37,501 nucleotides of DNA from assembly GCA_947453525.1 (NCBI GenBank), contig CANGHD010000015.1, positions 1 to 37,501 on the forward strand. Direction: 5' to 3'. Position numbers and translations under genes: made by a program. The notes below the pieces were generated by a model, which saw only the letters and a list, made by a program, of their open reading frames with translations, had not been told where the DNA came from and did not search any database. Shown here one piece after another: positions 1 through 37,501 of the stretch; the stretch's first letter is position 1, and each line of letters opens with the position of its first letter. This stretch comes from Paracoccaceae bacterium. Its GTDB lineage: Bacteria > Pseudomonadota > Alphaproteobacteria > Rhodobacterales > Rhodobacteraceae.

Positions 1-225
1 CAAGCTGCTGCCGACAACGCCGCCGCTGAGCAGGCTGCCGCAGATCAAGTCGCTGCTGATCAGGCCGCTGCTGATCAGGCCGCCGCAGATCAAGCCGCTG
101 CTGATCAGGCCGCTGCTGACCAGGCCGCTGCTGACCAGGCCGCTGCCGACAAAGCCGCCGCAGATCAGGCCGCTGCCGACAAAGCCGCCGCAGATCAAGC
201 CGCTGCCGACAAGGCCGCCGCAGAT
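1..225 (+). repeat. 15-bp tandem repeats coding the AADQA pentad, block 1
   Basis: About fifteen tandem 15-bp units of the form GCC GCT GCT GAT CAG run to about base 225, with synonymous and Gln/Lys (CAG/AAG/AAA) variation. They continue upstream of the window. The unit length is a multiple of three, so copy-number changes keep the frame. Confidence 0.85.
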
Positions 226-1926
226 CAGACAGCGACCGGTGGCACTGCCGCTCCTGCGGATGCCTCGGCGGCGACAGATGCCGCGCCGGCTTTCAAGACC
301 GTGACGACGTCAGATGGCACTGAAGTGATCTGCCTGCCCAACAAGGCCACGGCCTGCCCGGACGGCGCGATATGCGTCGTTGCAGCCAAGACCGCCAAAT
401 GCGCGGCGGCTGCAGAGAACAAAGTTGAAGACCTCGCTGCCGCGGCGGCTGACCAGGCTGCAGCAGACAAGGCCGCAGCGGACAAAGCTGCCGCAGACCA
501 AGCCGCTGCCGATCAGGCCGCAGCAGACAAGGCTGCAGCGGATAAGGCGGCGGCCGACCAGACCGTGACGGATCAGGCCGCCGCCGATCAGGCCGCCGCC
601 GATCAGGCCGCCGCCGACAAGGCCGCCGCCGACAGGGCCGCCGCCGAACAGGCGGCGATGGATGAAGCCAATATCGCCGCCGCCCAGAAGGCCGAGGCAG
701 AGGCTGCAGCCGTCGCCGCCGCCGACCCGACGATCAAACCGGTGGAAGCCCCGGTCGTCGATCAACAGGCAACCCAGACGCTGGAAACCGTGCTGTCCGC
801 CCCCGATGCCGGCGCGGGCACCGATGCCACAGCGCAGGACCCCGCAGCCCCCGTGGCGGCAGCCGCTGCCGAGGGGACCGATCTGACCTTACCCCTCAAG
901 GATCTGAAGGTCGCGCCAGTCTCCAAAGACATCACCGTGACGACCGAGACGGTGACCACTTCCGAAACCCGCTCCTCGTCGCAAGACTTCGCGGCCGCAC
1001 CGGTCAAGGTGGCGCCGGGCAAGAAATCCGGCCTGTCGGATCTGGAAAAGGTCGGCCTTCTGGCGCTTGGGGCTCTGGTCATCGGCACGATGATCAACAA
1101 CAACAAGCAACAGGTCGTCTCCAACACCGGCGACCGGGTCGTCGTCCGGCAAGAGGATGGCACCTATCAGGTCTACAAGGACGACAACTCGCTGCTGCGC
1201 GAACCGGGGTCCAAGGTGACGACGCAGACCTTCAAGGACGGTTCGACCCGTTCCATCGTGGAGCGTCCGGATGGCAGCCAGATCGTGACCGTACGCGACG
1301 CATCCGGCCGGGTTCTGCAGCGTGTGGCCTATGACATCGACGGCAGACCGACGATCCTGATCGATGACCTGCAGCCGGAACGCAGGATCGACGTGACCAA
1401 GCTGCCGGCACCCCGGCCGGATCGCAACAAGATCACCGTGGATGGCAGCGACGCGGCGATGCGGGCGGCGCTGGCCTCGGCGGATGCCGAAGACCTTGGC
1501 CAGAAGTTCTCGCTGCGCCAGATCCGCAACATCAAGGAAGTGCGCTATCTGGCCCCCACGATCGACGTGACAAACATCACGTTCGAAACCGGCTCCGCCG
1601 CGATCCAGCCCAGCGAAGCGCGCAAGCTGGCGAAGCTCGGCCGCTTCATCACCAACATGATCGACGAGAACCCCGGCGAGGTCTTCCTTGTGGAAGGCCA
1701 TACCGACGCGGTGGGCTCTGCCGCCTCCAACCTTGCGCTGTCGGACCGGCGCGCGGAATCGGTGGCCAAGGCGCTGACCGAGTATTTCCAGGTGCCGCCG
1801 GAAAATCTGGTGGTGCAGGGCTATGGCGAAAGCGAACTGGTGGTGGACAGTGCTGGCGATGAACGCGCCAACCGCCGGGTCGCGGTGCGGATCATCACGC
1901 CGCTGCTGCAGCAAGCCGCCGAGTAA
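1..1926 (+). CDS. OmpA-family protein with Ala-rich pentapeptide repeats (5' end cut off)
   Basis: The reading frame is open from base 1, so the start lies upstream of the window; 641 codons plus stop are present. Residues 1-75 and about 145-220 (window numbering) are near-perfect repeats of the pentad AADQA/AADKA. Between them sits a Thr/Ala-rich linker and a short module with four cysteines (CLPNKATAC then PDGAIC, then a fourth Cys). A hydrophobic segment near residues 350-365 (GLLALGALVIGTM) could be a membrane anchor. The C-terminal 120 residues are an OmpA-like peptidoglycan-binding domain (FETGSAAI, VEGHTDAVGS, LSDRRAESVA, QGYGES, ANRRVAVRI). By family, the OmpA domain binds diaminopimelate in peptidoglycan; the repeats may act as a helical spacer across the periplasm, which is inference. 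A perfect-stem terminator follows 17 bp after the stop. Confidence 0.9.
   Translation, partial: QAAADNAAAEQAAADQVAADQAAADQAAADQAAADQAAADQAAADQAAADKAAADQAAADKAAADQAAADKAAADQTATGGTAAPADASAATDAAPAFKTVTTSDGTEVICLPNKATACPDGAICVVAAKTAKCAAAAENKVEDLAAAAADQAAADKAAADKAAADQAAADQAAADKAAADKAAADQTVTDQAAADQAAADQAAADKAAADRAAAEQAAMDEANIAAAQKAEAEAAAVAAADPTIKPVEAPVVDQQATQTLETVLSAPDAGAGTDATAQDPAAPVAAAAAEGTDLTLPLKDLKVAPVSKDITVTTETVTTSETRSSSQDFAAAPVKVAPGKKSGLSDLEKVGLLALGALVIGTMINNNKQQVVSNTGDRVVVRQEDGTYQVYKDDNSLLREPGSKVTTQTFKDGSTRSIVERPDGSQIVTVRDASGRVLQRVAYDIDGRPTILIDDLQPERRIDVTKLPAPRPDRNKITVDGSDAAMRAALASADAEDLGQKFSLRQIRNIKEVRYLAPTIDVTNITFETGSAAIQPSEARKLAKLGRFITNMIDENPGEVFLVEGHTDAVGSAASNLALSDRRAESVAKALTEYFQVPPENLVVQGYGESELVVDSAGDERANRRVAVRIITPLLQQAAE
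436..660 (+). repeat. 15-bp tandem repeats coding the AADQA pentad, block 2
   Basis: A second block of the same 15-bp unit (GCC GCC GCC GAT CAG and variants, with AAG, AGG or GAA at the last codon), separated from block 1 by a Cys-containing non-repetitive module. Both blocks lie within the OmpA-family gene. Confidence 0.85.
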
Positions 1927-1943
1927 GACGGACCAGCCAAGAC

Positions 1944-1978
1944 ACGCCGCCGGATCTGGTCCGGCGGCGTTTCCTTTT
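1944..1978 (+). terminator. Rho-independent terminator after the OmpA-family gene
   Basis: A perfect 11-bp stem (ACGCCGCCGGA at 1944-1954 with TCCGGCGGCGT at 1960-1970) and a 5-nt loop are followed by TTCCTTTT. It ends the OmpA-gene transcript and separates it from xdhC. Confidence 0.9.
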
Positions 1979-2019
1979 GCTGCGATGGGGTTCACAATGC
2001 CGGCAGAGGTGATGCAGAG

Positions 2020-3012
2020 ATGACCATGACAGACCCCAAGTTTTCCGCCGACCAGATCCCCGAAATCGCCCTGCACTGGCTGCGCGCCGGGCGGCGGCCT
2101 TGGCTTGCCACAGTGGTGGAGACCTGGGGCTCCGCCCCCAGACCCCCGGGGTCGCAGATGGTCGTGGCGTTGGATGGCGGCATGATGGGTTCGGTCTCGG
2201 GCGGTTGTGTCGAGGGCGCCGTGGTGGCAGAGGCGCAATCGGGCGGTCGGGCCCGGCTTTTGACCTATGGCGTGGCCGATGAGGACGCGTTTGCGGTGGG
2301 GCTGGCCTGTGGCGGCACGATCCGCGTGCTGCTGGAACCTCTGGGCGACGGCGAGACAGCCTTGCCGGAGCGCCTCATGGCCGATCTTGTCGCCGCCCGC
2401 GCCGTGCCACAGGCGGTGGCGCTGGTGACGCACCTTGACAGTTTCGCCCGCCGTCTCGTGGCCAAAGGCCACGATCCCGCGGTCGACCGGGCGCTGGCCG
2501 CCGATAAATCGTCCGCCAGCGACGGCGCTTTCGTGGCCGTCCACAACCCGCCCCTGCGGTTGTTCGTGGTGGGCGCGGTACAGATTGCCCAAGCGCTGAT
2601 GCCCATGGCCCGCGCCCTGGGCCATGCGGTGACGCTGATCGACCCGCGCTCGGCCTTCGGCTCGGCAGCGCGGTTTCCCGGAGAGGCCTTGCTGGAGGAG
2701 TGGCCGGACGAGGCGCTGAGCCGGCTGGCGCCCGACAGCCGCAGTGCCATCATCACGCTGACCCATGACGCCAAGCTGGATGATCCGGCGATTGCCTTCG
2801 CCTTGCACGCGCCTGTCTATTACCTCGGCTGCCTCGGCTCGACCCGCACCCATGCCAAGCGTCTGGACCGGCTGCGCGCCCTGGGCTTCAGCGAGGCGGA
2901 GTTGGCGCGCATCCATGCGCCGGCGGGTCTGAACATCGGGGCGAAGTCGCCGGGCGAGATCGCGGTGTCGATCCTGGCCGAGATCACGCAGGTGCTGCGC
3001 AAGGGCGGCTGA
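2020..3012 (+). CDS. xdhC: XdhC/CoxI family molybdenum-enzyme maturation protein
   Basis: 330 residues. The N-terminal XdhC/CoxI domain carries TWGSAPRPPGSQM and the conserved SVSGGCVEGAV. The C-terminal part (from about residue 184) is a Rossmann-type domain starting LRLFVVGAV and ending with YYLGCLGSTRTHAKR and GLNIGAKSPGEIAVSI, as in XdhC. In the family, XdhC binds molybdenum cofactor, promotes its sulfuration and inserts it into xanthine dehydrogenase or related hydroxylases. The start is taken at ATG 2020. No Mo-hydroxylase or other xdh gene is in the window, so its partner enzyme is unknown. It is converging with the P-type ATPase gene, with 92 bp between stops. Confidence 0.88.
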   Translation: MTMTDPKFSADQIPEIALHWLRAGRRPWLATVVETWGSAPRPPGSQMVVALDGGMMGSVSGGCVEGAVVAEAQSGGRARLLTYGVADEDAFAVGLACGGTIRVLLEPLGDGETALPERLMADLVAARAVPQAVALVTHLDSFARRLVAKGHDPAVDRALAADKSSASDGAFVAVHNPPLRLFVVGAVQIAQALMPMARALGHAVTLIDPRSAFGSAARFPGEALLEEWPDEALSRLAPDSRSAIITLTHDAKLDDPAIAFALHAPVYYLGCLGSTRTHAKRLDRLRALGFSEAELARIHAPAGLNIGAKSPGEIAVSILAEITQVLRKGG

Positions 3013-3033
3013 CGCGGTACGGGTGCCCGGCCT

Positions 3034-3092
3034 CGAGGGCTTTCACACCCCCGGACCCGCGTGCGATATTTGTGGACCGATGAATGGGAGTG
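3034..3092 (+). repeat. Intergenic 3'-end repeat, copy 1
   Basis: The spacer between the convergent xdhC and ATPase genes contains TTTCACACCCCCGGACCC, then a CGATATTTG core and CGATGAATGGG. It aligns well with the copy at 19679 (TTTCACACCTCCCCGGACCC then GAGTATTTCC). It belongs to a dispersed family described in the findings. Confidence 0.6.
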
Positions 3093-3104
3093 TACGGAGG
3101 CTTT

Positions 3105-4982
3105 TCAGGTGGTGCGGATCGGGTCGACCAAGAGGCGCAGGCCGTTGAGCACCACCAGAAGCGTGCCGCCTTCGTGGCCGATCACCGCAAGCGGCAGCGG
3201 CAGATGGAAGAACAACCCTCCAGTGACCAGCACCACCATGGCGCCGATGGCGAAGGTCAGGTTCTGGCGGATGATGCGCATCGTGCGTCGGGCGAGGCGA
3301 TGGGCTGCGGCCAGACGCTGCATGTCTTCTGACAGCAGGGCCACATCGGCGGCCTGCAGGGCGACCTCGCTTCCGGCAGCCCCCATCGCGATGCCGACAT
3401 CGGCGCGGGCCAGAGCAGCCGCGTCGTTCACGCCGTCGCCGACGAAGGCGACCTTGGTTACGCGGGCCAGTTCATCGACCAACATCACCTTGTCCTGCGG
3501 CAGCATGTCGGCATGGACCTCGGCCTCGGTTATACCCAGCGTCTGGGCGATGCGCAGGGCCACCGGACGGCGGTCACCGGTCATCATCACGATCTGGCTT
3601 ATGCCATCGCGCCGCAGGGCCGCAATCCCGGCTTGCGAGGTGGCGCGGGGCTGATCGGCCACAGCAATGGCGCCCAAAAGGCGCGGGCCACGACCAAAAT
3701 AGACGACTGTATGGCTTCCCGATGCCATCTCGGTCAGTGTGACGTGATCCAGAGCAGCACCCATGCGCGCCACCATGCGCGGATTGCCGGCCCAGAGCTG
3801 GCCTTCCGCGTCCGCGCCGGTGATGCCTTCGGAAGGAGAGGTGACGACGTCGTTCACCACCGCTGCGGTCAGGCCCCGCTTGGTCATCTCGCGCCGGATT
3901 GCGCCGGCGATAGGATGTTCGGAATGCGCCTCGATCCCGGCAAGCAGCGGCAGGAAACTCGACGCGTCGCCTTCAAGTGCCACCACGGATGTCACTTCCG
4001 CGCGGCCGGTGGTCAGAGTGCCGGTCTTGTCGAAGGCGAAGGTCTTGACCTCGGCCAGCCGCTCCAGCGCGGCCCCGCCCTTGAACAGAACTCCGCCGCG
4101 TGCTGCAACGGACAGGGCGGACAGGATGGCAGCCGGAACCGAGATCACCACCGCGCAAGGCGACGCCGCCACCAGCAACGTCGCCGCCTGATAGAGGGCC
4201 TGCGCCTGTGGGATGCCCATCCAGAGCATCACCAGGAAGGCCGTGACCGACCCCACCAGAACCGCCACCGTATAGCGCTGGCCGAACCAGTCGCTGAACC
4301 GCTCGGACGGGGCCTTCATGCCCTGCGCCTCGGTCACCAGGGCGATCATGCGGGCGACGGTGGATTGGTCGAGTGTGCGCGAGACTTCCATCGTCAGGAC
4401 CGCGTTCAGGTTCACGGTCGCCTCGTGCAGCTTCGATCCCGGTTCCTTGGCGACGGGAACCGATTCCCCGGTAATCGTGCTTTCGTCGATCTCTCCCACG
4501 CCTTCGGACAGCACACCGTCGACCGGCACCCGCGCACCGGGGCGCAGCACGACGTGGTCACCGGGGGCAAGGTCGCGCACCGCCACCTCTTCAACCCGGC
4601 CTGCCACCACACGCAAGGCGGTTTCCGGTCGCAGCGCCATCAGCGCCTCCACCGCGCGGCGGGCCTTGCCGAGCGCGCGGTGTTCCAGCGTGCCCGACAG
4701 CGAGAAGAGGGCCAGCAGCACCGCCCCCTCCAGCACCGCGCCGACCGAGGCCGCAGCCAAAGCCGCCACCACCATCAGAAGATCGATATCCAGACGGAAC
4801 TTGCCTAACAACTCCTTCAGCGCCTCGATTCCGGCAGGCACGCCGCCGGCGAGATAGGCGAGGATCAGGGCGCCGGACACCAGCACCTCGGGCAATGGCA
4901 TGGCAAAGCGGGACACCATCGCCACCGCCAGACCAAGGATGGTCAGCAGCGTCAGCCCCAGGTCGCGTGTGTCGTCGGTCAT
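3105..4982 (-). CDS. P1B-4-type heavy-metal-transporting P-type ATPase (CoaT/CtpD-like)
   Basis: 625 residues, typical length for the subgroup. Motifs in order: actuator-domain TGES (about 168), the SPC metal site in transmembrane helix 4 (S274-P275-C276), phosphorylation motif DKTGTLT with D318, HSEHP for nucleotide binding, GDGVNDAAAL hinge, and HEGGT near residue 603 in the last helix. SPC with HEGGT marks the P1B-4 subgroup, whose studied members export Co2+, Fe2+ or Zn2+ rather than Cu+. There is no N-terminal metal-binding domain and the start is close to the first helix, also usual for P1B-4. Start ATG at 4982 is preceded by GGAGAG. It is transcribed alone, away from alr. The exact metal cannot be read from sequence, and no metal-sensing regulator is adjacent. 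Confidence 0.9.
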   Translation of the reverse strand: MTDDTRDLGLTLLTILGLAVAMVSRFAMPLPEVLVSGALILAYLAGGVPAGIEALKELLGKFRLDIDLLMVVAALAAASVGAVLEGAVLLALFSLSGTLEHRALGKARRAVEALMALRPETALRVVAGRVEEVAVRDLAPGDHVVLRPGARVPVDGVLSEGVGEIDESTITGESVPVAKEPGSKLHEATVNLNAVLTMEVSRTLDQSTVARMIALVTEAQGMKAPSERFSDWFGQRYTVAVLVGSVTAFLVMLWMGIPQAQALYQAATLLVAASPCAVVISVPAAILSALSVAARGGVLFKGGAALERLAEVKTFAFDKTGTLTTGRAEVTSVVALEGDASSFLPLLAGIEAHSEHPIAGAIRREMTKRGLTAAVVNDVVTSPSEGITGADAEGQLWAGNPRMVARMGAALDHVTLTEMASGSHTVVYFGRGPRLLGAIAVADQPRATSQAGIAALRRDGISQIVMMTGDRRPVALRIAQTLGITEAEVHADMLPQDKVMLVDELARVTKVAFVGDGVNDAAALARADVGIAMGAAGSEVALQAADVALLSEDMQRLAAAHRLARRTMRIIRQNLTFAIGAMVVLVTGGLFFHLPLPLAVIGHEGGTLLVVLNGLRLLVDPIRTT

Positions 4983-5101
4983 CCGTCTCTCCTGCCCTGT
5001 CGTCAGGCTATAGCATGGCGGATAACCGCCCCAGAGGCGCTAACGTCGCAGAGGGCCAAATTCCCCCTTGACCCCGCGCCCGCGCCTGTCAAAACCGCCG
5101 C

Positions 5102-6154
5102 ATGGCTGTCGCATCCCTAACCATAGACCTTGACGCCCTGACCGCCAACTGGCGGGCACTGGACCGTGCCTCGGCCTCTGGCGTGCAGACGGCGGGCGTG
5201 GTGAAGGCGGATGCTTACGGCCTTGGCGTGGGGCCGGTGGTGCGGGCTCTGGCCCATGCCGGGGCGCGGCGGTTTTTTGTCGCCGCAACGGAAGAGGGTG
5301 TCGAGGTCCGCAAGGTGCTGGGACCGGGCCCGCAGATCAACATCCTGTCCGGCCACATGGCGGGCGACACGGCCATGATCCGTGACCATGACCTGACGCC
5401 GATGTTGAACAGCCTCGATCAGGTAACCCGCCATCTGGAAGCCCTGCCGGGCCATGCCTTTGGCATCCAGCTTGATACCGGCATGAACCGCCTTGGCATG
5501 GAAGAGCCCGAGTGGGAGGCCGCCGCCCCCTTCGTGCTGGAGGCAGGGCCGGACCTGCTGATGTCGCATCTGGCCTGCGCCGATGACCCCGATCACGCGC
5601 TGAACGAGGTGCAACTGGCCAATTTCCACGCCATGACCGATGGCTCTGGCGTGGCGCGCAGCTTGGCCGCTACGGGGGGTATTGTGTTGGGCCCGGCCTA
5701 TCACTTCGACCTGACCCGCCCCGGCATAGGCCTTTATGGCGGCAGGCCCTACGAGGGCGCGGCCCCCGTGATCCGCCTGACGCTTCCTGTTGTGCAGACG
5801 CGTCTTGTCGCGGCGGGGGAAGGTGTGGGTTATTCCAGCACATGGATTGCCAGAAAGCCAAGCCTGATTGCCACCGTGCAGGGCGGCTATGCCGATGGCA
5901 TTCTGCGCAGCCTGTCGGGCCGCGCCACGCTCTGGGCCGGGGATGTGCCTTGTCCGCTGGTGGGCCGGGTCTCGATGGACCTGATCACGGTCGATGTCAG
6001 CCACCTTGGCCATGCGCCCGAGGCGCTGGACCTGATCGGCCCGAACCAAAGCGTCGACCAACTGGCCGATGTGGCCGGGACGATCGGATATGAACTGTTG
6101 ACCCGCCTCGCCTCGCGCCTTGAGCGCCGCTTTGTCGGGGGACCGCGCGGATGA
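5102..6154 (+). CDS. alr: Alanine racemase
   Basis: 350 residues. PLP-dependent conversion of L- to D-alanine for peptidoglycan. The PLP lysine is K35 in [10 protein letters not shown]; the second catalytic base is Y263 in [18 protein letters not shown] near the C-terminus is the conserved dimer/active-site segment; [10 protein letters not shown] is also conserved. Its stop overlaps the start of the MlaE-like permease by 4 bp (ATGA), suggesting translational coupling in an alr-mlaE-mlaF operon. It is slightly shorter than many bacterial Alr proteins but lacks no obvious motif. Confidence 0.95.
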
Positions 6155-6930
6155 TCGGCGCGGTTCTGGCGCGTATCGGGCGACCGGTGCTGGCGGTTCT
6201 GGCCGGTTTTGGCCGGGTGGTGCTGTTCGCCCTTGATACCCTGCGCCACCTGCTGACCCCGCCGTTCTACTGGCGTGAGTTCTGGGCGTCATTGCTGCAA
6301 ATCGGCTGGTTCTCGTTGCCTGTCGTCGGCCTGACCGCGTTTTTCACCGGTGGTGCCTTGGCATTGCAAATCTATTCCGGCGGCTCGCGCTTTTCGGCTG
6401 AAGCCGTGGTGCCCCAGATCGTCGCGATCGGCATGGCGCGCGAACTGGGGCCGGTGCTGGGTGGGTTGATGGTGGCGGCGCGGGTTGCCTCCTCGATTGC
6501 CGCCGAGATCGGCACGATGAAAGTGACCGAGCAGATTGACGCCTTGGTAACGCTGTCGACCCATCCGATGAAATATCTGACCGTGCCGCGCGTGCTGGCC
6601 GCCACCCTTGCCGTGCCGGTTCTGGTGGCGGTGGGCGACAGCATCGGGATTTCCGGCGGCTGGCTGGTGGGGATCACCAAGCTGGGCTTCAACTCTGCGA
6701 CCTACCTCAAGAACACCACCGATTTTCTGGAGTTCTGGGACGTCGGTTCCGGTCTGGTCAAGGGCGCGGTGTTCGGCTTCATCGTGGCGCTGATGGGCTG
6801 CTATGCCGGGATGAACTCTGGCCGTGGCGCGCAGGGCGTGGGGGCGGCCACGAAGTCGGCGGTGGTGGCGGCCTCGGTGCTGATCCTCGCGGCCAACTAT
6901 GTGCTGACCGGATTGTTCTTTTCATCATGA
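6151..6930 (+). CDS. mlaE: MlaE-family lipid ABC transporter permease
   Basis: 259 residues, with several hydrophobic helices. It contains the family core [25 protein letters not shown] then [16 protein letters not shown] and [14 protein letters not shown], which are hallmarks of MlaE/YrbE permeases. MlaE works with MlaF in moving phospholipids between inner and outer membrane via an MCE-domain partner (MlaD). It begins inside the alr stop and its own stop overlaps mlaF by 4 bp. No mlaD or mlaC is adjacent, so the MCE partner must be encoded elsewhere or the complex differs. Confidence 0.93.
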
Positions 6931-7673
6931 TCACCCTCACGGATGTGCACAAGGCCTTCGGCAACAACCACGTTCTGCGGGGCCTGGATCTTGTGATCCC
7001 CAAGGGCGAAAGCATGGTGATCATCGGCGGGTCGGGAACCGGCAAATCGGTGCTGCTGAAATGCATCCTTGGGTTGGTCCACCCCGACCAAGGCACCATC
7101 ACGCTGGAGGGGCAGGACGTCACACGCGGCGACCGCGATGCCTTCCTCGCCAGGTTCGGCATGCTGTTTCAGGGTGGCGCCTTGTTCGACTCGCTGCGCG
7201 TCTGGGAGAATGTGGGTTTCCGGCTGGTGCGCGGTTCCAAGCCGATGAACAAGGATCAGGCCCGCGAGGTGGCGATCGAAAAGCTGCGCCGCGTCGGGTT
7301 GAAACCCAATGTGGCCGATCTGTATCCGGCGGAACTGTCGGGCGGCATGCAAAAGCGCGTGGGTCTGGCGCGGGCGATTGCGGCAGAGCCCGAGGTTATC
7401 TTCTTTGACGAACCCACCACCGGCCTTGACCCGATCATGTCCGGCGTCATCAACACCCTGATCCGCGAGATCGTTCTGGAAATGGGCGTCACGGCGATGA
7501 CGATCACGCATGACATGACCTCGGTCCGCGCCATCGCCGACCGGGTGGCCATGCTGCATGACGGGCTTATCCGCTGGACCGGCCCTGTGGCCGATATGGA
7601 CGCCGCACCAGACCCTTACCTGCAACAGTTCATCCATGGCCGTGCCGAAGGCCCGATCGAATCTGTCCGCTAA
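6927..7673 (+). CDS. mlaF: MlaF-family lipid ABC transporter ATP-binding protein
   Basis: 248 residues. Walker A GGSGTGKSVLL with K40, a Q-loop at GMLFQGGALFDSL, signature LSGGMQKRVGLARA from about residue 137, Walker B VIFFDEPTTGLDP with D161/E162, and the H-loop ITHDM. GALFDSL and the signature LSGGMQKR are typical of MlaF. It is the ATPase for the permease encoded just upstream (4-bp overlap). It is the last gene of the alr operon; 164 bp of spacer follow. Confidence 0.94.
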   Translation: MITLTDVHKAFGNNHVLRGLDLVIPKGESMVIIGGSGTGKSVLLKCILGLVHPDQGTITLEGQDVTRGDRDAFLARFGMLFQGGALFDSLRVWENVGFRLVRGSKPMNKDQAREVAIEKLRRVGLKPNVADLYPAELSGGMQKRVGLARAIAAEPEVIFFDEPTTGLDPIMSGVINTLIREIVLEMGVTAMTITHDMTSVRAIADRVAMLHDGLIRWTGPVADMDAAPDPYLQQFIHGRAEGPIESVR

Positions 7674-7710
7674 TCCATCGCAACGCCAGTTTCCCGCTCT
7701 GGTTGAGGTT

Positions 7711-7731
7711 TTGTTTCGCGAACCGAAACAA
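7711..7731. promoter_or_regulatory. 21-bp inverted repeat in the spacer after mlaF
   Basis: Arms TTGTTTCG (7711-7718) and CGAAACAA (7724-7731) are perfectly complementary around a 5-nt centre, in an AT-richer part of the 164-bp spacer. No T-run follows on either strand, so it is not a standard terminator; an operator or an RNA hairpin ahead of the next gene is possible. Confidence 0.45.
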
Positions 7732-7837
7732 TAGAGGTTAATCTTCAGGTTTTTGATCAACAGCCGAGGCCAAGACACGAAAATCATTGCCAAACCCGCA
7801 AACTTTGCCTTCACTTTGCCGCATTCGGGAGCGTGCG

Positions 7838-8611
7838 ATGCCAGTGACATTGAACGAGACGTTGCGACAGCTGCAGGGTTGGGTTGGACAGTTCGTTCAG
7901 GGGCTCATTGTCTTTTCGGCCCTGGGCCTGACACTGGCCAGCGTGGCGGCGTGTCTGGGTCTTCTGCCTTGGCCCGACCTTTTCCTGTCCTACGCTGGCC
8001 GGCCAGTGCCGATGGCCGGCATGTGGGCGCAGCTTGCGCTGACCGGGTTGGCGCTGGCGCTGGTGTTCTACCTGCCCGCCCTGCTGCGTGTGATAAGACT
8101 GGAGCGCAGCCACCGCTCTTTCGCCGTGGGCATGGAAGATGTGGCCCGCGCCTACCGCATCGCCCATGCCGCGGACCGCACCGGGGTCTTCGCCCTGTCG
8201 GCCGAGTTCGACTCGATGCGCGCCCGCTTTGACCATCTGCGCCAGCACCCCGATCTGGGCGCGCTGGAACCGGAACTGCTTCACCTTGCGGCTGCAATGA
8301 GCTTTCTGTCACGCGACCTTGCCCGCACCTATTCCGACGACAAGGTGGCGCGCGCGCGCCTCTTCCTGACACAGCGGCAGGAAGAGGCGCATGCCCTGAC
8401 CGACCGTATCAGCGCCGCCCGCCGCACCTGCGATGAACTGCGCCGCTGGTTGGCCGATGTCGAGGCCGAGGAGCGCAGCGCCCATCTGCAGATCCGCCGT
8501 CTGGACGCGGATCTTAAGGAGATTTTGCCCACCCTCGGCTACGACTTCGACCAGGAGGATATCGCCGCCGCCAATGTCGTCAGCCTGACCAAACCCGGCA
8601 AGCAGACTTGA
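7838..8611 (+). CDS. Two-helix membrane protein with C-terminal coiled coil, function unknown
   Basis: 257 residues from ATG 7838, preceded by GGGAG at 6-nt spacing; an ATG-like extension of 17 codons upstream lacks such a site. Two hydrophobic segments lie at about residues 21-45 (FVQGLIVFSALGLTLASVAA) and 63-84 (WAQLALTGLALALVFYLPAL), followed by a long charged helical region with heptad-like pattern to the end (DRISAARRTCDELRRWLADV). From memory, homologues in Rhodobacterales are sometimes labelled DNA repair protein, but no nuclease, helicase or DNA-binding motif is visible and that label should not be trusted. It precedes a PqiA-like gene and radA, all on the same strand. Confidence 0.75.
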   Translation: MPVTLNETLRQLQGWVGQFVQGLIVFSALGLTLASVAACLGLLPWPDLFLSYAGRPVPMAGMWAQLALTGLALALVFYLPALLRVIRLERSHRSFAVGMEDVARAYRIAHAADRTGVFALSAEFDSMRARFDHLRQHPDLGALEPELLHLAAAMSFLSRDLARTYSDDKVARARLFLTQRQEEAHALTDRISAARRTCDELRRWLADVEAEERSAHLQIRRLDADLKEILPTLGYDFDQEDIAAANVVSLTKPGKQT

Positions 8612-8641
8612 CCTCGGGCCCCGTGTGCCCATCTTGGCATC

Positions 8642-9094
8642 ATGCGCCGCACCCTGCCCTTCCTCAACCTGTGTCTGCTGATCCTGTACCCGGTCGCGTG
8701 GTTCGCCCCGCTGCTGCGGGCGGCCATGTTGCCCATATTCGGGATGACCGAAATCTCGGTGGTGTCGGGCCTGCAATCCCTGTGGGACAGCGATCCGGGT
8801 CTGGCGCTGTTGGTCACCTTTCTCGCGGTCTTTGCGCCCTTCGCCAAGACGCTGGGGTTGGCGCTGGTGCAATTCGGCCTTCTGTCGCGCCGCACCCTGC
8901 CCGCGCTGCACCTTCTTGGGCGGCTGGCGATGGCGGATGTCTTTCTGGCTGCGCTTTACGTCGTGCTGGCCAAGGGCATCGGCCATGCCACGGTCGAGGT
9001 GGCCTGGGGACTTTGGCTGTTCACCGGCTGCATTCTGGCTTCAATGGTCCTGCCTGCGGCGGAAGCCAAGCTTGAACCGGGGCGGCTTTCATAG
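8642..9094 (+). CDS. Paraquat-inducible protein A (PqiA)-like membrane protein
   Basis: 150 residues with four predicted helices: LPFLNLCLLILYPVAWFAP, LALLVTFLAVFAPFAKTLGL, MADVFLAALYVVLAKGI and WGLWLFTGCILASMVL. The pattern of a first helix, then FAPFAKTLGLALVQ and the MADVFLAALYVV segment fits one PqiA domain (PqiA proteins often carry two). In the family, PqiA is the inner-membrane partner of MCE proteins in envelope maintenance. It sits 12 bp upstream of radA and probably shares its transcript. Confidence 0.75.
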   Translation: MRRTLPFLNLCLLILYPVAWFAPLLRAAMLPIFGMTEISVVSGLQSLWDSDPGLALLVTFLAVFAPFAKTLGLALVQFGLLSRRTLPALHLLGRLAMADVFLAALYVVLAKGIGHATVEVAWGLWLFTGCILASMVLPAAEAKLEPGRLS

Positions 9095-9106
9095 CATCAA
9101 GCGGGC

Positions 9107-10465
9107 ATGAGCAAACCCTCCCATACCTTCACCTGCACGGCCTGTGGCGCCAGCCACAAGAAGTGGAACGGCCAATGCGACGCCTGCATGGCATGGAACA
9201 CTTTGGTCGAGGAATCGCCGCTGTCGGCTGGCCCCAAGGGTCCGGTGGCAAAGGGGCGCACGATCCCCTTGACCGATCTGGCCACGCAGGCCGAGGCGCC
9301 GCCGCGTGCCGCCTCGGGCATGGCGGAACTGGACCGGGTGCTGGGCGGGGGCCTTGTCGCGGCCTCGGCCATTCTGGTGGGTGGTGATCCGGGCATTGGC
9401 AAGTCGACGCTTCTGTTGCAGGCGGTGGCGGCCTTTGCGCGGGCGGGCCTGAAGTGCATGTATGTCTCGGGCGAAGAGGCGGCCGCACAGGTGCAGATGC
9501 GGGCGCAGCGGCTGGGGCTGCAGGATGCCCATGTGCAACTGGGGGCGGAGACAAACCTGCGCGATATCCTGACCACGCTGGACCGCGAACGCCCCGCGCT
9601 GGCGGTGATCGATTCGATCCAGACCATGTGGCTGGATTCGATTGAATCTGCGCCGGGATCGGTCAGCCAGGTCCGTGCTGCAGCGCATGAACTTGTGACC
9701 TTTGCCAAGAAGCGCGGTGTGTCGATCATTCTGGTCGGCCATGTCACCAAGGATGGCCAGATCGCGGGCCCCCGCGTCGTCGAACACATGGTTGACACGG
9801 TGCTGTATTTCGAAGGCGAGCGCGGCCACCAGTTCCGCATCCTGCGCGCCGTGAAGAACCGCTTTGGTCCGGCCGACGAAATTGGCGTCTTCGAGATGAC
9901 CGGGGCCGGACTGGCCGAGGTTTCCAACCCCTCGGCCCTGTTCCTGTCGGACCGCGAGAAAGCCACGCCGGGCTCGGCGGTCTTCGCTGGTATCGAAGGC
10001 ACAAGGCCGGTTCTGACTGAGATTCAGGCCCTCGTCGCCCCGTCAACCCTGGGCACGCCACGACGCACGGTGGTGGGCATCGACGGCGGACGGCTTTCCA
10101 CGATCCTGGCGGTGCTGGAGGCGCGGGTCGGCATTTCTTTCGCCGGTCTTGACGTGTTCCTCAATGTGGCCGGGGGCTTGCGTGTCAATGAACCCGCCGC
10201 CGATCTGGCCATCGCCGGGGCCATCCTTTCCGCGCGTGAGGATGTGGCAATTCCGCCAGACATGGTGCTTTTCGGCGAGATCAGCCTGTCGGGCGCGCTG
10301 CGTCCGGTGGGTCAGACGGAAAACCGGTTGAAAGAAGCGTCAAAACTTGGTTTCACACAGGCCGTGGCACCCCGGTTGTCAAAGTACACACAGGCCAGCG
10401 GAATCATCTTGCGCGAGATGCCGGACCTGACGGCCTTCGTGGGCGAGATGTTTGGCGCTGGCTGA
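9107..10465 (+). CDS. radA: DNA repair protein RadA (Sms)
   Basis: 452 residues. N-terminal C4 zinc finger (C10, C13, C24, C27), RecA-like domain with Walker A GGDPGIGKST (K99), Walker B LAVIDSIQTMW, the RadA-specific KNRFG motif near residue 250, and a C-terminal Lon-protease-like domain (GIDGGRLSTILAVLEA, FLNVAGGLRVNEPAADLA, LFGEISLSGALRPV). RadA is a hexameric helicase that drives branch migration and processing of recombination intermediates. All motifs are intact. It is the centre of a same-strand run PqiA-radA-cvpA-purF. Confidence 0.97.
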   Translation: MSKPSHTFTCTACGASHKKWNGQCDACMAWNTLVEESPLSAGPKGPVAKGRTIPLTDLATQAEAPPRAASGMAELDRVLGGGLVAASAILVGGDPGIGKSTLLLQAVAAFARAGLKCMYVSGEEAAAQVQMRAQRLGLQDAHVQLGAETNLRDILTTLDRERPALAVIDSIQTMWLDSIESAPGSVSQVRAAAHELVTFAKKRGVSIILVGHVTKDGQIAGPRVVEHMVDTVLYFEGERGHQFRILRAVKNRFGPADEIGVFEMTGAGLAEVSNPSALFLSDREKATPGSAVFAGIEGTRPVLTEIQALVAPSTLGTPRRTVVGIDGGRLSTILAVLEARVGISFAGLDVFLNVAGGLRVNEPAADLAIAGAILSAREDVAIPPDMVLFGEISLSGALRPVGQTENRLKEASKLGFTQAVAPRLSKYTQASGIILREMPDLTAFVGEMFGAG

Positions 10466-10499
10466 AGAATGGGCGCAAGCGAAGGCGCAGGAGAGAAGA

Positions 10500-11102
10500 A
10501 TGAACGGTTTTACCCTCGTGGATGGCGTTGTCGCCGGTGTCATCGTCCTGTCAGCCGTCCTCGCCTATTCGCGGGGCTTGGTGCGCGAGGTGCTGGCGAT
10601 TGCCGGCTGGGTCGGTGCTGCGGTGCTGGCCTATCTGTTCGCGGGTGCGGCGCAACCTCTGGTCAAGGAAATCCCGGTGATCAACAAGGTCATCGGCGAC
10701 AATTGCGAATTGTCGATCATCACCGCCTTCGCGCTTGTCTTCGCCATCGGCCTGATCATCGCGTCGCTGTTCACGCCGCTGTTCGCTTCGGTCGTGCAGC
10801 GGTCGTTCCTTGGCGGGGTCGATCAGGGGCTTGGTTTCCTGTTCGGCGCTGTTCGCGGCATTGCGCTGGTCGCTGCGGCCTTCCTGATCTATGACATGGC
10901 ACACCAGTCGATCGACATGATCGACAAATCCCGCTCGGCCAAGGTCTATGCGGGCTTCAAAGGTGGCATCGAGGGTGCCATGCCGGACAATCTTTTGAAC
11001 CAGATCGTCGAACGCTATAACGGCTTGACCGCAATATGCGCCGCTGCGGCGACGGGCAAGGCCCCGGCCACCACGACGCCGGCCCCCGCAACGGGCAATT
11101 GA
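10500..11102 (+). CDS. cvpA: CvpA family membrane protein
   Basis: 200 residues from ATG 10500, which has GGAGAG just upstream; an in-frame upstream extension into radA lacks a site. Four hydrophobic segments, starting VDGVVAGVIVLSAVLAYSRG, then LAIAGWVGAAVLAYLF, IITAFALVFAIGLIIAS and IALVAAAFLIYDM. The conserved YSRGLVREVLAI segment is typical of CvpA. The C-terminus is Ala/Thr/Pro-rich. cvpA is often found next to purF, as here; its role in envelope homeostasis and colicin V production is known only phenotypically in enterobacteria. Confidence 0.92.
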   Translation: MNGFTLVDGVVAGVIVLSAVLAYSRGLVREVLAIAGWVGAAVLAYLFAGAAQPLVKEIPVINKVIGDNCELSIITAFALVFAIGLIIASLFTPLFASVVQRSFLGGVDQGLGFLFGAVRGIALVAAAFLIYDMAHQSIDMIDKSRSAKVYAGFKGGIEGAMPDNLLNQIVERYNGLTAICAAAATGKAPATTTPAPATGN

Positions 11103-11105
11103 TCA

Positions 11106-11124
11106 CCGCAACGCCGCGTTGCGG
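11106..11124 (+). other. Hairpin between cvpA and purF
   Basis: A perfect 8-bp stem (CCGCAACG at 11106-11113 with CGTTGCGG at 11117-11124) with a CCG loop, 3 bp after the cvpA stop. There is no T-run, so it may only attenuate or stabilise the transcript between cvpA and purF. Confidence 0.4.
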
Positions 11125-11204
11125 CAAACGCGGTCGTTCCGGGGGTGACTTCCCCGCGTCGAAGTCCTAAACCACCCGCAGATTCACCCGGACCCGGAGG
11201 AACC

Positions 11205-12668
11205 ATGCAGTCCCATTACGCGCACCCTTTCGATGATGACAAGCTGAAAGAGGAGTGTGGCGTTTTCGGCGTGATCGGCGTGGCAGATGCCTCGAACTTC
11301 GTAGCACTTGGCCTGCATGCCCTGCAGCATCGTGGCCAGGAGGCGGGTGGCATCGTCAGCTATGATCCGAACTCCGGCTTCAACTCAGCCCGCCGCTTCG
11401 GCTATGTCCGCGACAATTTCACAAGGCCCGAGGTGATGGACACCCTGCCTGGTGCCCTGGCCATCGGCCATGTCCGCTATTCCACCGCAGGCTCCAAGGG
11501 GGCCACCGCGATCCGCGACGTGCAGCCCTTCTTCGGCGAATTCTCGATGGGCGGGGCCGCCATCGCCCACAATGGCAACTTGACCAATGCCGCGGCCCTG
11601 CGCAAGGAACTGATCGAGCGCGGCTCGATCTTCCAGTCGTCGTCGGATTCCGAGTGCATCATCCACCTGATGGCCCGCTCGATCCAGAAAACCATCCCGG
11701 AGCGGATGAAAGACGCACTGCGCCGGGTTGAAGGGGCATTTTCCGTCGTCGCCATGACCCGCACCAAGCTGATCGGCGTGCGCGACCCGTTGGGCGTGCG
11801 GCCCTTGGTTCTGGGCCGGATCAGCGACAGTTCCTGGGCCTTGGCTTCGGAAACCTGCGCGCTGGACATCATCGGCGCGGAATTCGTGCGCGAGATCGAG
11901 CCGGGCGAGATGGTGGTGATCGAGGATGGCAAGATCACCTCGACCCGTCCCTTCGGCGCGCCGGCCTCGCGGTTCTGCATCTTCGAACATGTCTATTTCA
12001 GCCGCCCCGATTCGATCCTTGGCGGCCGGTCGGTTTATGAAACCCGCCGCCAGATCGGCGTTGAACTGGCCCGCGAAGCGCCCGTTGATGCCGACCTTGT
12101 CTGTCCGGTGCCGGATTCCGGGACCCCTGCGGCGATCGGCTACAGTCAGGAATCGGGCATCCCCTATGCCATGGGGATCATCCGCAACCAGTACATGGGC
12201 CGGACCTTCATCGAACCCACCGAATCCATCCGCAACATGGGCGTGCGCCTGAAGCTCAACGTCAACCGCGCGCTCATCAAGGGCAAGCGGGTGATCTTGG
12301 TCGACGACTCGGTGGTGCGCGGCACGACCAGCCGCAAGATCAAGGACATGATCCTTGAGGCGGGTGCGGCCGAAGTTCACTTCCGCATCGCAAGTCCCCC
12401 GACCGCATGGCCGTGCTTTTATGGAGTGGACACTCCGGAGCGGTCCAAGCTCTTGGCCGCCACCATGTCGGAAGACGAGATGCGCGACTGGATCGGGGTG
12501 GACAGTCTGAAGTTTGTCTCCCTCGACGGCCTCTACCGCGCAGCGGGCGAGGTGGCGGGCCGCAACCCCAAGGCCCCCAAGTTCTGCGACGCCTGCTTTT
12601 CGGGCGATTACCCCATCGTGCCCTCGGACAAGATCGAAGAGGGATTCGAGATGAAGGCGGCGGAGTGA
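11205..12668 (+). CDS. purF: Amidophosphoribosyltransferase
   Basis: 487 residues. First committed step of purine synthesis: PRPP plus glutamine to phosphoribosylamine. Start ATG 11205 follows GGAGG at 11196-11200; an upstream GTG at 11145 has no such site. A 17-residue propeptide precedes the catalytic C18 (EECGVFG). The glutamine amidotransferase domain (RYSTAGSKG, AHNGNLTN) is followed by the PRPP motif VILVDDSVVRGTTSRK. Cysteines in FCIFEHVYFSRPD, PCFYGVD and CDACFSGDYP match the four 4Fe-4S ligands of the Bacillus-type enzyme, so an oxygen-sensitive cluster is likely. The stop overlaps the start of the next, broken gene by 4 bp. Confidence 0.97.
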   Translation: MQSHYAHPFDDDKLKEECGVFGVIGVADASNFVALGLHALQHRGQEAGGIVSYDPNSGFNSARRFGYVRDNFTRPEVMDTLPGALAIGHVRYSTAGSKGATAIRDVQPFFGEFSMGGAAIAHNGNLTNAAALRKELIERGSIFQSSSDSECIIHLMARSIQKTIPERMKDALRRVEGAFSVVAMTRTKLIGVRDPLGVRPLVLGRISDSSWALASETCALDIIGAEFVREIEPGEMVVIEDGKITSTRPFGAPASRFCIFEHVYFSRPDSILGGRSVYETRRQIGVELAREAPVDADLVCPVPDSGTPAAIGYSQESGIPYAMGIIRNQYMGRTFIEPTESIRNMGVRLKLNVNRALIKGKRVILVDDSVVRGTTSRKIKDMILEAGAAEVHFRIASPPTAWPCFYGVDTPERSKLLAATMSEDEMRDWIGVDSLKFVSLDGLYRAAGEVAGRNPKAPKFCDACFSGDYPIVPSDKIEEGFEMKAAE

Positions 12669-13030
12669 GCGCAGAGGTAGACCTCTACCTCTCCACCCTG
12701 CCCTCGCCGCAGCGCGCGGCGCTGCAAGCCTTGCGTGCGATCGTCACGACCCGCCTGCCCGACCGTCTTGACGTGATCAGCGATGCGATGCCCGGCTTTC
12801 GCCAGCCGGGGCCGAAGGGACGCAGGGTCGCTGGCTATGGGGCGTTCTAGGCCAACTGCGGCTTCTATCCGCATTCTGGCAGCATCATCATGCAATTTGC
12901 GCAAGCGACGGCGGGCTATGCGACGTCAAAGGGCGGCATCCTGTTCACCCGAGATCATCCGTTGCCCGAAGCCCTTGTGCCAAAGCTGGTCGAAGCGCGG
13001 CTGGCCGAGATTGCCGCAACCGGACGCTGA
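12665..13030 (+). pseudogene. DUF1801 (YdhG-like) gene interrupted by an in-frame TAG
   Basis: A GTG start overlapping the purF stop (GTGA) opens a frame reading EVDLYLSTLPSPQRAALQAL, RLDVISDAMPGFRQPG and AGYGAF, then TAG at 12848-12850. Without any frame change the same frame continues ANCGFYPHSGSIIMQFAQA, LFTRDHPLPEALVPKLVEA and RLAEIAATGR to TGA at 13030. The two halves together (121 residues plus the stop position) cover a DUF1801 domain, whose consensus around this point resembles gfaaFKnH.gfYPhSgs. A single substitution such as AAG (Lys) to TAG would explain it. Codon use on both sides is like the neighbours, so decay appears recent, or there is readthrough or a sequencing error. Function of the family is poorly defined. 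Confidence 0.85.
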
Positions 13031-13040
13031 CACAAGTCCA

Positions 13041-13073
13041 GAGATCCCTGCCAGAAATATTCTCCGAAGGTCT
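13041..13073 (-). repeat. Intergenic 3'-end repeat, copy 2 (degenerate)
   Basis: On the minus strand this reads CTTCGGAGAATATTTCTGG followed by CAGGGATCTCTGG, matching the GGAGTATTTCC core of the copy at 19679 in position and spacing. It lies just after the DUF1801 pseudogene. Weak match. Confidence 0.35.
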
Positions 13074-13158
13074 TGGGATCTCCCGGCCTCTGGCCAACCC
13101 CTTGCCTAAGCCCTGCCACTCGCATATCCCCGCCGCGATCCTCAGGAAGGCAACAGCC

Positions 13159-13827
13159 ATGACCCAGAACATTGCCCTCGTCACCGGAGCCTCGCGTGGG
13201 CTGGGGGCGGCCCTGGCCGAACAACTGGCCGCACGCGGCTGGCATGTGGTGGCGGTGGCGCGCACCGTCGGCGGGCTTGAGGAGCTGGATGACCGCGTGA
13301 AGGCACTGGGTCTGCCGGGGGCCGGAGGACTGACGCTGGCACCGATGGACGTGACCAACGACGATGCCATGCGGCACCTGTGCCTCTCGATCTATGAACG
13401 CTGGGGGCACCTGAACCTATGGGCTCATGCGGCGATCCACGCCACGCCCTTGACCCCGGCGGCGTCACTGGCCACCAAGGATTGGGACAAGGCGCTGGCC
13501 ACCAACATCCGCGCCACCGGGCAACTGATCCCCATGGTCGAACCCCTGCTGCGCGAGGGAGAGGGCACCGCCGTCTTTTTCGACGACCCCCGCGCTGGCC
13601 AGAAGTTCTTCGGGGCCTATGGCGCCTCCAAAGCGGCCCAGATCTCGCTCGCCGCCAGCTGGCAGGCCGAGACGCAGCGCATCGGCCCGCGTGTGGTCAT
13701 CACCACACCACAGCCCATGCCCACCGCCACCCGCGCCCGCTTCTTCCCCGGCGAGGACCGCAGCCCCCTCGTCACCGCGCGCGCCGAGGCCCAGCGTATT
13801 CTCGACGATCTTCTGTCCGCGCCGTGA
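13159..13827 (+). CDS. Short-chain dehydrogenase/reductase (SDR) family protein
   Basis: 222 residues from ATG 13159, with AGGAAGG about 10 nt upstream. Nucleotide-binding motif TGASRGLGAAL at about residues 10-20, a weak NAG-like segment AHAAIH, LATNIRATG, and the YxxxK pair Y154/K158 in YGASKAA. The usual catalytic Ser about 13 residues before the Tyr is replaced: the stretch reads AVFFDDPRAGQKFF, with Asp at 142-143. The overall pattern resembles YciK-type SDRs. Substrate unknown; catalytic competence is uncertain because of the missing Ser. It stands alone and converges with the lyxose isomerase-like gene. Confidence 0.85.
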   Translation: MTQNIALVTGASRGLGAALAEQLAARGWHVVAVARTVGGLEELDDRVKALGLPGAGGLTLAPMDVTNDDAMRHLCLSIYERWGHLNLWAHAAIHATPLTPAASLATKDWDKALATNIRATGQLIPMVEPLLREGEGTAVFFDDPRAGQKFFGAYGASKAAQISLAASWQAETQRIGPRVVITTPQPMPTATRARFFPGEDRSPLVTARAEAQRILDDLLSAP

Positions 13828-13838
13828 TGCCGCCGCCG

Positions 13839-13874
13839 GAGCCTCCTGCGGGGATATTTGCGCCAGGATGGAAC
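13839..13874 (+). repeat. Intergenic 3'-end repeat, copy 3
   Basis: CCTCCTGCGGGGATATTTG followed by CGCCAGGATGGAA matches the TATTT-core repeat. It faces copy 4 across a terminator hairpin, in the spacer between convergent genes. Confidence 0.6.
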
Positions 13875-13875
13875 C

Positions 13876-13907
13876 GCAAAGGGGCACCTTTTTCGGCGCC
13901 CCTTTCA
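13876..13907. terminator. Bidirectional terminator between convergent genes
   Basis: A perfect 8-bp stem AAAGGGGC (13878-13885) with GCCCCTTT (13898-13905) around a T-rich loop. The A-rich and T-rich ends of the stem would serve both the SDR gene (+) and the lyxose isomerase-like gene (-). It lies exactly between two facing copies of the intergenic repeat. Confidence 0.65.
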
Positions 13908-13962
13908 TACTTGTCCAAATATCCTGGGGTGAGGCCCCCTTGGGCCGAGGGGTGAAACCCCT
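13906..13962 (-). repeat. Intergenic 3'-end repeat, copy 4
   Basis: On the minus strand it reads GGGGTTTCACCCC, then GGATATTTGGACAAGTATGAAAG. That last block matches the copy after mnmA (37404) at 22 of 23 positions. Confidence 0.7.
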
Positions 13963-13975
13963 GCTTCTTTGGGCG

Positions 13976-14662
13976 CTACTTCAGCCAAGCCTCATAGTCG
14001 CTGACCAAAAGATGCGTGGGTTCCACGTCTTCCTCGATCTGGGCGAAGCGGCCGATCGGTTCGCGGAAGACGTTGTCAGTGACGTCGTCGTTGACGGTGG
14101 ACACCTCGCCGATCAGCACATCGCCACCCTCGCCCCAGAAGGCGTGCCAATCGCCCGGCATCAGGGTGACGCTTTCACCGGGCGCGAGGCGCAGCTTCTG
14201 GCCCGGCGTATAGGGCACGTCGATCCCGTCACAGCGCACCATGCCGCCGTGCTTGTCCGAGCAGTTGCCTTCCGGGTCAGACCCGGTCAGTTCCACGATC
14301 AGCGTCGCACCGCCGCGGTTGATGATGTCTTCGGCCTTGATAACATGGGTGTGCATCGGCGAGAGCTGGTCTTGGCGCGAGATCAGCAGTTTTTCGGCGT
14401 AGCACATCCCCCCACCGCGCTGCAGATCGGCCAATGAGCCGTTGCGCAGGGTGAAGAGGAACAGGCCCATCTGATCATAGCGGCCCTGACCGTAGTCGGT
14501 GATGTCCCAACCGCAGCGGCCTTCGATCACGCGGGCGGCGCGCGGCGCGTTGGCCTTGAACTCGGTGGGCGACCAGTTGGCGAAGGGCGGCAGCACGAAG
14601 CCGTAATGGCGGATCATCTCATCCGCAGCAGCCATGATCTCGTTGACGCGCGAGCGTTTCAT
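13976..14662 (-). CDS. D-lyxose isomerase-like cupin protein
   Basis: 228 residues, the usual length of D-lyxose isomerase (DUF1498/YdaE family). It has the double-stranded beta-helix metal site: H104 and H106 in SPMHTHVIKAEDI with E111, then H173 in PGDWHAFWGEGGD, then IGEVSTVNDD. Family enzymes interconvert D-lyxose and D-xylulose, or D-mannose and D-fructose, with Mn2+. Other conserved pieces are GYGQGRYDQ-like TDYGQGRYDQMG and GGGMCYAEKLL. No sugar transporter or kinase is adjacent, so its pathway is not shown by context. The stop lies just beyond the facing repeats. Confidence 0.85.
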   Translation of the reverse strand: MKRSRVNEIMAAADEMIRHYGFVLPPFANWSPTEFKANAPRAARVIEGRCGWDITDYGQGRYDQMGLFLFTLRNGSLADLQRGGGMCYAEKLLISRQDQLSPMHTHVIKAEDIINRGGATLIVELTGSDPEGNCSDKHGGMVRCDGIDVPYTPGQKLRLAPGESVTLMPGDWHAFWGEGGDVLIGEVSTVNDDVTDNVFREPIGRFAQIEEDVEPTHLLVSDYEAWLK

Positions 14663-14714
14663 TGCGGTTCCTCCCTGGGCCGGTCTGGACCGGACTATAG
14701 CGATTGCCTCCGCC

Positions 14715-15266
14715 TCAACAACCGCTTTTCAGCGCGACCTGCCAGGCAGTCAGCCCGGCCTCGAGGCCGGGCCAGTCGGTGTAGTCCATATCGCCCCCGG
14801 CACCCAAGGCTTTGCCCTTCGACGCGGCGATCCGGCGCATCATACAGGCCTTGAAGAAATCATATTCTTTGAAGTGCAGGGCCCCCGCCACCTGCCGGAT
14901 CTGGCCGGGCCGCCAGAGCGTCTCAGTCACGAACTGCGCCACGCAATCCTCCAGACCCTTGCGGCCCGCGTCATCGTCTCCAACTGCGGACAGAGAGACG
15001 GGCAGGAACAGGCTGGGCCTGGCCGTCAGCGCCGCGCCATTGGCCTTGGCAAAGCCGATCAGCGCCTTCTGAAAATGCCCCATATGCAACGAGGCCGCGA
15101 GGATCACTCCGTCAAACCGGGCGAGATTGAGGCCTTCGGCATCCTCGGCGTTCAGAAGTTCGACCGAGGCACCAAGGCCGGTCCGATGGTCGGCGGCAAA
15201 GCGGGCGATCTTGCGGGTCTGCCCTTCGGTGGTGGCAAAGGCGATCAGGATGCCTATGGAGGGCAA
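14715..15266 (-). CDS. Flavodoxin-domain protein, HemG (protoporphyrinogen oxidase)-like
   Basis: 183 residues. The N-terminus IGILIAFATTEGQTRKIA is a flavodoxin FMN-binding loop (TTEGQT), followed by FDGVILAASLHMGHFQ and FLPVSLSAVGDD, as in HemG-type proteins. C-terminal HFKEYDFFKACMMRRIAASKG also matches the HemG/flavodoxin subgroup. HemG oxidises protoporphyrinogen IX using quinone in some bacteria; whether this protein does so here is inference, as no heme gene is near. The only in-frame start is TTG at 15264-15266 with no clear Shine-Dalgarno, 25 bp after the RTX gene stop, so it may depend on translation of that gene. Confidence 0.78.
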   Translation of the reverse strand: MPSIGILIAFATTEGQTRKIARFAADHRTGLGASVELLNAEDAEGLNLARFDGVILAASLHMGHFQKALIGFAKANGAALTARPSLFLPVSLSAVGDDDAGRKGLEDCVAQFVTETLWRPGQIRQVAGALHFKEYDFFKACMMRRIAASKGKALGAGGDMDYTDWPGLEAGLTAWQVALKSGC

Positions 15267-15291
15267 GGGGTCTGGCTTGGGTTCCGCCCGT

Positions 15292-17514
15292 TCAGATCAC
15301 CGTGAAATCGTCATAGGCGAGCGCGGGCCTGTTGTTCAAGATGGCGAAAGCCAGCGGGCCGAAGCCGGCGTCCGAGCCATCGGCATCGTAAAACAAAGTG
15401 CCGGTGGCGCGGTCATACAGGATATGCTGCGCGGCCGTGGTGGCCGTCGCACCAGCCCTGAACTCATCCACCGTCAGGGGCCCAAGGTCCAGCGCGTCAA
15501 AGGGACCGGCACCCGTGCGGGTCAGCACGATCGTGTCATCGGCATGCGAATAGGCCAGGATCCGGTCAAGGTTGCCAGCCACCAGCGCGCCCGAGAAGAC
15601 AAAGCTGTCTTGTCCCAACCCGCCGATCAGCGTGTCGCGCCCGGCCCCGCCGACCAGCGTGTCATTGCCGGAATTACCGTCGAGCCGGTCATTGCCGCCA
15701 CGCCCCTCGATCCGGTTGCCGTTGAAATCGCCCAGAACGGTGTCTTTGAAGGCCGAGCCGATCAGGTTCTCGATGTTGAAGATCTGATCCGTGCCCACGC
15801 CCAACCCGGTCGCGGTGAAGGCGGACAGGTCGGCCACCAGACCCACGCCACCCGCGCCATTCTGAACGCCGGAATAATCGACCCAATCCAGCCCGCCCTG
15901 CCCGTCCATCTTGTCCGGACCACCCAGCCCCCGCAGCGTGTCATTGCCAAGCCCGCCGAGCAGCACGTCGGCGCCATCGGTGCCAACCAGCAGGTTGGCC
16001 TGATCGTTGCCGACGATGTCGCGGTTGGCGACGCTGAACTCTGCCGTTACATTGCCACCCAGCACCCCGCCGGTGGCCGATGTCAGGGTGAAGCGGTAGC
16101 TGTCCAGTCCGCCCGCGATGCCATCGCTTTTGGCGAAGACATATTCCTGATGCACCGCCTCCCCCGCCGCGAAGGTGATGACATGGCCCGCGTAAAGCCC
16201 GCCCTGCAGATTGCCGCCCAAGGCGCCCCCCAGACCCGTGGCCGAGAGGGTCACGCTGCCTGCTGTCGAGGCATCTCCCATCCGGTAGATCGTCAGGACC
16301 GTGGCTGGCGTGTCCGGCCCGGCATATTCGGCCATCGTGTGGCGGTTGGCCTCGATGTAATAGGCGGTCGTGACATGGGTGCCGCTCCACCCCACGGCGG
16401 CGGCTTCGGTCCCTGCGGTGCCGGCATGGCCGCTGGCCCCGGTGCTGCCGTTGATCACGATGGACAGAGGGTCGGTGCCCTTCACGCCCGCGCCGCCGAC
16501 ACCGCCCTTGCCCGCAACCCCGCCAGAGCCGCTGCCGCTCCAGATGAGGTTGGAGCCCGCATCATAGACCCAACCGCCCGCCAGAGTGACGGTGCCGTGG
16601 TTCAAGACGGTGACCGCCGCGTCGCCGCCATGTCCACCGTTGCCGGCCACCCCGCCATTGCCGCCGGCCCCGCCCAGCGTGCCCTTGCCGCCCTTGCCAC
16701 CCGAACCACCGTTGCCGCCGCTGCCGCCCACGCCGCCGAAGACAAAGTCACTCTGAAAAGTGCTATCCAGCATCGTCAGCTTGCCAAGGTTCAGCACACC
16801 CGACACAGCCGCGCCTCCCATGCCGCCATGGCCCTGCCCGCTTCCCCCCGGACCGCCAGAGCCGCCCGGCGCAGCATTGCCATTGCCGCCATTTCCGCCG
16901 TTGCCGCCCGACCCTGCCGCCCCGCCGTTGCCGGCATAGGCCTGCAGGTGGTAGAGATTCACCCGGTCCAGCACCAGCGTGCCAAGGTTCAAGACGCCCG
17001 ACACCGCGTCTGCCCCCTTGCCGCCCGAGGTTGCCGTTGACAGCCCGCCGTTGCCCGATGATCCGGGCAGGCCGGGGTCTTTTCCGCTGTTCCCGTTCAG
17101 GCCATCGGTCCCGGACGCTCCGGTCACCCCCGCGGCCCCGGCCACCAGATTGTCAGCCAGTTCCACATCCGACAGCCGCAACGATCCCCCCGTTGCGACC
17201 TTGAACAGAGTATGACCATAGGCCTGGTTGCTGGTGGTACTGTAGCCCGCGCCACTGTCGCCATGCAGCCGGACGTCGTTGCCCCCCGTCTCGAAGGTCG
17301 CATCGCCTTCGATGCCGCCGTCAAGCACGATCTTTGCCCCCTTGGGCACCACCAGAGTTTGAAGCAGGTTGATGTCCATCGCATGGTCAAAGCGGATCAC
17401 GACCTGTTTGCCGCTGGCGATTGACGCCTGAACAGCTTGGTCAAAGGCCTCTTGCAGCGAGGTCTGACCGTCGTCCGCAGCGGTGACGGTCGAATCGACG
17501 ATAAAGACGGCCAT
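15292..17514 (-). CDS. Secreted glycine-rich beta-helix / RTX calcium-binding protein
   Basis: 740 residues. No N-terminal signal peptide (MAVFIVDSTVTAADDGQTSL), as usual for type I secretion. Residues about 20-130 look like a parallel beta-helix start (VVIRFDHAMDINLLQTLVVP, KIVLDGGIEGDATFETG). Residues about 130-370 alternate beta-helix rungs (SGVLNLGTLVLDRVNL, SGVLNLGKLTMLDSTF, VTVLNHGTVTLAGGWV) with GGNGGxGG-rich loops recalling mycobacterial PGRS sequence. From about residue 505 come RTX nonapeptides (LLGGLGNDTLRG, RIEGRGGNDRLDG, DTLVGGAGRDTLIGG), then an RTX tail (ILYDRATGTLFYDADGSD). It is likely exported through a TolC-type pore and folded by Ca2+; adhesin or surface protein is the best guess. 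No T1SS ABC/HlyD pair is adjacent. Confidence 0.88.
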   Translation of the reverse strand: MAVFIVDSTVTAADDGQTSLQEAFDQAVQASIASGKQVVIRFDHAMDINLLQTLVVPKGAKIVLDGGIEGDATFETGGNDVRLHGDSGAGYSTTSNQAYGHTLFKVATGGSLRLSDVELADNLVAGAAGVTGASGTDGLNGNSGKDPGLPGSSGNGGLSTATSGGKGADAVSGVLNLGTLVLDRVNLYHLQAYAGNGGAAGSGGNGGNGGNGNAAPGGSGGPGGSGQGHGGMGGAAVSGVLNLGKLTMLDSTFQSDFVFGGVGGSGGNGGSGGKGGKGTLGGAGGNGGVAGNGGHGGDAAVTVLNHGTVTLAGGWVYDAGSNLIWSGSGSGGVAGKGGVGGAGVKGTDPLSIVINGSTGASGHAGTAGTEAAAVGWSGTHVTTAYYIEANRHTMAEYAGPDTPATVLTIYRMGDASTAGSVTLSATGLGGALGGNLQGGLYAGHVITFAAGEAVHQEYVFAKSDGIAGGLDSYRFTLTSATGGVLGGNVTAEFSVANRDIVGNDQANLLVGTDGADVLLGGLGNDTLRGLGGPDKMDGQGGLDWVDYSGVQNGAGGVGLVADLSAFTATGLGVGTDQIFNIENLIGSAFKDTVLGDFNGNRIEGRGGNDRLDGNSGNDTLVGGAGRDTLIGGLGQDSFVFSGALVAGNLDRILAYSHADDTIVLTRTGAGPFDALDLGPLTVDEFRAGATATTAAQHILYDRATGTLFYDADGSDAGFGPLAFAILNNRPALAYDDFTVI

Positions 17515-17624
17515 GTCAGCCTCATCTACAAAAAATCGAATGAATTTTGCTGATCCTAGCCTTGCGCCGAGGTCCGATCAATGTGGCAAAACGCTCGGAA
17601 ATCCGGGGCGATTGGCGTGCAACT

Positions 17625-17640
17625 CGCCTGACGTCAGGCG
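17625..17640. promoter_or_regulatory. 16-bp perfect palindrome at the 3' end of the amidotransferase gene
   Basis: CGCCTGAC joined directly to GTCAGGCG, a perfect palindrome overlapping the last codons of the amidotransferase gene and about 110 bp upstream of the RTX gene start. It could be an operator for the RTX gene or a transcript-end structure; no T-run is present. Confidence 0.4.
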
Positions 17641-18422
17641 CTGAGCCGCAGCGGGTGGCGCGCTTCGGCCCAGTGACGGGCGGCCTGACCGAAAGCGGTG
17701 AACAAGGGGCGCGAGACGGGATCGTCAGCCGCATTCCACTCGGGGTGCCACTGCACGGCGAGGGTAAAGCCCGGCGCGTCCTTGACATAGATCGCTTCGG
17801 GGGTGCCGTCGGGGGCAAGGCCGTCGATCACGATGCGCTCGGCGGGCCGCATGATGCCCTGACCATGCAGGGTGTTCGTCATCACTTCGGCAGCACCCAT
17901 CAGGCGGTGAAAGACGCCGCCTTCGGTGAAGCGCACGGTGTGGCGCAGGGCGAATTGCTCTTCCAGTTTGGCGTCGGGCGGCATGCGGTGGTTCATCCGG
18001 CCCGGAATCTCGCGGATTTCGGGGTGCAGGCTGCCGCCCATCGCCACGTTGACCTCTTGAAAGCCACGGCAGATCCCAAGGAAAGGCTGGCCGCGCGCCA
18101 CGCAGGCGCGGATCAGTGGCAGGGTGATGGCATCGCGGGCGCGGTCGAAGGCGCCGTGCGCTGGCGTCTCCTCCTCGCCATACTCACTCGGGTGGACGTT
18201 GGGGCGTCCGCCCGTCAGCAGGAAGCCGTCGCACGCCTCCAACAGTTCTTCAACCGTGACGAAGCGCGGATCGGTCGGGATGATCAGCGGCATGGCGCCC
18301 GCCACATCGGCCACGGCGACGGAGTTCATCGTGCCAGCGGTGTGGGTCGGATAGCGATCATTGATCACGAAGTGATTGCCAATGATGCCTATGACGGGTC
18401 TGGAGGATTTCACGCGGGTCAC
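17634..18422 (-). CDS. Gamma-glutamyl-gamma-aminobutyrate hydrolase family protein (peptidase C26)
   Basis: 262 residues. Class-I glutamine amidotransferase fold: RPVIGIIGNHF at the start, GFLLTGGRPNVHPSEY, nucleophile C118 in FLGICRGFQEVNVAMGG, and catalytic H226/E228 in AVQWHPEW. This is the PuuD-type layout. PuuD cleaves gamma-glutamyl-GABA in putrescine degradation; related enzymes cleave other gamma-glutamyl amides. No puu neighbours are present, so the substrate is open. The start is GTG at 18422; a second GTG four codons downstream is an alternative, and neither has a strong ribosome site. The stop lies inside a 16-bp palindrome. Confidence 0.87.
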   Translation of the reverse strand: MTRVKSSRPVIGIIGNHFVINDRYPTHTAGTMNSVAVADVAGAMPLIIPTDPRFVTVEELLEACDGFLLTGGRPNVHPSEYGEEETPAHGAFDRARDAITLPLIRACVARGQPFLGICRGFQEVNVAMGGSLHPEIREIPGRMNHRMPPDAKLEEQFALRHTVRFTEGGVFHRLMGAAEVMTNTLHGQGIMRPAERIVIDGLAPDGTPEAIYVKDAPGFTLAVQWHPEWNAADDPVSRPLFTAFGQAARHWAEARHPLRLSA

Positions 18423-18588
18423 GGTTTCTGATGCGGTTGGGTTGCTGATGCTGTGGATATGCCGAAATGATAGGCGCGCAATCCTCGCACGGAAAGCCTT
18501 GAAATTGCGTCAACCGATCAAGGTGACTTGATCAGGGCGCATGGGTGCTGCCAATCTGACCAAAACGCCTGAAAAGAAGGAGGCTCTC

Positions 18589-19653
18589 ATGCCCAAACCC
18601 CGCGCCCGCGACCTTGGTCTGCCCTTTTCCGGCATACCGGGCCCGTTCAACGCCATCACGGATGTGCCGGGGGTCCGTGTCGGCTTTTGCACGCTGACCG
18701 ATCCGGCCAAGAAGATGCGCACCGGCGTCACGGCCATTCTCGCCCGCGAGGACACTGATTTTCCGCAACCGGTCTGGGCCGGCCAGTTCACCCTGAACGG
18801 CAATGGCGAGATGACGGGCACCCACTGGATCAACGACGCGGGCTATTTCATCGGCCCGGTCTGCATCACCAACACGCATGGCGTGGGGGCAGTGCATCAC
18901 GGGGTGACCGAATGGATGATCGAGCACTATGCGGCGTGGTTCGAGGCCGAACATTCCTGGGCCATGCCGGTCGTGGCCGAAACCTATGACGGCATCCTGA
19001 ACGACATCAACGCGCTTCACGTCACCCCAGACCATGCCAAGACCGCTATCCGCGCGGCCAAGGGCGGGCTGGTCGAGGAAGGCTCCACCGGCGGCGGCAA
19101 CGGCATGATCGCCTACGAGTTCAAGGCCGGCACCGGCACCGCCTCGCGCCGCGTGACACTGGGCGGGGAAGAGTACACCGTGGGCGTCTTGGTGCAGGCC
19201 AACCACGGACGGCGCGACTGGTTTCAGGTCTTGGGCAAGCCCGTGGGCAAGCTGATGCCGGAGGGAAAATTCCGCGACAAGGAACAGGGCTCGATCATCG
19301 TGGTGATCGCCACCGACGCGCCCCTGTCGGCGCTGTCCCTGCGCCATCTGGCGCGGCGCGCCTCGATGGGTGTTGCGCGGGGCGGCACCCCTGCGGGCAA
19401 TTCCTCGGGCGACATCTTCCTAGCCTTCTCCACCGCCAATGCGGGACCCATGCCGCAGACCGGCGTCACGCTGCTGACAAGATCCGAGATCAATAATGAA
19501 GTGTTGGACCCGGTCTACCTCGCCGCCGTGGAAGCCACCGAAGAGGCCGTGGTCAATGCCATCGTGGCCGGAGTGGATGTAGCGGCGGTCAAGCCCAAGG
19601 GCCTCGTGGTGCCGGGCATCGACACCGCGAAGCTGGCGGCGGTTTTCAAGTAA
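18589..19653 (+). CDS. P1-family (DmpA/BapA-like) aminopeptidase
   Basis: 354 residues from ATG 18589, with AAGGAGG about 8 nt upstream; an in-frame ATG at 18541 has no such site. Motifs: NAITDVPGVRVGFCTL near the N-terminus, TGVTAIL, EEGSTGGGNGMIAYEFK, and GGTPAGNSSGDIFLAFSTAN. The family is autocleaved before a catalytic Ser; here S273 in the NSSGD motif is the likely nucleophile and the chain would split into a roughly 272-residue alpha and an 82-residue beta subunit. Known members are D-amino-acid or beta-peptidyl aminopeptidases. Substrate is not deducible. It converges with the aminotransferase gene. Confidence 0.9.
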   Translation: MPKPRARDLGLPFSGIPGPFNAITDVPGVRVGFCTLTDPAKKMRTGVTAILAREDTDFPQPVWAGQFTLNGNGEMTGTHWINDAGYFIGPVCITNTHGVGAVHHGVTEWMIEHYAAWFEAEHSWAMPVVAETYDGILNDINALHVTPDHAKTAIRAAKGGLVEEGSTGGGNGMIAYEFKAGTGTASRRVTLGGEEYTVGVLVQANHGRRDWFQVLGKPVGKLMPEGKFRDKEQGSIIVVIATDAPLSALSLRHLARRASMGVARGGTPAGNSSGDIFLAFSTANAGPMPQTGVTLLTRSEINNEVLDPVYLAAVEATEEAVVNAIVAGVDVAAVKPKGLVVPGIDTAKLAAVFK

Positions 19654-19678
19654 CCTCGGACCGCGCCTTTGGCCGGCA

Positions 19679-19735
19679 GCCGGGGAGGTTTCACACCTCC
19701 CCGGACCCCTCCGTGGAGTATTTCCAAAGGAGCAG
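19679..19735 (+). repeat. Intergenic 3'-end repeat, copy 5
   Basis: GGGGAGGTTTCACACCTCC, then CCGGACCC and CCGTGGAGTATTTCC with AAAGGAGCAGATG. It faces copy 6 across a GGGGCGCCCC centre, making an imperfect palindrome between convergent genes. Confidence 0.7.
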
Positions 19736-19757
19736 ATGCGAGGGGCGCCCCCCCCCC

Positions 19758-19796
19758 ATTTGCTCCTTGCCAAAGACTCCCCGCGGAGCGTCTGAG
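19758..19796 (-). repeat. Intergenic 3'-end repeat, copy 6
   Basis: On the minus strand it reads CTCCGCGGGGAGTCTTTGG then CAAGGAGCAAATGG, the facing partner of copy 5. The pair could fold as one long hairpin and act as a bidirectional terminator. Confidence 0.6.
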
Positions 19797-19816
19797 GCTT
19801 GGGCCGGGCGCGGGCC

Positions 19817-21016
19817 TCAGGCGCCTTGCGCCACCACGGCGGCAGCGGCGGCAAGCGCTCCGGTGCCATGTGGGATCTTCAGCGCCTGCAGGCCCGCCTC
19901 CATCACCGCAAGCGCGCCCAGAGTCATGTGGGCGTTCACATGGCCCATATGGGCCACGCGCAATGAGCCGGTGGCCTCAGGGTCTTCCGGCGTGGCGGCA
20001 CCAAGACCGATGCCGAGGGTGACGCCGGTCTGCGCCTCGGTCCATAGGCGCAGGCGGGTGGCGTCCGGCGCGCCCAAGCGGGCGGCCGTGACGGAATGGC
20101 CCCGGGCGGCGGGGTCGGCGACGTTCAGCCGTATGGCGGGGTTGCCCTGCCCCCAGGCGTCAAAGGCGGTCCAGACCGAACGGGCGAGAGTTGCGTGGCG
20201 AGCCCAGACGTTGGGCAGGCCCTCTTCGTGCAGGATCATCGTCAGCGCCTCGCGCAGGGCGTAGAGATGCGCCGTGGGGGCGGTGCCGAACCAGTACTGC
20301 CAGAACTCTGCCGGGTTGGCGCGCATCGTCCAGTCCCAATAGGGCGTGCGGGCGTTCGAGGTTTTGCAAGCCTCCAGCGCCTTGTCGTTGAACCAGACGA
20401 AGCCCAAGCCCGGCGGGCACATCAGGCCCTTCTGGCTGGCCCCCAGCATGACGTCCACACCCCAGTCGTCCATGCGGAATTCATCACAGCCAAGCGAGGC
20501 CACGCAATCCACCGCGAGCAGGGCCGGATGGCTCACGGCGTCGATGGCGGCGCGCACCGCCTGCACATCGGACTTCACCGACGAGGCGGTGTCGACATGG
20601 GTCATCAGCACAGCACGGATGGCGGGATCGGCGCGCAGGGCGGCCTCGACCCGGCCCGGGTCTGCGGGTGCATTGCCGCCGAAATAGAGAACCTCGACCT
20701 CTACCCCCAATCCGCGCGCCGTATTGGCCCAGCCGTGGCCGAAGACGCCGGTGGCCAGCACCAAAGCCTTGTCGCCTCGGGAAAACAGGTTGGAATTCGC
20801 CGCCTCCCAAGCGCCATGGCCGTTGCAGATATAGGCTGCGACATGGCCCTTGGTGCCTGCCAAGGCCTTCAGGTCAGGCCATATGCCCTCAACCATCTCG
20901 ACCAGCGCCCCGGCGTAGATGTTGGGCGAGGGCCGCTGCATGGCGGCCAGCACGCGGTCGGGCAGGACCGAGGGGCCGGGGATGGCAAGATAGGCGCGAC
21001 CATTTGCGAGGGGCAT
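19817..21016 (-). CDS. Class V PLP-dependent aminotransferase (alanine/serine-glyoxylate type)
   Basis: 399 residues. N-terminus YLAIPGPSVLPDRVLAAM is typical of alanine- or serine-glyoxylate aminotransferases. Other motifs: CNGHGAWEAANSNLFSRGD, ATGVFGHGWAN, VDTASSV, AVDCVASLG and the PLP lysine K196 in GASQKGLMCPPGLGFV. The C-terminal RVAHMGHVN is also conserved. It would move an amino group from serine or alanine to glyoxylate, or act on a related substrate such as a purine- or C1-pathway amino acid. No serine-cycle genes are adjacent, so the precise substrate is uncertain. Confidence 0.9.
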   Translation of the reverse strand: MPLANGRAYLAIPGPSVLPDRVLAAMQRPSPNIYAGALVEMVEGIWPDLKALAGTKGHVAAYICNGHGAWEAANSNLFSRGDKALVLATGVFGHGWANTARGLGVEVEVLYFGGNAPADPGRVEAALRADPAIRAVLMTHVDTASSVKSDVQAVRAAIDAVSHPALLAVDCVASLGCDEFRMDDWGVDVMLGASQKGLMCPPGLGFVWFNDKALEACKTSNARTPYWDWTMRANPAEFWQYWFGTAPTAHLYALREALTMILHEEGLPNVWARHATLARSVWTAFDAWGQGNPAIRLNVADPAARGHSVTAARLGAPDATRLRLWTEAQTGVTLGIGLGAATPEDPEATGSLRVAHMGHVNAHMTLGALAVMEAGLQALKIPHGTGALAAAAAVVAQGA

Positions 21017-21154
21017 GGGAATCTCCGTTTCACAAAGGGCTAGTCGGTGTCTGCTTTGGGGTCAACCGCAAGCTGGTCTGGCGGGGCGTGCGGCTTGAAC
21101 GGTCCGGCCAAAGCCGATAGAGGGGCGCAAACCGAGGCAACCGTCAGGACCCGC

Positions 21155-21844
21155 ATGGCCAATGCATTGAAGAAGCGGATGCTGAACCTGCAAGCCAGGT
21201 TGGCTGCGGCCTATGGCACAGATATATCCTCGCCCAAGGCACGGCGCGCGGCGTGGTGGCATTTCGTGCTGATGGATCACGCTTTCCTGCGCGGCTGGTG
21301 GACCAATCTGGATGAGGTGGCACCGGGGGTCTGGCGGTCTAACCAACCCTCTCCGACGCGGTTCCGCGAATATCGCGACCGGTTGGGCATCAAGACGGTG
21401 CTGAACCTGCGCGGCACGCCCCGGCAGGGTTTTTATCTGTTCGAGGTCGAAGCCTGCCAAAAACTGGGTCTGACCTTGCAGGACTTGGCCCTGTCCGCCC
21501 GCCGCGCGCCGCCCAAGCAATCTTTGCTGGACCTTCTGGACCTGCTGCCACGGCTGGAAAAACCGTTCCTGATCCACTGCAAATCCGGTGCCGACCGCAC
21601 CGGCCTCGTGGCCGCGCTTTACCTGCTGGAGGTCGAACATCGCTCTCTGGCCGAAGCAAAGCGGCAATTGAGCTTTCGGTATCTGCACCTCAAGTCGACC
21701 TCAACCGGGATACTGGACCATTTCCTGACCCTGTATGAAGCCGAGGCGGCGGGCCGGTCGACCCGCGCATGGATCGAGCAGGATTATGACCCCGACCGCC
21801 TGACCGCCAGCTTTGCGGCTTTGCGCAAAGGGGCCAAGGGATGA
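21155..21844 (+). CDS. Tyrosine/dual-specificity phosphatase family protein
   Basis: 229 residues from ATG 21155; an in-frame upstream extension lies over the divergent promoter region. The active-site loop is HCKSGADRTGLVAALYLL, with nucleophile C142 and R148 (CX5R), preceded by LGIKTVLNLRGTPRQGFYLFEVEA and a conserved Trp/Asp region DEVAPGVWRSNQPSPTRF. The general acid Asp is not obvious, though DLAL lies in the right area. It resembles bacterial PTPs linked to envelope polysaccharide or lipid phosphate metabolism. The stop overlaps the ABC exporter start by 4 bp, implying coupled expression with a lipid or polymer exporter. Confidence 0.85.
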   Translation: MANALKKRMLNLQARLAAAYGTDISSPKARRAAWWHFVLMDHAFLRGWWTNLDEVAPGVWRSNQPSPTRFREYRDRLGIKTVLNLRGTPRQGFYLFEVEACQKLGLTLQDLALSARRAPPKQSLLDLLDLLPRLEKPFLIHCKSGADRTGLVAALYLLEVEHRSLAEAKRQLSFRYLHLKSTSTGILDHFLTLYEAEAAGRSTRAWIEQDYDPDRLTASFAALRKGAKG

Positions 21845-23577
21845 CAGCGATCCCGGCCAGACGCTTGCTCGGCTGGCTGTGGCGCGACCATATCAGGCGG
21901 CGCTGGCCGCTCCTGACGTTGGCCCTGCTGCTGATGGCGGTGGAGGGGGCTGCGACGGGGGCTCTGTCCTACCTTGTGCGGCCCATGTTCGACGAGGTGC
22001 ATCAGGGGGCGGCGTTTTCGGTCGTGGCGCGGGTGGCGGCCTCGGTCGGTGGCGTGTTCGTCCTGCGGGCGCTGGCGGGATTTTCGCACAAGATCATCAT
22101 CGCCCGGCAGTCCGAGCGGGTGGGGGCGGAGTTGCAGGCGGCGATGCTGGCCCATGCCTTGCGGCTGGATCTGGGCTTTTACCTTGCGCATTCGCCCGGC
22201 AGCCTGATGGAGCGGCTCAGGGGTGATACGGCCACCCTGCGCAACCTTTGGCCGCCGATCCTGCAGGCCTTTGGCCGCGATGTGGTCGCTTTGCTGTCGC
22301 TGGCCGTGGTGGCCTTGCTGATCGACTGGCGCTGGACGCTGATTGCCGTGGCGGGGGTTCCCCTGCTTGCCTTGCCCATCACCCGCCTGCAACGGATGGT
22401 GCGCGGCACGGCGCGGTCTGCCCGCGATGCGGCGGGGGCCCTGTCGACGCAACTGGACGAGGCATTCCACGGCATCCGCACCCTGCAACTGTCCGGCGCC
22501 GAGGCCGACGAGGTCAGCCGCTATCGCCGCGCTTTGGAGAAGTACCTGACCGCCCAGTTCCGCTCTGACCGCGCTGCCGCCGCGATTCCCGCGCTGATCG
22601 ACGTGGTGGCGGCCTTGGGCTTTGCAGGCGTCATGCTCTACGGCGGGATGCAGATCATCGCCGGCACTAAGACGCTGGGCGAGTTCATGAGCTTCTTCAC
22701 CGCGATGGGGTTGGTGTTTGAGCCGCTCAGGCGGTTGGGCTCGGTCTCGGGCCTGTGGGCTGCAGCGCGCGCCTCGCTGGAACGGATGCGGGGGCTGCTG
22801 GATGAAGTGCCGAAGATCACCTCTCCGGCACGGCCCTTGGCGCTGCCCGAGGGTGAGGTCCGGCTGGAGATGCGGGACGTGTCTTTTGGCTATGGCGAGA
22901 CGCCGGTGCTGCGCGGGATCAGCCTGCTGGCGGAACCGGGCAAGGTCACGGCCTTGGTTGGCCCCTCTGGCGCGGGCAAGACGACGATCTTTCACCTGCT
23001 GACACGGCTGGCCGACCCGGATGCGGGGCAGGTCACGCTGAACGGTGTGGACCTGCGCGATCTGGACCTTGGGCAACTGCGCGGTCTTTTTGCAGTGGTC
23101 AGTCAGGACTCGGCCTTGTTTGACGAGGCGATTGCCGCCAATGTGCGGCTGGGGGCCAAGGATCAGTCTGACGCAGCCCTGTCGCGAGCCTTGGGCTTGG
23201 CTCATGCCGATTTCGTGGAAGCGATGCCCTTGGGCGTGAACTCCCCTGCTGGCCCGCGCGGCACGGCGCTGTCGGGCGGGCAGCGTCAGCGCATCGCCAT
23301 CGCCCGCGCCATCCTGCGCGATGCACCGATTCTGCTGCTGGACGAAGCGACCTCGGCGCTCGACAGCCAGACCGAGCTTGGTGTGACCGAGGCGCTGGAT
23401 ACCCTGCGATCGGGTCGCACCACCTTGGTGATCGCGCACAGGCTTTCCACCATTCAGGCGGCCGATGTGATCCTGGTGATGAACAAGGGCCAGATCGTCG
23501 CGCGCGGCAGCCATGCCCAGCTTTTGGCCGAAGGTGGGCTTTATGCCGACCTCTACCGGCTGCAGTTCAAGGAATAG
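21841..23577 (+). CDS. MsbA-type ABC transporter, fused permease and ATPase
   Basis: 578 residues, typical half-transporter length. The N-terminal 300 residues hold six hydrophobic helices (LLTLALLLMAVEGAATGALSYL, VVALLSLAVVALLIDW, and so on). The ATPase domain has Walker A GPSGAGKTTIFHLL with K380, signature LSGGQRQRIAIARA from residue 477, Walker B ILLLDEATSALD with D501, and H-loop IAHRLST. It is close in layout to MsbA/lipid A or multidrug exporters. It is translationally coupled to the phosphatase gene upstream (ATGA overlap) and followed 51 bp later by ygfZ on the same strand. Confidence 0.93.
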   Translation: MTAIPARRLLGWLWRDHIRRRWPLLTLALLLMAVEGAATGALSYLVRPMFDEVHQGAAFSVVARVAASVGGVFVLRALAGFSHKIIIARQSERVGAELQAAMLAHALRLDLGFYLAHSPGSLMERLRGDTATLRNLWPPILQAFGRDVVALLSLAVVALLIDWRWTLIAVAGVPLLALPITRLQRMVRGTARSARDAAGALSTQLDEAFHGIRTLQLSGAEADEVSRYRRALEKYLTAQFRSDRAAAAIPALIDVVAALGFAGVMLYGGMQIIAGTKTLGEFMSFFTAMGLVFEPLRRLGSVSGLWAAARASLERMRGLLDEVPKITSPARPLALPEGEVRLEMRDVSFGYGETPVLRGISLLAEPGKVTALVGPSGAGKTTIFHLLTRLADPDAGQVTLNGVDLRDLDLGQLRGLFAVVSQDSALFDEAIAANVRLGAKDQSDAALSRALGLAHADFVEAMPLGVNSPAGPRGTALSGGQRQRIAIARAILRDAPILLLDEATSALDSQTELGVTEALDTLRSGRTTLVIAHRLSTIQAADVILVMNKGQIVARGSHAQLLAEGGLYADLYRLQFKE

Positions 23578-23628
23578 GGCTTTTCCCCGCGCGCCTCAGG
23601 CCTATATCTGAAGGGCAGGAGACCGCGC

Positions 23629-24387
23629 ATGACCAACACCACCCGCAGGATGATATCGCTTGGCGGCAAAGATGCCTTGCCGTTTCTGCAAGGCCTTGTC
23701 AGCAACGACGTACTGCCCTTGGGCAAAGGACCGGGGCTGGTCTGGGCTGCCCTTCTGACGCCGCAAGGCAAGTATCTGGCGGATTTCTTCGTTGGGCATG
23801 ACAGCGAAGGCGTGTTTCTGGACCTGCCCGAGGTTCTGGCCGATGCCACGCTGAAACGCCTGACGATGTACCGGTTGCGCGCGGATGTCAGTCTGATGCC
23901 GTCGGATCGCGTTTTGACGCGTGGCTTGGGTGAGGCCTTGCCGGGCGCACTTCCCGATCCGCGCCACCCAGCTCTGGGCTGGCGGCATTACGGGCCCGCG
24001 GTGGATGAAGCCGCCATCGACTGGGACGCGATCCGCGTTGCACATCTGATCCCCGAGACCGGCATCGAACTGATCCCCGAAGAAAGCTATCTGCTGGAAG
24101 CGGGATTCGAGCGTCTGCACGGCGTCGATTTCCGCAAGGGCTGCTATGTGGGGCAGGAGGTCACCGCCCGAATGAAGCACAAGACCGAACTCCGCAAGGG
24201 TCTGGCGCTGGTGGCGGTGGAGGGTTCGGCTCCGGTCGGCACGGCGATCCTGGCTGAAGGACGTGAGGTTGGGCGGCTGTTTACTCAAAGCGGCGAGCGC
24301 GGCATCGCCCACCTACGGCTCGACAAGGCCGAAGGCGAGATGTGGGCCGGTGAGGCGCGTGTGATGCGGGTCCAGCAGCCCGCCTGA
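23629..24387 (+). CDS. ygfZ: Folate-binding protein YgfZ (GcvT-like)
   Basis: 252 residues. The diagnostic motif is FRKGCYVGQEVTARMKHKT with C172; other features are LQGLVSNDVLPL near the N-terminus and ETGIELIPEESYLLEAGFE. YgfZ binds tetrahydrofolate and supports repair or assembly of certain Fe-S enzymes, including MiaB in tRNA modification. A ribosome site GGGCAGGAG precedes ATG 23629. It converges with the inositol-monophosphatase-like gene with only 9 bp between stops and no terminator visible. Confidence 0.93.
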   Translation: MTNTTRRMISLGGKDALPFLQGLVSNDVLPLGKGPGLVWAALLTPQGKYLADFFVGHDSEGVFLDLPEVLADATLKRLTMYRLRADVSLMPSDRVLTRGLGEALPGALPDPRHPALGWRHYGPAVDEAAIDWDAIRVAHLIPETGIELIPEESYLLEAGFERLHGVDFRKGCYVGQEVTARMKHKTELRKGLALVAVEGSAPVGTAILAEGREVGRLFTQSGERGIAHLRLDKAEGEMWAGEARVMRVQQPA

Positions 24388-24396
24388 CGGCTGCAG

Positions 24397-25233
24397 TTAG
24401 GCCAGTGCTGCGTAGTCGCGGGCGACCTGCTGCCAGACTGCTTCGCAGCTGGCCGACAGAAGCACGCCTGACACGCGGGCGGTCTCATATACCTCGCCAT
24501 CCAGAAACCGCGCCACGCCCCCCGCCCCCTGCACGGCCAGCACGCCCGCCGCATGGTCCCACGGATGCGGGGTCGGCCCTGACAGCACGAAATCGACGAA
24601 GCCCTGCGCCAGCATCCGGTATTCATGCGCAGAACAGCGCAGGCAGGTTGCCCTGTCATAGCCAAGCCCCGCCAAGGCAAGCGCCCGCTTCTGCGTGACC
24701 GCAAACAGCCCGGCCGGGACATAACCCGCCAGATCTTGCACGGGCTTCATCGCTGCCGTGCGCAGCACGCGGGCCGCATCGGGCGTCATCATGCGTGTGG
24801 GTTCCCCCACCGCAGCCTCGATCCAGTCATCGCAGATCGGATCATACAGCATTCCCCAGACCGGCCGTCCGGCCCGCGCCACGGCCAGCAAAACCCCGAA
24901 CACCGCGAGCCCATGCGCAAAGTTCCACGTGCCATCCACCGGATCGACAATCACCGCCGGATCGGCCGTGCCCATGGCGGCGCGCAAGGCGGGGTCCTTG
25001 GCCACAGCCTCCTCGCCCAGAACCAGCGCCTCTGGCCAATCGCGCGCAAGGCTAGCAGAGATCAGCATTTCGGCCTCGGTATCAGCTATGGTCACGAGAT
25101 CGTTCGGCCCGGTCTTTTCCGAAATCTCGCCCGCCGCCAGCGTCCGGAAACGGGGCAGGATCGCCAGACGCGCCGCCTCGCGGACTGCGTGACGCAGAGA
25201 CGCCAGCGGGAGAGCCATAGGTGCTGATGACAT
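24397..25233 (-). CDS. Inositol monophosphatase family protein
   Basis: 278 residues from ATG 25233, with AAGGG about 10 nt upstream; a longer in-frame start at 25377 would cover the promoter region. Metal-site motifs: GEEA (E74, E75), DPVDGTWNF (D97, D100) and PWDHAAG (W225, D226). NDLVTIADTEAE is also conserved. The family includes inositol-1-phosphatase, 3'(2'),5'-bisphosphate nucleotidase (CysQ) and histidinol-phosphatase; these cannot be separated here by motif alone. It is divergent from the DUF6280 gene. Confidence 0.9.
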   Translation of the reverse strand: MSSAPMALPLASLRHAVREAARLAILPRFRTLAAGEISEKTGPNDLVTIADTEAEMLISASLARDWPEALVLGEEAVAKDPALRAAMGTADPAVIVDPVDGTWNFAHGLAVFGVLLAVARAGRPVWGMLYDPICDDWIEAAVGEPTRMMTPDAARVLRTAAMKPVQDLAGYVPAGLFAVTQKRALALAGLGYDRATCLRCSAHEYRMLAQGFVDFVLSGPTPHPWDHAAGVLAVQGAGGVARFLDGEVYETARVSGVLLSASCEAVWQQVARDYAALA

Positions 25234-25255
25234 TGCGTCGAAACCCTTAAGATTG

Positions 25256-25283
25256 CTTGATCCGTTTTCACTTCCGCCTATAT
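25256..25283 (+). promoter_or_regulatory. RpoH-type promoter ahead of the DUF6280 gene
   Basis: CTTG at 25256-25259 and CTATAT at 25278-25283 are separated by 18 bp, matching the alphaproteobacterial heat-shock/RpoH pattern CTTG-N17/18-CTATAT. Transcription would start near 25290, leaving about 155 nt of leader before the DUF6280 start. Confidence 0.5.
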
Positions 25284-25446
25284 ATCGCGGGACCTGCCCG
25301 AAGGCGTCAACAAGATGCTGAGGGGAGTGCGCTAAAGATATGCAGGAAACGCATAGCTGACATGTTAGAAACAGCATGACGAATCGTCTTCCAATCGTTA
25401 CAAGCGCGGAACGTCAGAAAAGACAAGAGCAAGATTAGGACGCATA

Positions 25447-25773
25447 ATGGCCGACTTCATCGACAGCACCGCCTTCAACTTTGAGCAAGGACAACGCGCC
25501 CGCAAGCTGTTTGCGGCAGTGGTTCTGGCTGCGTTGGATGATGCCATTGCCGATGACAAGAAATACGGCAATGGTCCCGATCAGATCGCCCGCTGGGCCC
25601 GGTCGCGCGATGGCCGTGAAGTTCTGTCCTGCGCAGGGATCGACCCGAACGAGCGTGTCGTCAAGGGTCTGATGGATTTCGTCGGCAAAGGGGTTCGCAC
25701 CTCGGTCGCGCTGTCGCGCGAAGAAAGCGAACGCCGCCACGCGTTGGAACTGGATCAGGCCGAAGCGGCCTGA
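25447..25773 (+). CDS. DUF6280 family protein, function unknown
   Basis: 108 residues, preceded by AGGA. The sequence MADFIDSTAFNFEQGQRARK, LDDAIADDKKYGNGPDQIARW and DGREVLSCAGIDPNERVVKG is, from memory, highly conserved in Rhodobacterales and labelled DUF6280. No signal peptide, membrane helix or catalytic motif is seen; it is predicted soluble and mostly helical. It is a single-gene unit with its own terminator, and an RpoH-like promoter lies about 165 bp upstream, suggesting a stress link (inference). Confidence 0.88.
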   Translation: MADFIDSTAFNFEQGQRARKLFAAVVLAALDDAIADDKKYGNGPDQIARWARSRDGREVLSCAGIDPNERVVKGLMDFVGKGVRTSVALSREESERRHALELDQAEAA

Positions 25774-25795
25774 TGAACTCGACACTTCAGGAACG

Positions 25796-25825
25796 AAGCG
25801 CGTCCATTCGGACGCGCTTTTGTAT
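25796..25825 (+). terminator. Rho-independent terminator after the DUF6280 gene
   Basis: A perfect 10-bp stem AAGCGCGTCC (25796-25805) with GGACGCGCTT (25810-25819), ATTC loop, then TT and GTATTT. Clear intrinsic terminator; the A/T-ended stem might also serve the opposite strand. Confidence 0.9.
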
Positions 25826-25866
25826 TTCAACGGGAATTCGGCAACACATCTCGACCCGTGCTACCT

Positions 25867-26823
25867 TCAGTCGAGTTCGTGAACGGCCAATGCGTTGGAA
25901 ATCTCGGCCCGGACCATCTTGCGGATGTTGCGGGTGATTCGTTCGCCCAGATCGCCCTGCAATTGCTCGCGGATCAGATCACGGACCAGTTCGCGCAGAA
26001 CCTGTTCGGAGAAGATATTGTCTTCTTCCTGCTGCGAACCATCGATCATCTCTGGTTGGGGCCCGGCTTGGTGTTCAGTCTTGCGCGGACCGGCATGGCC
26101 CAGGGTGGCGTCGTCCAGATTGGCACCATACAGATCGGGCTCTGCCAAATCTGCCAGAGCCTGTGCTTCTGCCTCGTCTGCCCAATCCGCCGGGCCAGAC
26201 AATACATCCAGCGCCATCGGAGCCTCAGGAACTTCGGAGGACGCTTTGAGAGACGGCTTGGGGCCGGTTTCCGGCCCGGGCTGTTCGGCTTGCTGTCCCG
26301 GTGCCGCGCCTGATTTTGCCGCCAACTGCGTTGCAAATTCGGCCGCGATCACCCGGCCCAGAAAAGTCTCTTGCGTGGAGCGGCGGGCGAACTCGTCGCT
26401 CGAGCGACGGGCGAAGGTGAAGCTTGACCAGTCAAGACCGTCCATCTCCGATTCCGGATCGCCGGATTCGGCCTCCCAGTCGAGCCTTATGCCTTGATCA
26501 ACCCCCTGCCCCAGAGCGGCCACGACCTCGGGCGTTGCGCGCGTCACGCCAAGTTCGGCCCCCAGATGCAGGCGCGGCACGGGCTTGGCAACTGCCGCAT
26601 TGCCGGGTGGCCCCACAGCCTTGGTCACGACGCTCAGCACGCTGGCCCCGACCCGCAGTGCTGGGGTCAGGATCAGCTTTTCGGGATGGACCGCCACCGG
26701 GACTGCCGGTCGCTGATGTTCAACGACCTGCGGCCGTTCTGTCGGCCGCAGGTCAGCCGAGACAAGCCGACGGATCGAGGCCAGAACGTCTTCGATCTCG
26801 TTCGAATTCACCGAAACAGACAT
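25867..26823 (-). CDS. PopZ-like (DUF2497-type) protein, candidate polar organizer
   Basis: 318 residues. The N-terminus NEIEDVLASIRRLVSADLRP closely resembles the N-terminal helix of Caulobacter PopZ (MEEILASIRRIISEDD). A long low-complexity, Pro/Glu/Ala-rich middle follows, and the C-terminus VLRELVRDLIREQLQGDLGE then RITRNIRKMVRAEISNAL has the spacing of the PopZ oligomerization helices. PopZ organises the cell pole and anchors the ParB-parS centromere. Context supports the idea: the next genes on the same strand are tolC and pcm, which neighbour DUF2497/popZ in other alphaproteobacteria (recalled, not searched). It is longer than Caulobacter PopZ (about 177 residues) because of the middle region. 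An unrelated protein with chance similarity in the first helix remains possible. Confidence 0.7.
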   Translation of the reverse strand: MSVSVNSNEIEDVLASIRRLVSADLRPTERPQVVEHQRPAVPVAVHPEKLILTPALRVGASVLSVVTKAVGPPGNAAVAKPVPRLHLGAELGVTRATPEVVAALGQGVDQGIRLDWEAESGDPESEMDGLDWSSFTFARRSSDEFARRSTQETFLGRVIAAEFATQLAAKSGAAPGQQAEQPGPETGPKPSLKASSEVPEAPMALDVLSGPADWADEAEAQALADLAEPDLYGANLDDATLGHAGPRKTEHQAGPQPEMIDGSQQEEDNIFSEQVLRELVRDLIREQLQGDLGERITRNIRKMVRAEISNALAVHELD

Positions 26824-26902
26824 ATGTGCCTACGTCCTGCTGCCATCACTCGCATGTATCACCACCGTCTTTTCCCGGCGGTATGTCAGGCAGTCTATGA
26901 CA

Positions 26903-26937
26903 CTCCGCGCGGTCCTTCAAGGAAGTGACGCGCGGAG
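26903..26937 (-). other. Hairpin between tolC and the PopZ-like gene
   Basis: A perfect 9-bp stem CTCCGCGCG (26903-26911) with CGCGCGGAG (26929-26937); the loop itself holds TCCTTcAAGGA. It follows the tolC stop on the minus strand. No T-run, so it may be a weak terminator or a stabilising structure. Confidence 0.5.
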
Positions 26938-26964
26938 CGTTAACGAAGGGCCAAGAGGCGCGGC

Positions 26965-28350
26965 TTATTTGCCTAAAGTCTTCAAGATCCGGTCGAGTTT
27001 TGCCCCGCGGGCAGATGTGGCCGGACCCTTCTTGACCGCGTTGTAATAGGCCTGCGGGTCGAAGGTCGGGATGCCGAGGTGCAACTGGTCAGCCGTCAAC
27101 TGTCCCATCGCCGACAGCAGCGAATATTGGCTGACATATAGATTGGCCTGTGCCTGCAGCCGCGAGGCTTTGGCCGACAGCAGGTTCTGCTCGGCGTTCA
27201 GCACGTCCAGTGTGGTGCGGCTGCCCAGATCGGCCTCTTGCTTGACGCCATCATAGGCGGCTTGGGCCGCGCGGATCTGTTCGTCATTGGCACCGATCGA
27301 GGCATTGGCGACCAGAATGTTCGACCACGCCTTGCCGACCGCTTCGGTCACGTTGACGCCGGTCTGCAACTGGGCCGCATGGGCCTCCTGCTGCTGGGCA
27401 ATCGCCTTGCGATAGGCAGACGACAGCCGCCCGCTGGCATAGAGCGTTTGACTGAACTTCATCGACAGCGACAGGCCCTGATTGGTCAACTGGCCGTTCT
27501 GGTCGAAGTTGCCGCTGTAGGAGGCGCTGCCATCGATGGAGGGCAACATTTCTGCCTTGGCGCGGTGCACGCCGGCATCTGCCGCCGCCACCTGAAACAG
27601 CGCCTGACGCACGGCCGGATGACCGCGCAACGCAATCGCCCGCGCCTCGGCCAAGGTCTTCACCTTGATCGGGGTCTTGGGCAGGGGGGCCAGACCCGAG
27701 GGATAATGGCCAATGGCGGCATTGTACCGCTCGCGCGCGACGTTGTAATTGCCCTGCGACGCGGCCAGTGCCGCATTGGCCGACGCCAACTGAGCTTCCG
27801 CCAGAGCCACGTCGGTCTTGGTCACTTCGCCGACGTCGAACTTGTCTTTGGCGGCCTGCAAATCCTGCGTGATCAGACGCACGTTGGATTCTTGCGCCGC
27901 CACCAATTCACCCTGGAGCGACAGGTTCACGTAGGCCGAAACCGCATCCAGCATGACCTGCTGTTCGACGTTCACCAACGCGGCCTGCGAGGACAACACC
28001 AGTTCATTCTTGATCGCAACATCCATCTTGCCGCGCCCGAAATCAATCAGCGTCATCGAAGCTTGCAGACTTGACGAGGCCGAGGTCGATTCGTTGCTGC
28101 CAAGCAACGAGCTTGGATTGTCGGTGTGCGAATAGCTGAACGTCGTCACGAAACTGACCACCGGCCCCAATGTTCCCACCGCCGTTGCCACATCTTCATC
28201 CGCTGCGCGCAAAACCGCCTGATTCTGCTCCAGCAGATGGGAATTGCGATAGGCCGAAATCAACGCGTCGGTCAGGGTTTCCGCCCAAAGCGCGCCCGGC
28301 GCAAAGGACACCGCACCAAGCAGCAAGGCCGCCAAAACTTTCCGCATCAT
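26965..28350 (-). CDS. tolC: TolC family outer-membrane efflux/secretion channel
   Basis: 461 residues. Signal peptide MMRKVLAALLLGAVSFAPG then ALWA with cleavage near residue 23, followed by ETLTDALISAYRNSHLLEQN, the usual first TolC helix. The internal duplication of long helical segments is visible (AVSAYVNLSLQGELVAAQES and EAVGKAWSNILVANASIGAN). GSRTTLDVLNAEQNLLSAK is the family's conserved second-half motif. TolC forms the outer-membrane duct for type I secretion and efflux pumps, so it could serve the RTX protein encoded at 15.3-17.5 kb. Two start Met codons are adjacent (28350 and 28347), with AGAGGTGG just upstream. Confidence 0.95.
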   Translation of the reverse strand: MMRKVLAALLLGAVSFAPGALWAETLTDALISAYRNSHLLEQNQAVLRAADEDVATAVGTLGPVVSFVTTFSYSHTDNPSSLLGSNESTSASSSLQASMTLIDFGRGKMDVAIKNELVLSSQAALVNVEQQVMLDAVSAYVNLSLQGELVAAQESNVRLITQDLQAAKDKFDVGEVTKTDVALAEAQLASANAALAASQGNYNVARERYNAAIGHYPSGLAPLPKTPIKVKTLAEARAIALRGHPAVRQALFQVAAADAGVHRAKAEMLPSIDGSASYSGNFDQNGQLTNQGLSLSMKFSQTLYASGRLSSAYRKAIAQQQEAHAAQLQTGVNVTEAVGKAWSNILVANASIGANDEQIRAAQAAYDGVKQEADLGSRTTLDVLNAEQNLLSAKASRLQAQANLYVSQYSLLSAMGQLTADQLHLGIPTFDPQAYYNAVKKGPATSARGAKLDRILKTLGK

Positions 28351-28430
28351 CCACCTCTTGCCACCTCGCCCGACCGGACAATCCGATCAGACGCCGCTGA
28401 ACCGCACCTTTTTGGTCGCGGTCCGAAATC

Positions 28431-29072
28431 CTACAGGACGAATCCGCGCGGCGCCTCGAACCCCGGCAAGACCGGCGCCGTGGCATTGAAGCAGAACCGC
28501 CAATTGATCTTTCCATCCAACTTATGGCCGATCCGGGCGATGCCAAGGGCACCTTCCATGAATATCGCGCCAATCCGGCCGCCTTCTTTCAGCTGTGCCA
28601 GCAAAACAGGCGGCATGGCCTCGACCCCACCTTGCACAAGGATGATATCATAGGGGCCGCGTTCTGCCGCGCCGGTAGCGAGCGGACCGCAGACAACCAT
28701 GACCAGACCCGCCAGCTTTTCAGTGGCGGCTTCGGCCATAGCGCGGTCTTCCTCGACACCTGTCACCAGCATCCCCATCTCGGCCAGAACAGCGCTGGAA
28801 TAGCCAAGGCCGATGCCCAGATCGAGAACCGTCTCGCCCGGCACGACCTCGACCGCGTCGAGTATCTTGGCAAAGCTGCGCGCCTCCAGCACCACCCGGC
28901 GCGGAGCCAAGCTGAGGTTGCCGCCGACATAGGCCGCCTCTCGCGCCGCCTCGGGCACGAAGTTTTCGCGCGGCACGGCCAGCATGGCGGCGATGATCGG
29001 GAATTTGGTCACGTCCTGCGGACGAACCTGGGTATCGACCATAACGACGCGGCGGGTCTCGAAATCAGTCAT
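28431..29072 (-). CDS. pcm: Protein-L-isoaspartate O-methyltransferase
   Basis: 213 residues. The SAM-binding motif VLDLGIGLGYSSAVLAEMG and the upstream MVDTQVRPQDVTKFPIIAAM then VPRENFVPE match the alphaproteobacterial Pcm group, with YDIILVQGGVEAMPPVLLAQLKEGG as motif II/III. It methylates isoaspartate in aged proteins by family assignment, though this clade diverges from E. coli Pcm and the function is less certain. It lies 80 bp upstream of tolC on the same strand, a neighbourhood known in other alphaproteobacteria. Confidence 0.88.
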   Translation of the reverse strand: MTDFETRRVVMVDTQVRPQDVTKFPIIAAMLAVPRENFVPEAAREAAYVGGNLSLAPRRVVLEARSFAKILDAVEVVPGETVLDLGIGLGYSSAVLAEMGMLVTGVEEDRAMAEAATEKLAGLVMVVCGPLATGAAERGPYDIILVQGGVEAMPPVLLAQLKEGGRIGAIFMEGALGIARIGHKLDGKINWRFCFNATAPVLPGFEAPRGFVL

Positions 29073-29399
29073 CTGGCTCTTTTCCGTCTAAGGCGGGTTA
29101 CCCTGTTGCAACGCGCAAAGGCTTGCAGAAGTCCCCCGGTTGTTGCTCGTCTTGCCACAGTTGCACCGAAGGAGCAACGGGCCTGAACAGGACGTGCCGC
29201 CCAGTCCGGCAATTTCACCGAACGGTCCCAGGCCGCGGTCTGCCTGTCGTCTCGTCCGCAGGATGGGGCGATTCGGGGTGCCGTGCGGGTCGGTGCAGTT
29301 CCTGTTCCAGATGGGTCGGGCCCGCGCTGCTGTCAGGCGCTGACGATTCTTTAACCGAGTGGCGCGAAGATGGGTCCAACCGCCAGAACGGAGCATGCG
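29073..29399. other. Intergenic region between pcm and the small ORF at 29400
   Basis: About 327 bp between the divergent pcm and small-ORF starts. I see no convincing gene, hairpin terminator or repeat here; open frames in it lack ribosome sites. A short AT-rich stretch near 29345 (GATTCTTTAACC) may be part of a promoter for the small ORF, but no clear -35/-10 pair can be named. Confidence 0.4.
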
Positions 29400-29612
29400 A
29401 TGACCCGCCACCAGGTTGAAACCGAGCTTTCCGACATCAGACGAGAGATCACTCGCCTGCAGCGGCGCGAGGCACAGTTACTGTGCCGCGCGCTGGAGGA
29501 TGAGGCCGCACCCCGTCCGGGCTGGCCCATGCACCGCGCCTCGGCAGGTGCAATGGCTCAGGCTTCGGGCGCCATAAGTTCAACTTCTGTGCCATCGCGC
29601 ACAGCCGTGTAA
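29400..29612 (+). CDS. Small coiled-coil protein, uncertain
   Basis: 70 codons from ATG 29400, with GGAG about 7 nt upstream. The first half, TELSDIRREITRLQRREAQL in pattern, is strongly helical with heptad spacing; the last 20 residues overlap the 3' end of hisI on the opposite strand and look unstructured. No homologue is recognised. The ribosome site and helical content favour a real gene, the 55-bp antisense overlap argues for caution. Confidence 0.4.
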   Translation: MTRHQVETELSDIRREITRLQRREAQLLCRALEDEAAPRPGWPMHRASAGAMAQASGAISSTSVPSRTAV

Positions 29613-29917
29613 AAACATGTGCGCCGGTTTGTATGGCAGGCCGGCCCGGTCTGGCGCACCAAAGCCAGTAGGCAATCCCGATCGCAATCGACACGCAGGT
29701 CGACCAGGTCCTGCACATGGCCGGAACTTTCGCCCTTGACCCAGAAACTGGCGCGCGAACGTGACCAATAGGTCACATGCCCCATCTCCAGCGTCCTTGC
29801 CACCGCCTCGGCGTTCATCCAGGCAAACATCAGGACTTCGCCGTTTTCGGCATCCTGCGCGATGCACGGAATCAGGCCATTTGCATCAAATTTCAGCGTG
29901 CTGGGGTCAAAGACCAT
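29558..29917 (-). CDS. hisI: Phosphoribosyl-AMP cyclohydrolase
   Basis: 119 residues, usual length for the monofunctional enzyme. Motifs: LIPCIAQDAENGEVLMFAWM, YWSRSRASFWVKGESSGH, metal-binding VDCDRDCLLALV and zinc-ligand GPACHTNRRTCFY. It hydrolyses phosphoribosyl-AMP in histidine synthesis (third step). Start ATG 29917 follows an ideal AAGGAGG. It is separated from the other his genes, as common in Rhodobacterales, and is divergent from the NifU-like gene. Confidence 0.96.
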   Translation of the reverse strand: MVFDPSTLKFDANGLIPCIAQDAENGEVLMFAWMNAEAVARTLEMGHVTYWSRSRASFWVKGESSGHVQDLVDLRVDCDRDCLLALVRQTGPACHTNRRTCFYTAVRDGTEVELMAPEA

Positions 29918-29996
29918 CAGGGCCTCCTTGGCGGGCTGACATGAAGGGACTATCTAGTCGACAGTCCTGCCCCAAACCAGCCCGAAAGCCCGTGAC

Positions 29997-30434
29997 ATGA
30001 GCGACACCGACCTTGTGAAACTCTACTCCGGCCGCATTCTGGCTTTGGCCGCCGATATCCCGCATCTGGGGCATCTGGCAGCCCCGGCGGGCACCGCCAA
30101 GAAACGCTCTCCGCTTTGCGGTTCCACGGTCTCGGTCGATGTGGTGGTGAAAGACGGCAAGGTCGCCGATTTCGCGCAAGAAGTCCGCGCCTGCGCCTTG
30201 GGTCAGGCCGCTGCCGCCGTGCTGGGTGAGGTCGTCATCGGCCGCACCCTGCCCGAGTTGCAAGCCGCCCGCGCCGCCCTGTCTGCCATGCTGAAAGACG
30301 CAGGCCCTGTGCCCGCCGCCCCCTTCACCGGCTACGAGGTTCTGATTCCCGCGCGTGACTACAAGAACCGCCACGCCTCGATCCTGCTGGCGCTTGATGC
30401 CACGGTCGAGGCGGTTGAGGCCGCCCAAGTCTGA
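29997..30434 (+). CDS. NifU/IscU N-terminal-like scaffold protein with a lost cysteine
   Basis: 145 residues. The fold is that of the Fe-S scaffold U family: VKLYSGRILALAADIPHLGH, SPLCGSTVSVDVVVKDGKV with C41, RACALGQAAAAVL with C66, and YKNRHASILLALDA at the C-terminus. In IscU the last motif reads HCSILAEDA, so the third ligand Cys is Ala127 here, and the Asp after the first Cys (CGD) is Ser. It is therefore unlikely to assemble a cluster in the standard way; it may be a carrier or a repurposed member. It is monocistronic and divergent from hisI. Confidence 0.82.
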   Translation: MSDTDLVKLYSGRILALAADIPHLGHLAAPAGTAKKRSPLCGSTVSVDVVVKDGKVADFAQEVRACALGQAAAAVLGEVVIGRTLPELQAARAALSAMLKDAGPVPAAPFTGYEVLIPARDYKNRHASILLALDATVEAVEAAQV

Positions 30435-30470
30435 CCCATCGGCAGGCTGCGTGATCTCGCGCGCCATTCT

Positions 30471-30507
30471 AAAAAAACCGCCGCACGACCCCTCGGATCG
30501 GCGGCGG
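30471..30507 (-). terminator. Rho-independent terminator of the small membrane-protein gene
   Basis: On the minus strand CCGCCGC (30507-30501) pairs with GCGGCGG (30484-30478) and is followed directly by seven T (A7 at 30471-30477 on the plus strand). Strong intrinsic terminator for the unit starting at 30701. Confidence 0.88.
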
Positions 30508-30581
30508 CAAGTGGCGTTTAAATCATGCGGGCTGGACAGATCGGCGCTGGGGCAGCGCCACCGGCATGAAACGCGGGCAGA

Positions 30582-30701
30582 TTACGCGGCGCCTGACAGC
30601 GTCAGGCCAACAAACAAAAGAAGAAACAGACTGGCCACGCCCAAGGCATCCTCAAGGTCGGCAACACAGGCGGTCATCTGGCGAGCAATTCGAGAGAACA
30701 T
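30582..30701 (-). CDS. 39-residue single-helix membrane protein under an SOS box
   Basis: ATG at 30701 is preceded by a near-perfect Shine-Dalgarno GGAGGT (30711-30706) at 4-nt spacing. The 39 codons read MFSRIARQMTACVADLEDAL then a hydrophobic stretch GVASLFLLLFVGLTLSG and AA, stop TAA. A basic N-terminus, a short amphipathic acidic middle and one membrane helix suggest an inner-membrane peptide with N-terminus in the cytoplasm. It lies 85 bp downstream of recG on the same strand, with its own LexA-type box and terminator. SOS-induced membrane peptides of similar size (SidA in Caulobacter) block division by binding FtsW/FtsN; that this one does so is inference. No homologue is recognised by sequence. 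Confidence 0.75.
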   Translation of the reverse strand: MFSRIARQMTACVADLEDALGVASLFLLLFVGLTLSGAA

Positions 30702-30755
30702 GGGCACCTCCGTTTCTGTTGCCCAATTGTTCTCATATCATTAACCTTCTGTAAA

Positions 30756-30780
30756 GAACTTAATGAGAACATTTGAGAAC
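30756..30780 (-). promoter_or_regulatory. SOS (LexA) box upstream of the small membrane-protein gene
   Basis: On the minus strand GTTC-TCATTAA-GTTC (30770-30756) is an exact alphaproteobacterial LexA box (GTTC-N7-GTTC). A third GTTC lies six bases further upstream (30780-30777), giving a triple direct repeat. It sits 55-80 bp before the ATG at 30701, in an AT-rich spacer after the recG stop. Confidence 0.75.
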
Positions 30781-30786
30781 GCACCA

Positions 30787-35021
<4,235 letters not shown>

Positions 35022-35051
35022 TTACGAGGGGGCAGCGCGGAATTCCAGCGC

Positions 35052-35762
35052 TCAGGCGCTTGCGGCCAACCGGGGCACCTCGGCCACGCTGGGTTCGCGC
35101 AGTACATAGCCGCGGCCCCAGACGGTTTCGATGTAGTTCTGCCCGCCGGTCGCCTCGGCCAGCTTCTTGCGCAGCTTGCAGATGAAAACATCGATGATCT
35201 TCAACTCCGGCTCGTCCATGCCGCCGTAAAGATGGTTGAGGAACATCTCTTTCGTCAGCGTGGTGCCCTTGCGCAGGCTCAAAAGCTCCAGCATCTGGTA
35301 TTCCTTGCCGGTCAGATGCACGGCAGCGCCGTCGACATCGACCGTCTTGGCATCCAGATTCACCTGCACCTTGCCCGTGCGAATCACCGACTGCGAGTGG
35401 CCTTTCGACCGCCGGATGATGGCATGGATCCGCGCCACCAGTTCCTCGCGGTGGAAGGGCTTGGTCAGGTAATCATCGGCCCCGAAGCCAAAGCCCTTGA
35501 TCTTGCTTTCGGTGTCGTCCGACCCGGACAGGATCAGGATCGGCGTTTCGATCCGGGCAAGGCGCAGCTGGCGCAGAACCTCATGTCCCGACATGTCGGG
35601 CAGGTTCAGATCCAACAGGATCAGGTCGTAGTCATACAACTTCGCCAGATCGATGCCGTCTTCGCCAAGATCGGTGCAGTACACGTTCAAATTCGCGTGG
35701 GTCAGCATCAGTTCGATGCTGCGCGAGGTCGTCGGGTCGTCTTCCACCAGCAGGATCCGCAT
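35052..35762 (-). CDS. ctrA: Cell-cycle response regulator CtrA
   Basis: 236 residues. Receiver domain with phosphoacceptor D51 in [13 protein letters not shown], acidic pocket EDD (residues 7-9) and K in TKPFHREE; OmpR-type winged-helix DNA-binding domain containing the almost invariant [20 protein letters not shown] and [20 protein letters not shown]. These stretches are identical or nearly so to Caulobacter CtrA. In Rhodobacterales CtrA controls motility, gene transfer agents and other traits and is often not essential. It is the only regulator visible here; sciP lies 92 bp upstream on the same strand. Confidence 0.97.
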
Positions 35763-35812
35763 CTTTCAAAGCTCCGTCGCGTTTGTCTGTTAAGGACTTT
35801 GGCGGGCAATGG

Positions 35813-35827
35813 TTAATCAAGCGTTAC
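35813..35827 (-). promoter_or_regulatory. Candidate CtrA-binding site upstream of ctrA
   Basis: On the minus strand GTAA-CGCTTGA-TTAA matches the CtrA box TTAA-N7-TTAA at seven of eight positions, about 50-65 bp upstream of the ctrA start. A further TTAAC lies nearer the gene. Autoregulation of ctrA through such boxes is known in Caulobacter. Confidence 0.45.
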
Positions 35828-35854
35828 TCTGCCAGAACGAAAGCGGAATACAAC

Positions 35855-36133
35855 TTAAAGTTGTCGATATTTCTGGAGTGTTGTCACGCGCAGGGCCTTC
35901 TCGCCGTGCTTTTCCACGGCGTCGCGCCACAGGGCGAACTCTTCTTCCGACAAGCCATAGCGTTCCAGCGCCTCGGACTGCGGGATCAGACCGAAAAGCA
36001 CCGCCTTGACCACCACGGCCTTCCGGCTGGCGACCCAGCGGCGGGTCTCGGCAGGCGGCAGATCAGCACGGCTCAGGATGCTGCCATCCGGCAAGGTGAT
36101 TTGGCGCGGGCCATCAACTTTCTTGAGATACAT
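35855..36133 (-). CDS. sciP: CtrA inhibitor SciP (DUF1153)
   Basis: 92 residues from ATG 36133, with GAGG about 8 nt upstream; a TTG nine codons earlier is a weaker start. The sequence MYLKKVDGPRQITLPDGSIL, SRADLPPAETRRWVASRKAV and ALERYGLSEEEFALW, ending TLQKYRQL, is the SciP/DUF1153 signature. In Caulobacter, SciP binds CtrA and blocks recruitment of RNA polymerase at CtrA promoters. Here it sits directly upstream of ctrA on the same strand, and is divergent from mnmA. Confidence 0.93.
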   Translation of the reverse strand: MYLKKVDGPRQITLPDGSILSRADLPPAETRRWVASRKAVVVKAVLFGLIPQSEALERYGLSEEEFALWRDAVEKHGEKALRVTTLQKYRQL

Positions 36134-36195
36134 CGGTCCATCCTCGTCCAACCGGGCCAAAATGACCCAGCGTCCTTAAGCAAGAATGAAGCAAG

Positions 36196-36247
36196 GGGTT
36201 GAGAGTGCCGGGCATTTTCCTATATTGCGGGTTTAAATTCTCAACCC
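36196..36247. promoter_or_regulatory. mnmA promoter flanked by an inverted repeat
   Basis: TTGAGA (36199-36204), 16-bp spacer, TATATT (36221-36226) form a good sigma-70 promoter for mnmA (start 36258). The -35 lies inside GGGTTGAGA (36196-36204), which is mirrored as TCTCAACCC (36239-36247) downstream of the -10. The mirrored copy puts a TTGAGA on the minus strand facing sciP. Confidence 0.6.
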
Positions 36248-36257
36248 GGCTGCAATC

Positions 36258-37403
36258 ATGCTCGACGCGAACCCTAATTCCGCGAAACTGAACTCTTTGG
36301 GATTTCCCAAGGCGCCGGCCGACACGCGCGTTGTTGTGGCGATGTCGGGCGGCGTTGATTCGTCCGTCGTGGCGGCCATGCTGAAGGACGAGGGATACGA
36401 CGTGGTCGGGGTCACGCTGCAGCTTTACGACCATGGCGCTGCGCTGGCCAAGAAGGGCGCCTGCTGCGCCGGCCGGGATATCCATGATGCCCGCCGGGTG
36501 GCCGAACTGATGGGCTTCCCGCACTATGTGCTTGATTATGAAAACACTTTCCGCGAAGCGGTGATCGATGACTTCGCCGACGCCTACTTGTCCGGCGCGA
36601 CGCCCGTCCCGTGTATCCGCTGCAATGAACGCGTCAAGTTCAAGGACCTCTTGGCCACCGCCAAGGATCTGAACGCCGATTGCATGGCGACCGGCCACTA
36701 TATCCAGCGCAAGCTGGGTGCCGGACCGGAACTGCACCGGGCCGCCGACGCCAATCGCGACCAAAGCTACTTCCTGTTCTCCACCACACCGGACCAACTG
36801 GATTACCTGCGTTTTCCCTTGGGCCACCTCGGCTCCAAAGCGGAAACCCGTGCCTTGGCCGCAAAATACGGGCTGTCCGTTGCCGACAAGCCGGACAGTC
36901 AGGACATCTGCTTCGTGCCGAACGGCAACTACGCCGCCGTGATCGAGAAACTCCGCCCCGGCGCCGCCGACCCCGGCGAGATTGTCGATCAGGCGGGCCG
37001 CGTCCTTGGCCAGCACAACGGCGTCATCCACTACACCGTCGGCCAGCGCAAAGGCCTCGGCCTCGGCGGCCTCGAAGAGCCGATCTACGTCCTGCGCCTC
37101 GACCCCGCCAGTCGCCGTGTCGTTGTCGGCCCCAAGGCCGCGCTCGCCACAAGGATCATCCCGGTGCGCGAGATCAACTGGCTGGGCGACGCCCCCTTCG
37201 ACAGGCAGGAACACCACATCGAGGTCAAGGTCCGCTCCACAAGGCCGCCGCGCGCCGCGATCATCCGCCCGCTCTCACCGACCACGGCGGAAGTCGAACT
37301 CCTCGACCCCGAGGATGGGGTCTCCGCTGGCCAGGCCTGCGTCTTCTACGAACCCAACTCGACCCGCGTGCTAGGCGGCGGCTGGGTCTGGCGCGGCCAG
37401 TAA
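36258..37403 (+). CDS. mnmA: tRNA-specific 2-thiouridylase MnmA
   Basis: 381 residues. PP-loop [17 protein letters not shown] near residue 29; catalytic cysteines C122 in [14 protein letters not shown] and C218 in [17 protein letters not shown] and [10 protein letters not shown] are further family motifs. It thiolates U34 of Lys, Glu and Gln tRNAs. The start at ATG 36258 gives a short N-terminal extension before the PP loop. It is divergent from sciP and is followed by the last copy of the intergenic repeat and GC-rich hairpins. Confidence 0.96.
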
Positions 37404-37439
37404 CATCTTTCATACTTGCCCAAATATCCACGGGGTATT
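37404..37439 (-). repeat. Intergenic 3'-end repeat, copy 7
   Basis: CTTTCATACTTG then CCCAAATATCC on the plus strand; its reverse complement GGATATTTGGGCAAGTATG followed by AAAG matches copy 4 at 22 of 23 positions. It starts right at the mnmA stop. Confidence 0.7.
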
Positions 37440-37467
37440 CTCAAAGGGGGGCGTGCCCCCCTTTGAG
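37440..37467. terminator. GC-rich perfect hairpin after mnmA
   Basis: CTCAAAGGGGGGC (37440-37452) and GCCCCCCTTTGAG (37455-37467) form a perfect 13-bp stem with a 2-nt loop. A second hairpin, GCGGGGGGC with GCCCCCCGC, follows at about 37477-37498. There is no T-run; this is the structured half of the intergenic repeat and may stop or stabilise transcripts. Confidence 0.6.
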
Positions 37468-37501
37468 GCAGGGGGTGCGGGGGGCGGCAGCCCCCCGCCG
37501 C

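Follow-up and report, generated by a model that had tools for sequence, protein, structure and literature searches.

The stretch of DNA analyzed here (37,501 nucleotides; hereafter the window) carries, directly behind recG, a reading frame of only 39 codons, and the question it raises is whether this frame is a gene and, if so, what its product might do. An earlier note on the same DNA had described a complete small transcription unit and had interpreted it as a SidA-like, DNA-damage-induced peptide of Rhodobacterales that delays cell division.

Organization of the locus behind recG

As shown in Table 1, all of the elements claimed in that note (GTTC-N7-GTTC with a third GTTC, GGAGGT, 39 codons, TAA and a GC hairpin followed by T7) are present on the minus strand. 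The first GTTC of the box is separated from the recG stop codon by a gap of 16 nt, and the only exact GTTC-N7-GTTC in the window is this one, downstream of recG. The bulged, GC hairpin of the terminator has an energy of -25.3 kcal/mol and was not listed by a simple consensus scan of the window. A consensus scan for promoters listed a sole site here (30755-30726; 0.2 expected). Beyond the terminator lies a convergent ORF (29997-30434, plus strand). A role as a leader peptide for a downstream gene is ruled out in the window by the terminator and then by this convergent ORF.

Table 1. Features of the peptide locus, in the order in which they are read on the minus strand.
Feature	Coordinates	Strand	Basis and details
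recG	30787..32895	minus	ORF; TIGR00643 match in same contig; directly upstream of peptide gene; stop codon 30789-30787 (read directly)
Third GTTC half-site, N6 upstream of operator 1	30777..30780	minus	read directly
LexA operator 1 (predicted), GTTC-N7-GTTC, GTTCTCATTAAGTTC	30756..30770	minus	read directly (half-sites 30770-30767 and 30759-30756); conserved behind recG
TTTACA, -35-like hexamer, abutting operator 1	30750..30755	minus	consensus scan; 75-locus logo
Probable LexA operator 2, reversed; GAAC-N7-CAAC on the minus strand	30718..30732	plus	sequence conservation
Ribosome-binding site GGAGGT, 4 nt 5' of ATG	30706..30711	minus	read directly
39-codon ORF and stop, one hydrophobic helix (P0001)	30582..30701	minus	reading, conservation, pN/pS, AlphaFold2; ATG at 30701, 39 codons through 30585, TAA 30584-30582
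3' untranslated region, C-rich motifs kept in relatives (CTGCCYGCG, CCTGTCCC)	30509..30581	minus	
Intrinsic terminator, hairpin 30508-30477 and T7 30477-30471	30471..30508	minus	energy; conserved equivalents

Distribution and coding evidence

A tblastn search with the 39 residues gave matches at E ≤ 1 in 133 of 295 genomes of the window's family, taken to be Rhodobacteraceae; many of the low-scoring matches are evidently due to chance. Among the best 30 loci, a homologous short ORF with an upstream GTTC-N7-GTTC was found in 29, and the remaining one (L029) was a false match. The recG gene is located upstream of the peptide ORF in 27 of these 29 loci; the exceptions are L010, in which a contig end cuts off the upstream side, and L006. 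The latter keeps the peptide ORF, the box and the usual downstream neighbors, and recG is absent from the 1.5 kb examined upstream. The recG linkage proposed earlier is usual but not absolute.

A profile built from the 29 tblastn-derived homologs detected the peptide in 248 of the 295 family genomes, nearly all of different genera. In an order-level sample of 61 genomes, all of which belong to the same family, it was detected in 56 (profile, E ≤ 0.05).

A peptide-independent sample consisted of the best 80 loci from a RecG search of named genomes, of which 76 could be judged. Of the others, L182 has its recG truncated by the contig end, and less than 250 bases of sequence follow recG in L119 (which has the ORF and the box), L147 (73 bases, with the box alone) and L137 (200 bases, with neither). 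An ORF of the peptide family was present in 75 of the 76 judgeable loci and GTTC-N7-GTTC in the same 75; the laboratory strains Cereibacter changlensis JA139 (L149) and Yoonia vestfoldensis DSM 16212 (L165) are among the carriers. Because sequences from some of the 80 genomes had gone into the profile, scoring of the ORF is partly dependent on it here; selection at no point made use of the box. In the single exception, L136 (Gemmobacter tilapiae), neither ORF nor box was found behind recG. These counts bear out the predicted conservation of frame and box behind recG in relatives.

The recG locus was readable in 28 of the 47 profile-negative genomes. A GTTC-N7-GTTC within 500 bases behind recG was found in 17 of these 28 (in two of them in the reversed form only), and 15 contained an ORF at E ≤ 0.012 (small search) that resembles the core to varying degrees. 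Two profile-negative loci of genus g24 (L207 and L214) keep the box GTTCTTAAAAAGTTC 11-13 bases after recG, together with a strongly diverged short hydrophobic ORF.

No peptide-like ORF was found in 29 recG loci of other families, those with the highest scores among 136 matching genomes from outside the family; a GTTC box occurs in one of these loci and a reversed box in another. When 385 alphaproteobacterial genomes were searched with the profile at class level, strong matches came from five, all Rhodobacteraceae (E ≤ 1.7e-11), while 29 further genomes of the 385 matched at E 0.003-0.1, about chance level, with no convincing relative outside the family. Most Rhodobacteraceae thus have the peptide gene, as a rule immediately after recG, and it was found nowhere else in these samples.

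The 29 members were compared with Pfam, NCBIfam, PHROGs and PADLOC (best E 0.092, 0.064, 0.14 and none, respectively); each matched library family hit one member of the 29, i.e. no convincing curated family was found. Among the open-literature matches listed, the peptide gene is not described, which does not establish its absence from print, and no SOS division inhibitor of Rhodobacteraceae is named. A paper on LexA sites of D. shibae does not mention recG or SidA in its main text (PMC6473078). A phage or plasmid origin was rejected after a tblastn search with the family consensus, a weak probe at 40 residues, had produced no match among 50,697 records of phages and 72,556 of plasmids.

Comparison of the frames in relatives revealed that the ORF is a protein gene under purifying selection. 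Its start codon is ATG in 74 of the 75 ORFs and its length is exactly 40 codons in 64 of them. Pooled over 37 related pairs, which are not independent, pN/pS was 0.26 (pS 0.39, pN 0.10), synonymous changes being approximately four times as frequent as non-synonymous ones. Two residues, G22 and L34, do not vary among the 64 proteins of 40 residues that were aligned, and next come D19 (63/64), L26 (62/64) and L30 (59/64); the equivalents in the 39-residue protein of the window are G21, L33, D18, L25 and L29. The conserved positions recur with the period of a helix in residues 17-38 (p 0.011) and less clearly so in residues 3-17 (p 0.073; both values uncorrected).

The AlphaFold2 model, computed with 71 sequences, consists of one helix (residues 2-38; mean pLDDT 86.5, pTM 0.47). 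Positions 21-34 are free of K, R, D and E in all 64 aligned proteins, and the best 17-residue hydropathy of the peptide is 2.46, in agreement with the single hydrophobic helix noted before. The product is thus predicted to be a very small protein (39-40 aa) with a single membrane helix, in both respects like SidA. The N-terminal segment (residues 1-18) is neutral or positive in 56 of the 64 proteins and negative in eight, which favors an N-inside orientation only weakly.

Promoter, predicted LexA operators and transcript ends

Judged alone, a single GTTC-N7-GTTC in one genome means little, as it is not rarer than chance: 0.87 copies per window are expected from shuffles of the window, and the whole genome contains 111, fewer than the 193 copies of a reversed control pattern. 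The locus is significant because ORF and box are conserved together behind recG and because the two-operator pattern described below is unique in the genome.

Alignment of 75 loci on the box revealed a shared promoter region, [GTTC-N6/7]-GTTC-TTAAAAA-GTTC-TTTACA-N12-TATGAGAACAA-N4-GCAACA. The extra GTTC, at N6-N7 upstream of operator 1, is present in 63 of the 75 loci. The TTTACA hexamer occupies positions 15-20 of the logo (T 1.00, T 0.97, T 0.83, A 0.93, C 0.93, A 0.77). Further downstream, a GAAC block was found as GAAC-N7-CAAC in 63 loci and as the exact reversed box GAAC-N7-GAAC in eight, i.e. in 71 of 75 in total, compared to 20 of 7500 shuffles; in 69 of those 71 its distance from the start of operator 1 is precisely 38 bases. 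This block is a probable second LexA operator in reverse orientation, which would bracket the promoter; an alternative reading for part of it is a conserved -10 or start region. In the window it overlaps the presumed -10/start region (30718-30732) and includes the nearly invariant TGAGAACAA block. The earlier description of the promoter was correct as regards operator 1 and the third GTTC, but had missed this second, reversed operator (30732-30718).

The two-operator DNA pattern has one match in this genome (30718-30770), compared to none for the control pattern. Searched alone, it was found in 77 of 100 family genomes, as against 8 of 100 for the control pattern, and 27 of the 30 loci examined from this search carry recG and the peptide ORF; the remaining three (L261, L267 and L278) are other places. 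The distance from the operator box to the ATG is 66-106 nt in the 75 loci.

The lexA gene of the same genome has a GTTC-N7-GTTC 88 bp 5' of its own start, and two SOS genes of Caulobacter are described with a box of this form (PMC12700426). The recG gene of some alphaproteobacteria appears to be LexA-regulated, in a table that has R. sphaeroides and P. denitrificans (PMC3323433). On the basis of the operator sequences, LexA control of the peptide gene is strongly predicted.

An energy-based search identified an intrinsic terminator within 180 bases 3' of the ORF in 68 of 75 loci, compared to 14 of 375 shuffles; visual inspection alone also suggested that the two arms of the terminator vary in a compensatory manner. 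A terminator-like hairpin between recG and the box was found in only two of the 75 loci; there is none in the other 73, nor in the window (30771-30787). Therefore, transcription of recG probably enters the peptide gene unless bound LexA stops it; the sequence suggests either read-through from recG or a LexA roadblock. The terminator behind the peptide ORF would then serve both the recG and the peptide transcripts. Hence the transcription unit is only in part the peptide's "own", as had been supposed: it has a conserved predicted promoter and terminator, but transcription from recG is unterminated before the box.

Candidate function and alternative readings

The reading that we favor, and consider moderately probable, is that of a tightly SOS-repressed, SidA-like membrane peptide with a single helix that would delay division by binding to the FtsW/FtsI/FtsN machinery. 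We prefer a division inhibitor because of (i) the predicted SOS control, (ii) the wide conservation, (iii) the tiny single helix, (iv) the absence of SulA and (v) the precedents of SidA and DidA and of convergence on FtsW. SulA (PF03846) was found in none of 100 family genomes, and among 14 control genomes only E. coli matches; the identity of the peptide itself with SulA was rejected, the window peptide having no Pfam match. The peptide is a good candidate for the DNA-damage division-stop signal of the family.

In undamaged cells, LexA would occupy the two operators bracketing the presumed -35/-10 and keep the promoter shut, and bound LexA may also stop transcription arriving from recG. Read-through from recG would otherwise lead to some basal expression, which fits an inhibitor poorly if LexA does not prevent it. 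DNA damage would activate RecA, LexA would be cleaved and the peptide would be made from a short leader. As regards topology, partner and division delay, we infer that the short N-terminal part is cytoplasmic and the C-terminal helix enters the membrane, where the helix face D18, G21, L25, L29 and L33 (window protein) could pack against a membrane partner. This partner would most likely be the septal peptidoglycan machinery FtsW/FtsI/FtsN, with division held until repair is done; nothing in the peptide sequence favors FtsW over another membrane protein.

SidA of Caulobacter crescentus is described as a LexA-regulated protein of 29 aa that acts on FtsW, and DidA of Caulobacter as an SOS-independent protein acting on FtsN and induced by DriD instead of LexA (PMC4211646). 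The new peptide shares with SidA the alphaproteobacterial host, the tiny single-helix membrane protein (predicted) and the predicted LexA control. It differs in its length (39-40 residues), its usual position behind recG, its two operators and a profile without convincing relatives outside Rhodobacteraceae. It is likened to SidA as a tiny protein with a predicted single helix and predicted LexA control, and is not classed as a member of the SidA family. With DidA it has in common that it is a small (putative) damage-linked membrane inhibitor, although its gene is predicted to be controlled by LexA rather than induced by DriD. It also resembles YneA (B. subtilis), SosA (S. aureus) and ChiZ (M. 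tuberculosis), which are damage-induced, membrane-bound and act at a late division step (PMC13396833), but unlike YneA and ChiZ, with their LysM domains, and SosA, with its extended region, it ends a few residues past the hydrophobic segment. Small membrane inhibitors induced by the SOS response are described as acting, in common, on late division steps, and damage-induced membrane inhibitors of several bacteria have been proposed, partly from models, to converge on FtsW (PMC13396833, 2026); the same paper does not rate its AlphaFold models of FtsW with SidA, SosA or ChiZ as highly confident. In summary of the earlier interpretation, the SidA-like SOS peptide of Rhodobacterales holds as regards a conserved coding gene, usually behind recG and in these samples confined to its own family, a single hydrophobic helix, conserved LexA-like operators and no convincing match in four family libraries; its induction by DNA damage is predicted, and a division role is one that we infer.

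Among the small membrane proteins known from bacteria, many are regulators of larger proteins in the membrane, and an SOS-induced regulator of some such protein (a protease, a transporter or a respiratory or envelope enzyme), which would help cells to survive DNA damage and leave division untouched, would be compatible with the conserved helix face. We regard this as rather unlikely, as division is the target of SOS-induced small membrane proteins from several phyla (PMC13396833) and, besides recG, no linked gene in the window hints at a partner.

The double operator would suit a product that must stay off, such as a peptide that lowers the membrane potential and thereby slows growth or promotes persistence. 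TisB of E. coli is an SOS-regulated single-helix peptide. DinQ of E. coli is described in the same terms (PMC3567139). The new peptide falls within this size class and shares the single hydrophobic helix and the predicted SOS control, but its one-sided helix conservation, with near-invariant D, G and L across many genera, is more suggestive of a specific contact than of a pore. Type I toxin genes typically combine a long, structured leader with an antisense RNA, whereas the box-to-ATG distance of the new gene leaves room for a short leader only and the single promoter-like site nearby is on the same strand, with no antisense promoter seen (a consensus scan, which is a weak test). We consider a TisB/DinQ-type action unlikely.

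The region between the stop codon and the terminator is conserved as well, and could mark a dual-function or mainly RNA gene in which the 3' untranslated region is a small RNA and the peptide is secondary. TGCC[TC]GC occurs within 40 nt after the stop in 42 of 75 loci (L104-L183 range), compared to 27 of 1500 shuffles. A second motif, CTGTCCC, is present in 56 of the 75 loci, no further than 180 nt from the stop. These C-rich motifs, followed by a strong terminator, could belong to a small RNA or a binding site for an RNA-binding protein. An Rfam search gave only isrK (E 0.2), whose 17.9 bits fall well short of the cut-off of 50, and RNAalifold found zero pairs in a gappy alignment of 33 sequences of the 3' region, in which even the terminator was missed, so that this result neither supports nor excludes structure. 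In view of the codon-level constraint on the peptide, we find the RNA explanation improbable.

That a chance ORF lies behind recG, and that box and hairpin belong to the recG 3' end or to nothing, has next to no chance of being correct: the box is not rarer than chance in this genome alone, but the occurrence in 248 of 295 genomes and 75 of 76 loci, the pN/pS value, the unique two-operator pattern and the conserved terminator all oppose it, and conservation of the frame rules out a chance ORF.

A bolder version of the division-inhibitor reading, which we put forward only tentatively, is that of a hitherto undescribed, near-universal SOS checkpoint gene of Rhodobacteraceae, independent of SidA in origin, whose double-operator promoter behind recG would drive a micropeptide that stops septal wall synthesis and whose conserved 3' region is a possible sRNA of the same response. 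If this is true, neighboring lineages of alphaproteobacteria have arrived at separate peptides for one and the same task, and a near-universal SOS gene can escape the main curated protein-family libraries, probably through its shortness. Rhodobacteraceae include marine roseobacters and laboratory phototrophs, and one 120-base gene in 248 of 295 genomes makes post-damage division delay in this family directly testable.

LexA was detected in 282 of the 295 family genomes, in 279 of them above the curated cut-off. Neither a box nor an ORF-like sequence was found behind recG in eight genomes (L190, L192, L197, L201, L202, L206, L210 and L216). A LexA match is absent in three of these eight, compared to 10 of the other 287 (Fisher p 0.003), in a post hoc grouping that excludes the borderline L191 and L195, covers 28 of the 47 profile-negative genomes and includes some incomplete ones. 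Joint loss of LexA and the peptide gene is therefore possible, but carries little weight; the five genomes L190, L192, L197, L201 and L202 do have LexA.
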